A stretch of 64,000 nucleotides of DNA from Natronococcus sp. CG52 (GTDB lineage Archaea > Halobacteriota > Halobacteria > Halobacteriales > Natrialbaceae). Below are positions 1 to 64,000 of the stretch, piece by piece (the first letter of the stretch is position 1; each line of letters begins with the position of its first letter). The DNA lies in NCBI RefSeq assembly GCF_023913515.1, contig NZ_CP099391.1, positions 186,001 to 250,000 on the forward strand. The letters are read 5' to 3'. The notes beneath the pieces were generated by a model. That model saw only the letters and a program-made list of their open reading frames with translations, had not been told where the DNA came from and did not search any database. The translations under genes and the position numbers were made by a program.

Positions 1-429
1 TCGCTGTGGGGAACGCTCTCCGAGGGGGTGAGCTTCGACGGCGACGACGCGCGAACCGTCCTGGTCGTCGGCGTTCCCTACCCACACCTCGACGACCGGG
101 CGGAGGCGGTCCAGGAGGCCTACGACGCGGCCTTCGACGGAACCGACACCGGCTGGCGCTACGCCGTCGAGATTCCGACCGTGCGCAAGACGCGCCAGGC
201 GCTCGGCCGGGTAATCCGCTCGCCGGAGGATATCGGCGTCCGCGCGCTGCTCGACCGGCGCTACTCTCGAGACGCCAAGTCCGACCTGGGCAAGTACAGC
301 GTTAACAGCACCTTCCCGCACGAGGAACGCGAGAATCTGATCGACATCGACCCCTCGAAGCTCAAATTCTCGATGCTCAACTTCTACGGCGATCGCGACG
401 CCTACGACGGGGAGCCGCCGGCGCCCTGA
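1..429 (+). CDS. Rad3/XPD-type ATP-dependent DNA helicase, C-terminal part
   Basis: The first 142 codons in frame 1 are open from the window edge to a TGA, so the gene starts outside. The segment begins with WGTLSEGVSF, typical of the last helicase domain of the Rad3/XPD/DinG superfamily 2 family. A motif VI-like QALGRVIRSPEDIG follows at about residues 66-79; it carries the arginine finger. Family members are Fe-S-containing 5'-3' DNA helicases used in repair, but the Fe-S and Walker regions are not visible here, so family is supported and exact role is inferred. It converges on the rhodanese gene 22 bp downstream. Confidence 0.85.
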   Translation, partial: SLWGTLSEGVSFDGDDARTVLVVGVPYPHLDDRAEAVQEAYDAAFDGTDTGWRYAVEIPTVRKTRQALGRVIRSPEDIGVRALLDRRYSRDAKSDLGKYSVNSTFPHEERENLIDIDPSKLKFSMLNFYGDRDAYDGEPPAP

Positions 430-451
430 GATACCGCCGAACGCTCCGGAA

Positions 452-775
452 TCAGTCGCCGCTCGAGGCCACGAGCGATTCCGGCTCCCAGGCGTCGTAG
501 CCGCCGGCCATGCTCGCGACGGCCTCGGCGTCGCCGTACTCCTCGACGAGACGAGCGGCCTGGACCGAGGTTTTCCCGATGTAGCAGTAGACGACCACGT
601 CGTCGGCCCAGTCGCGGTCGACGACGGTCTCCTCGAGTTCCTCGATGGTGGCGTGCTCCGCGCCGGGGAGGTGGCCCTCGTCGTAGTCCTCGCCGTCGCG
701 GATGTCGACGAGGTCGAACTCGTCGTCGCGCTCGATGCGCTCGCGGACGGTTTCGGGATCGAGTTCGTCGACCAT
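452..775 (-). CDS. Rhodanese-like sulfurtransferase
   Basis: A single rhodanese domain of 107 residues. The active-site loop is CYIGKT, with the persulfide-forming cysteine at about residue 64, and DIRDGEDYDEGHLPGA is the usual N-terminal rhodanese signature. I start at the ATG at 775 because it overlaps the stop of the upstream TusA-like gene by one base (TAATG), which implies translational coupling. It is the last gene of a three-gene sulfur operon with the TusA-like carrier and the YeeE/YedE permease, so it probably takes or passes on sulfane sulfur delivered by them. The physiological donor and acceptor cannot be told from sequence. Confidence 0.9.
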   Translation of the reverse strand: MVDELDPETVRERIERDDEFDLVDIRDGEDYDEGHLPGAEHATIEELEETVVDRDWADDVVVYCYIGKTSVQAARLVEEYGDAEAVASMAGGYDAWEPESLVASSGD

Positions 776-1068
776 TATCGCTTCCGGAGGTAGATGCGGT
801 AGGTCGCGTCGCCGCTTCGCCACACCTGCGCGTCGGCGTCGTCGCCGACGGCCTGAGGCACGTTCTCGGTACAGGGGACGTGGTCAGTCTCCTGGACGAG
901 GAGGTCGCCCGACTCGAGTTTCTGGAGGCCCTTCTTGGCCTCGACCTGCGGGTACGGGCACATCTCGCCCATCATGTCCTGGACGAGATCGGCCTCCTCG
1001 AGGAGTTCGTCCGCTCGGTCGTCGCTCAGTTCGTCCGGCGTGTTCGTGACGTCGTCGATGGATGGCAT
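775..1068 (-). CDS. TusA-family sulfur carrier protein
   Basis: A 97-residue protein with the TusA signature CPYP (Cys37) after an N-terminal extension of about 30 acidic residues. In this family the cysteine carries a persulfide and hands sulfur to partner proteins, for example in thiolation of tRNA or cofactors. It lies 45 bp downstream of the permease gene and overlaps the rhodanese gene by one base, so the three are almost certainly co-transcribed. The role as carrier between importer and rhodanese is inferred from context. Confidence 0.88.
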   Translation of the reverse strand: MPSIDDVTNTPDELSDDRADELLEEADLVQDMMGEMCPYPQVEAKKGLQKLESGDLLVQETDHVPCTENVPQAVGDDADAQVWRSGDATYRIYLRKR

Positions 1069-1113
1069 TGGTGTGTTCGTGTCGGTGGAGGCGGCAGTCG
1101 GTTAGCGAGCGAT

Positions 1114-2286
1114 TCAGAGGGCGCAGCCGACTTCGCGGTAGATCCAGTGAGTCATCACGTAGACGCCGGCGACGATGCCGACGGCCGCGACGAACGAGTG
1201 GACCGACAGTTCCGCGATGCCGGAGTAGATGTTTCCGATGTTACAGCCCGGGGCGAGTCGGGAGCCGGCGCCCATGAGCAGGCCGCCGCCGACAGCGTTC
1301 GGCAGGCGTCGACGCTTCGGGACCCGGACCGAAAAGTCGCCGCTCCAGAGGGCGGCGAGGAACGCGCCGACGATGACGAAGCCGATCATCACCATGTCGG
1401 TGGTGACGTCGACGCCCTGTCCTTGGAAGAGCACGGAGCCCCAGTAGTCGTAGGACTCGGCCTCGACGCCGGCCTGCGAGAGGAGGTAGCCCATCCAGCG
1501 CGCTTCGGGGCCCGTCACGCCGATGATCGAGACCTGGGTGAACCAGAGCACGGCGGCGCCGGTGATCCCGAGCGCGGCGGTGCGCGGGTCCCACGGTCGC
1601 TTGCTCGAGGCGAGCGGATCGCGCCACGCGAGGGCCAGGTTGCGGAAGTACTCGAACGTGCCCCGCCAGAACTGCCGGAGTCCCGCGATCGGTGCGAGCA
1701 GCACTGTCAGCCGGACGGACGCTGCGTTCGACCGCTCCTCGGGAGGGACGGTCGTCGCCGACTTCCCGATCAGCGTCGCGTAGACGAGCAGTCCGCCGCC
1801 CGCGATCGCCAGGGCGAGAAGCCCCGCCGGGATCGAGGTGACGGTGAACAGGCTGACGCCCTCGCCGAACGTGAGCGGCTCGAAGTAGGCGTTCTCGAGC
1901 GTCGGGAAGGCGACGGCGAACGCCGCGTAGCCGACGCCCATGAACAGCAGGGTGAGCCAGAACTGGAGGTAACCCTCGCCGGCGCGGTAGAGCGTCCCGC
2001 TGGCGCAGCCGCCGGCGTAGGTCATTCCGATCCCGAAGACGAAGCCGCCGACGAGCCCGGTCAGACCCCACTGTGGCGTCCAGAACCCCTGATAGTATCC
2101 GAACTGGTAGGCGATCCCCCAGAAGACCATCGTGAGTAGCGTCGCAGCGATGACGCCCTTCGTGACCCGGGAATCCTCGTACGCGAAGAAGTCACGGAAG
2201 GCGTTCACGAAACAGAATCGCCCCTTCTGGAGGAACACTCCGAGGGCGAGTCCGACGACCGCTGCGATGAGTACCGTTGGGACCAC
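1114..2286 (-). CDS. YeeE/YedE-family sulfur-compound permease
   Basis: A 390-residue polytopic membrane protein. Conserved cysteines sit in the expected motifs: GRFCFVNAF (Cys25), GGCASG (Cys94) and, near the C-terminus, GCNIGN (about residue 348). This pattern is that of the YeeE/YedE (TsuA) family, whose studied members import thiosulfate through a path lined by cysteines. It is the first gene of the operon with tusA-like and rhodanese genes, which supports uptake of reduced sulfur. A TTAAG-like box lies about 20-26 bp upstream of the ATG on the minus strand. The substrate is inferred, not shown. Confidence 0.88.
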   Translation of the reverse strand: MVPTVLIAAVVGLALGVFLQKGRFCFVNAFRDFFAYEDSRVTKGVIAATLLTMVFWGIAYQFGYYQGFWTPQWGLTGLVGGFVFGIGMTYAGGCASGTLYRAGEGYLQFWLTLLFMGVGYAAFAVAFPTLENAYFEPLTFGEGVSLFTVTSIPAGLLALAIAGGGLLVYATLIGKSATTVPPEERSNAASVRLTVLLAPIAGLRQFWRGTFEYFRNLALAWRDPLASSKRPWDPRTAALGITGAAVLWFTQVSIIGVTGPEARWMGYLLSQAGVEAESYDYWGSVLFQGQGVDVTTDMVMIGFVIVGAFLAALWSGDFSVRVPKRRRLPNAVGGGLLMGAGSRLAPGCNIGNIYSGIAELSVHSFVAAVGIVAGVYVMTHWIYREVGCAL

Positions 2287-2576
2287 GGGGGAAACAACGC
2301 CTCGGTGAACTTAACCCGCCGTTCGTCGGGCAGATCTTCCCCGACTCTCGACGCGTACCCTCGCCGGAGTACGCACGATCTAGCGGGCGGAGGCGGCGCT
2401 TCCTCGAGAAGAAGCGCTCGTTCGCTCCCGTAGGAACCAGCAGTATTTGCGACCGGCGAAGTCAGTAGCCGATCTGACGCGTCGGTCCGGCTCCCGCCAC
2501 GCCGGTCGACTCACTTCGCTCTCCGACGATCGCGATGTCGCTCTCGACCCGTGACGATTGCGCTCTCTGCGAAGCG

Positions 2577-3083
2577 CTACGACGGCAAGGAGACGCGACT
2601 GACCGGCAGCTTGTAGGTTCCGTCCCAGAACTCGAGTTCGCTGACCGTCCACCTGACCGACTCGACCTCGCGGTCGGCGAGCCGTTTCGCGGTCGCCTCG
2701 TCGCCGCCGCGGGCGAGGGTGACGTGTGGAACGTAGTCGTCCCCCTCGAGCCCCTCGACGACGTCGAACGTCTCGGTTAGCCTGTCGTGGAGCGCCTCGA
2801 GTCCGGGGCTCTCGACGGCGAGGTAGACGACGGGTGCCGATCCGAGCGGCGGGTCGGCGAAGTAGTCGATGCCGGTGATTCGCGCCTCGACGGCGGGCGC
2901 GCCCTCGAGTGCGCGGTGCGTTCGGTGCTGTAACTGCGTGACGTGGTCGGCGTCGCCGAGGCGCTTGAGCAGACACGAGTGGTCCTCGCGAACGGTCTCG
3001 AACCCGACCAGATCGGGGTAGAGGGCGTCCGCGACCTCGCGAACGCGTCCGGGGACCGGGACGTTGACGCTGTACACTCTCAC
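2577..3083 (-). CDS. 2H phosphoesterase (2'-5' RNA ligase-like)
   Basis: About 168 residues. Two histidine motifs characterise the 2H superfamily; here the second is clear (PHVTLARGG), and the first appears as HSCLLKRLG, where the usual threonine/serine position is a cysteine. I start at GTG 3083 (MRVYSVNVPVPG); the open frame runs further upstream but loses all similarity and overlaps the next gene. Archaeal homologues act as 2'-5' RNA ligases or cyclic phosphodiesterases on RNA ends. No operon partner is evident, and the first-motif variation makes the exact activity uncertain. Confidence 0.78.
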   Translation of the reverse strand: MRVYSVNVPVPGRVREVADALYPDLVGFETVREDHSCLLKRLGDADHVTQLQHRTHRALEGAPAVEARITGIDYFADPPLGSAPVVYLAVESPGLEALHDRLTETFDVVEGLEGDDYVPHVTLARGGDEATAKRLADREVESVRWTVSELEFWDGTYKLPVSRVSLPS

Positions 3084-3127
3084 TGTCTGTAGGGGGAAAC
3101 GAGGTATGAGTGTGGCGTTCTGTTCGG

Positions 3128-3313
3128 CTATATTCGATCGAGCAGCCAGAGGAGGATCACGACGAGGATGGCTACTATCAACAGCGGGCGGAGCAAGGCG
3201 AGTAGGCCGCTGACGAGTATGCTCAGGACCTCGATGACGAGCAGGACGGCGACTAACGCGAGGACGACTTTCAACAGGGTCTCGACCGCGAGTGCGCCGC
3301 GCGTGTCGTTCAT
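3128..3313 (-). CDS. Small two-helix membrane protein
   Basis: A 61-residue protein that is almost all hydrophobic after an 11-residue polar start: two predicted membrane segments split by a short SGLLALLRP turn, ending LLWLLDRI. Small proteins of this form are common in haloarchaea and usually carry only a DUF name. It sits between the 2H phosphoesterase and a divergent membrane regulator. No function can be assigned. Confidence 0.7.
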   Translation of the reverse strand: MNDTRGALAVETLLKVVLALVAVLLVIEVLSILVSGLLALLRPLLIVAILVVILLWLLDRI

Positions 3314-3400
3314 ACTGAATGATACTGGAGAACGGTCTAAAAAACACTCCGTCGTCGTCGTCGGAAAGACCTATTTAGACGGCTCTACCATCTCCCCGTA

Positions 3401-4522
3401 ATGGATGTGAGGGGGCTCCAGGCCCTGTTGGTGCTCACGATGGTGGTCGGGTGCCTGGTCGTGCCGATTCCGGCCGCATCGGCTGTGGTGGCCGACGGCG
3501 GCGAGACCGAGCAGCTAACGCTACAGGAAGAGGACGAACCGGAGACTGACGACGAGGACGGTCTCCAGCTCGACGACGCGAACGAGATCCACATCGACGT
3601 CTACCTGTACGAGAACGGTTCGGCGACGTTCGTCGTCGATTACCGATTCCCGATCAACGACGAGAACGAGTCCCAGGAGCAGTGGCAGACGTTGCGCGAC
3701 GATATCGAGTCGAACCCCGACGAGTACCTCGAGTCGGAGGAGGATGACTGGAATAACGTCGTTGCAGACGGCGAGAACGCGACGGACCGCGAGATGGAGC
3801 TCTCGAATTTCACCGTCGACACCGACGAGAGCTCCGCGCCGCGCGACCTGGGTCACGTCGAATTCACGTTCGAGTGGTCGTCGTTCTCCCACGTCGAACT
3901 GAACCGTCTCGAGGCGGGCGACGCACTGTCGGGATTTACGCTCATGAGCGACACGACCCTGCAGATCTTCTGGCCCGAGAGCTACACCGCCTACGAGATC
4001 GATCCGGACTCCGACGACCGGGGTGAAGGGTCGGTCTTCTGGGACGGCGACGGAACCGAATTCACCGACGATCAGCCTCGTATCGTCGTGATCGAAAACA
4101 GCGAGGCCGCCGACGAACCGGCCGAAACCGAGGAGGGGCCGGCGATGCCGTGGCTCGCAGTCACCGGTGCGCTCGGGCTGCTGGCCGCTCTCGCACTCGT
4201 CGGCTGGTGGCTCAGATATCGACGCAAACCGGAGTTCGGAGCCGAAACCCACAGTGATCCACCGGCAGACGTCGTCGAGACGCCGCAGGCGGGACCGCCG
4301 CCGGAACTGCTGAGCAACGAAGAGCGCGTCGTGCGTCTGCTCGAGGAGCGCGGCGGCCGGGTCAAACAGCAGGAGGTCGTCTCGGAACTCGACTGGACCG
4401 AGGCGAAGACCAGTCAGGTCGTCAGCGGTCTCCGGGAGGACGACGAGATCGAGGTCTTCCGAATCGGCCGGGAGAACGTCCTCGCGCTTCCGACGGAGGA
4501 CGGAGCGGAGTCCGAAGAGTAG
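3401..4522 (+). CDS. Membrane-anchored protein with extracellular domain and C-terminal winged helix
   Basis: A 373-residue protein built in order as: N-terminal signal segment (about residues 8-27), a very acidic soluble domain of about 220 residues, one membrane helix (about 248-268, PWLAVTGALGLLAALAL), then a cytoplasmic winged helix-turn-helix at about 300-365 (NEERVVRLLEERGG, then a QQEVVSEL helix). The order places the ectodomain outside and the DNA-binding domain inside, a one-component transmembrane regulator of a type common in haloarchaea. Its ligand and target genes cannot be read from sequence. Neighbours are unrelated, so I infer no pathway. Confidence 0.8.
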   Translation: MDVRGLQALLVLTMVVGCLVVPIPAASAVVADGGETEQLTLQEEDEPETDDEDGLQLDDANEIHIDVYLYENGSATFVVDYRFPINDENESQEQWQTLRDDIESNPDEYLESEEDDWNNVVADGENATDREMELSNFTVDTDESSAPRDLGHVEFTFEWSSFSHVELNRLEAGDALSGFTLMSDTTLQIFWPESYTAYEIDPDSDDRGEGSVFWDGDGTEFTDDQPRIVVIENSEAADEPAETEEGPAMPWLAVTGALGLLAALALVGWWLRYRRKPEFGAETHSDPPADVVETPQAGPPPELLSNEERVVRLLEERGGRVKQQEVVSELDWTEAKTSQVVSGLREDDEIEVFRIGRENVLALPTEDGAESEE

Positions 4523-4823
4523 TCGCGACCCGCGTAACACTTGCCACACGGGTAGGATTTAAGGCAATCCGCTCTCTTAGAAGTGAGCAATGAGACGCTC
4601 CATCGAGCGTTCGGTTGCCCTTTTCGGTACCGATGGAGCCGTCGTGCCGCGACGACCGCGACGACCGGGCCTTTGAGCCCATACTATACCCTATCCCCTG
4701 TTTCCCGGCTGCTTTCACTTCCCGCAAACCCCGATTTTCACGCGTAGAGTGCTCTATGCGATTATTTTGCAAAAGCTAAAGCAATGAATTTAAGTCTATC
4801 CTCCTGCTGCATCCGAGTACGAC
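4523..4823. other. Intergenic region upstream of argG
   Basis: No gene is visible. It holds an 8-bp inverted repeat, CTCCATCG at 4598-4605 and CGATGGAG at 4631-4638, with CCCTTTTCGG in the loop, which might act in termination of the upstream transcript. The last 60 bp are AT-rich and contain the argG promoter. Confidence 0.5.
4786..4797 (+). promoter_or_regulatory. TATA-like box of the argG-argH operon
   Basis: The sequence GAATTTAAGTCT contains a haloarchaeal TATA-like core (TTTAAG, 4789-4794) about 30-35 bp before the argG ATG. Transcription would start near 4815-4820, giving a very short leader. A similar TTTAAG core precedes argW. Confidence 0.5.
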
Positions 4824-6059
4824 ATGACACGCGTTGCACTCGCGTTCTCGGGCGGACTCGACACGACGGTCTGTGTCCCGCTGCTCGAGGAAGAGTACGG
4901 ATACGACGACGTTATCGGCGTCACCGTCGACGTCGGACAACCGGAATCGGAGTTCGAAGAAGCCGAAGAAACCGCCGAGGCGCTCGGCCTCGAACACTAC
5001 GTCGTCGACGCAAAAGACGAGTTCGCCGACCTCTGTCTCGAGAGCGTCCGCGCGAACGCGACCTACCAGGGCTACCCGCTCGGGACCGCACTCGCGCGGC
5101 CGGTGATCGCGAGCGCGATCCTCGAGGTCGCCGAAGAACAGGGCTGTACCGGCATCGCTCACGGCTGTACGGGCAAGGGGAACGATCAGCTCCGCTTCGA
5201 AGCGGTCTGGCGCAGCTCCGATCTCGAAGTGATCGCGCCCGTCCGCGAACTCGGGCTCACGCGCGAGTGGGAACAGGAGTACGCCGATGAGAAGGACCTC
5301 CCCGTCGAGGGCGGCAGCGGCGGCGACTGGTCGATCGACACCAACCTCTGGAGCCGCTCGGTCGAGGGCGACAAGCTCGAGGATCCGAGCTACGTCCCGC
5401 CGGAAGAGATCTACGCCTGGACGCAAGCACCGACCGGTGACACCCAGGAAATCGAGATCGAATTCGAGAACGGCTACCCCGTCGCCGTCGACGGCGTCGA
5501 GTACGAACCCGTCGACCTCGTCGAGCATCTCAACGGCGTGGCCGGCGCCTACGGCGTCGGTCGCACCGACTCGATGGAGGACCGCATGCTTGGGCTCAAG
5601 GTTCGCGAGAACTACGAGCACCCCGCCGCGACGACGCTGCTGAACGCCCACGAGGCGCTCGAGGCGCTCGTCCTCACGCAGGAGGAACGCGAGTTCAAAC
5701 AGCTAATCGACCAGCGCTGGTCGAAGAAGGGGTACGAAGGACTCGTCGACGCCCCGCTCGTCGGCGCGCTCGAGGGCTTCATCGACGAGACCCAGAAACG
5801 CGTCACCGGCACCGTCACGATCCGCTTCGAGGGCGGACAGGCCCGTGCGGTCGCTCGCGACAGCACGTACGCCGCGTACTCCGCGGAGCACGCGTCCTTC
5901 GACACGGAGACGGTCGGCGAGATCAGCCAGGAGGACGCCACGGGCGTCGCGAAGTACCACGGCTTCCAGCGCCGTCTCGCCAACGAGGCGATCGCTGCGA
6001 ACGCCGACGCTGACGAGGAAGACGAGATCGAGCTCGCAACCGACGGGGGAGAGGAGTAA
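4824..6059 (+). CDS. argG: Argininosuccinate synthase
   Basis: A 411-residue enzyme that joins citrulline and aspartate using ATP, the penultimate step to arginine. The N-type ATP pyrophosphatase motif SGGLDTT is at residues 9-15, and the citrulline/aspartate region HGCTGKGNDQLRFE follows at about residues 113-126. Length matches the family. The acidic tail (DADEEDEIE) fits a halophile. It is the first gene of the arginine cluster; argH starts on the base after its stop. A TATA-like box precedes the ATG closely. Confidence 0.97.
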   Translation: MTRVALAFSGGLDTTVCVPLLEEEYGYDDVIGVTVDVGQPESEFEEAEETAEALGLEHYVVDAKDEFADLCLESVRANATYQGYPLGTALARPVIASAILEVAEEQGCTGIAHGCTGKGNDQLRFEAVWRSSDLEVIAPVRELGLTREWEQEYADEKDLPVEGGSGGDWSIDTNLWSRSVEGDKLEDPSYVPPEEIYAWTQAPTGDTQEIEIEFENGYPVAVDGVEYEPVDLVEHLNGVAGAYGVGRTDSMEDRMLGLKVRENYEHPAATTLLNAHEALEALVLTQEEREFKQLIDQRWSKKGYEGLVDAPLVGALEGFIDETQKRVTGTVTIRFEGGQARAVARDSTYAAYSAEHASFDTETVGEISQEDATGVAKYHGFQRRLANEAIAANADADEEDEIELATDGGEE

Positions 6060-7541
6060 ATGACTGGAGAGAAAGCTCCCGGCGGATCGGCGGACGAATC
6101 CGACGGGTCGGGCGTCGTCCGACGGGACCGCTTCAGCGGCGGCCCCGCGCGGAGCTTTCTCTCCTCGCTCGCGGCCGACGAACGGATCTTCGAGGCCGAC
6201 CTCGAGGTCGACCGCGCGCACGTACTCATGCTCGCGGAGCAGGGCATCGTCGACGACGACACCGCGGGATCGATCCTGACCGCCCTCGACGCGACCGAGG
6301 TCGACGGCCACGCCTCGTTACCCGACGGCGAGGACGTCCACGAGGCCGTCGAAACGGCCGTCATCGAGCGCATCGGCGCCGAGGGTGGCAAGATGCACAC
6401 CGCGCGTTCGCGTAACGACGAGGTCGCGACCTGCATCCGCTACCGCCTGCGCGAGGACGTCCTCGAGGCGCTCGAGACGACGCTCGCGCTGCGCGAGGCG
6501 CTCGTCGACGCGGCGCGCGAGCACGCGGAGACGATCATGCCCGGCTACACGCACCTCCAGCCCGCCCAGCCCACCACGGTGGCTCACTGGGCGCTCTCCT
6601 ACGAGGGCGCCGTTCGCCGCGACACCGAACGGCTGCTCGAGGCCTACGAGCGGATCAACCGGTCGCCGCTCGGCGGCGCGGCCTTCGCGGGAACGACGTT
6701 CGAGATCGACCGCGAGCGGACGGCCGACCTGCTCGGGTTCGACGGCGTCGTCGAGAACTCGATGGACGCCTCCTCGAGCCGGGACTTCCTGCTCGAGACC
6801 ACGCAGGCGCTGTCGACCCACGCGACGACGCTGTCCGGACTCGCGGAGGATCTGATCATCTTCGCGAACCGCGGCTTCGTCGACCTCGCGGACGACTACT
6901 CCTCGACGTCGTCGATCATGCCCCAGAAGAAGAACCCGGACACGCTCGAACTCGTCCGCGGGGTCGCGGGCGACGCCGCGGGCGGCGTCCAGGGACTGAC
7001 GACGACGCTCAAGGGACTTCCCCGCGCGTACAACCGCGATCTCCAGCGAGCGACGACCCACGCCTGGGAGACCGTCGACGCGGTCACCGAAGCCGGCGAG
7101 GTCGCCGCCGGTGCGGTGGCGACGGCCGACTGGAACGAGGACGCGCTCGCCGCGGAAGCCGGCGAAGGGTTCTCGACGGCGACCGGCGTCGCCGACCTGC
7201 TGGCGGCGAACGGACTGCCGTTCAGGACCGCACACGAGATGGTCGCGAAGGCGGCCGAAGCGGGGGGCGACTACGCTGCACTCGAAACCGCCGCCGAGGA
7301 CGTCCTGGGCGAACCCCTCGAGAGCTACGTCGACCCCGACGCCGTCGAGGACGCACTCGACCCCGCACGGAGCGTCGCCAGCCGCGACTCGCAGGGCGGC
7401 CCCGCACCCGAAGCGGTGGCACCCCAGATCGAGTCGGCCCGCGACGCGCTCGAGAGCCACGAGAGCACCCGCGCGGAGACGGCGGCGGCGCTCGAGGACG
7501 CTCACGCGGCGCTCCGCGAGGAGGTGAACGACTATGTCTGA
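6060..7541 (+). CDS. argH: Argininosuccinate lyase
   Basis: A 493-residue fumarase/aspartase-superfamily enzyme that splits argininosuccinate to arginine and fumarate. The family signature SSIMPQKKNPDTLE is present at about residues 284-297 and contains the mobile catalytic loop; HTARSRND (about 112-119) and MPGYTHLQPAQPTT (about 160-173) are the other conserved blocks. The ATG directly abuts the argG stop, so the two are translated as an operon. The next gene, argW, has its own promoter about 255 bp on. Confidence 0.97.
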   Translation: MTGEKAPGGSADESDGSGVVRRDRFSGGPARSFLSSLAADERIFEADLEVDRAHVLMLAEQGIVDDDTAGSILTALDATEVDGHASLPDGEDVHEAVETAVIERIGAEGGKMHTARSRNDEVATCIRYRLREDVLEALETTLALREALVDAAREHAETIMPGYTHLQPAQPTTVAHWALSYEGAVRRDTERLLEAYERINRSPLGGAAFAGTTFEIDRERTADLLGFDGVVENSMDASSSRDFLLETTQALSTHATTLSGLAEDLIIFANRGFVDLADDYSSTSSIMPQKKNPDTLELVRGVAGDAAGGVQGLTTTLKGLPRAYNRDLQRATTHAWETVDAVTEAGEVAAGAVATADWNEDALAAEAGEGFSTATGVADLLAANGLPFRTAHEMVAKAAEAGGDYAALETAAEDVLGEPLESYVDPDAVEDALDPARSVASRDSQGGPAPEAVAPQIESARDALESHESTRAETAAALEDAHAALREEVNDYV

Positions 7542-7763
7542 GCCCGCCGCGTTCCGTCCGGTTCGGCGACCGCGACGATCACCGTCCGCAGGCGCGGAAC
7601 CGACCTGCGGGCGAGCGGGAGTCCCGCTTCCGCCGCCGCCGTCCCCGCCGGGGGACAACACATATTCCAAATGATACACGGAACAAAATCTGCCGGAAAA
7701 TAGGCTTCTTACACCGTTAGTGGGTGGTATCGGACATATAATTTTTCTATTAGGTTCGAAGGG

Positions 7764-7769
7764 TTTAAG
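7764..7769 (+). promoter_or_regulatory. TATA-like box of the argWXCBDEF operon
   Basis: TTTAAG at 7764-7769 in the context GAAGGGTTTAAGGGTCC lies about 28-33 bp before the argW ATG, so the transcript would be leaderless or nearly so. The preceding 80 bp are AT-rich compared with the surrounding GC-rich DNA. A second candidate, CATATAAT, is at about 7734-7741. Confidence 0.5.
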
Positions 7770-7796
7770 GGTCCTGCACTCCCAGTTGGGAGTACA

Positions 7797-7961
7797 ATGA
7801 CAGAATGCGTCGAGTGTGGGGCCGAAGTGTCTCTGCACGACGATCTGGAAGTTGGAGAGATCGTTGACTGTACGACCTGCGGAGCCGAACTGGAAGTCGT
7901 CGACACCGAGCCGCCAGTCCTCGAGCGAGCCCCGGAGCTCGAAGAGGACTGGGGTGAGTGA
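7797..7961 (+). CDS. argW: Amino-group carrier protein ArgW/LysW
   Basis: A 54-residue acidic protein. It has two CxxC zinc knuckles (ECVECG near residues 3-8 and CTTCG near 25-29) and the diagnostic C-terminus EDWGE. In this family the terminal glutamate is linked to the amino group of the substrate, so that arginine or lysine intermediates are made while tethered to the carrier. The stop overlaps the GTG start of argX by four bases (GTGA). Given the following argX-C-B-D-E-F genes, it is used here for arginine via LysW-glutamate. Confidence 0.93.
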   Translation: MTECVECGAEVSLHDDLEVGEIVDCTTCGAELEVVDTEPPVLERAPELEEDWGE

Positions 7962-8842
7962 CCTTGCAGATAGGAATCCTCTACTCCCGGATCCGCAAGG
8001 ACGAGAAGCTCCTCCTCTCCGAGCTTCGCGAGCGCGACCACGAGATCACGAAGATCGACGTCCGCAAACAGACGTTCGACATCGGCGAGACGCCAGAGGA
8101 GTTCGCCGACCTCGACATCGTCGTCGACCGCTGTCTCGCCACGAGCCGGAGCCTGTACGCCACGCAGTTCTTCGAGGCGTACGGCATCCCCGTGGTCAAC
8201 AGCCACGAGACGGCCGACATCTGCGCGGACAAGGTGAAGAACAGCCTCGCGCTCGAGAAGGCGGGTGTCCCCACGCCCGCGACGAAAGTCGCGTTCACGA
8301 AGGAGACGGCGCTCGAGGCCATCGAAGAGTTCGGCTACCCCTGCGTCCTCAAACCCGTCGTCGGCTCGTGGGGCCGCCTGATGGCCAAGATCGACTCCCG
8401 CGACGCCGCCGAGGCGATCCTGGAGCACAAGGCTACCCTCGGTCACTACGAGCACAAGGTGTTCTACGTCCAGGAGTTCGTCGAGAAACCCGGGCGGGAC
8501 ATCCGCGTGCTCGCGATCGACGGCGAGCCGGTCGCCGCGATGGTTCGCTCGTCGGACCACTGGATCACGAACGCCGCGAAGGGAGCCGAGACCGACGTCT
8601 TCGAACTCGACGCGGAAGCGAAGGAGTTCGTCCAGAAGGCCAGTGACGCCGTCGGCGGCGGCCTGCTGGGTGTCGACCTCATGGAAACTGGCGATTCCTA
8701 CACCGTCCACGAGGTCAATCACACCGTCGAGTTCAAGGCGCTCAGCGATGCCGTCGAGACCGACGTCGCCGGCACCGTCGTCGACTGGCTCGAGCAAAAG
8801 GCGGCCGAGAACGATCCCCAGGAAGTCGAGGTGACCTTCTGA
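7958..8842 (+). CDS. argX: Glutamate--ArgW (LysW) ligase ArgX
   Basis: A 294-residue ATP-grasp ligase of the RimK/LysX family. It attaches glutamate to the C-terminal glutamate of the carrier. The ATP-grasp core is visible: PCVLKPVVGSWGRL at about 127-140, and the substrate-site motif NHTVEFK at about 254-260. The GTG start overlaps the argW stop, which couples the two. LysX enzymes use alpha-aminoadipate and ArgX enzymes use glutamate; haloarchaea make lysine by another route and all neighbours are arginine genes, so I infer the glutamate-specific form. Confidence 0.92.
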   Translation: MTLQIGILYSRIRKDEKLLLSELRERDHEITKIDVRKQTFDIGETPEEFADLDIVVDRCLATSRSLYATQFFEAYGIPVVNSHETADICADKVKNSLALEKAGVPTPATKVAFTKETALEAIEEFGYPCVLKPVVGSWGRLMAKIDSRDAAEAILEHKATLGHYEHKVFYVQEFVEKPGRDIRVLAIDGEPVAAMVRSSDHWITNAAKGAETDVFELDAEAKEFVQKASDAVGGGLLGVDLMETGDSYTVHEVNHTVEFKALSDAVETDVAGTVVDWLEQKAAENDPQEVEVTF

Positions 8843-9918
8843 TGGCGGTCGGCACCGACGCCAGCGCGGACGAGTCCGCCGAGACCGTCACCGCGAGCGT
8901 CATCGGCGGCTCCGGCTTTACGGGTGGCGAACTGTTGCGACTGCTCGCCGGCCATCCTAACTTCGAGCTCGCAGAGGTTACGAGCCGCTCGAAAGCCGGC
9001 AAGAGCGTCGGCTCCGTTCACCCGCCGCTGCGGGGGACGGACCTGCGCTTTACCGAACCCGAGGACCTCGAGTCCGTCGACGTCCTGTTCGCCGCGACGC
9101 CGCACGGCGTCTCGATGGGACAGATCGACGAGTTCTTCGACGTCGCGGATACGGTCGTGGACCTCTCGGCGGACTTCCGTCTCGAGACCGAGGAGCAGTA
9201 CGACGAGTGGTACGACGGCCACAGCGCGCCGGAGTACTTAGAGAAGGCGGAGTACGCGCTCCCCGAGATCAACCGCGAGAACCTCGCGGGCGCGGAACTG
9301 ATCGCCGGCGGCGGCTGTAACGCCACCGCCACCATTCTGGGACTGTACCCGCTGTTCGAACACGGGATTCTCGACGGGGGCGAGCAGATAGTCGTCGACG
9401 TGAAGGTCGGCTCCTCCGAGGGAGGGGCCGGCGGCGGCGAGGCCTCTTCGCATCCGGAACGGTCCGGTGTGGTCCGCCCCTACGCGCCGACGGGCCACCG
9501 CCACGAGGCCGAGATCGAACAGTTCCTCGGCACGAGCGTGGCGTTCACCTGTCACGCCGTGGACATGGTCCGCGGTGCGAGTGCGACGAGTCACGTCTTC
9601 CCCTCGAGTCCCGTCTCGAAGGGCGACCTCTGGAAAGCGTACCGCGGCTGCTACGAGGACGAGCCGTTCGTTCGGATGGCCGCCGGCGGCTCCGGCGTCT
9701 ACCGCTACCCCGAGCCGAAGTCCGTCGCGGGGACGAACCTCGCCGAAGTCGGCTTCGAACTCGACCCCTCGAACAAGCGCGTCGTCGTCCTCTCGGCGAT
9801 CGACAACATGATGAAGGGCTCGGCGGGACAGGCGGTCCACGCCGCCAACGTCGCGCTGGGTCTCGAGGAGACGGCCGGACTCGAGTTTACGGGACTCCAT
9901 CCCGTGGGGGCGCCCTGA
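8842..9918 (+). CDS. argC: [LysW]-glutamyl phosphate reductase
   Basis: A 358-residue NADPH-dependent semialdehyde dehydrogenase that reduces the carrier-bound glutamyl phosphate. The nucleotide-binding loop GGSGFTGGE is at about residues 22-30 and the catalytic cysteine is in GGGCNATA (Cys159). The 15-residue acidic N-terminal stretch ahead of the fold is unusual in bacteria but plausible for a halophile. The ATG overlaps the argX stop by one base. Kinase (argB) follows after an 84-bp gap that contains a small cysteine-rich reading frame. Confidence 0.95.
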   Translation: MAVGTDASADESAETVTASVIGGSGFTGGELLRLLAGHPNFELAEVTSRSKAGKSVGSVHPPLRGTDLRFTEPEDLESVDVLFAATPHGVSMGQIDEFFDVADTVVDLSADFRLETEEQYDEWYDGHSAPEYLEKAEYALPEINRENLAGAELIAGGGCNATATILGLYPLFEHGILDGGEQIVVDVKVGSSEGGAGGGEASSHPERSGVVRPYAPTGHRHEAEIEQFLGTSVAFTCHAVDMVRGASATSHVFPSSPVSKGDLWKAYRGCYEDEPFVRMAAGGSGVYRYPEPKSVAGTNLAEVGFELDPSNKRVVVLSAIDNMMKGSAGQAVHAANVALGLEETAGLEFTGLHPVGAP

Positions 9919-9919
9919 G

Positions 9920-10006
9920 ATGACTACGCCGAGACGTTCCTGCTCGCGTTGCTGCGCGGGCTGCGACTTGTCTAGTCACACTCGCCACCGGAGGTGGCTC
10001 GCGTGA
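9920..10006 (+). CDS. Possible 28-residue cysteine-rich microprotein between argC and argB
   Basis: An ATG one base after the argC stop opens a 28-codon frame whose TGA overlaps the argB GTG start (GCGTGACC). The predicted peptide contains CSRCCAGC, four cysteines in eight residues, in a basic context, which is unusual for this acidic proteome. Exact end-to-end fit with both neighbours suggests translational coupling or an operon microprotein. The alternative is a chance frame in a GC-rich spacer; no homologue is recognised. Confidence 0.3.
   Translation: MTTPRRSCSRCCAGCDLSSHTRHRRWLA
9990..9996 (+). promoter_or_regulatory. Shine-Dalgarno site that sets the argB start
   Basis: GGAGGTG at 9990-9996 ends six bases before the GTG at 10003. 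It supports the shorter argB start and also lies inside the 28-codon cysteine-rich frame, so reading of that frame would affect initiation here. Confidence 0.6.
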
Positions 10007-10857
10007 CCGTAGTAGTGAAGATCGGCGGCGCCCGCGCCGTCGATCCCGAAGGCGCTCTGGCAGACGTCGCCTCGCTGGTCGAAGACGGCGAAGAGGTCGT
10101 CCTCACGCACGGCGGCTCGACGGCTGTCGACGAGACCCTCGAGGAACTCGGCGAGGAGCCGACCTACGTCGAGACGCCCGGCGGCGTCGTCGGACGGTTC
10201 ACCGACGAAGACACGATGGACGTCTTCAAGATGGTCATGCCCGGCAAGCTCAATACGGACCTCGTCGAGAGCCTGCACAACGAGGGCGTGAACGCCGTCG
10301 GCCTCTCGGGCACGGACGGAAAGCTTCTCGAGGGGAAACGCAAGTCCGCCGTCCGAGTGACGGAGGACGGCAAGAAGAAGATCAAGCGCGGCGATCACTC
10401 GGGCAAGATCGAGTCCGTGAACGCGGATTTGCTCGAGACGACCCTCGCGGGCGGCTACACGCCCGTCGTTTCGGTCCCGATGCTCGGAAAGGAGAAGGAC
10501 GGAGGGTACACCGCGGTCAACGCCGACGCCGACCGCGCCGCCGCGGCGATCGCGGGGGCGCTCGAGGCCGACCTGGTCGTGCTGACCGACGTATCGGGCA
10601 TCTACGAGGATCCCGACGACGAGTCGACGAAGATCGACTCCGCAGCGACGCCCGAGGAGTTCGCAACCGTCGAGGACGCCGCTGAAGGCTTCATGACGAA
10701 GAAGGTCATGGCCGCGGTGGAGGCACTCGAGGGCGGCGCGTCCTCGGTGACCGTCGCGACGGCTAACGCGGACGCACCGATCACGAGCGCGCTCGCGGGC
10801 GAGGGGACGACGCTCGAGCCCGGCGCGCTCGCCGAAACGGAGGTACCTGAGCAATGA
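10003..10857 (+). CDS. argB: [LysW]-glutamate kinase
   Basis: A 284-residue amino-acid kinase that phosphorylates carrier-bound glutamate before argC. It starts TVVVKIGGARAV, with the lysine/glycine phosphate loop KIGG, and has HGGST (substrate loop) and the nucleotide motif LTDVSGIY at about 194-201. I choose GTG 10003 because GGAGGTG lies six to seven bases upstream as a Shine-Dalgarno site; an in-frame GTG at 9994 would lie inside that site. The stop overlaps argD by four bases (ATGA). Confidence 0.93.
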   Translation: MTVVVKIGGARAVDPEGALADVASLVEDGEEVVLTHGGSTAVDETLEELGEEPTYVETPGGVVGRFTDEDTMDVFKMVMPGKLNTDLVESLHNEGVNAVGLSGTDGKLLEGKRKSAVRVTEDGKKKIKRGDHSGKIESVNADLLETTLAGGYTPVVSVPMLGKEKDGGYTAVNADADRAAAAIAGALEADLVVLTDVSGIYEDPDDESTKIDSAATPEEFATVEDAAEGFMTKKVMAAVEALEGGASSVTVATANADAPITSALAGEGTTLEPGALAETEVPEQ

Positions 10858-11996
10858 GCGGATTCGTTTTTTCCCAGAAGCCGATCAGTATCGACTCGGG
10901 CGAGGGCGTGACCCTCACCGCCGACGACGGCACCGAGTACCTGGACTTCGGCGCGAGCTACGCCTGCACGCCGACCGGCCACTGCCACCCGGACGTCGTC
11001 GAGACGGTCCGGGAGCAGGCCGGCGAGTTGCTGTACGTCCAGGGCTCCTACCCCGTCGAGTCGCGAACCGAACTCCACGAGAAACTGGGGGCGCTCGCAC
11101 CCGGCGGGACGGGGAACGTCTGGCTCTGTAACTCCGGCACGGAGGCCAACGAGGCCGCCCTGAAGTTCGCCCGCAGCGCGACCGACGGCACGAAGATCGT
11201 CGCCGCGAAGCGCGCCTTCCACGGTCGCACCGCGGGGACGCTCTCCGCCACGTGGAAACCGAAGTACAAGAAGCCCTTCGAGCCGCTGCTCGAGGACCAG
11301 GTCGAGTTCGTCACCTACGGCGACGCGGACGAACTCTCCGAAGCCGTCGACGACGACACCGCCGCGCTCATTCTGGAGCCGATCCAGGGCGAGGGCGGCA
11401 TCCACCCCGCACCCCAGGAGTACCTCGAGACGGCCCGCGAGGTCACCGAGGCGACCGACACGGCGCTCGTCTTCGACGAGATCCAGACCGGGATCGGCCG
11501 CACGGGCGATCTCTGGGCCTGCGAGGGGTACGGCGTGACGCCCGACATCCTGACGACCGCGAAGGGGATCGCCAGCGGCCTGCCGATGGGCGCGACGCTC
11601 TGTGCCGACTGGATCGCCGAGGACGCGGGGCCGCACGGCTCGACGTTCTCGGGGAACCCGCTCGTCGCCGCCGCGGCGAACGCGACGCTCGACGTCGTCG
11701 TCGACGAGGACCTGCCGGGGAACGCCGCCGACGTCGGCGGCCACCTGCAGGACGAACTCGCCGAACTCGACGTCCCCATCCGGGACGTCCGCGGCGAGGG
11801 ACTCATGGTCGGCGTCGAGGTCAAACGCGGCGCGAACCGCGTCCTTCGGGACCTCGCGCTCGAGCACCAGATACTCGCGCTGCCGGCCGGGCGTTCGGTC
11901 GTCCGACTGCTGCCGCCGCTCGTCCTCGACGAGGCGGACGCCGACCGGCTCGTGACCGCGCTCGCGGACGTACTCGCGCCAAAAGCGGAGTCCTGA
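10854..11996 (+). CDS. argD: [LysW]-glutamate-semialdehyde / acetylornithine aminotransferase
   Basis: A 380-residue class-III PLP aminotransferase that makes carrier-bound ornithine from the semialdehyde. Conserved segments include NSGTEANEAALK (about 93-104), FDEIQTGIGRTG (about 206-217) and TAKGIASGLPMG, whose lysine binds PLP. The ATG overlaps the argB stop by four bases. In arginine synthesis by the carrier route it plays the part of LysJ. Confidence 0.94.
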   Translation: MSGFVFSQKPISIDSGEGVTLTADDGTEYLDFGASYACTPTGHCHPDVVETVREQAGELLYVQGSYPVESRTELHEKLGALAPGGTGNVWLCNSGTEANEAALKFARSATDGTKIVAAKRAFHGRTAGTLSATWKPKYKKPFEPLLEDQVEFVTYGDADELSEAVDDDTAALILEPIQGEGGIHPAPQEYLETAREVTEATDTALVFDEIQTGIGRTGDLWACEGYGVTPDILTTAKGIASGLPMGATLCADWIAEDAGPHGSTFSGNPLVAAAANATLDVVVDEDLPGNAADVGGHLQDELAELDVPIRDVRGEGLMVGVEVKRGANRVLRDLALEHQILALPAGRSVVRLLPPLVLDEADADRLVTALADVLAPKAES

Positions 11997-11998
11997 CC

Positions 11999-13108
11999 AT
12001 GAGCACGACGATGAAGGATACGGCCGACGTTCCGCTCGAGGACGCCCGACAGCTACTGACCGACCTCGTCTCGATTCCGTCGCCGTCCGGCGAGGAGCGG
12101 GACGCGGCCGAGCGACTCGTCGAGTTCTTCGAGGGCTACGGGCGCGAGGCGTGGCTCGACGACGTCGGGAACGTTCGCGCGCCGGCGGACGACGCGGTGT
12201 TGCTGACCTCCCACGTCGACACCGTTCCCGGCGAGATCCCGGTCGAGGTCGAACCCGCTGACGAGGCCGACGTCGAGCGCGAGGTCGCCGAGGAGGTGGG
12301 CGAGGACGTCCTCTGGGGGCGCGGGAGCGTCGACGCCACCGGACCGCTCGCGGCGATGGCCGCAGCGGCCGTCCGGACGGGCGTCTCCTTCGTCGGCGTC
12401 GTCGGCGAGGAGACGAACTCGCGCGGCGCGCGTCACCTGGTCGACGACCGCGAGAAACCCGACGCCGTGGTCAACGGCGAACCCAGCGGCGCGACGGGGA
12501 TCACGCTCGGTTACCGCGGCTTTCTCGCGGGCACCTACGTGGCGACCAGCGAGTCCGGACACACCTCCCGACCAGAACCGAACGCGATCCAGCACGCGAC
12601 GAACTGGTGGACGACCGTCGAATCGGTCTTCGAGGACGACGAGTACACGCCCGTCTTCGAACGCGTGACCGCCAAACCGGTCGATATCGACGGCGGGATT
12701 AGCGACGACGGGCTGTCGGTCGAGACGACGCTCGAGGTTCAGCTCCGGGTTCCGCCGGCGCTCGACGTCGAGACGGTCCGCGAGACGGCCGAGGCCGAAC
12801 TCGAGATCGGTACCGTCTCGTGGGCGGAGCCGATCCCGCCCGTGATGAAAAGCCCCCGAACGGAGGTCGCCCGCGCGTTCCGGGCGGCGATCCGCAAGGA
12901 GGACGCCGAACCGCGGCTCCTGCGCAAGACCGGCACCAGCGACATGAACCTCTACGCCGGCGCGTGGGACTGCCCGATGGTGACCTACGGCCCCGGCAAC
13001 TCCGATCTGGATCACGCGCCGGACGAGCGGCTCTCGCTCACCGAGTTCGACCGGTCGGTCGACGTCCTCGAGCGCGTCTCGACGACGCTGCGCGGAGGTG
13101 ACGACTGA
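11999..13108 (+). CDS. argE: [LysW]-ornithine hydrolase (M20 family)
   Basis: A 369-residue M20 metallopeptidase-fold hydrolase that releases ornithine from the carrier (LysK function). Metal and catalytic motifs are LTSHVDTVPGEI, RGSVDATGPLAAM and GEETNSRGARHL. The start is the ATG at 11999, two bases after the argD stop; a second in-frame ATG lies at 12011. The stop overlaps the argF ATG by one base. Despite the argE-like name, the substrate is the carrier adduct, inferred from the presence of ArgW. Confidence 0.92.
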   Translation: MSTTMKDTADVPLEDARQLLTDLVSIPSPSGEERDAAERLVEFFEGYGREAWLDDVGNVRAPADDAVLLTSHVDTVPGEIPVEVEPADEADVEREVAEEVGEDVLWGRGSVDATGPLAAMAAAAVRTGVSFVGVVGEETNSRGARHLVDDREKPDAVVNGEPSGATGITLGYRGFLAGTYVATSESGHTSRPEPNAIQHATNWWTTVESVFEDDEYTPVFERVTAKPVDIDGGISDDGLSVETTLEVQLRVPPALDVETVRETAEAELEIGTVSWAEPIPPVMKSPRTEVARAFRAAIRKEDAEPRLLRKTGTSDMNLYAGAWDCPMVTYGPGNSDLDHAPDERLSLTEFDRSVDVLERVSTTLRGGDD

Positions 13109-14025
13109 TGGCCGAAACGGAGCCGCGGCACTTCCTCGAGATCGACGACCTCTCGCGGGAGGAGCTGACGGCGGTCCTCGAGCGGGCGAGCGAGTACAAA
13201 CGCGCCCAGGAGCGCGGCGAGGACCACGCCGACCTCGAGGACCGGACGCTGGGGATGATCTTTCAGAAGCCGAGCACCCGCACCCGCGTCTCCTTCGAGA
13301 CGGGGATGACCCAGCTCGGCGGCCACGCGATCTTCCTCGGCGCCGACGACATCCAGCTCGGCCGCGGCGAGCCGCTGAAGGACACCTCGCGGACGCTCTC
13401 GCGGTACGTCGACGTCGTGATGGCGCGTCTGTTCAGACACGAGAACGTCGAGGTGCTCGCCGAGTACGCGTCGGTCCCGATCGTTAACGGGCTCACCGAC
13501 GACGCCCACCCCTGCCAGACGCTCGCGGATCTGCTGACGATCCGCGAGGAGATGGACGGACTCGACGGCGTCTCGGCGGCCTGGGTCGGCGACGGCAACA
13601 ACGTCGCCCAGTCGTTCGTGATCGGCGCGGCACTGGCCGACATCGATCTCACGGTCGCGACGCCCGAGGGGTACGGGATCGACGACGACGTGCTCGAACG
13701 CGCCCGCGAACTCGGCGGCGATCCGACGACCACGACCGATCCCGTCGACGCGGTCGCGGACGCGGACGTCGTCTACACCGACGTCTGGATCAGCATGGGC
13801 CAGGAGGACGAGCGAGACGTCCGGATGGACGCCTTCGAGGGGTTCCAGGTCTGTTCGGACCTGCTCGAGCACGCGCCCGAGGCGTCGGTGATGCACTGTC
13901 TGCCCGCCCACCGCGGCGAGGAGATTACCGACAACGTCATCGAGAGCGAGCGCTCGGTCGTCTTCGATCAGGCCGAGAACCGGCTCCACGCCCAGAAGGC
14001 GCTGTTGAGCTGGTTACTCGAGTAG
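13108..14025 (+). CDS. argF: Ornithine carbamoyltransferase
   Basis: A 305-residue transcarbamoylase that converts ornithine and carbamoyl phosphate to citrulline. The carbamoyl phosphate loop STRTRVSFET is at about residues 55-64, HPCQTLAD at about 133-140, and the ornithine-side HCLPAHRGEEIT at about 266-277. Its length equals the family norm. It closes the run argW-X-C-B-D-E-F, with ATG/TGA overlaps along most of its length; citrulline then passes to ArgG and ArgH encoded upstream. Confidence 0.96.
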   Translation: MAETEPRHFLEIDDLSREELTAVLERASEYKRAQERGEDHADLEDRTLGMIFQKPSTRTRVSFETGMTQLGGHAIFLGADDIQLGRGEPLKDTSRTLSRYVDVVMARLFRHENVEVLAEYASVPIVNGLTDDAHPCQTLADLLTIREEMDGLDGVSAAWVGDGNNVAQSFVIGAALADIDLTVATPEGYGIDDDVLERARELGGDPTTTTDPVDAVADADVVYTDVWISMGQEDERDVRMDAFEGFQVCSDLLEHAPEASVMHCLPAHRGEEITDNVIESERSVVFDQAENRLHAQKALLSWLLE

Positions 14026-14047
14026 CTGCCGTCTCTTTTGCTCGTAG

Positions 14048-14518
14048 CTAGCGCTCGAGGAACCCGTACGCCGCGCCGAGGACGATCCCGTAGACGGCGT
14101 GGCCCATCAGGCTCCCGACGTCGACGTTCGGTAGCGGCGGCGCCATCGGGAAGCCGACGATCGAGAGCCAGCTCGGCATCACCACGACCGCGAGAGCCGC
14201 CCAGACGACGACCCCGTAAGCGAGGCCGAGGACGGTACTCCGGCCGACGCCGCGGTGATCCTGACCCGTCGCCGCGAGCAACGCCGCGAAGACGACGCCG
14301 AGTACCGCACCGTGAGAGACGTGGAGTATCCAGCCGACGAGTCCGCCTTCGAGACCGTACATCGCCGGAATCGCCGCCTCGAGGACCTCGGGCATTTGCG
14401 CCGCCATCATCGCGCCGAAGGCGATCGCACCAGCGGTGCCCCCGATGACGCCGGCCTGCCAGGGCTCGAGTGCGGTTCCCGTTCGTTCGTCCGTTCGGGT
14501 TCGTACTTTCGATGCCAT
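14048..14518 (-). CDS. YagU/DUF6789-like integral membrane protein
   Basis: A 156-residue protein with about four membrane segments after a polar 15-residue start. Glycine-rich helices (GGTAGAIAFGAMMAAQMPEV, HVSHGAVLGVV, LMGHAVYGIVLG) resemble small YagU-type proteins of haloarchaea with no known activity. It converges on argF with 22 bp between stops and is not part of the arginine operon. No function can be given. Confidence 0.68.
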   Translation of the reverse strand: MASKVRTRTDERTGTALEPWQAGVIGGTAGAIAFGAMMAAQMPEVLEAAIPAMYGLEGGLVGWILHVSHGAVLGVVFAALLAATGQDHRGVGRSTVLGLAYGVVVWAALAVVVMPSWLSIVGFPMAPPLPNVDVGSLMGHAVYGIVLGAAYGFLER

Positions 14519-14645
14519 ATGCTACCGATAGCCGCGGCTACACGTAGCGGTGTCTCGGTCTGGCGCCGGCGACGCACGGGCGTCGAATCGAACGCGACGA
14601 CGGGGACGTCAAGGTTCTTTGAGCGGGCACGCCCAGTCTGTACTG

Positions 14646-14897
14646 ATGGCTGACCCGCTTCGCATCGGCGCCGGTGACCTCGACGCGGACGCGATTCTCG
14701 AGGCGATCCAGAACGGTCGCCGGGTCGTGATCACGACGACGACCCTGGGCGACGAACACGAGGTTACGCTGCGATACGACGGCTCGGTCTAATACTGCGA
14801 CACGCCGACGCGGTTACATCGCCACGAGAGCGAGCGCGAAATGCGGGCCTGTATCCGGAACATGGGTTACGGAGCGGAGTCGTCGAAGAGTACGTGA
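14646..14897 (+). pseudogene. Small haloarchaeal gene split by an in-frame TAA
   Basis: ATG 14646 opens a frame of 48 codons (MADPLRIGAGDLDADAIL) closed by TAA at 14790-14792. The same frame then continues for 34 more codons to TGA 14895-14897 with strong G/C at third positions (27 of 34) and a protein-like sequence, YCDTPTRLHRHESEREMRAC. I remember small haloarchaeal proteins that continue from LRYDG into a YCDTPT-like segment, so one TAC-to-TAA change would explain the break. The 48-residue product could still be made. A sequencing error is the other explanation. Confidence 0.6.
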
Positions 14898-14931
14898 GTG
14901 ACGTTTTTGTCCGCGGAATCGTACGGAACGT

Positions 14932-15309
14932 ATGGCCGACGAACCCCGTCACCGTCTCGACGAACTGATGGACGCGCCGAACCCGGCGTTCGAAACGGTG
15001 ATGAGCTGCGTCTTCGGGATCGAAGCTCACGAGACCCGAACCTATCTCGCGCTCGTCGACCGACCCGGGAGCACGATCGACGAACTCGAAGGACCGCTCG
15101 ACCGTGACCGGAGTACGATCAACCGTGCGATGACGACGCTGTACGAACGCGGCCTGATTCGACGCGATCGCCGCCTCCTCGACGGTGGCGGCTACGTCTA
15201 CCAGTACACCGCCGTCGCGCTGCCGGAAGTCAAGGAAATGCTCCACGAAGCGCTAGACGCCTGGACGGCGACGGTTCACGACGTCATCGACGGCTTCGGC
15301 GACGAGTGA
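14932..15309 (+). CDS. Winged helix-turn-helix transcriptional regulator
   Basis: A 125-residue protein with an MarR/TrmB-like winged helix: ETRTYLALVDRPGSTIDEL, then the recognition helix RSTINRAMTTLYERGLI and a wing with RRLLDGGGYVYQYTA. The C-terminal 30 residues look like a dimerisation helix. It stands alone, 34 bp after the interrupted small gene and 78 bp before thrC. Targets are unknown. Confidence 0.8.
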   Translation: MADEPRHRLDELMDAPNPAFETVMSCVFGIEAHETRTYLALVDRPGSTIDELEGPLDRDRSTINRAMTTLYERGLIRRDRRLLDGGGYVYQYTAVALPEVKEMLHEALDAWTATVHDVIDGFGDE

Positions 15310-15387
15310 CCGCCCGTTCGTCGTTCACCGGTGGCAGCGTTCACAGCAATCAGCCCCTTTTTCTCCGTCGCCCACTACGTCCCGATA

Positions 15388-16647
15388 ATGAGTCTCAGTC
15401 TCTCCGCCGACCGGCCGGACGTGCCCGACGACGCGGCCGACGGAACCTGGCTCGAGTGCATCGACTGCGGCGAAACGTTCGCTCCCTTCGAGGACGTCCG
15501 CTACACCTGCGACGCCTGTGACGGGCTGCTCGAGGTTCGCTACGCGGACCTGCCGACGTTCGACGACTTCGAGGGACGTGGGGTCTGGCGCTACGCCGAC
15601 GCGCTCCCGCTCGAGGAGGGCGTCACGACCCAGGAGGGCGCGACGCCGCTGTACGAGGTGCCGCGACTCGAAGACGAGATCGGCCTCGAGGCCCTGCGGA
15701 TCAAACACGAGGGGATGAACCCGACGGGCTCGTTCAAGGACCGCGGGATGACCGTCGGCGTCGCCGTCGCGAGAGAACTCGGGGTCGATCGGCTGGCGTG
15801 CGCCTCGACCGGGAACACGAGCGCCGCACTGGCCGCCTACGGCTCTCGCGGCGGGATGGAGACGCTCGTTCTCTTGCCCGCGGGAAAGGTCGCCGCGGGC
15901 AAGATCGCCCAGGCGAGTCTCCACGGCGCGCGCATCCTCGAAGTCGACGGAAACTTCGACGCCTGCCTCGACATCGTCCAGGAACTCGCGGGCCAGGGCG
16001 AGGCCTACCTGCTGAACTCGCTGAACCCGTTCCGCCTCGAGGGCCAGAAGACGATCGGCCTCGAGATCCTCGAGGGGTTCCGGGCCGACTACGACGCCGT
16101 CCCCGACCGGATCGTCCTCCCGGTCGGCAACGCGGGGAACACCGCGGCCCTGTACAAGGCGTTCCGAGAGCTCGTTCAGGCGGGCGAACTCGACCGCGAC
16201 GAGGTGCCGAAGCTCACCGGCGTCCAGGCCGAGGGCGCCGCGCCGATGGTCGAGGCGATCGAGAACGGTGCGGACGAGGTCCGCCGCTGGGACGACGTCG
16301 AGACGCGCGCGACGGCGATTCGGATCGGAAACCCGGTCAACGCCCCCAAGGCACTCCCCGGCGTCCGCGAAACCGGCGGGACGGCGATCGCCGTCTCGGA
16401 CGAAGAGATCACCGAAGCCCAGCGCGACCTCGCGGGCGAGGGGATCGGAGTCGAACCCGCCTCGGCGGCCTCAGTCGCGGGCCTGCGCAAACTACGCACC
16501 GAGGGTATCGTAGCCTCGTCCGAACGCGTCGCCTGCCTCACTACCGGTCACCTGCTCAAGGATCCCGACGCGGCCGCCGCTGCCGGTAACGAACCCGAAC
16601 CCGTGCCCGCCGACACGGACGGCGTGCTCGAGCACCTGGCGGAGTAA
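15388..16647 (+). CDS. thrC: Threonine synthase
   Basis: A 419-residue PLP enzyme that makes threonine from phosphohomoserine. An N-terminal zinc ribbon (LECIDCGETF ... YTCDACDG) precedes the fold-type II PLP core, typical of archaeal ThrC. The PLP lysine is in NPTGSFKDRGM, the phosphate loop is LPVGNAGNTA, and STGNTSAALAAYG is conserved. I start at the ATG at 15388; the upstream in-frame ATG adds a hydrophobic stretch without similarity. It appears monocistronic. Confidence 0.95.
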   Translation: MSLSLSADRPDVPDDAADGTWLECIDCGETFAPFEDVRYTCDACDGLLEVRYADLPTFDDFEGRGVWRYADALPLEEGVTTQEGATPLYEVPRLEDEIGLEALRIKHEGMNPTGSFKDRGMTVGVAVARELGVDRLACASTGNTSAALAAYGSRGGMETLVLLPAGKVAAGKIAQASLHGARILEVDGNFDACLDIVQELAGQGEAYLLNSLNPFRLEGQKTIGLEILEGFRADYDAVPDRIVLPVGNAGNTAALYKAFRELVQAGELDRDEVPKLTGVQAEGAAPMVEAIENGADEVRRWDDVETRATAIRIGNPVNAPKALPGVRETGGTAIAVSDEEITEAQRDLAGEGIGVEPASAASVAGLRKLRTEGIVASSERVACLTTGHLLKDPDAAAAAGNEPEPVPADTDGVLEHLAE

Positions 16648-16753
16648 TTCCCTCAGCGGACCGAACTTCTTCTACCAGTTGTCGAGACGACTGTTTCCGG
16701 AATATCGAGAGCGCCCACCCCTCCCGTCGGCGCATTCTGGGTGAATCTCATAG

Positions 16754-16761
16754 TTTAAATA
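16754..16761 (+). promoter_or_regulatory. TATA box of the TFB gene
   Basis: TTTAAATA lies about 42-49 bp upstream of the ATG at 16803 in an AT-rich stretch, giving a start near 16785 and a leader of about 15-20 nt. Its quality is high compared with other candidate boxes in the window. Confidence 0.55.
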
Positions 16762-16802
16762 AGATGACTACACTCATTAATACTAACTGGTGACAATTAC
16801 CG

Positions 16803-17699
16803 ATGGCTAGAACGGAGTCGTCCGCTACCTGTCCCGAGTGCGACGGTCGACTACGGAAAGCGGGAACCGAATTCGTCTGCGAGGAGTGTGGTCTCGTCTC
16901 CGACGAGGACGCGATCGATCGCGGTCCCGAGTGGCGTTCGTTCGACGACGGAACGGACCGACGGCGCACCGGTGCGCCGCTGACGCGCTCGAGGCACGAC
17001 CGCGGACTCTCCACCGAGATCGGATACAGTAGTGGGTCGGGCTACCGCTCCCGTCTGACCGGCCGCAAACGCCGACAGATCGCCCGGCTTCGACGCGAAC
17101 ACAACCGCGCCCGGATCTCCTCGAAGGCGGATCAGAACCAGGTGTACGGATTTACCGAAATCAGACGCGTGAACGCACTCCTCTCGCTCCCGGACTCCGT
17201 CCGAGAGCAGGCGTGCACGCTCTTCGACTCGGCCCAGTCCGAGGGACTCCTTCAGGGACGTTCGATCGAGGGCTTCGCCGCGGCAGCGATCTACGCCACG
17301 TGTCGGACGAACTCGTTCGCTCGAACGATCGACGAGATCACCGACGCCGCTCGCGCCGACGCCGCCGAACTCAAGGCCGCCTACGACGCGCTGAACCGCG
17401 ATCTCGGGCTTCCGACCGGCCCGATCGATCCGACGCAGTACCTGCCGCGCTACGCCTCGAAACTCGACCTCGAGACGGCCGTCGAGCGCCGCGCCCGCGA
17501 GCACGTGACCGCGCTCCTCGAGAACGGATCGATCGGCGGCCGCAATCCGAGCGGCGTCGCTGCGGCGTGTCTGTACAGGGCTGCCGGCGAACGCGAGGAG
17601 TGGCCGTCGGTTACCCAGACCGACGCGGCCGCGGTCGCAGACGTTGCACCCGCGACGATCCGGTCGACGGTAACGACGCTCGAGAACCAGGGTCGTTAG
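16803..17699 (+). CDS. tfb: Transcription initiation factor IIB (TFB)
   Basis: A 298-residue general transcription factor. It has the N-terminal zinc ribbon (CPECDGRL ... CEECGLV, residues 10-35), a B-reader/linker region, and two cyclin folds (about 100-190 and 200-295) that bind TBP-DNA and BRE. Haloarchaea encode several TFBs that select promoters, so this is one paralogue. It converges on mcm with 54 bp between stops. Confidence 0.95.
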   Translation: MARTESSATCPECDGRLRKAGTEFVCEECGLVSDEDAIDRGPEWRSFDDGTDRRRTGAPLTRSRHDRGLSTEIGYSSGSGYRSRLTGRKRRQIARLRREHNRARISSKADQNQVYGFTEIRRVNALLSLPDSVREQACTLFDSAQSEGLLQGRSIEGFAAAAIYATCRTNSFARTIDEITDAARADAAELKAAYDALNRDLGLPTGPIDPTQYLPRYASKLDLETAVERRAREHVTALLENGSIGGRNPSGVAAACLYRAAGEREEWPSVTQTDAAAVADVAPATIRSTVTTLENQGR

Positions 17700-17753
17700 G
17701 CGATTCGAGGACCGGTACGACTCCCGATGTGCAGAGTTGCCGGATCGCGGTCG

Positions 17754-19856
17754 TCACGTCGTCCGGAGGTTGTCCGTACTCGGCTCGTAGACCTCGCCTT
17801 TCTGTTTGAGTTTGTCGATCTCGTGTTCGGCTTTCGACTGGTCCATCCCGATCTCCTCGGCCCGGTCGAGCACGATGTCGACCGGCGCACCGTCGTCGTA
17901 CTCCTCCTCGATGTCGCTGATCAGCTGTTTGATGTTCTTGATCCGGTCGCGCTGGGATTTCGAGGTTCCAGCTTCGACGATGTCCGCGTCGAACTCGCCC
18001 GTCTCGGGGTCGACCCCGATATCCTGCAGACAGGAGCGAACGATCTCGATAACCCGGTTCGCGTCCGACTCCTCGACCGTGTCCGACAGCCGCACGCGAG
18101 CGCTGGCCTCCGAGAGCCGCACGAGCGCCTCGAGTTTCCGCGCCGTCACCGGGATCGGGGCGTCGTCGTCGGTCCCTTTCGACCGCAGATCGACGTAGAA
18201 GTCCCGGATCGCGTTGCGGGCCACCTCCGTCATTCGAGGGTGACAGTTCTGTTTCGCGTAGGCGATGTACTTGCGCAGGAGTTCGGCGTCGATCTCGGGG
18301 TCGACCTGCTCGGTCATCTCCTCGATCTCCTCGGTCGAGACGTCCATCGACGTCATCTGCTCTTGCTGGGTCGTCAGCTCACCCGCGTAGTTCGTCGTGA
18401 TGATGTGTTCGGCGAGGTTGCGGTCTTTCTCCTCGTCGGGTTCGTCGGTAACCGTGAAGATCAGGTCGAATCGCGAGATGAGTGCCGGCTCGAGGTCGAT
18501 CTGCTCGCTGATCGGTTCGTAGTGGTCGAAGCGACCGTACTTGGGGTTCGCTGCGCCGAGGAGCGAGCAGCGGGATTTGAGGGTCGCGTTGATCCCCGCC
18601 TTCGAGACCGAAATCTTCTGTTGCTCTAAGGCTTCGTGCATTGCACTTCGGTCCTCCGAGCGCATCTTGTCGAGTTCGTCCACCGCCGCGATTCCCTGAT
18701 CGGCGAGGACGAGTGCGCCGGCCTCGAGCGTCCACTGCTGGCCGTCGCCGAAGTCGTCGCGAACCGCAGCGGCAGTAAGCCCTGCAGAGGACGAGCCTTT
18801 ACCGGACGTATAGACGGCTCGAGGCGCAATATTCTGGATATAGCCGATCATCTGCGACTTACCGGTACCCGGATCCCCGATCAGGAGCATATGCAGGTCC
18901 CCGCGGATCCTCGAGCCGTCCGGTAACTGCTTCGTTACGCCCGAGAACAACTGGAGGATCATCGCGAGTTTCTCCTGTTCGTAGCCGTAGATCGAGGGAG
19001 CGATGGAGGCGACCATCTTCTCGTAGATGTCCTCGCTCGAGGAGAGCCGGACGATTTCCTCTTTGTCCTCGTCGGTGATGTCCATGTCCTCGAACTGTTC
19101 TTCGTCGATGTCGACGGACATCCCCTCCATGTAGAAGTCGAAGACGGGCGATTTCTCCTGCTGGTCGCCCTGTTGCTCGAGTCGGAGGACGCCCGTCGCG
19201 GAGACGTGGTCGCCGGGGGTGACCTCGCCGGTGATGTCGTCTTCGATGTGAACGTCGAGTGACTGCGGAGTTTCCCCGCCGCGAAGCCCCTCGGGACTCT
19301 CCTGCATCCGGAGCTTCTGGGAGTCGACGAACTCCGACTGGTCGAAGTTCACCTTGAACGGTCCCTGTCGCTCACAGCCCTGGCACTCGTGCGGTTCCTG
19401 GAAGTCCCCGCTGGACTGGGGAATCCGGCTCAGGGTGCCACAGAGCTGGCACTCGAAGGCGGCTTCCTCGATCTTCGGACGGACGTCGGTGGCTTTCCGG
19501 ACGATGCCGTAGACCTGCACGAGGGAGTTCATATCCCGGGCGCGAATCTCCCGGATCTCGGGCGACTCGGTATCGGGGAGATTTCGAATCCGGACGTGGG
19601 CCTGACCGAGGCTGACGTCGATCGGGAGGTCGTACAGCCGCAATGCCTCCTCGGCGTAGCGCTGGAGCTGTTCGGGCTGGTTCAGGACGTCGTCGGCGAG
19701 GTTCGGATCGTACCGGTAGAGGTCCTGCCAGTCGACGTGCAGCGATCGCTGTTCGTTCGGATACTGCTGCGCAAGCTGTTTGATCTCGTTGTCGTAGTAG
19801 TTGCGGAAGAACTGCTCGAACGAGTCGACGAGTTCAGAATTTCCCGCTTGCGCCAT
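17754..19856 (-). CDS. mcm: Replicative DNA helicase MCM
   Basis: A 700-residue AAA+ helicase that forms the replicative hexamer. The N-terminal domain includes a C4 zinc motif (CQLC ... CQGC), the Walker A is GDPGTGKSQM, Walker B is AAVDELDKM, the arginine-finger segment is SRFDLIF, and a winged helix closes the protein. MCM genes in many haloarchaea carry inteins; this one does not, since the motor motifs are uninterrupted and length is normal. It has no operon partner. Confidence 0.96.
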   Translation of the reverse strand: MAQAGNSELVDSFEQFFRNYYDNEIKQLAQQYPNEQRSLHVDWQDLYRYDPNLADDVLNQPEQLQRYAEEALRLYDLPIDVSLGQAHVRIRNLPDTESPEIREIRARDMNSLVQVYGIVRKATDVRPKIEEAAFECQLCGTLSRIPQSSGDFQEPHECQGCERQGPFKVNFDQSEFVDSQKLRMQESPEGLRGGETPQSLDVHIEDDITGEVTPGDHVSATGVLRLEQQGDQQEKSPVFDFYMEGMSVDIDEEQFEDMDITDEDKEEIVRLSSSEDIYEKMVASIAPSIYGYEQEKLAMILQLFSGVTKQLPDGSRIRGDLHMLLIGDPGTGKSQMIGYIQNIAPRAVYTSGKGSSSAGLTAAAVRDDFGDGQQWTLEAGALVLADQGIAAVDELDKMRSEDRSAMHEALEQQKISVSKAGINATLKSRCSLLGAANPKYGRFDHYEPISEQIDLEPALISRFDLIFTVTDEPDEEKDRNLAEHIITTNYAGELTTQQEQMTSMDVSTEEIEEMTEQVDPEIDAELLRKYIAYAKQNCHPRMTEVARNAIRDFYVDLRSKGTDDDAPIPVTARKLEALVRLSEASARVRLSDTVEESDANRVIEIVRSCLQDIGVDPETGEFDADIVEAGTSKSQRDRIKNIKQLISDIEEEYDDGAPVDIVLDRAEEIGMDQSKAEHEIDKLKQKGEVYEPSTDNLRTT

Positions 19857-19942
19857 TGCACTCTCGTAGGGTCGCCATCGTGTATAAATGGTTGCAAAGC
19901 GGAGCGAAACTGGTCGCCGGCGGACGCTCGGTCCTCGGAAGC

Positions 19943-20614
19943 CTATCGGCGAGAGCCGGCTTTTATCGGGGGATCGTCGGCTGTCGGCTCACCGAGTTCG
20001 TCGACGGCCACCCCGAGGGTAGCGGTCGAGCGCACGGCTTCCTCGACGGTGACGTCGACGTCGTAGACGTTTTCGGCCGGAACGTGCATGATGTACCCGT
20101 TCGTCGTCGGGTTGGGGCCGAGTGGGATCATGAGCGTCACCAGCGTCTCTTCTTCCACGTTGCGTTCGATTTTTGCCGGCGTATCCGCCGTCAGAAATCC
20201 GAACATGTACGCACCCTCGTGCGGGAACTCGACGAGTTTGACGTCCCGGAACTGCTCCGTCTCGTCGTCGGCCAGAACGTCACTGGCCCGTCGGACGGTC
20301 TCGTAGACGGTACTCACCCCAGGAATCGTCTCCATCGTCGCGTGAACTCGTTTCGAGAGGTGTTTCCCCGGCGTCTGCTCGGCCACGACCCCGATCAGCA
20401 TGAAGAACGCGAACAGCGAGAGCAGCGTCGCGAGCTGAATGACGACCGTCGGCGGTTCGTTCGGCCAGACGTACGCGACGCCGTCGACGATCGGCGAGAG
20501 AATGCCGAGAACGAAATCGACGACGACCAGCAACACGAGCAGGGTGACGACCAACGGAATCGTGAGGATGATGCCGTTGACGAGCCATCGCTTGAGCGGT
20601 CCCGAGACCTCCAT
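19943..20614 (-). CDS. DUF502 family membrane protein
   Basis: A 223-residue protein with two strong N-terminal membrane helices (GIILTIPLVVTLLVLLVVV and VVIQLATLLSLFAFFML) and a soluble C-terminal domain of about 140 residues (IPGVSTVYETVRRA, IPLGPNPTTNGYIMHVP), the DUF502 pattern. I start at ATG 20614; the frame is open upstream without similarity. A TATA-like TTTCTATC is near 20639-20646. The function of DUF502 proteins is not established. Confidence 0.85.
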   Translation of the reverse strand: MEVSGPLKRWLVNGIILTIPLVVTLLVLLVVVDFVLGILSPIVDGVAYVWPNEPPTVVIQLATLLSLFAFFMLIGVVAEQTPGKHLSKRVHATMETIPGVSTVYETVRRASDVLADDETEQFRDVKLVEFPHEGAYMFGFLTADTPAKIERNVEEETLVTLMIPLGPNPTTNGYIMHVPAENVYDVDVTVEEAVRSTATLGVAVDELGEPTADDPPIKAGSRR

Positions 20615-20953
20615 AACACTGCCCGCGTAGGAACCGTCCGATAGAAACCGTTCGGCTTGCAACCCACTCGTGCCCTCACCGGCTCCGCAGTTACTCGAAG
20701 CGCTCGCCGGTGTTCGCACGGGTGTCTTCAAGGGCTTGCGTTGGGTCCAGTAGCTATTTATGTGGTCTCGGTTCCAACTAGAACGTAGGCCCTGGAGGGT
20801 GGCGCGTTGCCCGACGGCTACCTTTTCCAGGGTCACTCTGCTCCGGCGAGAGTCATCCGGTCCCGTTCGTCCTGAACCGAGTGCGGCTCCCAAAAATCCC
20901 GGCCGCTGGCAGCTCAGAGGTGTGCTTTTATCTCTCGGGTGCCTACCTTCCTC
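20615..20953. other. Intergenic region between divergent small genes
   Basis: No gene is visible. It holds the minus-strand promoter of the DUF502 gene near 20640, a plus-strand CTTTTATC at about 20925-20932 that suits leaderless start at 20954, and an unassigned TATTTATG near 20755. Confidence 0.4.
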
Positions 20954-21202
20954 ATGAGTCCCAGTTCGTCGTTACGTTCGGAGACGCAGCATCGGGCGCT
21001 GCTGCTGCGTCTCGAGACGCTTACCGCCCGGCTCGAGGCGGCGGAAACTCGTCAACAGCAACTCGAGCGGACGGTCGCGGGGCTCGCCCGCGAGACCGGT
21101 GTTTCGGTCGGCTCGACGTGTACCCGCTGTGACCGGAGCAGTATCCTGATGAAATCCGGATTCATGTACTGCCCGGAGTGCGGGTACAAGCACTCGCTCT
21201 GA
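20954..21202 (+). CDS. Small coiled-coil zinc-ribbon protein
   Basis: An 82-residue protein. Its first half is a charged helix with coiled-coil character (LRLETLTARLEAAETRQQQL), and its second half is a C4 zinc ribbon (CTRCDRS ... YCPECGYKH). A TATA-like box about 25 bp upstream supports ATG 20954 as a leaderless start; an in-frame ATG at 20939 would add five residues. The family is unknown to me; the layout suggests a dimeric zinc-binding adaptor. Confidence 0.65.
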   Translation: MSPSSSLRSETQHRALLLRLETLTARLEAAETRQQQLERTVAGLARETGVSVGSTCTRCDRSSILMKSGFMYCPECGYKHSL

Positions 21203-21318
21203 GACGGTGCCCCTCGAGCAGCTCGCTGCGCTCGGTGGTAAAATAGTGGTAACAGGACAACGCTGCCTGTGTTAGAAGTTACGCGGTGTCGCTCGATGGC
21301 GACAGTGCGAAACCGTAA

Positions 21319-21513
21319 TTACGAGCGAACGACGTTCGTTGCGCGCGGGCCCTTGGGGGCCTGTTCGATATCGAATTCGATCTCAGTACCTTCCGTGAGA
21401 TCGTCACCGCCGACGTCTTCCATGTGGAAGAACACGTCCTCGTCTGCGTCCTCAGTCTCGATGAATCCGTAGCCGCCTGTGTCGTTGAAGAAGTCAACCG
21501 TACCGTTTGCCAT
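21319..21513 (-). CDS. cspA: Cold-shock domain protein
   Basis: A 64-residue single cold-shock domain with both RNA-binding motifs visible as GYGFIET and DVFFHMED. Family members bind single-stranded RNA or DNA and act as RNA chaperones. I start at ATG 21513, since residues before it in the open frame are unrelated. A close paralogue, over 80 percent identical by eye, lies at 40297-40491 on the same strand. Confidence 0.92.
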   Translation of the reverse strand: MANGTVDFFNDTGGYGFIETEDADEDVFFHMEDVGGDDLTEGTEIEFDIEQAPKGPRATNVVRS

Positions 21514-22092
21514 TACGATTATATCCAGGCCGACTGCACGGTTAAGGGTTTGCATTCGTCCTCATCGGACGGATATTTTCGGACGGTCGGTTCTAAGAGT
21601 TGCACAATATCGTATATTCGACCATATGCAATCGGGTCTGAGTGACTGCGGTGCCCATCTCGGCACAACGAATGCGTGCTTCCGCGGGATCCGCAGTTCT
21701 CCCGCGGTCGCGCTGCAGTCGGTCCGGGACACCGATTGTTCGTCGGTTTCCCGGCTCGAGTTCGAGCCGAACAACGGCTGCCAACCGTGATATCGATATT
21801 TTCTGTCCTACGGACCGATCGACGCTCTCGGGGTTGCAAAGCGGATCCTGTTCGAGTACCAGCGAACTCGCCAACGACCCCTTCGTTTCGTATCGAGTTC
21901 TCAGCCCGTGATAATTTGTGACACTCGAGTGTGCAGTCTCTCGGCGCTGACACTGCCCTCGAGGCGAGGACTCCGCAACATGATCGCCCCTCACGTGCTG
22001 GCTACGGTCGGCGTAGCTCTCGAGCGGTTGCTAAACTCTGTGTGAACGATGAACCCAAAGCAGCAAACTCACCACTTTACGTCTCTGCTGTC
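21514..22092. other. Gene-poor stretch upstream of the tRNA-Pro locus
   Basis: About 580 bp with no recognisable gene. Base composition is lower in GC than the surroundings, and the open frames on both strands lack acidic, halophile-like composition. Together with the decayed tRNA copy at its end, it may be the remnant of an integrated element, but no integrase or att pair is intact. Confidence 0.4.
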
Positions 22093-22187
22093 GGGGATCG
22101 CCCGGACTTGAACCACGTTGAGACGCGCCCGCTTCGCCGTGCGCGTCTCGTCCACTTCAGAATCCGCGCTCTTCCAATTGCAGGTGC
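22093..22187 (-). pseudogene. Decayed tRNA-like sequence with tRNA-Pro 3' end
   Basis: Read on the minus strand, this ends in a T-loop and acceptor arm (GTTCAAGTCCGGGCGATCCC) that match the intact tRNA-Pro 3' end 121 bp away in 20 of 21 bases, but the 5' T-stem half and the 5' acceptor strand do not pair. A D-loop-like AATTGGAAGAGCGC and an anticodon-like segment precede it, and a 9-bp hairpin, GAGACGCGC/GCGCGTCTC, replaces the variable region. I read this as a tRNA pseudogene or a recombination scar. Confidence 0.45.
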
Positions 22188-22213
22188 TCACGAATTTGTT
22201 CGCAGCAGCAATA

Positions 22214-22286
22214 TGGGATCGCCCGGATTTGAACCGGGGTCACGGGCACCCAAGGCCCGAAGTATACCAGGCTAACCCACGATCCC
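22214..22286 (-). tRNA. tRNA-Pro (UGG)
   Basis: A complete 73-base cloverleaf on the minus strand: 5' acceptor GGGATCG pairs with 3' CGATCCC, T-arm CCCGG-TTCAAAT-CCGGG, anticodon stem CGGGC/GCCCG with loop CTTGGGT, so the anticodon is TGG for proline. The discriminator base is A. No CCA is encoded. A 21-bp direct repeat of its 3' end lies at 22094-22114. Confidence 0.93.
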
Positions 22287-22369
22287 GTACCCATCCTTTC
22301 GGGTGGACCTCTTAAAGCGTTTCGTTCTGTACCGAACTGCTTTCCCTTCTCGATTCCCTACTGTCGACT

Positions 22370-22627
22370 ATGATTACAGGACTCGAGATTCTCCTGCTAG
22401 TGCTCGTTCTCGTCGCCGTACTGGGCGCGTCGACGCTCATTCGGACGGTCAGACCCTTCATCGTCAACACGGCCGTCGGACTGCTTGTGTTGTTTCTCGC
22501 CCAGGCGGTGTTCGGACTCACGGTCGCCGTCACACCCATCGCCCTCGTGATCGTCGCGCTCGGCGGGCTTCCCGGCTCGCTGCTCGTCATTCTGCTCTCG
22601 CTGTTCGAGATCGCCTTCGTTCCGTAA
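22370..22627 (+). CDS. BofA-like small membrane protein
   Basis: An 85-residue protein with two to three hydrophobic helices, RTVRPFIVNTAVGLLVL and a C-terminal GGLPGSLLVILLSL. This resembles the pro-sigmaK processing inhibitor BofA family annotated in haloarchaea. Archaea have no sigmaK, so the bacterial name says nothing about its role here. It is a single gene downstream of the divergent tRNA-Pro. Confidence 0.72.
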   Translation: MITGLEILLLVLVLVAVLGASTLIRTVRPFIVNTAVGLLVLFLAQAVFGLTVAVTPIALVIVALGGLPGSLLVILLSLFEIAFVP

Positions 22628-22817
22628 CCGGACCGCCGTCGATCGTTTTGTTCGATCCTGGCTCCCGCCCGTACTCGATTCGCTCGCCCGCTCGAGGTGA
22701 CGTACGAACCAGTGGTCTCGTTCGCCGGCCTTTCGCCGGTTACTATCGCTAAGTAGCCGCTGACAGTCGCTACACACCCGATCGCGCGACGGCTGTGCGA
22801 TCGGTCTGTGAATCGTT

Positions 22818-23480
22818 TCAGTCGGTACTGTGGAGCGTTTCGATGACGTCGGTCCCTTGCTCGACGAATCCGCCGTGATAGCACAGCGTCCGCTCGATGT
22901 CGAGAGGAGACAGCTTTCGAATCGAGTCGATCGCCTCCGCTTCGTCGAGCGGTCCTCGCGGGCCCGCGAGTCGCCCCTCCGGCGCGTGCAGGGCGTCGCC
23001 CGAGAGCAGCAACCGTTCCTCCTCGAAGTACAGCGACAGGTGGCCGGGTGCGTGACCGGGCGTGTGAAGGAGCTCCATCGGTCCTGCGATCGTGCTGAAC
23101 CGATCCCCCTCGGTGAGCGTGATGTCGACCGGAACGGACGGATACCGTCGATCGTCCATCTTGATCGGCTCCATCCGTCCGTCGACGTACGGGGCGCATT
23201 CGCGGTGAGCGATCACGACGGGATCCGCTCGGTCGACCACGTCCGCGAGTCCGCCGGCGTGGTCGACGTCCTGGTGGGTGAGCAGCGTCGCCCACACGTC
23301 GTTCCAGTCGAACCCGGCCGCCTCGAGGCCTGCTTCGAGCTGGTCGACGATTCCGGGACAGCCGGCGTCGATCAGGACGATCCCCCGGTCGGTTTCGACC
23401 GCTGCCGGGTGTAGCGTCACGTCTCGGTCCTCGAGTTCGAGCGTCACTGGAACGGTGTAAACGCCATCGGCGAGTTCCAT
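22818..23480 (-). CDS. MBL-fold metallo-hydrolase
   Basis: A 220-residue metallo-beta-lactamase fold protein. Metal ligands appear in order: THQDVDHAGG (residues 68-77, the HxDxDH-type motif in which the first His-x-His pair is replaced by His-x-Asp), HTPGHAPGHLS, LSGDALH and the late YHGG. Such proteins hydrolyse thioesters, lactones or similar compounds; the substrate cannot be predicted. The promoter region ahead of it is shared with nothing obvious. Confidence 0.85.
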   Translation of the reverse strand: MELADGVYTVPVTLELEDRDVTLHPAAVETDRGIVLIDAGCPGIVDQLEAGLEAAGFDWNDVWATLLTHQDVDHAGGLADVVDRADPVVIAHRECAPYVDGRMEPIKMDDRRYPSVPVDITLTEGDRFSTIAGPMELLHTPGHAPGHLSLYFEEERLLLSGDALHAPEGRLAGPRGPLDEAEAIDSIRKLSPLDIERTLCYHGGFVEQGTDVIETLHSTD

Positions 23481-23637
23481 CCCTAACCTGCCTCCGACGA
23501 TCCACTTAATAGTTAGGCTACTTACCTGTCTGCTGGGGAAACACTATGCCGGTCTCACTTTCCGATCGCCCGCATCACGCTGGTGTCCGACTGCTGAAGA
23601 TAGCGTGAGGACGACTCCGAATCGGATTCGGACCGCT

Positions 23638-25704
23638 CTACAGGTCCTCGTCGCGCAGTTCGATGTCTGCGATCAGTTCGTACGGGTGGGCCTCCTTCCG
23701 GATTCCGTCGACCAGCGTGAACGCCTCGCCGGGAGACAGGAAGTGCTCGGTCACGACCTGTCCGAGCGGCGTCGGCTCGAAGCCGTCGATGAAGTCGTAC
23801 TGCAGCAGTTTCCCGATGGCGTGTTTCGTCGGCACCTGGCCGAGCATCCGATCGTTGAGCGACTTGGCGGCTCTGCCGCCGACCGTGATGTTCGCCAGCG
23901 TCTCCTCGACGGCGGCGTCCTCGTCGTAGTGGGTCATCACCGACTCCATCTCCCCCTTGAGCAGCTTGAACGCGACCTCGTCCTCGGACATCTCCATCGA
24001 GTTGTGGTACGAACAGTCGGGTTCGACGAGCACGTACACCTTCCCCTTGTCGTGGTAGTCCGGTCGGCCCGCCCGGCCGAGCATCTGGTGGAACTCCTGG
24101 ACGGAAAGCCACTCGATCCCCATCGCCAGCGAGTCGAAGACGACCTGCGAGGCCGGGAAGTCAACCCCCGCTGCGAGGGCGGCCGTCGTGACGACCGCCG
24201 AAAGCTCCTGCTCGCCGAACTGCCGTTCGACCTGCTTCCGGCGCTTGTAGTCCAGGCCCGCGTGATACGGCGCGGCGGAGTACTCGAGCTTCCGACTGAT
24301 CTCGTGACACCGCCTGCGGGAGTTCGTGAAGATGATCGTCTGCCCGCGATACCCCTTCGAGGACTCCGTGTCGAACTCGCGTTTGACAAGTTTGTTCTCC
24401 ACGCGCACCTTCTCCTGGCCGTCGGCGAACGTGACGTGGCGCTCGATCGGGACCGGGCGCTCCTCGAACTCGATGAGCTTCGACTCGAGCGTGTCGGCGA
24501 GCTGTCTAGGGTTGCCGACGGTCGCCGAGAGGTAGACCCACTGCGCGCCTCCGTAGTCGTCCCGCCGTTTCGCGCGCTGCTCGCAGGTGTACTTGAGCCG
24601 CGAGATGAGCCCGTCCAGTCGGTGGCCGCGCTCCTCTTCCTTGAGGGTGTGGACCTCGTCGATGACGACGGTCCCGATGTCGCCCATCTCCTTGCCCGTC
24701 CGCAGGGCGTGGTCGATCCCCTCGTAGGTGCCGACGATGACGTCGGCGTTGGGGTCGAACCGGTTGCCGTTGTCGCTGATCCGGCTCGCGCCGACGCGAA
24801 TGGAGACGTCGACGAGGTGGCCGTACTCCTCTTCGAAGTCCTCGTGTTTCTGGTTCGCGAGCGCGACGAGGGGAACGAGAAAGAGCATCTTTCCCTCGCC
24901 CTTGAGCACGCGATCGAGCCCGGTCAGCTCCCCGACGAGGGTCTTCCCGGTCGCCGTCGCCGAGACGACGAGCTGGTCGTCGCCCTCGAAGAGGCCGTTC
25001 TCGACCGAGAGGCTCTGGACCGGCAGCAGGGTCTCGAACCGATCCTCGAGCAGTTCCTGGAGGTCCGGGTGCAGATCCAGCGAGTCCGTTCGGACGGGGT
25101 CGACCTCGTCGGTCGTCGCCGAAATCGTGTCGAACTTCGTCAGGTCGGGATCGAGCTGTCCCTTCAGCAGGTTGACGATCCGTTCTAAGTCCTGGACCTC
25201 CATCATGAGGTCCTCGAGTCGGTCCTTGGCGGCGCCGGTCACCCCGCCGCCGCCGGCGTAGGAGAGCTGTCGCTCGAGTTCCTGACGGGCGCAGTCCCGA
25301 CAGATCCAGTCGTTGTCGTCTTTGACCGCGGTCTCGGTGGTGATCGGCGAGTACCGACCCGCGGAGGCGCAGTAGCGGCAGGTCCGGACGGTCTTAGTCT
25401 TGTCCTCGAGCTGGTAGCCGCCGAACATCTCTTCGAGTTCGCGGCGCCCCTCGGGAGAGGTCTGCTCGGAGATACGGATGCGCTTCGTGCGGCGAGCGAG
25501 TTCGACGAACTCGTCGGGCTGACGGGGTTCCTCGGTCGAGCCCTGCTTCAGCCGGAACTTGGCGGGACGCGGTCCCGCGGAGGTCTCCGAGAGCCCGAGT
25601 TTTGCCCGGAACAACCGCTTGCCGTCCCGCTGAACGACGACGAGGTAGTCGTCACCTGTCTGATGACAGAAGATCGTTTCGACGTCCTGGACCTGCTGCG
25701 ACAC
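23638..25704 (-). CDS. Ski2-like DEVH-box helicase with N-terminal zinc finger
   Basis: A 688-residue superfamily 2 helicase. An N-terminal part of about 200 residues has a C4 zinc motif (CRYCASAG ... CRDCARQ). The motor follows: Walker A ATATGKTLVGE, DEVH box VVIDEVHTL, SATVGNPRQLA (motif III) and motif VI QMLGRAGRPDYH. The domain order resembles archaeal Ski2-like helicases (ASH-Ski2) rather than Hel308, since the Hel308 ratchet region is not evident. Archaeal Ski2-like proteins have been linked to RNA decay with RNase J; that role is an inference here. Confidence 0.82.
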   Translation of the reverse strand: MSQQVQDVETIFCHQTGDDYLVVVQRDGKRLFRAKLGLSETSAGPRPAKFRLKQGSTEEPRQPDEFVELARRTKRIRISEQTSPEGRRELEEMFGGYQLEDKTKTVRTCRYCASAGRYSPITTETAVKDDNDWICRDCARQELERQLSYAGGGGVTGAAKDRLEDLMMEVQDLERIVNLLKGQLDPDLTKFDTISATTDEVDPVRTDSLDLHPDLQELLEDRFETLLPVQSLSVENGLFEGDDQLVVSATATGKTLVGELTGLDRVLKGEGKMLFLVPLVALANQKHEDFEEEYGHLVDVSIRVGASRISDNGNRFDPNADVIVGTYEGIDHALRTGKEMGDIGTVVIDEVHTLKEEERGHRLDGLISRLKYTCEQRAKRRDDYGGAQWVYLSATVGNPRQLADTLESKLIEFEERPVPIERHVTFADGQEKVRVENKLVKREFDTESSKGYRGQTIIFTNSRRRCHEISRKLEYSAAPYHAGLDYKRRKQVERQFGEQELSAVVTTAALAAGVDFPASQVVFDSLAMGIEWLSVQEFHQMLGRAGRPDYHDKGKVYVLVEPDCSYHNSMEMSEDEVAFKLLKGEMESVMTHYDEDAAVEETLANITVGGRAAKSLNDRMLGQVPTKHAIGKLLQYDFIDGFEPTPLGQVVTEHFLSPGEAFTLVDGIRKEAHPYELIADIELRDEDL

Positions 25705-26055
25705 GACGGCAACTAAGGCGGGACGGTATTTCAGCGGTTCGGACTCGACTGACCGGTTCTATTACGGTCGTGACTGCGGCGGGGACCCCACCGGACGCGA
25801 GCGATCTATACCCGCACGAAAACCCTCGATGAGTTACATGCCCGGTGCGCCGGGCTCCACGATCGATGACGCCGAGTCCGGAGGAGGGTATTCCCTCGTT
25901 CGAGAATCCAGTCGGACCGAACCGCAGTACCGTCCGCGAGAGCCGACCGCTGTGGGGCCGCCTCGAGCGTCAATCGCCGTCAGGAGCCCCCTCGGGCGTC
26001 GGCTTCTGTCGAACGCTCGAGCGATTCCGGCCGAAGCGACCGCCGCGATACTCGA
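25705..26055. other. Intergenic region between helicase and siderophore-binding-protein genes
   Basis: No secure gene. A 76-codon frame starts at ATG 25829, 18-25 bp after a TATA-like TCTATACC, and ends at 26059, inside the last codon of the neighbouring gene. Its sequence is proline/arginine-rich and matches nothing I recognise, so I leave it uncalled. Confidence 0.35.
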
Positions 26056-27177
26056 TTAACTGTTTCCGTTGACGATATCGCTGACGGCCTGCGGGTCGAA
26101 CAGTTGCTCGTCGACGTCGTAAACCTGTTCGGCCGCGCGCTGCGTGACGACGAGATTCGTGATCGGGCCCTGATAGAGCGGGCCGCCGCGGTAGACGTCG
26201 CCGTTCTGGACGGCGGTCAACTCGCTGCCGGCGTTGTCGGCTTCCATGTCCGCGACGACGGTCTCCCGGAACTCTTCGGCGCTCGAGTCTTCGTGTCCAC
26301 GACACAGGATGATCTCGGGGTCGATCTCGAGCAGCGTCTCGTAGTCCACTTGGCCGCGCGAACTGTGGAAGTCGTCGACGTCGCTCTCGGCGAGGGCGTC
26401 GCGAACGCCGAGATCGTGCCACTGTTTGAAGCTCGTCCCCTCGCTGATGACGTACGGGAGGAACGTGCCGTCGCCGTTCGGCCACAGGACCGCGACTTCG
26501 GGTCGCTCGTCTTCCGGCGGGACGACGTCCTCGAGCGCCGACTGGAACTCGTCGTGGAGGCTCTCGAACGCCTCGTAGCGCTCTTCTTCCTGGAATACCT
26601 GGGACAGTTTCTCGAAGGCCTCGTACAGCGTGAGGTACTCGTAGTCGTCGTGCCACTCGTACTCCCTCGAGAAGATGCTGTTGCCGAAAAACGGCGCGAC
26701 CTGCTCGACGTCGTCGATGTCGCTCTCGTCCCAGCCGTCGTACCGATTCTGCAGGAAGTTGGGATCGATGACGTGGACGTCGGCCTCGTAGTCGTAGAAC
26801 TTCTCCTTGTCGACGCCGTCGCCGTCCTCGTACAGCGCGTCTATCGACCCTCCGTCGACGCTGACGTCCGGGATCTCGTCGTAGTAGTGCGCGTGATACC
26901 GCGACGGCATCCAGAGCGCCTCCGGCGGATCCTGCCCCAGCGCGACGCCCATGTCGGCCCAGCTGCCGTTGTTGGCGACCCACGTCTCCGGGGTGCTCTC
27001 GAACTCGACGTCGCCGACCGGCGGCATCGTTACCGTGTGCGATTCGTCGTCCGACGAACTACCGCCGTTACCGTCGTCTCCCCCGCTGATACAGCCGGCC
27101 AGTGCGATCCCGCCGGCGAGCGTTCCACCCGTTCGAAGGACGGTCCGTCTCGTCCAGTTCCGTTTGTCGGCCATCAT
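26056..27177 (-). CDS. Fe3+-siderophore ABC transporter substrate-binding lipoprotein
   Basis: A 373-residue extracellular binding protein. The N-terminus holds a Tat signal (RRTVLRTGG) and a lipobox (LAGC, Cys29), followed by a glycine/serine/aspartate linker, the standard form for haloarchaeal exported lipoproteins. The body has features of FecB/FhuD-type iron-siderophore binders (periplasmic-binding fold with DPEIILCRG). It has its own promoter with an iron-repressor palindrome that ends one base before the ATG. The permease and ATPase genes lie upstream on the same strand. Confidence 0.9.
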   Translation of the reverse strand: MMADKRNWTRRTVLRTGGTLAGGIALAGCISGGDDGNGGSSSDDESHTVTMPPVGDVEFESTPETWVANNGSWADMGVALGQDPPEALWMPSRYHAHYYDEIPDVSVDGGSIDALYEDGDGVDKEKFYDYEADVHVIDPNFLQNRYDGWDESDIDDVEQVAPFFGNSIFSREYEWHDDYEYLTLYEAFEKLSQVFQEEERYEAFESLHDEFQSALEDVVPPEDERPEVAVLWPNGDGTFLPYVISEGTSFKQWHDLGVRDALAESDVDDFHSSRGQVDYETLLEIDPEIILCRGHEDSSAEEFRETVVADMEADNAGSELTAVQNGDVYRGGPLYQGPITNLVVTQRAAEQVYDVDEQLFDPQAVSDIVNGNS

Positions 27178-27178
27178 G

Positions 27179-27196
27179 TTTTAGGCTGGCCTAAAA
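27179..27196 (-). promoter_or_regulatory. Iron-repressor (DtxR/IdeR-type) operator of the binding-protein gene
   Basis: TTTTAGGCTGGCCTAAAA is an 18-base palindrome with 8-bp arms. On the minus strand it lies between a TATA-like TTTATAT (about 27198-27206) and the ATG at 27177, so a bound repressor would block the start site. Three similar sites are found at 29200, 29523 and 29557. Confidence 0.75.
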
Positions 27197-27227
27197 ATAT
27201 AAAGTTCTTCCGACTGACCGCCAGTCG

Positions 27228-28085
27228 TTATCGTTCCGGTAGCGCTCGCTTGGGTAGCACCTGGAGCTCGGGATCGTACGTGACGGTGGCTTCGATGCCG
27301 AAGACGTCGGCGAGCAGTTGTTCGGTCACGACCTCCTCGGGCGGCCCCCAGTCGTACAGTTCGCCGTCACGCATCGCGACCAGGTAGTCCGCGAAGCGGG
27401 CCGCCTGCGAGATGTCGTGGAGGATGACGGCGACGGTGACTCCCTTTCGTTCGTTGAGCTGGCGAATCGTCTCGAGAACGCGAAACTGGTGGTGGATGTC
27501 GAGGAACGTCGTCGGCTCGTCGAGCAACAGCACGTCGGTATCCTGTGCCAGCACCATGGCGATCCAGGCGAGTTGCTTCTGGCCGCCGCTCAGCTGGCCG
27601 AGTTCGGCGTCGCGGAGCTGTTCGATCCCGGCCAGATCGATCGCGCGTTCGACGGCCTCGTGGTCCTCGCCGCTGACGCCGTCGAAGAAGCCTCGATACG
27701 GGTAGCGGCCGTGATAGACGAGGTCTTCGACGGTGATCGAATCCAACGGATCGTTCTCCTGCGAGAGGACGCCCAGTTCGCGCGCCAGCTCTTTCCGGTC
27801 GAACGAGTCGAGCTCTTCGCCGTGGATCGTGACCGCTCCCGCGTCCGGTTCGAGGTGGTTCGAGAGCGCTTTCAGGAGCGTACTCTTTCCGCTGCCGTTC
27901 GGTCCGACGAGCGCGGTCACCGCCTCCTTGGGGATGTCGAGGCGCGCACAGTCGACGATGGTCTCCTCGCTCGTCGGGTAACTGAGTTCGAGGCCGTCGC
28001 CGACCAGTGCGCTTTCGACGGCGACGCCGTCACCATCGGTGATCCGTTCCCGCTCTCGGTCCGCGTTCTGCTGTATTCGTGCCAT
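27228..28085 (-). CDS. Fe3+-siderophore ABC transporter ATP-binding protein
   Basis: A 285-residue ATPase of the FecE/FhuC/BtuD class. Walker A GPNGSGKST (residues 59-67), signature LSGGQKQLAW, Walker B VLLLDEPTTFLD and H-loop VILHDISQ are intact. A 30-residue hydrophilic lead precedes the domain. Its start overlaps the stop of the permease gene by one base, so the two are co-translated and form the import complex with the binding protein downstream. Confidence 0.93.
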   Translation of the reverse strand: MARIQQNADRERERITDGDGVAVESALVGDGLELSYPTSEETIVDCARLDIPKEAVTALVGPNGSGKSTLLKALSNHLEPDAGAVTIHGEELDSFDRKELARELGVLSQENDPLDSITVEDLVYHGRYPYRGFFDGVSGEDHEAVERAIDLAGIEQLRDAELGQLSGGQKQLAWIAMVLAQDTDVLLLDEPTTFLDIHHQFRVLETIRQLNERKGVTVAVILHDISQAARFADYLVAMRDGELYDWGPPEEVVTEQLLADVFGIEATVTYDPELQVLPKRALPER

Positions 28086-29194
28086 TATAGCTCACCCATC
28101 GATTGCTGCTTGCGCATCAGATAGAGGAAGTACGGGCCGCCGATCAGGCCGGTGACGACGCCGACGGGCATCTGGGTGCCCCCCAGTGCGAGTCGCGCGG
28201 CGACGTCGGCGGTGACCATCAGCGCGGGACCGGCGAAGACGCAGCCGATCATCAGCTGTCGGTAGTCGCTTCCCACCGTGTTCCGCACGATGTGGGGGAC
28301 GACGAGGCCGAAGAAGCTGACGATACCCGCGATCGCGATGGCGACGCTCGCGGCCAGGATCGCGAGGGCCGAGAGGAAAAATCGAACCCGCTCGACGCGC
28401 ATGCCGAGCGATCGGGCGGTGTTCTCGCCGAGCATCAGCACGTTCAGTTGCCGTGCGCCGGCGACCGCGATCGTGATCGAGAGGATCGCCGGCAGGATCG
28501 CGATCCGGACCTCCCCCCAGCCGGTGCCGGTCAGCGACCCCGTGATCCAGGCGATCGCGCTCTGGACGACGCCCAGATCGTCCGCGAAGAAGAACAGCCC
28601 CTGCTGGAGCGACTGAAAGACCATGTTGACGATGACGCCGGCGAGCACGAGCCGCACGGGGCTCGTCCCGCCCTTCCAGGCGATCGTGTAGACGATCACG
28701 AACGCGAGCGTTCCGCCCAGCGCGGCGATCAGTGGCAGGAACGGCGAGAGGCCGCTGAAGACGACGAGCGTCGCCAGAACGGCGAACCCGGCACCCGAAC
28801 TGACGCCCAGTACGAAGGGGCTCGCCAGTTCGTTGCGCGTTACGGCCTGAAAGACCGCCCCGGAGACCGCGAGCGTCGCACCGGCGATGATTCCGACGAA
28901 CACCCGCGGCAGTCGGAGGCTCCAGACGACGACGCTTCCGGTACTCATGTCCGGCACCTCCGTTCCGAACAGGAACGCCGACCAGGCCTCGAGATTGAAG
29001 ATCACTGCGGGGTTGAACACCGCCTTCCAGGCCTCGACGAACGTCATCGAGTACTCCCCGAAACTCACCTGTATCAGTCCGGCGACGACGGTAACGACCG
29101 TACTCGCCAAACAAAAGAGGACGAGCGTTCCCGTCACCCACCCCTCTCGCTCCCGGGCGGGTGCGTGTCCGCCGACCGACTTCGCTTCTCCCAT
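28085..29194 (-). CDS. Fe3+-siderophore ABC transporter permease (FecCD family)
   Basis: A 369-residue membrane protein of the FecCD type with about nine to ten helices. LRLPRVFVGIIAGATLAVSG, SPFVLGVSSGAGFAVL and FFGLVVPHIVRNTVG are the family's conserved blocks, the last being the coupling loop for the ATPase. It is the first gene of the permease-ATPase operon, divergent from the siderophore synthesis genes, and its promoter holds an iron-repressor palindrome five bases before the ATG. Confidence 0.93.
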   Translation of the reverse strand: MGEAKSVGGHAPAREREGWVTGTLVLFCLASTVVTVVAGLIQVSFGEYSMTFVEAWKAVFNPAVIFNLEAWSAFLFGTEVPDMSTGSVVVWSLRLPRVFVGIIAGATLAVSGAVFQAVTRNELASPFVLGVSSGAGFAVLATLVVFSGLSPFLPLIAALGGTLAFVIVYTIAWKGGTSPVRLVLAGVIVNMVFQSLQQGLFFFADDLGVVQSAIAWITGSLTGTGWGEVRIAILPAILSITIAVAGARQLNVLMLGENTARSLGMRVERVRFFLSALAILAASVAIAIAGIVSFFGLVVPHIVRNTVGSDYRQLMIGCVFAGPALMVTADVAARLALGGTQMPVGVVTGLIGGPYFLYLMRKQQSMGEL

Positions 29195-29199
29195 CGTTA

Positions 29200-29215
29200 T
29201 TTAGGTGTGCCTAAA
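29200..29215 (-). promoter_or_regulatory. Iron-repressor operator of the permease operon
   Basis: TTTAGGTGTGCCTAAA, arms TTTAGG/CCTAAA, lies between a TATA-like ACTATACT (about 29219-29227, minus strand) and the permease ATG at 29194. Geometry matches the site at 27179. Confidence 0.75.
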
Positions 29216-29522
29216 AGGAGTATAGTAGTTGCGGTTGCGAGACGGAATGACAAATAACGAATACAAACGGTCGTTCGTCTCCGTCCGGTACTACCGGTGC
29301 CGATCGTCCCCGTCCGACGATACCGTCGCTCGAGCGGGCTGATTTCACCTGCCCCGAAACGGACCACCGAGCGCACCGTCCCGCCCGGCCACGCCCCGAC
29401 CCCGGTCGCAGCGGCGTCGCGCCCCGCCGACCGATACCGAACTCGCTTTTCTCGGGGCCGTACGGCTCCGATCGGTTCAATAATCCCGATTCAGAGGTCG
29501 AGAAAAGTATCAGCGAATCAAT

Positions 29523-29538
29523 TTTAGGCTGGCCTAAA
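29523..29538 (+). promoter_or_regulatory. Upstream iron-repressor operator of the siderophore operon
   Basis: TTTAGGCTGGCCTAAA is a 16-base palindrome 34 bp upstream of the site at 29557, centre to centre. With that site it forms a tandem operator, which may allow cooperative repression. Confidence 0.72.
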
Positions 29539-29556
29539 TCGGAGGATTTACAATGT

Positions 29557-29572
29557 TTTAGGTGAGCCTAAA
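29557..29572 (+). promoter_or_regulatory. Start-proximal iron-repressor operator of the siderophore operon
   Basis: TTTAGGTGAGCCTAAA lies just after a weak TATA-like ATTTACAA (about 29546-29553) and three bases before ATG 29576, the expected transcription start region. The layout is the same as at the two transporter promoters. Confidence 0.75.
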
Positions 29573-29650
29573 CCGATGTATGCGAGAACACTCTCGCCGA
29601 AACTATCGGCGCCGCGCGTCGAAAACGGCCGATGTCGGAGGTGCTGTCCC

Positions 29651-31024
29651 GTGAGCTACCTCGAGCACGGTAACGAGAAGATCCTCACCCAACAGGCCGA
29701 GCGCGAATCCAGCGCGCGGACGTATCCGCGCCACCTGCCGTTCGCCATCCGCGAGGCCAGCGGCGTGACCGTGACGGACATGGACGGAAACGAGTACTAC
29801 GACTGCCTCGCGGGTGCGGGGACGCTCGCGCTCGGGCACAACCACCCTCGAGTCGTCGAAGCGATGGAGCGCGTCCTCGAGGCGGAGCGTCCGCTCCACA
29901 CGCTCGACATCTCCACGCCCGCGAAGGAACGCTTCGTCGACTCGCTCTTCGAGAGCCTCCCCGACGAGTTCTCTCGGTCCGCGAAGGTGCAGTTCTGCAG
30001 CCCCGCCGGCACGGACGCCGTCGAGGCGGCCCTGAAGCTCGTCAAGACGGCGACGGGAAACCGGAGCGTCCTGGGATTTCAGGGAGCCTACCACGGGATG
30101 ACCAACGGCGCGCTCAGCCTGATGGGTGACACCGACGCCAAAGAACCCATTTCGGGGCTCGCGAGCGACGTCCACCACCTCCCCTATCCGTCCGACTACC
30201 GCTGCCCCTTCGGCATCGGCGGCGACGAGGGACGCCGCACGGCCAGCCGGTACGTCGAGGGGCTCCTCGAGGATCCCGAGAGCGGGATCACGGAGCCCGC
30301 CGGGATGATCCTCGAGCCCGTCCAGGGCGAGGGGGGCGTCGTCCCCGCTCCCGACGCGTGGCTCCGGGAGATTCGACGCGTGACCCGCGAACGCGATATC
30401 CCGCTGATCGTCGACGAGATCCAGACGGGCCTCGGGCGCACGGGCGAGCTGTACGGGTTCGAGCGCGCGGGTATCACGCCCGACGTCGTCACGCTCTCGA
30501 AGGCCGTCGGCGGCGGACTGCCGCTCGCGGTCGTCGTCTACGACGAGTCCCTCGACGTCTGGGAACCGGGCGCTCACGCCGGCACCTTCCGCGGGAACCA
30601 GCTCGCGATGGCCGCCGGCGAGGCGACGATCGACTACGTCCTCGAGCACGACCTCGCGGACCACGCCGCGGACGTCGGCGCTCACCTGCGCGACCGCCTC
30701 GAGTCGACCGCCGAGCGGTTCGACGCGATCGGTGACGTCCGGGGTCGGGGCCTGATGCTCGGCGTCGAATTCGTCGACGAGGGCGCCGACTGGCGAGGGC
30801 CGGGCCCGCACGCCCCGGACGGCGACCTCGCCGAGGACGTTCGGGCAGCGTGTTTCGACCGCGGCCTGATCGTCGAACTCGGCGGACGGGGGAGCGCCAC
30901 CGCGCGGTTCCTCCCGCCGCTGGTCGTCTCGAGGAAGCAGGTGGACGAGATCGCGCCGATCTTCGAGGAGGCCGTCGCGGCCGCCGTGCGAGAGCGGGGA
31001 CGACCCCGGGAGGTGAGCGCATGA
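29651..31024 (+). CDS. dat: Diaminobutyrate--2-oxoglutarate aminotransferase
   Basis: A class-III PLP aminotransferase of about 457 residues that makes 2,4-diaminobutyrate from aspartate semialdehyde. GAGTLALGHNHPRV, FCSPAGTDAVEAALK, IVDEIQTGLGRTGEL and the PLP lysine in LSKAVGGGLP are present. I prefer GTG 29651, with GGAGGTG ending seven bases upstream and the sequence SYLEHGNEKILTQQ starting there; ATG 29576 is possible if the transcript is leaderless but adds a cysteine-rich tail without similarity. It corresponds to rhbA and begins the siderophore operon. Confidence 0.9.
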   Translation: MSYLEHGNEKILTQQAERESSARTYPRHLPFAIREASGVTVTDMDGNEYYDCLAGAGTLALGHNHPRVVEAMERVLEAERPLHTLDISTPAKERFVDSLFESLPDEFSRSAKVQFCSPAGTDAVEAALKLVKTATGNRSVLGFQGAYHGMTNGALSLMGDTDAKEPISGLASDVHHLPYPSDYRCPFGIGGDEGRRTASRYVEGLLEDPESGITEPAGMILEPVQGEGGVVPAPDAWLREIRRVTRERDIPLIVDEIQTGLGRTGELYGFERAGITPDVVTLSKAVGGGLPLAVVVYDESLDVWEPGAHAGTFRGNQLAMAAGEATIDYVLEHDLADHAADVGAHLRDRLESTAERFDAIGDVRGRGLMLGVEFVDEGADWRGPGPHAPDGDLAEDVRAACFDRGLIVELGGRGSATARFLPPLVVSRKQVDEIAPIFEEAVAAAVRERGRPREVSA

Positions 31025-32508
31025 GCGCCGACGGACTGTTCCTCGGAACCGATCGCGGCGACGCCGCGTACCGGGAGGCGATGGGGTGGGCGATCGACGC
31101 GGTCCTCGCGGCGTACGCGGATCGCGAGAACCCGTACTCCGGCGCGTCGCCGGAGGCGCTCGCCGCGCGGTTCGACGACCCCGTCGTTCCCGAGGACGGC
31201 CGGGGTCTCGACGCGACCGTCGACGAGGTCGCCGAGCGCGTCTTGGCGGACTCCGTCGGCACGTCGAACCCGCGGTGTGCGGCCCACCTCCAGTGTCCGC
31301 CGATGATCCCGGGGCTGGTCGCCGAGACGCTGCTCGCCGCGACGAACCAGTCGCTGGACTCGTTCGATCAGGCGCCCGCCGCGACGGTACTCGAGGAGCG
31401 AGTCGTCGACGCGCTTTGCGACCTGTTCGACCTCCCCGCGGAGGCCGACGGCGTCTTCACGAGCGGCGGGACGCAGTCGAACTTCCAGGCGCTGCTGCTC
31501 GCCCGCGACCGCTACTGCGCCCGCCGATTCGATCGAAACGTGCAGACCGACGGCCTCCCGCCGGAGGCCGACTCGCTTCGCATCCTCTGTTCGGAGGAAG
31601 CCCACTTCACGGGAAAGCAGGCGGCCCACCACCTCGGGCTCGGGGAGGACGCCGTGGTTACCGTCCCGACGGACGACGACCGCAGGATGGATCCGGACGC
31701 GCTCGACGCGACGCTCGCCGGTCTCGAGCGGCGGGACGCGGAGCCGTTCGCCGTCGTCGGGACCGCGGGCACCACCGATTTCGGCAGCGTCGACCCGCTC
31801 GCGGCCCTCGCGGACCGGGCCGACGAGCGCGGGCTCTGGTTCCACGCGGACGCGGCCTACGGCGGCGCGCTCGCGCTGAGCGACGAGCACGACGACCTCC
31901 TCGAGGGACTCGAGCGGGCCGATTCGATCGCCGTCGACTTCCACAAGCTGTTCTACCAGCCGATCAGCTGCGGGGCGTTCCTGCTCCGCGACGGCGACGA
32001 CTTCCGGTGGATGGCCCGCAACGCCGCGTACCTCAACCCCGAGGCGCACGAGGAGGGCGGCGTCCCGAACCTCGTCTCGAAGTCGGTCCAGACGACGCGG
32101 CGCTTCGACGCGCTGAAGCCGTACGTCGCGTTCCGCGCGCTCGGACGGTCGGGGATGGCGGCGCTCGTCGACCGTACCCTCGAGCTGGCCGACGAGGCGG
32201 CGGCGCTCCTCGAGTCGGCCGACGACTTCGAACTGCTGCACGAACCCACGTTGAACGCCGTCGTCTTTCGCTACCGCCCGCGAGACGGGATGGGCGACGA
32301 GGACGTGAGCCGGCTGAACGCCGCCGTTCGACGGGAACTGCTCCGTGACGGCCGTGCGATCGTGGCACGTACCGAGGTCGGCGGCGTGACCAGCCTGAAG
32401 TTCACGCTGTTGAACCCGACCGCGACGCTCGAAGACGTCGCCGCGATGCTCGAGGCCGTCCGCGACTGCGGAACTGCGGTCGCCGCGACCCGGGGGGTGG
32501 CGGTATGA
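31021..32508 (+). CDS. ddc: L-2,4-diaminobutyrate decarboxylase
   Basis: A 495-residue group-II PLP decarboxylase that makes 1,3-diaminopropane. The TSGGTQSNFQALLLAR block (about 142-157), the HADAAYGGAL segment and the PLP lysine in VDFHKLFYQP are intact. Start ATG overlaps the dat stop by four bases, and its own stop overlaps the next gene by four. It corresponds to rhbB; with Dat it supplies the diamine backbone of the siderophore. Confidence 0.92.
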   Translation: MSADGLFLGTDRGDAAYREAMGWAIDAVLAAYADRENPYSGASPEALAARFDDPVVPEDGRGLDATVDEVAERVLADSVGTSNPRCAAHLQCPPMIPGLVAETLLAATNQSLDSFDQAPAATVLEERVVDALCDLFDLPAEADGVFTSGGTQSNFQALLLARDRYCARRFDRNVQTDGLPPEADSLRILCSEEAHFTGKQAAHHLGLGEDAVVTVPTDDDRRMDPDALDATLAGLERRDAEPFAVVGTAGTTDFGSVDPLAALADRADERGLWFHADAAYGGALALSDEHDDLLEGLERADSIAVDFHKLFYQPISCGAFLLRDGDDFRWMARNAAYLNPEAHEEGGVPNLVSKSVQTTRRFDALKPYVAFRALGRSGMAALVDRTLELADEAAALLESADDFELLHEPTLNAVVFRYRPRDGMGDEDVSRLNAAVRRELLRDGRAIVARTEVGGVTSLKFTLLNPTATLEDVAAMLEAVRDCGTAVAATRGVAV

Positions 32509-34328
32509 GCACCGGCGCCGACCCCCGCGAGGAGAGCGAGGCGAGCGACCTCGATCCGGCGGCGCGGGCCGACGCTGCCACCGTGCACGCGTTCCTCAAC
32601 TGCTACCTGCGGGAGACTGGCGACTACGAGATCCGCGAGGAGCGCGTCGCCGGCGTCGAACCCGGGTCCGACGGCCTGCTTCGGGCGACGCTGTCCGCCC
32701 AGGAGATCGAGCTGCTGGCGCCGCTCGAACACCGCTCCCCGACGGAGCGACACCTGTTCGAGCCCCCCGTCAAGTACCGGCTCGCCGACGGCGCGGCGCG
32801 TCCGATCGACGCGACCACGCTCGCCGCGCTCGCGGTGAAGGACCTCTCCCTCGATCGAGACGGCGACGCCGTTCCGGACGACCTGGTCGAGCGGGTCCTC
32901 CGGAGCAAGCGAAACGTCGAGTCGTTCGTCGCGGCGCGCGCCGACGACGAGGAGCGGCTCTACGCCGAGGAGCTGTCGTTTCGCGACGCCGAGCAGGCGC
33001 TCGTCTTCGGCCACCACCGCCACCCGACCCCGAAGAGTCGACAGGGCATCGCGGCGCGCGACCGGGCGACGTACGCGCCGGAACTGCGCGGCTCGTTCCC
33101 GCTGCACTACTTCCGGGCGGATCCGTGCCTCGTTTCGACCGACTCGGCGCTCGAGCGCGACGCCGCGACGTGGGTAAAAGACGCCCTCCGAACGGATCCG
33201 GAGGTACCCGCCTCCTTCGTCGACGAGTACGTCGACGGCGAGGACGTCCTCCTGCCCGTCCACCCGTGGCAGGCGGCGTACCTCCTCGATCAACCACGCA
33301 TCCGGCGACGGCTCGGCGACGGCCTCGTGCACCTCGGGGCCGTCGGGCGGGAGTTCAACCCGACGACCTCCGTCAGAACGCTCTACGCCGAGGACGCGCC
33401 GTTCATGGTAAAGTCCTCGCTGAACGTGACGATCACCAACTCCGTCCGGACCAACAAGCGTCCGGAACTCGAGCGGGGCGTCGCCGTCGCCGAGCTCCTG
33501 GACACCGAGTTCGGCGCCGAGCTGGACGCCGCGTTCCCCGCCTTCGACGTCGTCCGCGACCCCGCGTACCTCGCGCTCGACGTCGGCGAGCGACGGGAAT
33601 CGGGACTGGAGACGATCCTGCGGGCCAACCCGTTCCGCGGCGACGCCGCCGCGAACGCGACCCCGCTGGCGTCGCTCTGCCAGGACGCGATCGCAGGGCA
33701 GTCTCGCCTCGGCCGGATCGTCGAGGGGATCGCCGACCGGGAGGGACGCCCGACCGACGCCGCGAGCGCGGAGTGGTTCAGCCGCTACCTCGAGATCGCG
33801 ATTCGACCGGTGCTCTGGCTCTACCTCGTCCAGGGCGTCGGCCTCGAGGCCCATCAGCAAAATTCCGTGCTCGCGCTCGACGAGGGCGGCTACCCCGCCG
33901 CGTTCCGATACCGGGACAACCAGGGCTTCTACTTCCCCGAGTCGGTCTACCCCGAAGTCGAGACGTACCTGCCCGGCGTCGGCGAGCGCGCGGACACGAT
34001 CTGCTCGGACGCCGTCGCGGACGAGCGGCTCCGGTACTACGTGATCCTGAACAACGCGTTCGACCTGATCAACGCGTTCGGCTGCGCGGGGCTCGTCGCG
34101 GAGCGACGCCTTCTGGAACTGCTCCGCGAGGAACTCGAGCGCGCCCGCGACCGGTACGACCGTCCCTCGTCGAACTTCCTCGATCCGCTGCTCGCGTCGT
34201 CGACGATCCCCTGCAAGGCGAACCTGCTCACCCGATTCCGGGGGCTTGACGAACTGGAGAACGACCTCGAGAATCAGTCCGTCTACGCGGACGTGAAGAA
34301 CCCGCTCGTCACCGAACTCGACCCATGA
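32505..34328 (+). CDS. NIS siderophore synthetase (IucA/IucC family), first copy
   Basis: A 607-residue NRPS-independent siderophore synthetase that adenylates citrate carboxylates and condenses them with an amine. The ATP-binding segment KSSLNVTITNSVRTNKR and HPWQAAYLLDQ are present, and EAHQQNSVLALD with the FRDNQ-like RYRDNQGFY form the second half of the site. It corresponds to rhbC and overlaps both neighbours by four bases. It shares only low identity with the second NIS synthetase at 36337, so each probably adds one arm. Confidence 0.92.
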   Translation: MSTGADPREESEASDLDPAARADAATVHAFLNCYLRETGDYEIREERVAGVEPGSDGLLRATLSAQEIELLAPLEHRSPTERHLFEPPVKYRLADGAARPIDATTLAALAVKDLSLDRDGDAVPDDLVERVLRSKRNVESFVAARADDEERLYAEELSFRDAEQALVFGHHRHPTPKSRQGIAARDRATYAPELRGSFPLHYFRADPCLVSTDSALERDAATWVKDALRTDPEVPASFVDEYVDGEDVLLPVHPWQAAYLLDQPRIRRRLGDGLVHLGAVGREFNPTTSVRTLYAEDAPFMVKSSLNVTITNSVRTNKRPELERGVAVAELLDTEFGAELDAAFPAFDVVRDPAYLALDVGERRESGLETILRANPFRGDAAANATPLASLCQDAIAGQSRLGRIVEGIADREGRPTDAASAEWFSRYLEIAIRPVLWLYLVQGVGLEAHQQNSVLALDEGGYPAAFRYRDNQGFYFPESVYPEVETYLPGVGERADTICSDAVADERLRYYVILNNAFDLINAFGCAGLVAERRLLELLREELERARDRYDRPSSNFLDPLLASSTIPCKANLLTRFRGLDELENDLENQSVYADVKNPLVTELDP

Positions 34329-34963
34329 CAGGACCAGACGCCACCATCGCGGCCGACTACGACTATCAGACCGTCGACCGGCGCATCGACCGAACGATTT
34401 CGCTCCGCCGGGCCTCGCTCGAGCGCGACCTCGGTCGCCTCCACGCGTGGCTCGGGAGCGAGCACGTGAAACCGTACTGGCAGCTCGACCTGCCGCTGCC
34501 GGCGTTTCGCGACCGCCTCGAGGCGAAACTGGCGGACGACCACCTCACGCCCTACGTGGGCTGTCTCGACCACGTTCCGATGAGCTACTGGGAGTGCTAC
34601 TGGGCGGCCGAGGACGACGTCGCGAACCACTACGACGCCGAGCCGACCGACCAGGGCGTTCACCTGCTGATCGGTCCCGAGGAGTACCTCGGCCGCGGCT
34701 ACGCCCTCCCGCTGCTGCGGGCGGTCGTCGCCATGCAGTTCCGACACCTGGAGACCGATCGGGTGATCGCGGAACCCGACGCCCGCAACGAGCGGGCCAT
34801 CGGCGTCTTCGAGGACTGCGGGTTCGAACCCCGCGGGGAGTTCCGCTTCGACGAGGCCGAGAAGGACGCCCTGCTGCTGGTCTGCGAGCGCGACCGGTTC
34901 GAATCCGAGATTCTCGCCGACCCGACAGCCGCACCGACGACGGGGGTGAGCGACGATGGCTGA
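34325..34963 (+). CDS. GNAT siderophore N-acetyltransferase (IucB/RhbD-like)
   Basis: A 212-residue GNAT-fold acyltransferase. MSYWECYWAAEDDV, the acetyl-CoA loop GPEEYLGRGYALPLL and ARNERAIGVFEDCGFE are typical of the IucB group that acetylates N-hydroxylated diamines. It overlaps the gene before it by four bases and the monooxygenase after it by eight. By order it corresponds to rhbD and should make N4-acetyl-N4-hydroxy-1-aminopropane. Confidence 0.9.
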   Translation: MTGPDATIAADYDYQTVDRRIDRTISLRRASLERDLGRLHAWLGSEHVKPYWQLDLPLPAFRDRLEAKLADDHLTPYVGCLDHVPMSYWECYWAAEDDVANHYDAEPTDQGVHLLIGPEEYLGRGYALPLLRAVVAMQFRHLETDRVIAEPDARNERAIGVFEDCGFEPRGEFRFDEAEKDALLLVCERDRFESEILADPTAAPTTGVSDDG

Positions 34964-36335
34964 GGTTCACGACGTCGTCGGCGTCGGCCTCGGCCCGTTC
35001 AACCTCGGCCTCGCGGCCATGCTGGACGGGCTCGAGGAGGACGTCGACGCCGCCTTCCTCGAGCGCGACGCCGAGTTCCACTGGCACGAAGGAATGCTGC
35101 TGGAGGGGACGACCCTCGAGGTGCCGTTCCTCGCGGATCTCGTAACGCTCGCGGACCCGACGAACCCGCACAGCTACCTCAACTACCTGCGGGAGACGGG
35201 ACGCGTCTACGAATTCTACTTCTACGAGACGTTCCAGATCCCCCGTCGGGAGTACGACGACTACCTCCGCTGGGTCGCCGAGCGCCTCGAGAGCTGCCGG
35301 TTCAGCCGGGAGGTCGCCGCGATCCGCTGGAACGACGACGGCGAGCACTACGTCGTCACCGCCGAGCACCCCGAGACCGGCGACCGCTTCGAGTACCGCG
35401 GCGAGAACCTCGCGCTCGGAATCGGCTCCCGACCGCGGGTTCCCGACCACCTCCGGGGACAGCCGACCGAGGACGTGTTCCACACCGCGCGGTACCGCCA
35501 CAACCGCAACCGGGCGCTCGAGGCGGAGTCGATCACCGTCGTCGGCTCCGGCCAGAGCGCCGCCGAGGTGTTTCAAGACCTGCTGGAGCGCCAGCCCGAG
35601 GGCGGCTACCGTCTCGACTGGCTGACCCGGTCGGACGGCTTCTTCCCGATGGAGTACTCGAAGCTCGGCCTCCAGCACTTCACCCCCGAGTACGCGCAGT
35701 ACGTCTACGATCTCCCCCAGGAGGCCAAAGACGAGCTCGTGCCGAACCAGGGCCTGCTCTACAAGGGCGTCGATCCGGGAACGAGCGCCGAGATATACGA
35801 CCTGCTCTACCGGCGCTCGATCGGGAGCCGCGAGCCCGACGTCGGTCTCTTCGCGATGACGGAGGTGCGGGACATCGAGCCCGCGGGCGACGCCTACGCG
35901 CTCGACTGCCACCAGTGGCAGGCCGAGGAGTCGTTCGCCCACGAGAGCGAGGTCGTCGTCCTCGGCACGGGCTACGAGCGCCCCGTTCCGGAGTTCCTCG
36001 AGCCGCTCGAGGAGGCCATCGAGTGGGACGGACGCGGACGGTTCGAGGTGACCGAGGATCACCGCCTCGAGATCGACGCGGCGGGCGACGTCTTCCTCCA
36101 GAACGCCGAACTGCACACCCACGGCGTCGGCGTTCCCGACCTCGGACTCGGCTGCTATCGCAACACGAAGTTCGTCAACCGGCTGGTCGGTCGCGAGGCC
36201 TACCCCGAGGACGCCGACACCGTCTACCAGGACTTCTCCGTCGACCGGTTCGTCGAACGCGCGCCCGGCGCCTCCCGTCGACGCGGGAGCGAATCGACCA
36301 CGACTACGACTACGACGCCGACGCGGGACGATTAA
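34956..36335 (+). CDS. Siderophore N-monooxygenase (IucD/RhbE-like)
   Basis: A 459-residue flavin N-hydroxylase. FAD loop GVGLGPFNLGLAAML (residues 9-23), NADPH loop VVGSGQSAAEVFQDLL (about 193-208) and the C-terminal HTHGVGVPDLGLG block match lysine/ornithine/diamine N-monooxygenases. In the rhbABCDEF order it hydroxylates 1,3-diaminopropane before acetylation. The C-terminus is a run of threonine and serine after VERAPGASRRRGSES that looks unstructured. It ends one base before the next ATG. Confidence 0.93.
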   Translation: MAEVHDVVGVGLGPFNLGLAAMLDGLEEDVDAAFLERDAEFHWHEGMLLEGTTLEVPFLADLVTLADPTNPHSYLNYLRETGRVYEFYFYETFQIPRREYDDYLRWVAERLESCRFSREVAAIRWNDDGEHYVVTAEHPETGDRFEYRGENLALGIGSRPRVPDHLRGQPTEDVFHTARYRHNRNRALEAESITVVGSGQSAAEVFQDLLERQPEGGYRLDWLTRSDGFFPMEYSKLGLQHFTPEYAQYVYDLPQEAKDELVPNQGLLYKGVDPGTSAEIYDLLYRRSIGSREPDVGLFAMTEVRDIEPAGDAYALDCHQWQAEESFAHESEVVVLGTGYERPVPEFLEPLEEAIEWDGRGRFEVTEDHRLEIDAAGDVFLQNAELHTHGVGVPDLGLGCYRNTKFVNRLVGREAYPEDADTVYQDFSVDRFVERAPGASRRRGSESTTTTTTTPTRDD

Positions 36336-36336
36336 C

Positions 36337-38175
36337 ATGAATCCGAACGACCCAACGCTGCAGAACGCACTGGACGCAGAGATCTGGGAGACGGTCGAAC
36401 GCCAGCTCCTGACGAAGATGCTCGAGGAGTTCACCTACGAGGAGATCCTCGCGCCGCGGGCGGTCGAGCGCGGCGACGACCGCGTCACCTACCGCTTCGA
36501 CCTCGACGACGCGGCGTACCGCTTCGAGGCGACCGAGCGGCTGATGGACAGCGTACACGTCCACGAGGGGACCGTCGAGCGACGCGACGGCGACGAGTGG
36601 ACGCCCCTCGGCGACCCGCTTCGCCTGCTGCGAGATCTCGGCGAGGCGACGGATCTCGACGGCCTCACCGAGGGGAACCTCGTCCGCGAGTACAAACGAA
36701 CGCTGCTGGCCGACGCCCACGTCGAAGCTCGCCGCCGGGACCGTGAGGAGTTCGATCCGCTGGACCTCGACTACGCCGGCCTCGAGGGCGAGATGGACGG
36801 CCACCCGTGGATCACCTACAACAAGGGCCGGCTCGGGTGGGGGTACGACGACTACAAGCAGTACGCTCCCGAGCGGAAAGAGCCCGTGACGCTCTCGTGG
36901 GTCGCCGTGCGCGAGGAGAAGGCGACGTTCGTCGCCACCGAGGACGTCGATCACGACTCGCTCGTTCGAAGCGAACTCGGCGATTCCTACGGAGCGTTTC
37001 GGGACCGACTCGCCGATCGGGGCCTCGATCCGGACGCCTACTACCTCCTGCCGGTCCACGACTGGCAGTGGGAGAACAGCATCGTTCCGCTGTTCCCCGA
37101 CGACATCGCCGCCGACGATATCGTGCCGCTGGGCGACGGCCCGGACGAGTACCTCCCCCAGCAGTCGGTTCGTACCTTCGTCAACGTCGACGACGCCGAG
37201 AAACGCCACGTGAAGGTTCCGATGCGCATCCTCAACACGCTCGTCTGGCGCGGGCTCCCCGGCGAACGGACGGAGCTCGCGCCGACGGTCACCGAGTACA
37301 TCAAGGGGATCTACGAGGACGACGAGTTCCTCCAGGAGCAGGGGCTCGTCCTGCCGGGCGAGATCGCCGGTCTCAACTACGACCACGCGGATTTCGACGC
37401 CATCGACGGTTCGCCGTACCAGTACCACGAACTGCTGGGCGCCGTCTGGCGCGAGTCGATTTACACCTTCCTCGAGGACGACGAGCGCGCGATCACGCTC
37501 TCCGCGCTGATGCACGTCGACGGCGACGGCGAGCCCTACATCTCGCGTCTCGTCGAGCGGTCGGAGCTCTCCCTCGAGGAGTGGCTCGAGGAGTTCTTCG
37601 ACACCGTGCTCCCGCCGCTCCTGCACTTCCTCTACCGCTACGGGACGGTGTTCTCTCCGCACGGCCAGAACACCATCCTCGTCGTCGAGGACGGAGTCCC
37701 AGCGCGTCTGGCGGTCAAGGACTTCGTGGACGACGTGAACGTGAGCGATCAGCCGCTTCCCGAACTGGAAGCGCTTCCCGAGGAGATGCACGACGTCCTC
37801 CGGAAGGAACCGCCGGAGGGACTCTGCCAGTTCGTCTTCTGCGGACTGTTCGTCTGCGTGCTGCGCTACGTCGCGGACGTCCTCGAGGAGCGCGAGAACT
37901 ATCCCGAAGAGCGGTTCTGGACGCACGCGAGGGAGGCGATCCTCGACTACCAGGCGCAGTTCCCCGAACTCGAGGACCGGTTCGAACTGTTCGACCTGCT
38001 TCAGCCGGAGTTCACGAAGCTCAGCCTCAACCGCAACCGGATCTTCGACTACGGCTACGACGACGCGCCCGGCCGTCCGCACGCGTCCGAACACGGGACG
38101 GTCTCGAACGCGCTTCACGAGGTCGCGGACGAGCGCCCCGACTACGCGGAACGGCCCGACCCCGCCGACGATTGA
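36337..38175 (+). CDS. NIS siderophore synthetase (IucA/IucC family), second copy
   Basis: A 612-residue NIS synthetase. PVHDWQWENSIVPLF, KVPMRILNTLVWRGLPGER and FSPHGQNTILVVEDG form the ATP/citrate site, and the family ferritin-like C-terminal domain follows. It corresponds to rhbF, the last gene of the cluster, and should attach the second hydroxamate arm to the citrate monoamide. No acyltransferase like RhbG is seen nearby, so the product is more likely unacylated (schizokinen-like) than rhizobactin itself. Confidence 0.92.
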   Translation: MNPNDPTLQNALDAEIWETVERQLLTKMLEEFTYEEILAPRAVERGDDRVTYRFDLDDAAYRFEATERLMDSVHVHEGTVERRDGDEWTPLGDPLRLLRDLGEATDLDGLTEGNLVREYKRTLLADAHVEARRRDREEFDPLDLDYAGLEGEMDGHPWITYNKGRLGWGYDDYKQYAPERKEPVTLSWVAVREEKATFVATEDVDHDSLVRSELGDSYGAFRDRLADRGLDPDAYYLLPVHDWQWENSIVPLFPDDIAADDIVPLGDGPDEYLPQQSVRTFVNVDDAEKRHVKVPMRILNTLVWRGLPGERTELAPTVTEYIKGIYEDDEFLQEQGLVLPGEIAGLNYDHADFDAIDGSPYQYHELLGAVWRESIYTFLEDDERAITLSALMHVDGDGEPYISRLVERSELSLEEWLEEFFDTVLPPLLHFLYRYGTVFSPHGQNTILVVEDGVPARLAVKDFVDDVNVSDQPLPELEALPEEMHDVLRKEPPEGLCQFVFCGLFVCVLRYVADVLEERENYPEERFWTHAREAILDYQAQFPELEDRFELFDLLQPEFTKLSLNRNRIFDYGYDDAPGRPHASEHGTVSNALHEVADERPDYAERPDPADD

Positions 38176-38237
38176 CGGGCGCTCGGCACCGTCATCGTGC
38201 TACTCCGTCGTCCGGGGCCGTTACGGGACCGTCCGCG

Positions 38238-39758
38238 TCAGAGGAGGCCGACCAGCGGCACGACGCCGAACCAGGCGATGTAGCTCAGCGAGGTCATCAT
38301 CAGCACGTCGATCCGCTGGGCGCCCGCCTGGAGCTCGAGCCGCCGCTGAAGCAACCAGACGAGCGCGAGCGCGTGGACGACTCCGAGGTAGATCACCGGA
38401 CTGTAGCCGGGAACGACGTTCAGGAGCTGCCAGATTGTTCCGGTCAGGGCGGCGAGCACGGCCGTCGCCGCGGCCACCGTCGCGGCGCCGCCGATACCGA
38501 ACCGGACGGCCACCGTCTCCTTGTCCGCGAGGCGGTCGGCTGCGGCGTCCGGGACGCCCGCCAGGGTGATCGACGGGAGCACCGACAGCAAAAACGGCAG
38601 GCCGAGCAGCCACGGCAGCGGATCGTGCCACGCGCCGCCGAGGAAGACGAACCCGCACAGCAGGACGCCGACGCTGTGGGTGACGGCGACGTCCAGTTCG
38701 CCCAGCGTGCGGTAGACGAGCTTCAGGGGCGGAATCGTGTATCCGAGTGCGAGCACCGCGATCACTCCCATCGTTCCGGCCATCGCTGCCGTCGATCCGC
38801 GCCCGACCAGCAGTACGGCTCCGCCGAACGCGGCGGTACCCGCCAGTAACGCGGCGATACCGGCCCGGAGCTCCCCGAACGACAGTTCGCCGTCGACGAG
38901 GACTCGGGAGCCGCCGGTGAACGGCCCGGCGAACGTGTTCTCCCGATCCGTCTCGTAGTCGACGTACTCGTTGCTCAGCACCGTCGCGGCCTCGAGGAAG
39001 GCTAAAAATCCGAGCCCCAGCCAGTACGCGCCGCTGGCGAAAACCGAACTCGAGCCGACCGTCGCCAGCGCGCCGATCGTGTAGGCGATCCAGGCCATCG
39101 GATAGAACTGCGGTCGGAGGGCCTTCATCCAGGTCGTCGCCGTCCGCGTCGTCCGCGACAGTCGCGACTCCGGGCCGGTGGCCAGACTGCAACCCAGTTC
39201 CCTCGTCTCCTCGAGCCAGTCCTCGCGCTGCTCGAGGGTCGAATCCTCGATCGAGCCGAGGTTCGTCACGCGCGCGGTCCGAACGCCGGCGAAGCCGAGC
39301 GTCGCGCGCTTGACCGCGTTGTTCCCCGGCTGGCGGTAGATCCAGCGGTAGACCCAGGCGGGCATATCCATCGTGACTATCAGTTCGGCCGTTTTGTCGC
39401 CCAGCAGTCCCTCGTGGCCCGAACCCTCGTCATCGTCGTAAAAGGAGAACGCGAAGCCGGGGACGAACACCCGGTCGAAAAAGCCCTTGAGGCGGGCGGG
39501 CATCGTTCCCCACCAGTTCGGGTAAACGAAGACGAGGTGATCGGCCCACTCGATCTCGCGCTGCGCCTCGCGCAGGTCGTCCTCGAGGGGCTGGTCCTCG
39601 GGGGATTCGGTGTGGACGTCCGGATCGAACTCGAGGTCGGCGACGGCGAGCTCGCGGACGTCGACGCCGGCCTCGCGGGCGCCCTCCCGGTACGCCGTCG
39701 CCAGCGCGCCGCAGAAGCTATCCGTTCGGGGATGACCCAGGATGACGAGCACGTTCAC
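38238..39758 (-). CDS. Fused NAD(P)H quinone oxidoreductase and UbiA prenyltransferase
   Basis: A 506-residue two-domain protein in one uninterrupted frame. Residues 1-195 are a flavodoxin-fold NAD(P)H oxidoreductase (LGHPRTDSFCGALA, VYPNWWGTMPARLKGFFDR). Residues about 225-506 are a polytopic UbiA-type prenyltransferase with the aspartate motifs NEYVDYETDRE and PDAAADRLADKE. I start at GTG 39758; a TATA-like CTATATGG about 31-38 bp upstream suits a leaderless message. Each domain is clear; their fusion and the role in quinone metabolism are inferred. It converges on the siderophore operon. Confidence 0.85.
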   Translation of the reverse strand: MNVLVILGHPRTDSFCGALATAYREGAREAGVDVRELAVADLEFDPDVHTESPEDQPLEDDLREAQREIEWADHLVFVYPNWWGTMPARLKGFFDRVFVPGFAFSFYDDDEGSGHEGLLGDKTAELIVTMDMPAWVYRWIYRQPGNNAVKRATLGFAGVRTARVTNLGSIEDSTLEQREDWLEETRELGCSLATGPESRLSRTTRTATTWMKALRPQFYPMAWIAYTIGALATVGSSSVFASGAYWLGLGFLAFLEAATVLSNEYVDYETDRENTFAGPFTGGSRVLVDGELSFGELRAGIAALLAGTAAFGGAVLLVGRGSTAAMAGTMGVIAVLALGYTIPPLKLVYRTLGELDVAVTHSVGVLLCGFVFLGGAWHDPLPWLLGLPFLLSVLPSITLAGVPDAAADRLADKETVAVRFGIGGAATVAAATAVLAALTGTIWQLLNVVPGYSPVIYLGVVHALALVWLLQRRLELQAGAQRIDVLMMTSLSYIAWFGVVPLVGLL

Positions 39759-39804
39759 GGATGATCCGACGATTGGTGGGTCGACGCCATATAGCTGGCC
39801 CGTC

Positions 39805-40170
39805 CTACTCGACGAGTTCGATCTCGTCGTCGCCGTTCGGTACCGCACAGATGAACGCGCCCCGTTCGTCGCCCTCGTTGCGGTACCAGTGGACGGTCTC
39901 GGCGGGGATCAGCAGCGAGTCGCCGGCTTCGACTTCGTGCTCCTCTTCGCCGACGCCGACGACGTACTCGCCCTCCAGGACGTACTGTTCGTGCTCGACT
40001 TCGTTCGTGTGCTCCGGCACCTCCGCGCCGGCCTCGAGAACGAAGCGTCGGATCGCGAAGTTCGGTGCGCCGTGCTCGTTGCCGATCAGGATGCCCTTCT
40101 CGAGACCGTCTGCGGCCCCGACCGACTCGTATTCGATCTCCTCGCGGCGGCGGATGCGTGGCTCCGTCAT
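39805..40170 (-). CDS. Cupin-domain protein
   Basis: A 121-residue single-domain cupin. Metal-binding motif 1 is seen as PEHTNEVEHEQYVLEGEYVV and motif 2 as GDSLLIPAETVHWYRN. Many haloarchaeal cupins of this size have no known substrate. It is separated from the fusion gene by 46 bp on the same strand, but each has its own promoter-like region, so co-transcription is unsure. Confidence 0.85.
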   Translation of the reverse strand: MTEPRIRRREEIEYESVGAADGLEKGILIGNEHGAPNFAIRRFVLEAGAEVPEHTNEVEHEQYVLEGEYVVGVGEEEHEVEAGDSLLIPAETVHWYRNEGDERGAFICAVPNGDDEIELVE

Positions 40171-40296
40171 ACCCGTCGGTGGGTCGCGGAGTCACTAAAC
40201 GTTGTACCAGTCTCGCCGACCGACCCTCGGGTCAGCGCGGTCGCTACGAAATGTGAAAATACTGCAGTCAAGTGCCGATACCGTTACGAATCCGCC

Positions 40297-40491
40297 TTAC
40301 AGGCGCTCGACGTTCGTCGCGCGCGGGCCCTTGGGGGCCTGCTCGATGTCGAACTCGAGCTCCTGTCCTTCCTCAAGGTCCGGGCCGCCGATGTCTTCCA
40401 TGTGGAAGAACACGTCGTCGTCCGCGTCCTCAGTCTCGATGAATCCGTAGCCGCCAGTGTCGTTGAAGAAATCAACGGTTCCTTTCGCCAT
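40297..40491 (-). CDS. cspA: Cold-shock domain protein (second copy)
   Basis: A 64-residue cold-shock domain with GYGFIET and DVFFHMED motifs. It differs from the copy at 21319-21513 mainly at a few positions in the middle (GGPDLEEGQEL versus GGDDLTEGTEI), and both end in a shared APKGPRATNV segment. The starting sequence MAKGTVDFFNDTGGYGF is nearly the same in both, so the pair came from a gene duplication. Confidence 0.93.
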   Translation of the reverse strand: MAKGTVDFFNDTGGYGFIETEDADDDVFFHMEDIGGPDLEEGQELEFDIEQAPKGPRATNVERL

Positions 40492-40605
40492 TGCTTCTAA
40501 ACGAAGACGGCCGAAACGGATAAACCCTCCGACTCAGGGAAAGTGCGGAATTCTTCGGGTACCGCGGCTCTCGAGACAGTATTCCCGAAATAGAATGATA
40601 CCCCT

Positions 40606-40824
40606 TCACACTCCCTCACTCCCCTCCAGCCGGTGGACCGTAATCGAGACGAAGTAGACGAGCATAAACAGGAAAAAGCCGACGACGAGTCCGACCAGTT
40701 CACGCGCACCGACGCCGCCCGGATTGATCGCCGCGAGCACGACGAGGGCGACGACGAACACCAGCGTGGTGAACGCGCCGACGGCGTAGTAAAAGCCGGT
40801 GTCGGAGTGGAGAAACGCTCGCAT
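40606..40824 (-). CDS. Small two-helix membrane protein
   Basis: A 72-residue protein with two hydrophobic helices (VGAFTTLVFVVALVVLAAI and LVGLVVGFFLFMLVYFVSI) and a short charged C-terminus. I start at ATG 40824 (MRAFLHSDTGFYY); the longer upstream frame is arginine/serine-rich and unlikely. No family is recognised. Confidence 0.6.
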   Translation of the reverse strand: MRAFLHSDTGFYYAVGAFTTLVFVVALVVLAAINPGGVGARELVGLVVGFFLFMLVYFVSITVHRLEGSEGV

Positions 40825-41201
40825 GTAGACGCTCTTCCTCCGGGAGCACGAAAAGCGTATCGACGATAAGACGTCGGTTTTCACTACTCGGCAGCGATAC
40901 CTGTTACCGAACCGGTACGGATACGGTAGTATAACAATGATTTACGTTAGCTAATATCACGGATAGCGCTCTCAACGAAACGACGAAGACGACCCGCGAG
41001 CACGAACCCGGCCGATCCGATTTTCGAACGAGTTGCGGTGCGACGTGAGACGTCGCACACGACACCCTCCGCTCGGTCTCGAGTAATCGATCCGAAAGCG
41101 ACTCCGGTACCAGGCGATGCGGGCGATGTTACAGTGATACGGGCGGCTACTGGGGTCTGCCGCTGCGGTCTCCCGGCTCGCTTCGAACCGATCGCGACGA
41201 C
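40825..41201. other. Intergenic stretch without genes
   Basis: No gene or structured repeat is evident. A short AT-rich segment at about 40915-40965 (GTATAACAATGATTTACG) may carry promoter elements for a divergent transcript; a gene there is not seen. Confidence 0.35.
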
Positions 41202-41903
41202 TCAGTACAGCAGGCTGCGCGTCGTCGTCTCGTACTCGTCGGGGATCCGATCTGCGATTACCGTCGGGTCCGTCTCGCCGTTGTAGTTGACCAGGTACGC
41301 CCGGCCGTGCTCGCGGCCGTAGACGCCCTGGAAGTCGTAGACGAATCCGTAGACGTCGGTATCGTCGGGAACGGTGTCGGACTCGCGAAGGAACGCGGCC
41401 TGGTGGTCGACGTTGTACTCGACGAGCTGGTTGATCACCGTCTCCTCGTCGGCTGCGGGGTCGACGAGGTCGCTCTCCAGGGCCTCCTCGACGACGGGGA
41501 CGAGCATCTCGACCCACTTGTCGACGCCCTGCGGCCCGGGGTTCTCTCCCCCGATCGCCACCCGGTAGGCCGCCGTGACGGCGCCGCAGCCGGTGTGGCC
41601 TACGACGGCTGCCACGTCGGTTCCCGCGTGGTGGATCGGGTACAGCACGCCGCCGTCGACGATCCGCTCGCCATCGTCGTCGTCCCAGACCTGATTTCCG
41701 ATGTTACTCGGGGTGAACACCGCCCCCGGGTGATCGACGCCCCACATCCGTTCCTGTGGCACCCGCGAGTCCGAACAGCAGACCGAGACGACGTTCGGTC
41801 GCTGCCCCGTCTGTACCTCGGCGAAGTAGTCGGCGGGCAGTTCGTCGACGTGCCTGTCGTTTCCCTCGAGCAACTCGAGCAGAACGTCGTCAGTGCCGCT
41901 CAT
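41202..41903 (-). CDS. Beta-carbonic anhydrase
   Basis: A 233-residue beta-class carbonic anhydrase that interconverts CO2 and bicarbonate. Zinc ligands and the Asp-Arg dyad are in CCSDSRVP (about 42-49) and the second ligand pair in HTGCGAV (about 101-107). I start at ATG 41903 (MSGTDDVLLELLEGN); a much longer open frame upstream runs through antisense DNA. It is divergent from an MDR oxidoreductase gene and has no operon partner. Confidence 0.93.
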   Translation of the reverse strand: MSGTDDVLLELLEGNDRHVDELPADYFAEVQTGQRPNVVSVCCSDSRVPQERMWGVDHPGAVFTPSNIGNQVWDDDDGERIVDGGVLYPIHHAGTDVAAVVGHTGCGAVTAAYRVAIGGENPGPQGVDKWVEMLVPVVEEALESDLVDPAADEETVINQLVEYNVDHQAAFLRESDTVPDDTDVYGFVYDFQGVYGREHGRAYLVNYNGETDPTVIADRIPDEYETTTRSLLY

Positions 41904-42029
41904 ACGTGAGTAGCCACGCACCGCGATCAAAACGGTTGCCTTTCGTTCGGAATTTGCGACGGGTACGCCCGCTCCCCGAAGAGGTTCCGCGAGCCGAATA
42001 TTGACCCGTCGTCGCCACCTCGTGAACGT

Positions 42030-43046
42030 ATGGCGAAAACGCGACAGTGGCGATTGACGTCCCGCCCGACCGGCGAGCCGAGCCACGAGAACTTCGACCT
42101 CGTGACCGTCGACCGTCCCGATCCGGGGCCGGGCGAGGTACTCGTTCGAACGCTCTACCAGTCGGTCGATCCCTACATGCGCGGTCGGATGCGCGACGCC
42201 GAGTCCTACGCGGAGCCGTGGGACGTCGGCGAACCGATGCGGGCGGGCGTCGTCGGCGAAGTCGTCGAGTCGAACCACGACGATCTCGAGGACGGCGACG
42301 TCGTGACGGGGGACCTCCTGTGGGCGGAGCACGCGGTCGCGGACGGCGACGACCTGCGCCGCGTCGACCCCGATCGCGGTCCGGTCTCGACGGCGCTCGG
42401 CGTGCTCGGGATGCCCGGCGTGACGGCCTACTTCGGGATGCTCGACGTCGCCGAGCCCCGGCCCGGCGATACCGTCGTCGTTTCGGCCGCGGCCGGCGCG
42501 GTCGGCTCGGTCGCGGGACAGCTCGCCGGACTGAGCGGCGCTCGAGTCGTCGGAACGGCCGGCAGCGACGAGAAGACGGCCTGGCTCACCGACGAGCTCG
42601 GCTTCGACGCCGCGATCAACTACCAGACGGCGGACGACCTCTCCGGGGCGATGGCCGAAGCCTGTCCGGACGGCATCGACGTCTACTTCGACAACGTCGG
42701 CGGGCCGATTACCGACGCCGTCTGGCCGCTGCTGAACGTCCGCTCGCGCGTCGCCGTCTGCGGACAGATCGCGCTCTACAACGCGACGGAGGTTCCGACG
42801 GGGCCGCGAAAGCTCGGGAAACTTATCGAGTCTCGCGCCCGCGTGGAGGGCCTTCTCGTCCGGGACTACGAGGATCGATGGGGCGAGGCGCTCGATCGAC
42901 TCTCGACGTTCATCGGGCGGGAGGATCTCCGGTACCGCGAACACGTCGTCGAGGGACTCGAGAACGCCCCGGACGCGTTCATGGGGCTGTTCGAGGGCGA
43001 GAACGTCGGAAAACAGCTCGTTCGGGTCGCCGAGTACGACGGCTGA
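42030..43046 (+). CDS. Zinc-independent MDR NADP-dependent oxidoreductase
   Basis: A 338-residue medium-chain dehydrogenase/reductase of the double-bond reductase group (leukotriene B4 dehydrogenase/PTGR-like). Signs are SVDPYMRGRM near residue 46, the cofactor loop AAAGAVGSVAGQLA (about 152-165), NVGGPITDAV and the C-terminal FMGLFEGENVGKQLVRV. No zinc-binding cysteines are present. Its substrate is probably an enone or quinone; the pathway is not evident. Confidence 0.9.
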   Translation: MAKTRQWRLTSRPTGEPSHENFDLVTVDRPDPGPGEVLVRTLYQSVDPYMRGRMRDAESYAEPWDVGEPMRAGVVGEVVESNHDDLEDGDVVTGDLLWAEHAVADGDDLRRVDPDRGPVSTALGVLGMPGVTAYFGMLDVAEPRPGDTVVVSAAAGAVGSVAGQLAGLSGARVVGTAGSDEKTAWLTDELGFDAAINYQTADDLSGAMAEACPDGIDVYFDNVGGPITDAVWPLLNVRSRVAVCGQIALYNATEVPTGPRKLGKLIESRARVEGLLVRDYEDRWGEALDRLSTFIGREDLRYREHVVEGLENAPDAFMGLFEGENVGKQLVRVAEYDG

Positions 43047-43055
43047 CGCCGGGGT

Positions 43056-43850
43056 TCAGTCGGTCAGTCCGTAGCCGATCTTGAACAGGTAGACGTCGAT
43101 CGCGAGCACGACCGTCGTGAGCGCGGTGAGCACGCCGAGCGAAGCCAGCGGTGCAAACTCGGCGTACGCCGCCGGCGCGATCTCGAGCAGGTCCGAATGG
43201 CCGAGCAGCCCGTACCGGACGCTGTCGACCATGTAGACCATCGGGTTCAGCAGGGAGACGGTCTGCCAGGCCGGCGGGAGGATGGTCAGGGAGTAGAAGA
43301 CCGCCCCGAAGAACACCAGCGGCCGGAGGATGAACTGATTCATGACGGTGAGATCGTCGAAGTCCCTGGCTACGAGTCCGCCGATGATTCCGAAACTCGA
43401 GAAGAGCGCGGCGATGACGACCATCGTCGCGACGAGAAAGATCCCGTTCTCGATCGAGATGGGGACGAAGAGGCGGCCCACGGCGGCGATGATGACGCCG
43501 ACGATCAACCCCCTGACCGAACTGGCGGCCACGTAGGCGACGACCATCTCCGCGTACGACAGCGGCGAGGTGAGCGTCTCGTGGATGTACTCGTTCCACC
43601 GCCCGTGGAAGATCGAGAACGAGGCGTTCTCGAAGGCGTTCGAGATCGTCCCCAGCACGACGAGACCGGGCAGGATGAAGAGGATGTAGTCGAAGCCCGC
43701 GATCTGGTCGATCCGCCCGCCGAGGACGACTCCGAAGACGGCGAAGTAGAGGACGTTCGTGATCGCCGGCGGCATGAAGGTGTTCTTCGGCCGGCGGACG
43801 AACCGCAGGATCTCGCGGCGAAAGAGCGCGCTGAAGCCGACGGACCACAT
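43056..43850 (-). CDS. ABC-2 type transporter permease
   Basis: A 264-residue membrane protein with about six helices and the ABC-2 signature region (ISNAFENASFSIFHGRWNEYIHETLTSP is its coupling-helix side; residues about 71-98). It overlaps the ATPase gene by one base, and together they form a two-component exporter related to drug or polysaccharide efflux pumps. The substrate cannot be inferred. Confidence 0.9.
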   Translation of the reverse strand: MWSVGFSALFRREILRFVRRPKNTFMPPAITNVLYFAVFGVVLGGRIDQIAGFDYILFILPGLVVLGTISNAFENASFSIFHGRWNEYIHETLTSPLSYAEMVVAYVAASSVRGLIVGVIIAAVGRLFVPISIENGIFLVATMVVIAALFSSFGIIGGLVARDFDDLTVMNQFILRPLVFFGAVFYSLTILPPAWQTVSLLNPMVYMVDSVRYGLLGHSDLLEIAPAAYAEFAPLASLGVLTALTTVVLAIDVYLFKIGYGLTD

Positions 43851-44860
43851 CAGGCGACACCCTCCTGTTCGCGGACGGCTCCACCGTCGGTCTCGTCCTC
43901 CGTCGGTTCGTCGGTCTCCGACGCACCGGAGCGCGTCACCGTCCGGTCCTCGCTCCTCGTCAGATCCACGAAGATCTCCTCGAGCGAGGTCCGCGAGATC
44001 TCGAGGTCGGCGATCTCGTAGCCGTCGGCCTCGAGGTCGTTGAGCAACTGCGGCGCGGTCGAGCCGCCGTCGTCGACGCGCACCTCGAGGTGGTCGCCCG
44101 ACAGCGTCGTCTCGTGGGCGTACTCGCCGAGGGTGGGCGCGACGGCCGGCGAGGACTCGAGACGAACCGTAACGGTGTCGGTCCCGCGCGTTTTGAGGTC
44201 GTCGGGCGTCGCGACGGTCACTTTCTGGCCCTCGTTCATGATCGCGACGCGGTCACAGAGGCGCTCGGCCTCCTCGATGTAGTGCGTCGTCAGGAGCACG
44301 GTCGTCCCCTCCTCGTTGAGTTCGGTGACGAGTTCCCAGAGATCGTGGCGGAGTTGGACGTCGACGCCGGCCGTCGGCTCGTCCAGGATGAGCAGGTCCG
44401 GATCGGTGACGAGCGCCCGGGCGAGCAGCAGTCGCCGCTTCATCCCGCCGGAGAGCCAGTCGAAGCGCTCGTCGCGCTTGTCGTAGATTCCGACCCGTTT
44501 GAGGACCTCGTCGGCCCGTTCGGCGGCTTCCTCCTCGGGAATCCCGTGGTAGCCGGCCTTGTGCATTAGGACCTCGCGGATGGGGAAGAAACGGTCGACG
44601 TTGAACTCCTGGGGGGCGAGGCCGATCGCGTTCCGTGCTTCCTGGTACTCGTCTTCGACGTCGTGGCCGAAGACTCGCGCCTCGCCGCCGGTCTTGCGGG
44701 CGAGGCCGACTAACGTGTTGATGAACGTCGTCTTGCCCGCTCCGTTGGGACCGAGCAGGCCGAAGAACTCGCCCTCCTCGACGGTCAGCGAGAGCTCCTG
44801 CAGCGCACGCAGGTCACCGTATTCCTTCACGAGGTCCGTCGTCTCGATGGCCGGTGGCAT
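43850..44860 (-). CDS. ABC-2 transporter ATP-binding protein
   Basis: A 336-residue ATPase of the DrrA/CcmA type. Walker A GPNGAGKTT, signature LSGGMKRRL, Walker B LLILDEPTAGVD and the H-loop LLTTHYIEEAE are present, and about 110 residues follow the nucleotide-binding domain. I start at ATG 44860 (MPPAIETTDLVKEYG); sixteen residues upstream in frame have no similarity. Paired with the permease at 43056. Confidence 0.93.
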   Translation of the reverse strand: MPPAIETTDLVKEYGDLRALQELSLTVEEGEFFGLLGPNGAGKTTFINTLVGLARKTGGEARVFGHDVEDEYQEARNAIGLAPQEFNVDRFFPIREVLMHKAGYHGIPEEEAAERADEVLKRVGIYDKRDERFDWLSGGMKRRLLLARALVTDPDLLILDEPTAGVDVQLRHDLWELVTELNEEGTTVLLTTHYIEEAERLCDRVAIMNEGQKVTVATPDDLKTRGTDTVTVRLESSPAVAPTLGEYAHETTLSGDHLEVRVDDGGSTAPQLLNDLEADGYEIADLEISRTSLEEIFVDLTRSEDRTVTRSGASETDEPTEDETDGGAVREQEGVA

Positions 44861-44920
44861 CGACGGTCTCTCGGCTTCGGCCGCGGTTAAGAATGTTGGA
44901 TCCGGCACTCGAACCGGCCC

Positions 44921-46159
44921 TCAATCGGCCGCTTGCGGCTTTCTCGAAGCTTCGAGAGAACCGCTCTGCTGGACGATGTCGAACGCGGTCATCACGTCCG
45001 AACGGGAGATCAGGCCGACGAGGTCGCCGTCCTCTTCGCGCGCCGTCTCGTTGAGCGCACGGTCGGCGGAACGCTGTGTCGCGCTATCGACGACGAGGAG
45101 CCGGCCGATATCGTTCTCTCGCATCTGTTCGATCGCGGTCATCGCATCGGAGTCGGGAGTGATCGTCTTCAGGTCGGTGGTCATCACGTCTTCGACCGTG
45201 TAGGCGTCTCGCTCGACGGGTTTGATCCCGCGGGCGTCCGTGAGCGTGACGAGTCCGACGAGTCGCCCGTTGTCGCCATCGACGCCGCCGGTCTCGACGA
45301 CTGGATACCCCGTGTGGCGCTCGGTGAACATCCGCTGGATCAGGTCGGCGATCGAGGTGTCCGGATCGACCGTGTGGAGGTCGCTCGCAGGCGTCATGAT
45401 GTCGGCGACGGTGACGTCCTGGAAGGCGGCTTTCATCGTCACCTGCTGGGCCTCGCTCGAGGCGGCGATGTAGACGAAGAAGGCGACGCCGATGAGGATG
45501 ATGTTGAACGCGAACAGCCCGAACAGTCCCATCGCGATCGCGAACAGCTTTCCGATGCCCGCGGCCTGCTGGGTCGCCTGCGCGTACGGTCTGCCGCGAG
45601 CGAGCAGCGCCCGGAGGATGCGCCCGCCGTCCATCGGGAACGCGGGGATCATGTTGAAGACCGCGAGCGCGACGTTGAGCACGGCGAGATAGCCGAGGAC
45701 GAACCGTGCGCCGCTGAACGTCTCGGGCGTGACGAGAAACAGCAGGTAGGAGGCGACGCCGACCAGCACGGAGACGATCGGCCCCGCGATGGCGATAGTG
45801 AGCTCTTGCCTCCAGTCCTCGGGCATCTCCGAGAGGGCGGCGATACCGCCGAACAGCCAGAGCGTGATCGAGTCGATGGGGAAGCCGTACCGCTGGGCCG
45901 TCAGCGAGTGGCCGAGTTCGTGGAGGACGACGCCGACGAAGAGCCCGACCGCCGCGACGAATCCGAGTATCCACGGGTTCAACCCGCCGGTCACGTCTCC
46001 GACGTCGATCCCTGCGCTGAGGGTAACGTTCAGAATATCTGCAACGTCTCCGATCTGAGCGCCGATGAGATACGCGAACAGTGGAAGCACCAGCAAGAAC
46101 GTGAGGTCGAGCTTGATCGGAATCCCAAACAGGGAGCCGATCCGGAAACTCTTCATCAT
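44921..46159 (-). CDS. Site-2 protease family membrane metalloprotease with two CBS domains
   Basis: A 412-residue intramembrane protease. The zinc motif HELGH is at about residues 80-84 and the third ligand block NMIPAFPMDGGR is at about 165-176, inside six membrane helices. Two CBS domains follow (VADIMTPASDL and VEDVMTTDLKT), each expected to bind adenine nucleotides and regulate the protease. Proteins of this build are common in archaea; substrates are unknown. A second ATG at 46156 is an equal start. Confidence 0.92.
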   Translation of the reverse strand: MMKSFRIGSLFGIPIKLDLTFLLVLPLFAYLIGAQIGDVADILNVTLSAGIDVGDVTGGLNPWILGFVAAVGLFVGVVLHELGHSLTAQRYGFPIDSITLWLFGGIAALSEMPEDWRQELTIAIAGPIVSVLVGVASYLLFLVTPETFSGARFVLGYLAVLNVALAVFNMIPAFPMDGGRILRALLARGRPYAQATQQAAGIGKLFAIAMGLFGLFAFNIILIGVAFFVYIAASSEAQQVTMKAAFQDVTVADIMTPASDLHTVDPDTSIADLIQRMFTERHTGYPVVETGGVDGDNGRLVGLVTLTDARGIKPVERDAYTVEDVMTTDLKTITPDSDAMTAIEQMRENDIGRLLVVDSATQRSADRALNETAREEDGDLVGLISRSDVMTAFDIVQQSGSLEASRKPQAAD

Positions 46160-46653
46160 GTTAAATGCTATCGGTGGCAGAACCTTAAGTGCGCCCCCAG
46201 CGCGCGGAACGGCATCTTTCGACCGCTTCGAACCGATCTGTGGCTCTCGAGCGGACCGCGACGACGCGCCTTCCGTCGACCAGCACGTTCGAATCGGAGG
46301 AGGTGAGCGTCGCCGACTCTCGACTCTCTTCCCGAAATTAATACTCCTTATACAATTCTCAAATCCAGATTAAACCCTATTAACCATCAGGAACTCGTGA
46401 CTGCCTGTCGAGGTGAACGGGTCGAATCAAAGAGTAGTCGGTGGTATTCGGTAGTTGTCTATTCGGTTCTCTCACTGGCCTCGGCTCTCTTCACAGCCAG
46501 AAAACGGTCGAAAACGCTAATACTGTGCTCTAATCTGTACACCTCCAGCTCGGCGCGGAATGCATGTTCATATAATCACAATAATATCCATTAGTCAATA
46601 TTACCCAAATGCACCACAGATTTATATGTGGGTTTGGCGTGGCTCCTACTACG
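46160..46653. other. Gene-poor, AT-rich intergenic region
   Basis: About 490 bp with no recognisable gene. From 46320 on, base composition is markedly more AT-rich than the window average. It ends with the promoter (TTTATATG at 46621) of the small helix-turn-helix gene. Open frames here lack a halophile-like composition. Confidence 0.45.
46621..46628 (+). promoter_or_regulatory. TATA box of the small HTH gene
   Basis: TTTATATG lies 26-33 bp before the ATG at 46654, the spacing of a leaderless archaeal promoter. It is among the clearest TATA boxes in the window. Confidence 0.6.
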
Positions 46654-46884
46654 ATGATGGAACAGCAACTCACCACCGAACCGCTCGAATCGATCCCCGC
46701 CGAACTCGAGTCCCCGCAGGGGAAACTCGTCTACCTCTACCTCGACGCTACCGGAGGTGCGACGGCGACCGACCTGAACGAGGCGCTGGCGATGAAGAAG
46801 ATCGCGGTCCTCTCGATCCTCAACTCGCTCTCGGGACAGGGTCTCGTCGAGAAGGACGGCGACGTGTACGTTCCGCGCGACTGA
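46654..46884 (+). CDS. Small winged-helix DNA-binding protein (TrmB-like)
   Basis: A 76-residue protein consisting of one winged helix: SPQGKLVYLYLDATGGATATDL, recognition helix MKKIAVLSILNSLSGQGLV and a short wing VEKDGDVYVP. Small TrmB-type proteins without an effector domain are frequent in haloarchaea. I choose the ATG at 46654 because of the TATA box; the next ATG (46657) is possible. Targets are unknown. Confidence 0.78.
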   Translation: MMEQQLTTEPLESIPAELESPQGKLVYLYLDATGGATATDLNEALAMKKIAVLSILNSLSGQGLVEKDGDVYVPRD

Positions 46885-47041
46885 ATTATTAGTTGTCCTC
46901 GACGTGTCCGCCGTCAGTTCACCCTGACCAGCGACCGCCTCGAGTGGCCGTGACGATCGGAGAGGCCGACAGCTGCTGGACGCGGCGCTTCGAAGGCTTT
47001 ATCCGCACGGTAGGCCTGCGTTTTCGTAAGTAACCACAACC

Positions 47042-47572
47042 ATGTCAGACAAACCTGCCTCAATGTACCGGGAGATCAGTAAGCCGGCCTACACGCGCCG
47101 CGAGTACATTACTGGGATCCCCGGTTCGAAGATTGCGCAGCACAAGATGGGCGACGTCAGCGCCGATCCCGAGGATTACCCGGTTCAGATCAGCCTCGTC
47201 ACCGAAGAGGAGGTCCAGATCCGTCACGGGAGCCTCGAGGCCTCGCGCCTCTCTGCGAACCGCTACATGCTGAAGAACGCCGGCGAGGGCAACTACAAGA
47301 TGATCCTCCGGAAGTTCCCCCACCACGTCATCCGAGAGAATAAGCAGGCGACGGGTGCGGGTGCAGACCGCGTTTCCGACGGGATGCGACAGTCCTTCGG
47401 GAAGATCGTCGGCACCGCCGCGCGAATCGGCGCGGGCGAGCGCATCTTCACGATCTGGTGTGACCTCGACGACGCCGAGTTCGCGAAGGAAGCGTTCCGC
47501 CGCGCGTACAACAAGATCTCGCCGCCGTGTCGCATCGTCGTCGAGAAGGGCGAAGAGAAGCTGGTCGCCTAA
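47042..47572 (+). CDS. rpl10e: Ribosomal protein L10e (uL16)
   Basis: A 176-residue large-subunit protein of the L10e/L16 family that lies at the tRNA-binding region. It opens [20 protein letters not shown] and contains the conserved [19 protein letters not shown] and [13 protein letters not shown] blocks. It is not in a ribosomal operon here; it stands alone with a short leader and ends before a tract of hairpins. Confidence 0.95.
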
Positions 47573-47999
47573 GACGAACGACCTTTTACTCTGTCGTTCG
47601 AAAGACGCGTAGCGTCTTCCGTGATGACGAAACGCCGAAGGCGTTTCGAACCACGTTCGTTTCGCGTCTGGAGCGGCGGTGCCGCTCCACGACGCGTTGT
47701 CACTCGGTAAAAGTTCGACCAAAAGCACCGGAAGACGCTACGCGTCTTCCGAGCCCTCGTTCGCTTTCGCTCACGAGGACACTCCTCCTTCCGTTCCGAA
47801 CGCATAGCGTTCTCCACGTCAGTCGTCGGCCCGCTCGCTCACTGCGTTCGCTCGCGGTCGATAAAAGGGAGACCGCCTGCCCTCCCCCGGGTCGCGGGTT
47901 CCTCGCAGCGCTCGGAACCCGCTCCCGGCCGTCGACGTGTAGTCGAGTTTCGCTGTCGAGGCATGCAGGTTTTTGCGTCTCTGTTCCCGATGCTCGAGC
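47573..47999. other. Hairpin-rich intergenic region
   Basis: No gene is credible. The first 240 bp hold an array of short perfect hairpins; the remainder is GC-rich with CTCGCTCACTGCGTTCGCTCG-like low complexity. Open frames that cross it are by-products of the palindromes. Confidence 0.6.
47602..47812. repeat. Array of six short palindromic hairpins
   Basis: Five perfect stems with three-base loops: 47602-47618 (7 bp, loop GTA), 47628-47648 (9 bp, loop GAA), 47670-47688 (8 bp, loop GGT), 47730-47750 (9 bp, loop TAC) and 47798-47812 (6 bp, loop ATA), plus a 6-bp stem with a 12-base loop at 47755-47778. The fourth is the reverse complement of the first over 20 of 21 bases. They lie just after rpl10e. 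Confidence 0.8.
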
Positions 48000-48890
48000 A
48001 TGATCGATCTCGCGGTCGCGAACAAAAAGGAAACGTTCCGGCGGATGCGCGACCCGCTCGGGGAGCGCGGTATTCGGGTACACCACGTGCCCGTGCGCGA
48101 GCGAGTAGTCCCGCTGGGCGAGGACGCGCCGTGGTCGGCGGGCGACTACGACGTGGGTTTCGTCTATCCCGGCCGGCTGATGGAGGGCGGGGTCGCCGAC
48201 GCGCTGCTCGAGATTCCGTGGCTCAACGACCACGAGACGGTGCTCACATCGCGGAACAAAGCGGAAGTGATCGCCCGCCTCGAGCGAGCCGACCTGCCGG
48301 TTCCGAAGTCGGTGTACGTCTCTAACGACGTCGGGGAGGGCGAGCTGGTCGACGTCTTCGACCGATTCGAACCGCCGGTCGTCGTGAAACCGAACTCGAC
48401 GACCCGGGGGGTCGGCGTCGCGAAGGCCCACGACCTGGACTCGTTTCTGGGCATCTGTGACTACCTCTCGCTGGTCCACGACTACCGGGCGACCGGTGAC
48501 CAGTCGTTTCTCGTCCAGGAGTACCTTCCGGAGGCGACCGATTATCGCGTAATGGTCCTCGAGGGCGAGTACGCGGGCGCGGTCGAGCGCCGGCTCCCGG
48601 ACGACGCGGTCCGCGAGGGGCAGTGGAAACACAACGTCCACCGGGGGGCCGAGGCGACGGGCGTCGATCTGCCGCCGGAGTGGCGCGAACTGGCCGAATC
48701 GGTCGCCGCCGAACTCGAGATCCCGTTTCTCGGCGTCGACCTGCTCGAGGCGAACGATCGGCTGGTGGTCAACGAAACGAACGCCCGGCCCACGATCGAC
48801 GAGGCGACGAAGTACGAGTTCGGGTTCTACGATCGGCTGGCCGATGCGATCCGCTCGAGAGCGGGCGGTAGCGAGAAAAACCGCTCGTGA
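48000..48890 (+). CDS. RimK-family ATP-grasp ligase
   Basis: A 296-residue ATP-grasp protein. VVVKPNSTTRGVGVAK forms the ATP lid, QEYLPEATDYRVMVLEG the core strand and LLEANDRLVVNETNARPT the metal site. It belongs with the RimK/LysX group that adds glutamate or other amino acids to acceptors, and shares the fold with ArgX in this window but lacks its NHTVEFK motif and an adjacent carrier protein. The acceptor is unknown. I start at ATG 48000; an in-frame ATG upstream has no similarity. Confidence 0.85.
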   Translation: MIDLAVANKKETFRRMRDPLGERGIRVHHVPVRERVVPLGEDAPWSAGDYDVGFVYPGRLMEGGVADALLEIPWLNDHETVLTSRNKAEVIARLERADLPVPKSVYVSNDVGEGELVDVFDRFEPPVVVKPNSTTRGVGVAKAHDLDSFLGICDYLSLVHDYRATGDQSFLVQEYLPEATDYRVMVLEGEYAGAVERRLPDDAVREGQWKHNVHRGAEATGVDLPPEWRELAESVAAELEIPFLGVDLLEANDRLVVNETNARPTIDEATKYEFGFYDRLADAIRSRAGGSEKNRS

Positions 48891-48904
48891 CCGCGACGGC
48901 CGCG

Positions 48905-49300
48905 TTACTCGAGGCTGATACCCGAGGACTGCTCTGCGGGTTCGAAGACGACCTCGAGGACGCCGTTGTTGTAGGTCGCCGATGCCGTATGTTCGTTCAC
49001 ACGATGTGGGAGCGAGACGCGCTCGTCGTACTGGCGGTGGTCGCTCTGTGCGGAGATCGTGAGCGTCTTGCCGTCACACTCGAGGTCGATGTTGTCCTTC
49101 TCGACGCCCGGGAGGTCGGCGACGACGCGAATCTGGTCGTCGGTTTCGTGAATATCAACGTGGGTGTCCATGCCGAAGCCGCTGTCGACGGCGCCCGAGG
49201 AGTCGAAATCGACGTCGGCACCGTTCATCATCTCGTTCATCATCCGTTCGATCTCGCGAAAGAGGTCGTCGAAGGGTTCGTCGCGGTCGTCTCGTCGCAT
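48905..49300 (-). CDS. Hsp20/alpha-crystallin small heat-shock protein
   Basis: A 131-residue chaperone. The alpha-crystallin domain runs from about residue 45 to 125, with DLPGVEKDNIDLECDGKTL and a degenerate C-terminal tail YNNGVLEVVFEP; the I-x-I/V anchor at the end appears as SGISLE. An acidic N-terminal region with methionines (RMMNEMMNG) is usual for haloarchaea. It converges on the RimK-like gene with 14 bp between stops. Confidence 0.92.
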   Translation of the reverse strand: MRRDDRDEPFDDLFREIERMMNEMMNGADVDFDSSGAVDSGFGMDTHVDIHETDDQIRVVADLPGVEKDNIDLECDGKTLTISAQSDHRQYDERVSLPHRVNEHTASATYNNGVLEVVFEPAEQSSGISLE

Positions 49301-49344
49301 AGCTGGTGGTTAGTACGGGACGGCCAAAAACTTTCCCCGACAGT

Positions 49345-50412
49345 TCAGTCTGCGGTCTGTCGATCCACGGCCCGTTCCTCGGCGGTACCCAGTCGCTGCA
49401 GACCGATTCCGAGCGTTTCGTTCGTGAGCGCGCGACTTTCCGGCCCGTCGAGGAGTCCCGTAACCGACCGGAGCGCGTCGACGTTCTCAGGGACGACGTC
49501 CGCTTCCTGGTGGATCGCTTGCATACAGTAGAGGTCTCGACCCTCGACGGTGATCGACTCCTCCCAGATGCAGTTCTCCCAGATGTCGCCGCGCGGCCGC
49601 CCGGCGTCGAGCGCGAGGTCCTTGAGGGTGCCGGCGCCGTCGATGCCGGCGTACTCGGGGATCAACAGGAGGCGGTCCTCCTCGCGGAGCCGGTTGCGGA
49701 CCTCCTCGACGCTGCCGGGTCTCTCCTCGAGCGTGATGTTCACCGCGTGAACGTGCATCATCGTCGTCGGTACCTTGAGCCCGATGGTGTCGATGTCGAG
49801 TTCGGGGAAGACCGTCTGGACGTCGGGACCGTGGTGAGAGGGAATGGAGACGGGGTCCGGAACCGCGTCGTTGATCGGACCGCGTCCGGTCTGGTTCGGA
49901 TCGCCGCCGCGGCGGATCAGCGTCGTTCGAACCTTCTCGATCCCGTAGTCCTCGTGGATCGGGGCGACGAACCGGGAGAGCCCCGTCGTGTTACAGGAGA
50001 CGACGCGGACGTAGTCGGCGTCGGTCGCCTCGTCGTAGTTCGCACGGGCGTTGAAACTGACCTCGGCGATGGTGGCGTCCTCGCCACCCTGGAAGAGTGC
50101 GGGGGTGTCGTGGCGTTCGTACAGAGGGCGGTTCTCGGCACCGATACCGGAGGGCGTTGCGTCGACGACGATGTCGCTCTCGGCGACGAGTTCGTCGACG
50201 GTGCCGGCGAGTTCGAGGCCGGCCTCGTGGAACCCATCGGCGCGATCCTCGTCGACCGCGTAGAGCGGGTAGCCGGCCTCGGTCGCCCCGACGGCGACGT
50301 AGTTGGGGCTGACCTTGGCGACGCCGGCAACCTCCATGTCAGGTTGCGCTCGAATGGCGTCTGCGACGCGTTTTCCGATGGTGCCGTAGCCGTTGATTCC
50401 GACCCGGAGCAT
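49345..50412 (-). CDS. gap: Glyceraldehyde-3-phosphate dehydrogenase, archaeal type II
   Basis: A 355-residue archaeal-type phosphorylating GAPDH. The Rossmann loop [16 protein letters not shown] (residues 5-20) and active-site SCNTTGLSR are present, as is the type [12 protein letters not shown] region. Studies in Haloferax assign the archaeal GAPDH to gluconeogenesis, so the same is inferred here. I start at ATG 50412 because the remaining upstream frame has no similarity. It is divergent from the bacterial-type GAPDH gene. Confidence 0.95.
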
Positions 50413-50680
50413 ACGCGTTGACGTCCACCGCCAACCGGCATAACTGTTTTGCAAGAATCTGATAGATGTTAACTCGTAATTGAGTTGTTTGACGAAAATC
50501 GGCAGGTGGGGCCGTGCTAGTGCGTACACACGTAGGGATTCAAATACATAAGAAAACGTTCATAGTCGTGCGAACGGGCGTTGCCGTTCCGTCGATCGAG
50601 TACGCTGGAATTTCTCCCGATCGTCCATCAACATTTCGCAAGGGGCAAGTGATTTAATCGTGGCTCTCTAGTACTCACAT

Positions 50681-51751
50681 ATGAGTGAACATTCGTACAC
50701 GGACGGAGATTTCGAAGGACCGCTACGTATCGGACTCAACGGGTTCGGGCGAATCGGTCGAAACGTCCTCCGAGCGTCGCTTTCCGACGATAACGTCGAG
50801 ATCGTCGCGATCAACGACGTCATGGACAACGACGACATGCGGTACCTCCTCCAGTACGACTCGGTGCACGGTCGTCTCGACGACGTTTCGCTCGAGGGCG
50901 ACACCCTCACCGTCGAGGGCCGGGAGATCCGACTCTGCTCGGAGCGCGACCCGACCGAGCTTCCGTGGGACGAACTGGACGTCGACGTCGCGTTCGAGGC
51001 GACCGGCATCTTCCGGACCCACGACGAAGCTGCCCAGCACCTCGAGGCCGGCGCCGACAAGGTGCTGATCTCGGCCCCGCCGAAGGGCGAGAAGGAGGTC
51101 CAGACGATCGTCTACGGCGTCAACCACGAGGACTACGACGGCGCGGACGTCGTCTCGAACGCCTCCTGTACGACGAACTCCGTCGCACCGGTCGTAAAGG
51201 TGCTCGACGACGAGTTCGGCATCGAGTCCGGCCTGCTCACGACGGTCCACGCCTACACCGGCACGCAGAACCTTGTCGACGGCCCGCTCGACAAGCGCCG
51301 CCGCGGACGTGCCGCCGCCGAGAACATCATCCCGACCTCGACCGGCGCCGCGATCGCCACCACCGAAGTGCTTCCCCAGCTCGAGGGGAAACTCGACGGG
51401 ATGGCGATGCGCGTTCCCGTTCCGAACGGCTCGATCACCGACCTCACGGTCGACCTCGAAGCCGACGTCACCGAGGAGGAGATCGCCGACGCCATCCGGA
51501 ACGCAGCTGACAACGAACTCGCCGGCGTACTCGGCTACACCGACGAGGAGATCGTCTCCCGGGACATCGTGGGGATGCCGTTCTCCTCGTACGTCGACCT
51601 CGAGTCGACGATGGCGCTCGAGGGCGGTCTCGTGAAGGTCCTGACCTGGTACGACAACGAGTACGGCTTCTCGAACCGGATGCTCGACCTCGCGGCGTAC
51701 GTCGCCGCCGAGTCCGAGGATCTCGAAGCCGACGAGACGGTCGCTCACTGA
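50681..51751 (+). CDS. gapA: Glyceraldehyde-3-phosphate dehydrogenase, bacterial type I
   Basis: A 356-residue class I GAPDH. GLNGFGRIGRNVLRASL, the active site SNASCTTNSVAP with catalytic Cys, HAYTGTQNLVDGP and WYDNEYGFSNRMLDLAAYV are all typical of the bacterial enzyme. Its deep similarity to bacterial proteins suggests ancient acquisition by haloarchaea, and in Haloferax the corresponding enzyme works in the catabolic direction. pgk follows 41 bp downstream on the same strand, so the pair is probably co-regulated. Confidence 0.95.
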   Translation: MSEHSYTDGDFEGPLRIGLNGFGRIGRNVLRASLSDDNVEIVAINDVMDNDDMRYLLQYDSVHGRLDDVSLEGDTLTVEGREIRLCSERDPTELPWDELDVDVAFEATGIFRTHDEAAQHLEAGADKVLISAPPKGEKEVQTIVYGVNHEDYDGADVVSNASCTTNSVAPVVKVLDDEFGIESGLLTTVHAYTGTQNLVDGPLDKRRRGRAAAENIIPTSTGAAIATTEVLPQLEGKLDGMAMRVPVPNGSITDLTVDLEADVTEEEIADAIRNAADNELAGVLGYTDEEIVSRDIVGMPFSSYVDLESTMALEGGLVKVLTWYDNEYGFSNRMLDLAAYVAAESEDLEADETVAH

Positions 51752-51792
51752 TCACTTTAAAATTTTAAGCGCGTCCGGCGCGCCGTTCCTGT

Positions 51793-52998
51793 ATGTTCAA
51801 GACGATCGACGACCTCGAGTCCGGACAGCGACTGCTGGTACGCGTCGACATCAACGCACCCGTCGAAGACGGCGTCGTCCAGGACAATCGACGGTTCGCT
51901 CGTCACACGAAGACGCTGCGCGAACTGCTCGCGGACGACCACGCGGTCGCGCTGCTCGCCCACCAGGGCCGGCCCGGCCGGGACACCTTCGTCTCGCTCG
52001 AGGGCCACGCCGATATTCTCGCCGACCACCTCGAACAGGACGTCGAGTTCGTCGCGGACACGTACGGCGACGACGCCCTCGCGGCGATCGACGACCTCGA
52101 GGAAGGCGAGTTGCTCGTCCTCGAGAACGCCCGGATGTGCGACGACGAACTCCCCGAAGAGGACCCGGAGGTCAAAGCTGACACCGAGTTCGTCCGGACG
52201 CTCGCGCCGGCGTTCGACGCCTACGTCAACGACGCCTACTCGGCGGCCCACCGCTCGCACGCCTCGCTGGTCGGCTTCCCGCTCGTGATGGACGCCTACG
52301 CCGGCCGCGTGATGGAGACCGAGTACACCGCGAACTCGGCGATCCAGGAACGGGAGTTCGACGGTCCCGTTACGATGGCGCTGGGCGGCACCAAGGCGGA
52401 AGATCTGATCCCGGTCATCGAGCAGGTCGACGACACCGTCGACCGATTCTGTCTCGGCGGGATCGTCGGCGAACTCTTCTTGCGGGCCGACGGCCACGAC
52501 GTCGGCTACGACGTCGACGGAACCGACTTCTTCGACCACCAGTGGGATGACCACCGGGGGACGATCGAGCGCATCCTCGAGGAGTACGGCGACCGACTTC
52601 ACCTCGCGAGCGACCTCGCCTACGAGGACGACGACGGCGAGCGCGCCGAGGCCGAGGTCGACGGCCTCGAGAAGGACACCTCCTACCTCGACGTCGGCTC
52701 CGCCACGGCCGAGGAGTACGCCGACCTCGTCCGCGAGTCGGAGGCCGTCTTCGTGAAGGGTGCCCTCGGCGTCTTCGAGGACGAGCGCTTCGCCGACGGT
52801 ACCGTCTCCGTGCTCGAGGCGATTTCCGAGACCGACTGCTTCTCGGTCGTCGGCGGCGGCGACACCTCGCGCGCGATCGAGATGTACGGGCTCGACGAGG
52901 ACAGCTTCGGTCACGTCTCGATCGCCGGCGGCGCCTACGTCCGCGCGTTGACGGGTGAACCGCTGGTCGCGGTCGAGGTGCTCGAGGGCGCGAACTGA
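51793..52998 (+). CDS. pgk: Phosphoglycerate kinase
   Basis: A 401-residue kinase that interconverts 1,3-bisphosphoglycerate and 3-phosphoglycerate. RVDINAPVEDG, LLAHQGRPGRD (substrate basic patch), GGTKAEDLIPVI and the C-terminal GGGDTSRAIE nucleotide motif are present. Length matches archaeal PGKs. It follows the type I GAPDH, so the two adjacent steps of the lower pathway are encoded together. Confidence 0.96.
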   Translation: MFKTIDDLESGQRLLVRVDINAPVEDGVVQDNRRFARHTKTLRELLADDHAVALLAHQGRPGRDTFVSLEGHADILADHLEQDVEFVADTYGDDALAAIDDLEEGELLVLENARMCDDELPEEDPEVKADTEFVRTLAPAFDAYVNDAYSAAHRSHASLVGFPLVMDAYAGRVMETEYTANSAIQEREFDGPVTMALGGTKAEDLIPVIEQVDDTVDRFCLGGIVGELFLRADGHDVGYDVDGTDFFDHQWDDHRGTIERILEEYGDRLHLASDLAYEDDDGERAEAEVDGLEKDTSYLDVGSATAEEYADLVRESEAVFVKGALGVFEDERFADGTVSVLEAISETDCFSVVGGGDTSRAIEMYGLDEDSFGHVSIAGGAYVRALTGEPLVAVEVLEGAN

Positions 52999-53194
52999 GA
53001 TCGACCTCGCTCGATCGCTCGAGCGGGAGCTGGCGCCGTTTACAACTCGTTCTTCCCCGGTTGGAAATCTGACGCCAACTCTGTGCGATCGAGCCGAACG
53101 ACCCGTTACCGGTCGCATACCAGGATACGAAGGCGTCCCGATTCTGCCACGAGCGAAGGCAAGACCTTTCGGCTCGCTGGACCCAGAGTCGAGT

Positions 53195-54142
53195 ATGTCC
53201 GACCTCCGAACCGCGGCCGAGACCGCCGTTCGACAGTGTCTCGCCCTCGAGTCCGACGAATCCTGTGCCGTCGTCACGGACGATAAACGGGAACCGATCG
53301 GCGAAGCTATCTACGACGTTGCGAGCGAAATCACCGACGACGCCGTCGTCGTCCGCTATCCGCCGGGTGAGACCCACGGCGGCGAACCGCCGGCGCCGGT
53401 CGCGGCGGCGATGGCCGGCGCCGACGTCGTTCTCGCGCCGACGACGAAGAGCCTGAGTCACACTCGCGCACGCACGGACGCGAACGAGGCGGGCGCCCGC
53501 GTTGCCACCCTGCCGGGGATCACCGAGGACGTGTTCACGACGGGACTGGACGCCGACTACGAGTCCATCGCCGACCACTCCGCGACGCTCCGCGAGCAGG
53601 TCGACGGCGCCGACGAAGTTCGCGTCACGGCGCCCGCCGGCACCGACATCGCGTTCGGAATCGGCGACCGGGAATTCCTCTCGGACACGGGTATCGTTCA
53701 CGAGCCAGGGATCATGTCGAACCTCCCCGCGGGCGAGGTGTTCGTCAGCCCGGAGACCGCCGAGGGAACCTTCGTCGTCGACGGGACGATGATGCCCCAC
53801 GGACTGCTCGAGGAGGGAGAGACGCTGGCCTTCGAGGTCGAAGACGGTCTCGTCACCGAGATTTCGGACGACGAGATCCGCGAAACGGTCGAGAACGCCG
53901 CGGACGAGGTCGGCGACGCGGCCTACAACCTCGCGGAACTGGGGATCGGAACCAACGTCGCGGTCACCGAACTCGTCGGCTCGGTGCTGCTCGACGAGAA
54001 GGCCGGCGGTACGGTCCACATCGCGATCGGTGACGACGCGGGGATCGGTGGCGACGTCGAGGCGCCGATCCACCTCGATGGGATCATTCGAGAGCCGACC
54101 GTGTACGCGGACGGCGAGGCGATCGACCTCCCGGGACAGTAA
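53195..54142 (+). CDS. Aminopeptidase (M29-like)
   Basis: A 315-residue protein that resembles thermophilic-type M29 aminopeptidases annotated next to pgk in haloarchaea. APTTKSLSHTRARTDANEAGAR, LSDTGIVHEPGIMSNLPAGEVF and AELGIGTN are the conserved parts; GIMSNLPAGEVF corresponds to the metal-site loop with a Glu. I start at ATG 53195 from the sequence pattern; the frame is open further upstream. The activity is by family resemblance only. Confidence 0.75.
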   Translation: MSDLRTAAETAVRQCLALESDESCAVVTDDKREPIGEAIYDVASEITDDAVVVRYPPGETHGGEPPAPVAAAMAGADVVLAPTTKSLSHTRARTDANEAGARVATLPGITEDVFTTGLDADYESIADHSATLREQVDGADEVRVTAPAGTDIAFGIGDREFLSDTGIVHEPGIMSNLPAGEVFVSPETAEGTFVVDGTMMPHGLLEEGETLAFEVEDGLVTEISDDEIRETVENAADEVGDAAYNLAELGIGTNVAVTELVGSVLLDEKAGGTVHIAIGDDAGIGGDVEAPIHLDGIIREPTVYADGEAIDLPGQ

Positions 54143-54288
54143 CTCCCTCTTCGCCGCCATCGACTGACCGAAGATGGACGACACGACGGACGACCCCGAG
54201 ACGGACGAGTTCACTGCGGAGAACTCGAGTGTTCCGAACCCGAACGCGGTCCAATCGCCTTTTACGCCCGTGGCGTTTACGACGCGTT

Positions 54289-54942
54289 ATGAACGACGTT
54301 CCAGATCGGATCCCGGCGCCGTGTCCGTCGTGCTCGCCGGACCTCGAGACGGTCCACGAAGTACTGACGGAAGGCGGCGGCGATCTCACCGTTCGCTGTA
54401 GCGAGTGTAGCCACGTCCACAAGGTCCAGCCCGAGCGCCAGCGCGAGGTCACCCTCGACGTCGTCGTCTCCCAGGGCGGCGAGTCCTTCACGGCCAACGT
54501 CACGGTCCCCGAGGACCAGACGGTCGAGACCGGCGACGAGTTCATCCTCGAGACCGACGAAGTGCTGTCGACGGTTCGCGTGACGAGCGTCGAACTCGAC
54601 GGACAGAAACGCCCCGAGAAGGGGGTCGCCGACGAGATCGAGACGGTCTGGACCCGCGAGGTCGACAACGTCGCGGTCAACGTCACGATCCACCCGCAGG
54701 ACGGCTCGAGGGAGGACAGTCGGAGCACGGCCGTCCACGTGCCGGGCGACTACGAGTTCGAGGTCGGCGAGACCGAGACGTTCGGCGACGACGAGTTCGA
54801 GATCGACGCCTTCGTCGTCCGAGAGGACGCCTCGGGGTACGACCGAGACCGGTACGAGATGGAGGGCGACAGGGCGGTCGCGAAGGACCTCAAACGGGTC
54901 TACGCCTACGACCAGCAGACCAGCGCCTGGTCGGCCTGGTGA
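54289..54942 (+). CDS. HVO_0476-family zinc-finger protein
   Basis: A 217-residue protein. A C4 zinc motif at the N-terminus (CPSCSPDL ... VRCSECSHVHKV) is followed by repeated beta-rich segments (VTLDVVVSQGGESFTANV and related), a form I associate with a conserved haloarchaeal family typified by HVO_0476. It sits between the aminopeptidase-like gene and the isoaspartyl methyltransferases, an order also seen near pgk in Haloferax as I remember it. Function unknown. Confidence 0.75.
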   Translation: MNDVPDRIPAPCPSCSPDLETVHEVLTEGGGDLTVRCSECSHVHKVQPERQREVTLDVVVSQGGESFTANVTVPEDQTVETGDEFILETDEVLSTVRVTSVELDGQKRPEKGVADEIETVWTREVDNVAVNVTIHPQDGSREDSRSTAVHVPGDYEFEVGETETFGDDEFEIDAFVVREDASGYDRDRYEMEGDRAVAKDLKRVYAYDQQTSAWSAW

Positions 54943-55396
54943 TCGTCTGTTACGGTACGCGGTCGTTGTGGGTCAGACGGACCCAAACGCGGATTTCGCC
55001 GAAAACGGTGCTCTTCTCCGGATCGTAAGTCCTCCGTCGCAACTGGTGACGACGCGGGGAAGTACACCACGAAAGCCCCTGACGCGCTCGACTCGCGCGT
55101 CTCGCTGTGCGCCTCGGCTCGCGTCGTCGTGCTTCGCCGAACGCGTCAGCCCCTTTCATTCCCGCCCGGATCGGCTGGCCGGTCGAGCCACCGCGGGTGG
55201 GAATGAAAGGGGCTGCCGCCGTCCGGGAAGACGGGCGACGCAAGCACGTGACCGGTAGGGAACGCGCGCAGCGAGCCCATTGACCGGACGACGGCAGGGG
55301 CTTTCGTGGTGTTCTCGGCGATTCCGCTTGCCAAACGATTACTCTCTTTCACCGAGTGCCCCACAGCCTATTGTCGGCGAGCGAGTACCCTCGAGC
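54943..55396. other. Intergenic region filled by a cloverleaf palindromic element
   Basis: No gene is called. Over half of the 454 bp is occupied by the nested inverted repeats listed separately; the 3' flank (55316-55396) carries the pcm promoter region. Confidence 0.6.
55065..55311. repeat. Nested inverted-repeat element forming a four-way (cloverleaf) junction
   Basis: Closing stem: CACCACGAAAGCCCCTG (55065-55081) with CAGGGGCTTTCGTGGTG (55295-55311), 17 of 17. Inside it three stems follow without spacers: A, CTGACGCG (55079-55086) with CGCGTCAG (55142-55149); B, CAGCCCCTTTCATTCCC (55147-55163) with GGGAATGAAAGGGGCTG (55199-55215), 17 of 17 and extended by CCCG/CGGG after one G-T pair; C, 55214-55226 with 55284-55296, 12 of 13. 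Adjacent stems share two or three bases (CTG/CAG). Confidence 0.85.
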
Positions 55397-56062
55397 ATGT
55401 TCGATCGATTCGGCTCCGACGGCTCCGACGACGCTGAGGACTACGAGACCGCACGCGAGCGGATGGTCCGGACCGTCGCCTCGCGGGTCGACGACGACCG
55501 CGTCCTCGGGGCGCTCGAGGCGGTCCCGCGCCACGCGTTCGTCCCGCCGGATCGCCGGGACAGCGCCTACGAGGATCGGCCGCTACCGATCGGCGACGGA
55601 CAGACGATCAGCGCCCCGCACATGGTCGCGATCATGGCCGATCGCCTCGAACTCGAGCCGGGCGAGGACGTCCTCGAGATCGGGACCGGTTGTGGCTACC
55701 ACGCGGCCGTCACCGCCGAGATCGTCGGCCCGGAGCACGTCTTCAGCGTCGAGTACGGCGAGGATCTCGCCGAAAAGGCGCGCGATCGTCTCGCGGAGAC
55801 GGGCTACGGCGACGTCTCGGTTCGCGTCGGAGACGGTCGCGATGGGTGGGACGAACACGCGCCGTACGACGCCGCGTACTTCACGTGTGCGACCGCGGAA
55901 CTCCCCGAAGCCGTCGTCGAGCAGGTCCGTCCAGGGGGCCGACTGCTCGCACCGGTCGGCAGCGGCTTCCAGACGCTCGTGCTGGCCGAGAAACGCCCGG
56001 ATGGGGGCCTCGAGCGGAGCACGCACGGCGGCGTTCGATTCGTCCAGATGCGCGGCCAGTAA
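55397..56062 (+). CDS. pcm: Protein-L-isoaspartate O-methyltransferase, first copy
   Basis: A 221-residue SAM-dependent methyltransferase that repairs isoaspartyl residues. Motif I is LEIGTGCGYHAAVTAEIVG, the substrate-loop PRHAFVPPD and the catalytic-region QTISAPHMVAIM are intact. I choose ATG 55397 since upstream codons belong to the palindromic element. It lies 71 bp before a second, shorter-motif copy, so the pair is a tandem duplication that has diverged. Confidence 0.92.
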   Translation: MFDRFGSDGSDDAEDYETARERMVRTVASRVDDDRVLGALEAVPRHAFVPPDRRDSAYEDRPLPIGDGQTISAPHMVAIMADRLELEPGEDVLEIGTGCGYHAAVTAEIVGPEHVFSVEYGEDLAEKARDRLAETGYGDVSVRVGDGRDGWDEHAPYDAAYFTCATAELPEAVVEQVRPGGRLLAPVGSGFQTLVLAEKRPDGGLERSTHGGVRFVQMRGQ

Positions 56063-56133
56063 GCGGTGGTCAGGGGCGTTCACGGTGCAGGCGCGAGCGC
56101 GCGTTTGATTACGTCTGATGGATTAGTCCGTGT

Positions 56134-56898
56134 ATGGACCCTGCGGTACTGCGAGAGGACATGGTCGACGGGCTCGAGTCCCCGGCCAAGGACGTTCTCG
56201 CGGACGAAGCTGTCGCCGTCGCCATGCGAGAGGCTCCTCGCCACGCGTTCCTCGAGGACGAGCGGACCGCCTACGCGGATCGCGAGCACGAGGTCCTCGG
56301 AACCCGCGTCCTCTCCCCGAGTACGGTTGCCAGACTCTTCCAGGCGCTCGCCGCCGAAGACGGCGACGACGTGCTGATCGTCGGCGCCGGCATCGGCTAC
56401 ACGGCGGCCGTCGCCGCGGAACTCGTCGGCGAGACGAACGTCCACGCCGTCGATATCTCCCGTCCGCTCGTCGTCGAGGCGCGGCGAAATCTCGCAGCGG
56501 CGGGCTATCAGGGCGTGCTCGTCGACCGGCGCGACGGCGCACAGGGATTCCCCGAGTACGCGCCGTTCGATCGAATTCTGCTCGAGGCGGCCGCGGTCGA
56601 GCCGCCACGCGCGTTGCTGACCCAGCTCGCCGACGGCGGCCGACTGGTGTTTCCGCGGGGAACGCACCGCCAGCGCCTCGAAGCGCTCGAGGACGGCGAA
56701 ACCGTCGCCCGGTTCGATGCCGTCTCCTTCGATCCGCTCCTGGTCGAGGGCGAACAGTCCGGTGCCGTCGAACGGAACCGAACCGCTCGCGAGGACCGCG
56801 AGTACGCCAGACAGCGCGCGGAATCACGCACCGGCTGGGAACAGGAGTGGATCGAGTGGGAGGACCGAAGCGGTCGGTCGTCAGTACAGGAACAGTAG
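56134..56898 (+). CDS. Protein-L-isoaspartate O-methyltransferase family protein, second copy
   Basis: A 254-residue relative of the preceding enzyme. Motif I has become IVGAGIGYTAAVAAELVG, PRHAFLEDE replaces PRHAFVPPD, and the active-site segment reads GTRVLSPSTVAR where the first copy has GQTISAPHMVA. The acceptor site therefore differs, so this copy may have another substrate. A charged C-terminal tail (about 40 residues) is extra. Likely co-transcribed with the first copy. Confidence 0.85.
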   Translation: MDPAVLREDMVDGLESPAKDVLADEAVAVAMREAPRHAFLEDERTAYADREHEVLGTRVLSPSTVARLFQALAAEDGDDVLIVGAGIGYTAAVAAELVGETNVHAVDISRPLVVEARRNLAAAGYQGVLVDRRDGAQGFPEYAPFDRILLEAAAVEPPRALLTQLADGGRLVFPRGTHRQRLEALEDGETVARFDAVSFDPLLVEGEQSGAVERNRTAREDREYARQRAESRTGWEQEWIEWEDRSGRSSVQEQ

Positions 56899-57087
56899 CA
56901 TTCCTCTGCGGACGTTTCGCACTACGCTCACCGCGACCTACCTCTTTCTACCCGCCGATCTCGGTAAAAGTGGGGTGGGGGGTTGGGGGTGGCGACGGTC
57001 GATTGCAGATCGCCACTTACCGGTAGGCGCTACCGGGAGTTAAATATAATTTCTAACTGTTTGTATACATTGAACGGAGCATACTAA

Positions 57088-59205
57088 TCAGTTAGAGTAG
57101 TCGTCGAACGCCAGCGTGACGAGTTTCCGTTCGGCCGCCCGCAGGTGATAGTGGTAGGTCGGCGGTGAGACGCCGAGGGTGTCCGCGAGATCCTCGCCCG
57201 TACTCTCGCGGGGCCACTCGAAGAAGCCGCTGTAGTAGGCGGCCTGCAGCGCCTGAAACTGCTTGTCGGTGAGTCGTTCCTCGAGGCGCGCGTCGAATCG
57301 CCTCGACGATCGCGCGCTCGTCGTCTCCCGACGGGCTTCGAGCTCCGTCTCGGGAAATCCCTCCCTGAGCGACTTGATCAGCGACCGGGCGTCGACCTGA
57401 TGAGGCGCCTCGAGCGTAATCGTCGTCGTTCCCGCTCGGGCCGTCGCAGTCTGCACCCGTGCGTCGTACGTCCGCAGTACGTTCAGGAAGGGCGTCGACG
57501 TCACGGTCAGTTCGAACAGCGTCTCGTCCTCGCCCGCTGAGAGCACGGAGAGCCGCTCGACCGACGCCCACTCGGACTCGAGTGCGGTCAGTTCCGGTCC
57601 CGTCGGAACCGAGACGAACGCGATGGTCTCGTCGGCCGCCCGCTCGACCACGCCCACGACCGAGACCGGTTCGTCGAGTCGGTCCGAGAGTCGGTTGATC
57701 AACAGTCGGGAGTCGCGACACGCGAGTTCGAGTTCGAGCGTTCCGTCGGTGTGCATCGTGCGCGTTCGCTCGACCGACCGCATCGCGTGTCCGATGGTCT
57801 CACCGAGTTCGGCGAGGACCTCGCGCTCACCGTCGCCGATGGTGTCGACGCCGTCGGCGTGGATCAGTAACACTCCGTACCGCCGCTCGTCGTCGACGAG
57901 CGGCACCGAGAGCACCGTCTGGTAGCCGTAGGTGAGCGCTTCCGTTCGCCGGCAGCCCCAGCCGTCGATCTCGAGAACGTTCTCGACCACCCGGACCTGC
58001 TCGGAGTCGAGCGTCTCTCGGGCGAGTACGCTCTCCGGCGCGTCGGTACCGTCGTCGCGAATGCGATCGACGTACGCCGCATCGACGCCGGCCCAGTTCG
58101 TCGGTTCGGGCGGCTCGGTGTCGTTCGAGGCGATCCAGGCGAAGCGATACCGGTCGGTGTCTGCGAGCCGGTCACACACCGTCGTCTCGATCGCGTCTCG
58201 AGTCGTCGTCTGAGCGATGCCGTGGTTGATCTCGCGGACGATCTCGTTGAGGTGGTTGAGTCGCGTCAGCTCCTCGTTCTGTCGGCTGAGCGTCCGGTCG
58301 TGCTCGCGCAACAACTGCTCGCGTTCCGCCCGGTCCAGTGCGGCTTCGGTGTTCGCTCCCAGGATGTGCACCAGTTCGGTCATCGTCTCGTCGAAGCCGT
58401 CGACGGTCCCGGATCCGACGACCAGAGCGCCGTGGGTTCCGAGCGGAACGATCAGTTCGCTCCGACTCAGCGGCTGAGTTCCCTCGACGCCGTCCTCGCG
58501 CATCACGTCCTCGTAGTAGGTACTCTCGCCGGCGGAGAAGGCGTCCCAGACCAGTCCGCCGTTTCGTTCGATCGTTACGTCGGGGTCGCCGAACGCTGGC
58601 GACGACCGCGTCGAGGCGGCGTGCTCGAGGACGCCTTCCTCCGGCTCGAACGCGTAAGCTGCGGCGACCTGGACGTCGAGAATTTTGGCAGCGGTGTCGG
58701 TCGCGACGCGATAGATCTCGCTCTTCGTCTCCGCACGCATCAGATCCCGGGTCGTCTCGTGCAGCGTCGTCAGCGTCCGCTTGTACCGGCGTTCGCTCCG
58801 TCGAAGCTCCGTCTCGGCGCGATACTGGGAGACCGCGTTCGTGATCTGGTTCGCGAGCAGGGTGTACTGCTCCGTTTTGCTGTCCTTCTGCAGATACTGG
58901 GTCACGCCGGCGGCGATGGCCTCGCTCGCGAGTTCTTCTGACCCTCTCCCGGTAAAGAGGACGAACGGTAGCTTCGGCTCCTGTTCGCGAACGCGCTCGA
59001 GCAACTCGAGTCCGGTCATCTCGGGCATCTCGTAGTCGCTGACGATACAGTCGACGTCACGCGTTGCGCGGATCTCGAGCGCCTCCGTGGCGTCGGTCGC
59101 CGCAAATACGACGATCTCCTCTCGCTCGCGTTCGAGCATCGTGCCGGCGAGCTCCGCGTAGTCCGGTTCGTTGTCGACGACGAGGACGGTGATCGGCTCG
59201 GACAT
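57088..59205 (-). CDS. Receiver-GAF-GAF-Bat (HTH_10) transcriptional regulator
   Basis: A 705-residue regulator. Order: a response-regulator receiver (residues 1-125, phosphoacceptor Asp in IVSDYEMPEMTG), two GAF-type sensor domains (about 165-300 and 330-500), a linker, then a Bat-like module ending in the HTH_10 motif LTDKQFQALQAAYYSGF and VSPPTYHYHLRAAERKL. In halobacteria such proteins activate genes in answer to light, oxygen or redox. The first ATG of the real domain is at 59205. No histidine kinase gene is adjacent. Confidence 0.9.
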   Translation of the reverse strand: MSEPITVLVVDNEPDYAELAGTMLEREREEIVVFAATDATEALEIRATRDVDCIVSDYEMPEMTGLELLERVREQEPKLPFVLFTGRGSEELASEAIAAGVTQYLQKDSKTEQYTLLANQITNAVSQYRAETELRRSERRYKRTLTTLHETTRDLMRAETKSEIYRVATDTAAKILDVQVAAAYAFEPEEGVLEHAASTRSSPAFGDPDVTIERNGGLVWDAFSAGESTYYEDVMREDGVEGTQPLSRSELIVPLGTHGALVVGSGTVDGFDETMTELVHILGANTEAALDRAEREQLLREHDRTLSRQNEELTRLNHLNEIVREINHGIAQTTTRDAIETTVCDRLADTDRYRFAWIASNDTEPPEPTNWAGVDAAYVDRIRDDGTDAPESVLARETLDSEQVRVVENVLEIDGWGCRRTEALTYGYQTVLSVPLVDDERRYGVLLIHADGVDTIGDGEREVLAELGETIGHAMRSVERTRTMHTDGTLELELACRDSRLLINRLSDRLDEPVSVVGVVERAADETIAFVSVPTGPELTALESEWASVERLSVLSAGEDETLFELTVTSTPFLNVLRTYDARVQTATARAGTTTITLEAPHQVDARSLIKSLREGFPETELEARRETTSARSSRRFDARLEERLTDKQFQALQAAYYSGFFEWPRESTGEDLADTLGVSPPTYHYHLRAAERKLVTLAFDDYSN

Positions 59206-59397
59206 GGGTAAGCGATCGTCGACGCTCGCTCGAGCAGCGTCCCGCTGCGAGGAGTCGCCGACCTGTCTCACGTAGTGAGGTACCGCGAATGTACTAATAT
59301 ATTAGGATCTGATCTACGCTCGCACTAACTGGTTTGACCGATTGCGTTCGTACTGGGAGTCGATCCGGGACGGGTGGTTCGAGTAGACGGAATTAGC

Positions 59398-59821
59398 CTA
59401 TTCCGGAATATGACCGTCGAACTCGTAGTCAGTTGCCCAATTAATCGAGGGATGGTCAACACTCGATTCAAACCGGAGTTCCATCTTCTGTTTCGTTGCC
59501 TCGTCGATGAGAATCCAGTACAGCCGGTCTGTCTCCGGGTACCGGACACAGAACGCATCAACAGCATCGTCGTACGTCTGTTCGTAGTATGATCCATTCT
59601 TCGTCGTCTGTGAGTGAGTATTGAATCGAATCGTCTGTGGTTTGTTCTGCCACGCCGTTTTGCACTGGACACGGTAGAGCCGAGTTCCGTCGTCCACTAG
59701 TAGATCGCACTTATCGTTATCTCCGAAGGGGATGGAGACGCTGTAGCCGTTTGCGATAAATCGTGAAATTATTCTGGCTTCTGTCTCGTCCCCCTGGGCT
59801 TTCGAATTGCTCGTCAGTCAT
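59398..59821 (-). pseudogene. Group I intron-type PD-(D/E)XK endonuclease-like gene with a frameshift
   Basis: About 140 residues are open to the stop at 59398: GDETEARIISRF, then SIPFGDNDKCDLLVDDGT and RLYRVQCKTAW carry the PD-(D/E)XK core (Asp and Gln-x-Lys). In that frame no ATG exists; the codon after the in-frame TGA is CTG (59817). An ATG at 59821 enters the frame only if one base of the five-base C run at 59790-59794 (plus strand) is lost, giving MTDEQFESPGDETEA. GC content is lower than in neighbours, so transfer is likely. Product may still be made from a non-ATG start. Confidence 0.6.
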
Positions 59822-59919
59822 TCATAACTGACAACGGTATATGATTTCTCCCCGAACACACTGAATGAGTCCCTGGAGCGCCTCCTCAGATTATTCGGCA
59901 GTACCAAGAGTTGAGAACG

Positions 59920-59943
59920 CGCTCGAGGTGGAATTTGAACCCG
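59920..59943 (-). pseudogene. tRNA-Asp-like 3'-end fragment
   Basis: This stretch matches the T-arm and acceptor 3' strand of the intact tRNA-Asp genes in 21 of 24 bases. No pairing 5' acceptor strand follows within 80 bp, so it is not a tRNA gene. Confidence 0.5.
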
Positions 59944-60147
59944 GCAGAGACGTTCCGGGCTGCGGTCTCACTTGCTCACGGCTTCGCCGTTCGCTTTTCG
60001 CGGTTCTCGCTTCGCTTCGAACCGCGCACCGTTCGACCGGTCCGGACATGCGACTCTTTATTTTCAAATCCCTCATTTCGTCTTTCCGTTCACGGATGAC
60101 GAGTACACGCTACGCGGTGCTCGTCGAAATTGTTCGCCGAAGAAGAC

Positions 60148-60168
60148 ACCCGAGGCGGGATTTGAACT
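60148..60168 (-). pseudogene. tRNA-Asp 3'-end fragment
   Basis: 20 of 21 bases agree with the 3' end of the intact tRNA-Asp at 60280. The body of the tRNA is absent; instead an inverted repeat GGGATTTGAA (60158-60167) / TTCAAATCCC (60196-60205) encloses a small GCAGC-AGA-GCTGC hairpin. Confidence 0.55.
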
Positions 60169-60279
60169 ACGGTCGCAGCAGAGCTGCTCCCTGATTCAAA
60201 TCCCTTGTTTGCGTTTTTCGAAATTCGGATGCTCGCAACACAGCAAGCTGGTTGCTCGCGACGTTGAATTTCGAGAAAG

Positions 60280-60352
60280 CGCCCGAGGCGGGATTTGAAC
60301 CCGCGTCACAACCGTGACAGGGTTGTATGATGGGCCACTACACCACCCGGGC
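60280..60352 (-). tRNA. tRNA-Asp (GUC), copy 1
   Basis: A complete 73-base cloverleaf on the minus strand: 5' acceptor GCCCGGG with 3' CTCGGGC, discriminator G, T-arm GCGGG-TTCAAAT-CCCGC, anticodon stem CAACC/GGTTG with loop CTGTCAC, so anticodon GTC for aspartate. No intron, no encoded CCA. Identical to copy 2. Confidence 0.95.
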
Positions 60353-60375
60353 CGAAGGTCGAAAGTACGAGAAAG

Positions 60376-60448
60376 CGCCCGAGGCGGGATTTGAACCCGC
60401 GTCACAACCGTGACAGGGTTGTATGATGGGCCACTACACCACCCGGGC
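60376..60448 (-). tRNA. tRNA-Asp (GUC), copy 2
   Basis: Identical to copy 1 over its whole length; the two are separated by 23 bp and are probably transcribed together from the upstream (higher-coordinate) promoter. Tandem duplicates of tRNA genes are rare in haloarchaea, which often have a single copy. Confidence 0.95.
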
Positions 60449-60777
60449 ATGCTTGCACCGTCTTTCGACGCAATATATCGTTTCCCGGTGATAGTATTAA
60501 GGCTTTCCAATCGGACGACGTGTGGTAGGTCGACCCGATACTCGAGCGACTCGAGTACCCGTGAGGACCGATTACTCGTGTCACCAACTCACACGACCCA
60601 CAAGGAATATAACCCAGAACGGGCTACGCGTAGTTGTGACAGACAGTCCCGGTCAGGTTCGCCAGGCCGGTTAGCCACGCTTCTGAGTCGAGTTAGTAAC
60701 GGTTAAATGCGTCCCGCCGCTACATGCCTGTAGTATCTCGTGACAGCCGCTTCTCTCCCGATAGCCCACACCAACAC
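60449..60777. other. Intergenic region ahead of the RNA polymerase operon
   Basis: No gene. A TATA-like TTAAAT at 60703-60708 would start transcription near 60730, giving a leader of about 45 nt before the rpoH ATG. The promoter of the divergent tRNA-Asp pair should lie between 60450 and 60500. A further AT-rich patch (GGAATATAACC) is near 60605. Confidence 0.45.
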
Positions 60778-61005
60778 ATGGTAGACGTAAGCCAACACGA
60801 ACTCGTTCCGGAGCACACCGTTCTCGAGGATGACGTCCTCGAGGAGGTCCTCTCCGAGTACGATATTGACCGTACAGACCTGCCCAAAATCAAGCGTAAC
60901 GACTCCGCGCTGCCGGACGATGCGGAGGTCGGCGACGTCATCAAGATCGTCCGCAACTCACGAACGACCGACCAGGCCGTGGTATACCGACTCGTGGTGG
61001 AATAA
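60778..61005 (+). CDS. rpoH: DNA-directed RNA polymerase subunit H
   Basis: A 75-residue RNA polymerase subunit (Rpo5, like the C-terminal domain of eukaryotic RPB5). [10 protein letters not shown] at the start, [10 protein letters not shown] in the middle and [13 protein letters not shown] near the end are conserved. I choose ATG 60778; another in-frame ATG lies at 60724. The next gene starts at its stop, as in other archaeal polymerase operons. Confidence 0.95.
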
Positions 61006-62580
61006 ATGGCAATGGAACTTAATCGAGACAAACGACGAGACATTTCGCGCGAATACTTCTCGAGGGAACGGCTCGCCGAACACCACTACCGCTCGTTCAA
61101 CGCCTTCCTCAACCGGGGGATGCAGGAGGTCGTCTACGAGAAGGAGACGATCGACACCGACATCGGCGACAAGGAGGGCGAAGAACCGGTCTACGTCGAA
61201 CTGGGCGACGTGCGCGTCGTCACGCCCCGCGTTCGGGAGGCCGACGGCTCCGAAGAGCTCCTCTACCCGCAGGAGGCGCGCCTCCGGAACATCACTTACT
61301 CCGCGCCGGTCTTCATGGAGATGTCCATCGTCAAGGGCGAGGAGGGCGACGAGCGTGTCGTCGACTCCACGGAGACGAAGATCGGCCGGATGCCGATCAT
61401 GGTCGGCTCCGACAAGTGTAATATCGCCGGCTTCTCCGACGAGGAACTGATCGAGATCGGCGAGGACCCCGCCGACCCCGGCGGCTACTTCATCGTCAAC
61501 GGCTCCGAGCGCGTGCTGATGACCAGCGAGGACCTCGCACCCAACAAGATCCTCGCGGAGTACGACACGAAGTACGGCGACGAGATTCAGGTCGCCAAGA
61601 CGTTCAGCCAACGCCGCGGCTACCGCGCGCTCGTGCTCTGTGAACGGACCCGGGACGGGCTGCTCGAGGTTTCGTTCCCCTCGGTTTCGGGCTCGATCAA
61701 CTTCGTCACGCTCGTCCGTGCGCTCGGACTCGAGAGCGACGAGGAGATCGTCCACAAGGTCTCGAACGATCCCGAGGTCGTCAAGTACATGCTCGAGAAC
61801 CTCGAGGAAGCCGAGGTTCAGACCGAGGAGGAGGCCATCGAGGAGCTCGGGAAGCGCGTCGCCTCCGGGCAGGGCAAGAACTACCAGCTCAAGCGGGCCA
61901 ACTACGTTATCGACCGCTATCTCCTGCCGCACCTCCACGAGGAGGGCGTCGAGGAGGAGGACGTCCGGATCAACAAGGCTCACTACCTTTGCCGGATGGC
62001 CGAGGCCTGTTTCGAACTCGCGCTGGGACGTCGCGAGGCCGACGACAAGGACCACTACGCCAACAAGCGGCTGAAGGTCTCGGGTGACCTGATGAAGGAC
62101 CTGTTCCGGACCGCGCTGAACAAGCTGGCCCGGGACGTGAAGTACCAGCTCGAGCGTGCGAACATGCGCAACCGCAACCTGTCGGTGAACACCGTCGTCC
62201 GCTCCGACGTCCTCACCGAACGCCTCGAGCACCCGATCGCAACGGGGAACTGGGTCGGCGGCCGCTCCGGCGTCTCCCAGCTCGTCGACCGGACGGACTT
62301 CATGGGTGTGCTCTCACACCTGCGCCGGCTTCGCAGCCCGCTCTCGCGCTCGCAGCCGCACTTCGAGGCGCGAGACCTGCACGCGACCCAGTGGGGTCGC
62401 ATCTGTCCCTCCGAAACGCCGGAGGGTCCGAACTGTGGGCTGGTGAAGAACTTCGCGCAGGCGATGGAGCTCTCCCAGAACGTCGAGGACGAACAGGGAC
62501 TCAAACGGGAGCTGGCATCGATGGGGGTCGAGGGCATTCCCGGCCTCGAGGGTATCGAGCGATCGACTGCAGATGACTAA
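61006..62580 (+). CDS. rpoB2: DNA-directed RNA polymerase subunit B''
   Basis: A 524-residue protein equal to the N-terminal half of RpoB, covering the protrusion and lobe. Haloarchaea and methanogens split RpoB into B'' and B'; the split falls just after the GRICPSETPEGPNCGLVKNFA block, which is present at about residues 464-484. It contains no intein. The ATG abuts the rpoH stop, and rpoB1 begins six bases after its stop. Confidence 0.96.
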   Translation: MAMELNRDKRRDISREYFSRERLAEHHYRSFNAFLNRGMQEVVYEKETIDTDIGDKEGEEPVYVELGDVRVVTPRVREADGSEELLYPQEARLRNITYSAPVFMEMSIVKGEEGDERVVDSTETKIGRMPIMVGSDKCNIAGFSDEELIEIGEDPADPGGYFIVNGSERVLMTSEDLAPNKILAEYDTKYGDEIQVAKTFSQRRGYRALVLCERTRDGLLEVSFPSVSGSINFVTLVRALGLESDEEIVHKVSNDPEVVKYMLENLEEAEVQTEEEAIEELGKRVASGQGKNYQLKRANYVIDRYLLPHLHEEGVEEEDVRINKAHYLCRMAEACFELALGRREADDKDHYANKRLKVSGDLMKDLFRTALNKLARDVKYQLERANMRNRNLSVNTVVRSDVLTERLEHPIATGNWVGGRSGVSQLVDRTDFMGVLSHLRRLRSPLSRSQPHFEARDLHATQWGRICPSETPEGPNCGLVKNFAQAMELSQNVEDEQGLKRELASMGVEGIPGLEGIERSTADD

Positions 62581-62586
62581 TCAACC

Positions 62587-64000
62587 ATGAGCAGCCAACA
62601 ACGAGAAGCCAAGGTGTACGTCAACGGGTCGCTGGTGGGGACCCATCCCGATCCGCACGAACTGGCCGAACAGATACGCGAAGCGCGACGCATCGGCGAC
62701 GTCAGCGAGATGGTCAACGTCTCGGTCAAGGACCGGACCCGCGAAGTGATCGTCAACGCCGACGCGGGCCGCGCTCGCCGTCCGCTCCTCGTCGTCGAGG
62801 ACGGCGAACCGCGCATTTCAGAGCAGGAGATCGAAGCGCTCCAGGACGACGACCTCGAGTTCGAGGACCTCGTCGATCACGGCTACATCGAGTTCATCGA
62901 CGCCGAAGAGGAAGAGGACATCTACGTCGCCGTCGACGAGGACGACTTAGACGAGGACCACACCCACCTCGAGATCGACCCGTCGCTGATCTTCGGGATC
63001 GGTGCGGGGATGATTCCGTACCCCGAACACAACGCCTCGCCGCGTATTACGATGGGAGCAGGGATGATCAAGCAGTCGCTCGGACTGCCGAGCGCGAACT
63101 ACCGGATCCGACCGGACACGCGCCAGCACCTGCTGCACTACCCGCAGCTCTCGATGGTGAAGACCCAGACGACCGAGCAGATCGGCTTCGACGACCGGCC
63201 CGCCGCCCAGAACTTCGTCGTCGCCGTGATGAGCTACGAGGGGTTCAACATCGAGGACGCGCTGGTCATGAACAAGGCCAGCGTCGAACGCGCGCTCGCC
63301 CGCTCGCACTTCTTCCGAACCTACGAGGGCGAGGAGCGTCGGTATCCGGGCGGCCAGGAGGACCGCTTCGAGATTCCGAGCCAGGACGTTCGCGGGGCCC
63401 GCGGAGAAGAAGCCTACACGCACCTGGACGAGGACGGTCTCGTCAACCCCGAGACGACGGTCGACGAGAACTCCGTTCTGCTCGGGAAGACGAGTCCGCC
63501 GCGATTCCTCGAAGAGCCCGACGACATGGGCGGTCTCTCGCCGCAGAAGCGCCGCGAGACCTCCGTCACCATGCGCTCGGGCGAGTCGGGCGTCGTCGAC
63601 ACCGTCACCCTGATGGAGGGCGAGGACGGCTCGAAGCTCTCGAAGGTCTCCGTGCGCGACGAACGGATCCCCGAACTCGGGGACAAGTTCGCGTCCCGAC
63701 ACGGACAGAAGGGTGTCGTCGGCCACCTCGCACCACAGGAGGACATGCCCTTCACCGAGGAGGGGGTCGTTCCCGACCTCGTCCTCAACCCGCACGCGCT
63801 GCCGTCGCGGATGACCGTCGGACACATTCTCGAGATGATCGGCGGCAAACTCGGTGCGATGGAGGGTCGCCGCGTCGACGGAACGCCGTTCCTCGGCGAG
63901 GACGAGTCCGAACTTCGCGGGGGACTCGAGGAGTCCGGCTTCAACTCGGCCGGCAAGGAGACCATGTACTCCGGCATCACCGGCGAGAAGATCGAGGCGG
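62587..64000 (+). CDS. rpoB1: DNA-directed RNA polymerase subunit B' (partial)
   Basis: The frame from ATG 62587 ([14 protein letters not shown]) stays open to the window edge, 471 codons. [19 protein letters not shown] (about 212-230) and [20 protein letters not shown] (about 366-385) are diagnostic of the second half of RpoB, the catalytic hybrid-binding region. The gene continues outside, where rpoA1 and rpoA2 normally follow. Confidence 0.96.

Follow-up and report, generated by a model that had tools for sequence, protein, structure and literature searches.

The 247-bp stretch at 55065-55311 of the window, which is the whole 64,000-nucleotide piece of the Natronococcus sp. CG52 genome analysed here (NZ_CP099391.1, positions 186,001 to 250,000), belongs, as an old copy, to a family of non-coding DNA elements dispersed through the haloarchaea. 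With a probability of about 0.62, we read it as an old and probably immobile copy of a MITE/REPIN-like family of haloarchaeal mobile DNA, the fold of which is maintained at the DNA level. In the mechanism that we propose, an IS6-family transposase would act in trans on copies with outer ends, and the stems would be kept matched at the DNA level because movement requires folding and/or because the halves of each inverted repeat exchange sequence; such exchange would also turn round single arms and entire elements. After its insertion the window copy would have been deprived of its outer ends, and it probably has no essential role for the neighbouring genes.

Structure and distribution of the cloverleaf repeat

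The four stems described by the sequence-only reading were all present in the window copy, closed by the perfect 17-bp stem (Table 1). Arm B agreed with the earlier description and the eight pairs of arm A were found as two runs around a mismatch, while the stem of arm C, which had been given as 12 of 13 pairs, came close to this at 10 of 11. The stems abut without spacers and neighbours share CTG/CAG, as had been noted, and the location just before two isoaspartyl methyltransferase (PCMT) genes was also correct; on the far side of the 454-bp spacer lies a gene for a CPxCG zinc-finger protein (PF19769). In addition, a 52-nt inverted repeat (55117-55168 with 55194-55245, 79%) relates the sequences of the two repeat units in this copy.

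Table 1. Parts of the window copy and the spacer in which it lies.
Feature	Positions	Strand	Description
Closing stem, left arm (CACCACGAAAGCCCCTG)	55065..55081	+	terminal inverted repeat of the core; pairs perfectly over 17 bp with 55295-55311
Arm A, 65 nt	55082..55146	.	stem 55082-55090 with 55138-55146, one mismatch (5 + 3 bp)
Arm B, 69 nt	55147..55215	.	17-bp perfect stem CAGCCCCTTTCATTCCC/GGGAATGAAAGGGGCTG, 22 paired in the fold
Arm C, 79 nt	55216..55294	.	stem 55216-55226 with 55284-55294, 10/11 bp
Closing stem, right arm (CAGGGGCTTTCGTGGTG)	55295..55311	+	17-bp perfect pairing with the left arm
Unit 1, the basic repeat unit, GAAAGCCCCTG-arm A-CAGCCCCTTTC	55071..55157	+	single-unit forms elsewhere in haloarchaeal families
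Unit 2, reversed unit 1, GAAAGGGGCTG-arm C-CAGGGGCTTTC	55205..55305	-	window sequence; 52-nt inverted repeat
Inter-unit spacer, loop and upper stem of B	55158..55204	.	orientation varies between same-spacer copies
454-bp spacer, CPxCG zinc-finger gene to first PCMT gene	54943..55396	.	element-free in 7/8 congeners

A chance origin of the four stems had been judged improbable, and the folding calculations bear this out: as DNA the element folds at -95.8 kcal/mol, compared with -62.5 ± 3.5 for 200 dinucleotide shuffles (z -9.6), none of which folds as well, and as RNA the z value is -10.5. The minimum-energy fold is a longer rod in which the inner parts of arms A and C are paired, rather than the cloverleaf, which with all four stems enforced has -88.2 kcal/mol as DNA, 7.6 above the rod. 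Since the core is a pair of inverted hairpin units plus a spacer hairpin, both the rod and the four-way cloverleaf are open to a single strand. The sharing of CTG/CAG, from which a junction capable of branch migration had been proposed, is a Natrialbaceae feature and is absent in most copies parsed from other families, so that branch migration does not hold for the family in general.

Contrary to what the earlier description had implied, the element does not stand alone. The search of haloarchaeal genomes proposed there as a check returned multiple copies in several genera and families: the genome of the window holds several divergent copies, relatives within Natronococcus hold further ones, with N. 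pandeyae (G004) the richest, and copy number differs strongly among close relatives. Within Natrialbaceae, matches were found in 59/125 genomes and 20/29 genera (E 1e-18), and in a class-wide sample 95/194 genomes matched at 1e-12. The 61 copies parsed from Natrialbaceae (some places are counted twice) have a common layout in which the closing stem is followed by A, B and C; A mostly measures 62-85 nt, B 68-70 nt in nearly all copies and C mostly 72-92 nt; certain arms are longer and reduced forms without A or C were also seen. Copies in Halopiger, Haloterrigena, Natronobiforma, Salinadaptatus and a Natrialbaceae MAG carry the 17-mer of the window's closing stem at each end. The repeat unit measures ~90-100 bp, and the full core consists of two units head to head, inverted and with a spacer hairpin between them. 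In other families the unit often occurs singly (GAAAGCCCCTG-arm-CAGCCCCTTTC), and full cloverleaves were found there as well, with arm stems of ~12 bp and different junction bases. Halopiger (G029) has ~20 unit matches. Phage records gave no match to the element, and we found no description of this family in the open-access papers searched.

A second, longer repeat, of ~450 bp, contains one unit of the cloverleaf family and a conserved stretch with CCTCCCCAGCCGATTCGCTC, and was observed in relatives of Natronococcus (L073, L078-L081, L083, L084, L086, L088, L091, L093). In several genomes (L089, L090, L092) units also directly follow the stop codon of a gene that is small, ends GIAYLEGEL or similar and resembles winged-helix regulators.

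Outer ends, target duplications and candidate mobilisers

The guess that the element is mobile was right for the family, as indicated by its dispersed copies, 8-bp target duplications and one empty site. The argument given for it, sharp boundaries, did not hold: young copies reach ~45 bp past the closing stem on each side, where they end in IS6-type, GGCCGTGTTCAAA-like repeats, and a termination at the closing stem was rejected for them. Target duplications, scored over the 8 bp beside the ends with one base of slack allowed, were at least 7/8 in 9/14 copies with both outer ends recognisable and in 1/182 mismatched pairs, and five copies (L058, L062, L067, L071, L187) had duplications of 8/8. 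Furthermore, the search of relatives for empty sites succeeded for L058, whose site is empty in both G008 and the window's own genome; the L067 site gave a match on one side only. The window copy itself shows no recognisable IS6-like outer ends and no target duplication at the edges of its stem, so the duplications that had been suggested as a check occur in young copies and not here.

A resident IS6-family element in the window's genome (L296; 696 bp, with a transposase ORF and an 8/8 duplication) has termini, GGTCGTGTTTAG/GGCGGTGTTTAG, that resemble the ends of the young copies, and end sequence and duplication length are the basis of the IS6 link. At Pfam level no IS6 transposase was found in Halopiger (G029), despite a copy with a perfect duplication; IS6 as mobiliser is not firm because this genome has elements and a perfect duplication with no IS6 match today. 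The family resembles IS6-derived MITEs in being non-coding, ~175-380 bp with its outer ends, with IS6-like terminal repeats and, in young copies, an 8-bp target duplication and an empty site. It differs from them in that a minority of copies keep such ends and in that the conserved part is the internal cloverleaf, common to single-unit forms without IS6-like ends. Only in young copies were all the MITE features found: short length, lack of coding capacity, terminal inverted repeats, target duplication, empty site and the ends of a resident element.

A likeness to the REPINs of Pseudomonas and others (PMC3116915) is seen in a palindromic unit that is doubled in inverted orientation around a spacer, in the extragenic and dispersed location, in the compensatory changes and in a single strand that folds as rod or clover, both of which have been proposed for REPINs (PMC3116915). 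The cloverleaf repeat differs in being archaeal, in having a unit of ~90-100 bp compared with 20-40 for REP, in its 8-bp target duplications and in the arms and whole elements that are found reversed. A strict REPIN, moved by a RAYT or Y1-type single-strand transposase, would explain the doublet of one palindromic unit with variable spacer, its compensatory changes and its two folds, but we consider it very improbable. Y1_Tnp (PF01797) had no match in 5/8 element-bearing genomes (G000, G029, G049, G193, G262), including that of the window, and where it was present (G004, G134, G226) none of the five Y1 loci adjoins a unit; RAYT was thus not supported as mobiliser. In addition, the unit is far above REP length and the 8-bp target duplications point to a DDE transposase. 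As for haloarchaeal repeats, SMR-A, SMR-B and PATE of Haloquadratum (PMC3119063) are likewise short, non-coding and mobile. The terminal repeats of SMRs are unrelated to known transposons (PMC3119063) and, by description, SMRs are highly uniform, measure ~80-110 bp and lack target duplications, and PATEs have neither terminal inverted repeats nor target duplication, whereas the cloverleaf family has both.

Covariation and orientation of the stems

Compensatory changes, named in the sequence-only reading as a sign of a selected structure, were found across the stems. Among 107 distinct arms, 88.1% of the pairs at 10 positions were Watson-Crick, compared with 21-27% when the partner was slid. 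According to partner shuffling between copies, which ignores the relatedness of copies and was applied to stems with three or four pair types at most positions, the arm stems of Natrialbaceae pair at 10.05/14 with their own partner versus 6.19 ± 0.18 with shuffled ones, and those of the other-family set, where most stems are 12 bp, at 11.5/14 versus 6.6 ± 0.4; in the latter set the outer closing stem also covaries (5.2/7 versus 3.7 ± 0.4). In arm B, ATT/AAT and AGT/ACT variants covary, and the stem of arm A is variable yet paired in most copies. Arms A and C were observed to be less alike within one full-length element (mean score 16) than between elements (23), which would fit an avoidance of long perfect palindromes.

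Over all stems, G.T and A.C mismatches were about equal (47 and 61, beside 2,654 Watson-Crick pairs), which gives no sign of a structured RNA kept on one strand. When counted in unit orientation, A.C exceeded G.T (55 versus 18), which is not an independent count since the arms are related, and which speaks against the DNA-exchange model in that its simple version does not predict it. A structured RNA, cis-acting or independent, with a cloverleaf kept because the transcript must fold, would agree with the strong covariation of all stems, with the low RNA fold energy and with the position of copies, often 50-90 bp downstream of a stop codon; moreover, a bidirectional terminator would likewise disfavour G.U on both strands. 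This explanation, offered as one option by the earlier reading, is not favoured and seems unlikely to us: G.U pairs are not in excess on one strand when the whole element is counted, a given spacer can hold complete elements and single arms in both orientations, no Rfam family was matched at its gathering threshold (best match 29.8 bits versus a threshold of 100), the window copy is missing in 7/8 congeners, and convergent gene pairs are not preferred by the copies (3, versus 7 divergent and 23 codirectional). The sub-threshold Rfam matches, mostly to microRNA models, were rejected as evidence of an RNA family, and a terminator between convergent genes was rejected for lack of enrichment in the same counts.

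In three same-spacer pairs elsewhere the element appears, from alignment, to have been turned round between unchanged flanks. With the flanks kept in register and the element aligned directly or reversed, identity was 93% reversed versus 72% direct for L212/L213, 83% versus 66% for L031/L309, and 82% versus 67% for L218/L235, where it rests on one arm; same-orientation controls gave 97% (L142/L228) and 95% (L389/L392). The summed arm scores of the first two pairs (130 and 106) are above the maximum of 105.5 in 602 unrelated pairs (mean 60, sd 17). In addition, arm B and single arms are flipped between certain same-spacer copies. In deep comparisons within its spacer the window copy also looks reversed relative to L142/L228 (78-79% versus 67-68%), but the arm scores are inside the spread of unrelated pairs and the comparison was therefore not used as proof of inversion. 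As an alternative to inversion, the reversed pairs may have arisen by excision followed by re-insertion in the opposite orientation.

In this regard, haloarchaea are described as polyploid with efficient gene conversion, and chloroplast DNA as undergoing small inversions linked to hairpins (Kelchner and Wendel 1996, cited in PMC7393888 and PMC3123225); exchange between inverted-repeat halves is therefore plausible in haloarchaea by analogy. Segments between inverted-repeat halves flip recurrently in the non-coding DNA of a multi-copy genome in chloroplasts (PMC7393888, PMC3123225) and, as it appears, here, with single hairpins in the former and nested hairpins in a mobile element in the latter. 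No description of nested flipping inside a mobile repeat was found in the open-access papers searched. We suggest, tentatively, that the nested inverted repeats could keep flipping and matching each other, which would make the element a self-maintaining four-way DNA fold, mobilised and possibly used as a structural site by the host.

Age of the window copy and persistence at shared spacers

That the window copy is old is indicated by outer ends no longer recognisable and by the presence of the element or its remnants in this spacer in other genera. The zinc-finger/PCMT spacer is occupied in the window's genome and G004, and the element or remnants were found there in G048, G064, Halopiger (G029), G065, G049, G027, G020 and G063. 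Among the eight congeners, N. pandeyae alone has it, in a single-unit form, and the other seven spacers are empty. The window copy is as near to a non-orthologous copy (83%) as to its same-spacer relatives (78-79%), and may thus also represent an independent insertion or conversion in this spacer. In G020 the remnant in this spacer (L128) is split by ~110 bp between GAAAGCCCC and CAGTCCCGCCCG and appears to be interrupted by another insertion.

The spacer between the M24 peptidase and LLM oxidoreductase genes contains full copies, shortened copies and footprints in several genera. Flanks such as TAATGGTTGGCGAACCAGCTA were rejected as parts of the element, being host sequence of this spacer; they are common to copies because those copies occupy this one spacer. 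Footprints of ~25-30 bp (CACCACGA...TCGTGGTG) were observed in G006 (L307), G005 (L308) and G049 (L324) at places occupied by the full element in relatives, and would fit a deletion between short CTTTC or GAAAG repeats.

Copies in the same spacer mostly have higher identity in the element than in the flanks, for example 95% versus 56/60% (background 48%). This could be due to selection, to conversion between copies or to both, and the persistence of elements while flanks randomise could reflect purifying selection for a host function. Together with the presence of copies in the same spacers across genera and a fold that haloarchaeal families have in common despite their differing stem sequences, such data would fit a domesticated mobile DNA, in which the cruciform or four-way junction is a putative site for a junction enzyme, an option raised by the sequence-only reading too, or for an architectural protein. 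However, loss, internal deletion and footprints are frequent at the same spacers (G005, G006, G049, G072) and copy number varies strongly between close relatives, and we regard domestication as improbable.

If our preferred reading, that of a mobile family with a fold maintained at the DNA level, is true, the cloverleaf repeat would be to haloarchaea what REPINs are to their hosts, but with another mobiliser and a larger fold, whose four stems would have been retained as several haloarchaeal families diverged. In practice, masking these repeats in haloarchaeal genome assembly or in searches for structured RNAs would be worth doing. Furthermore, the maintenance of DNA hairpins could be studied in nature from the variable arm stems, and reversed copies would make short inverted-repeat recombination in polyploid archaea testable.
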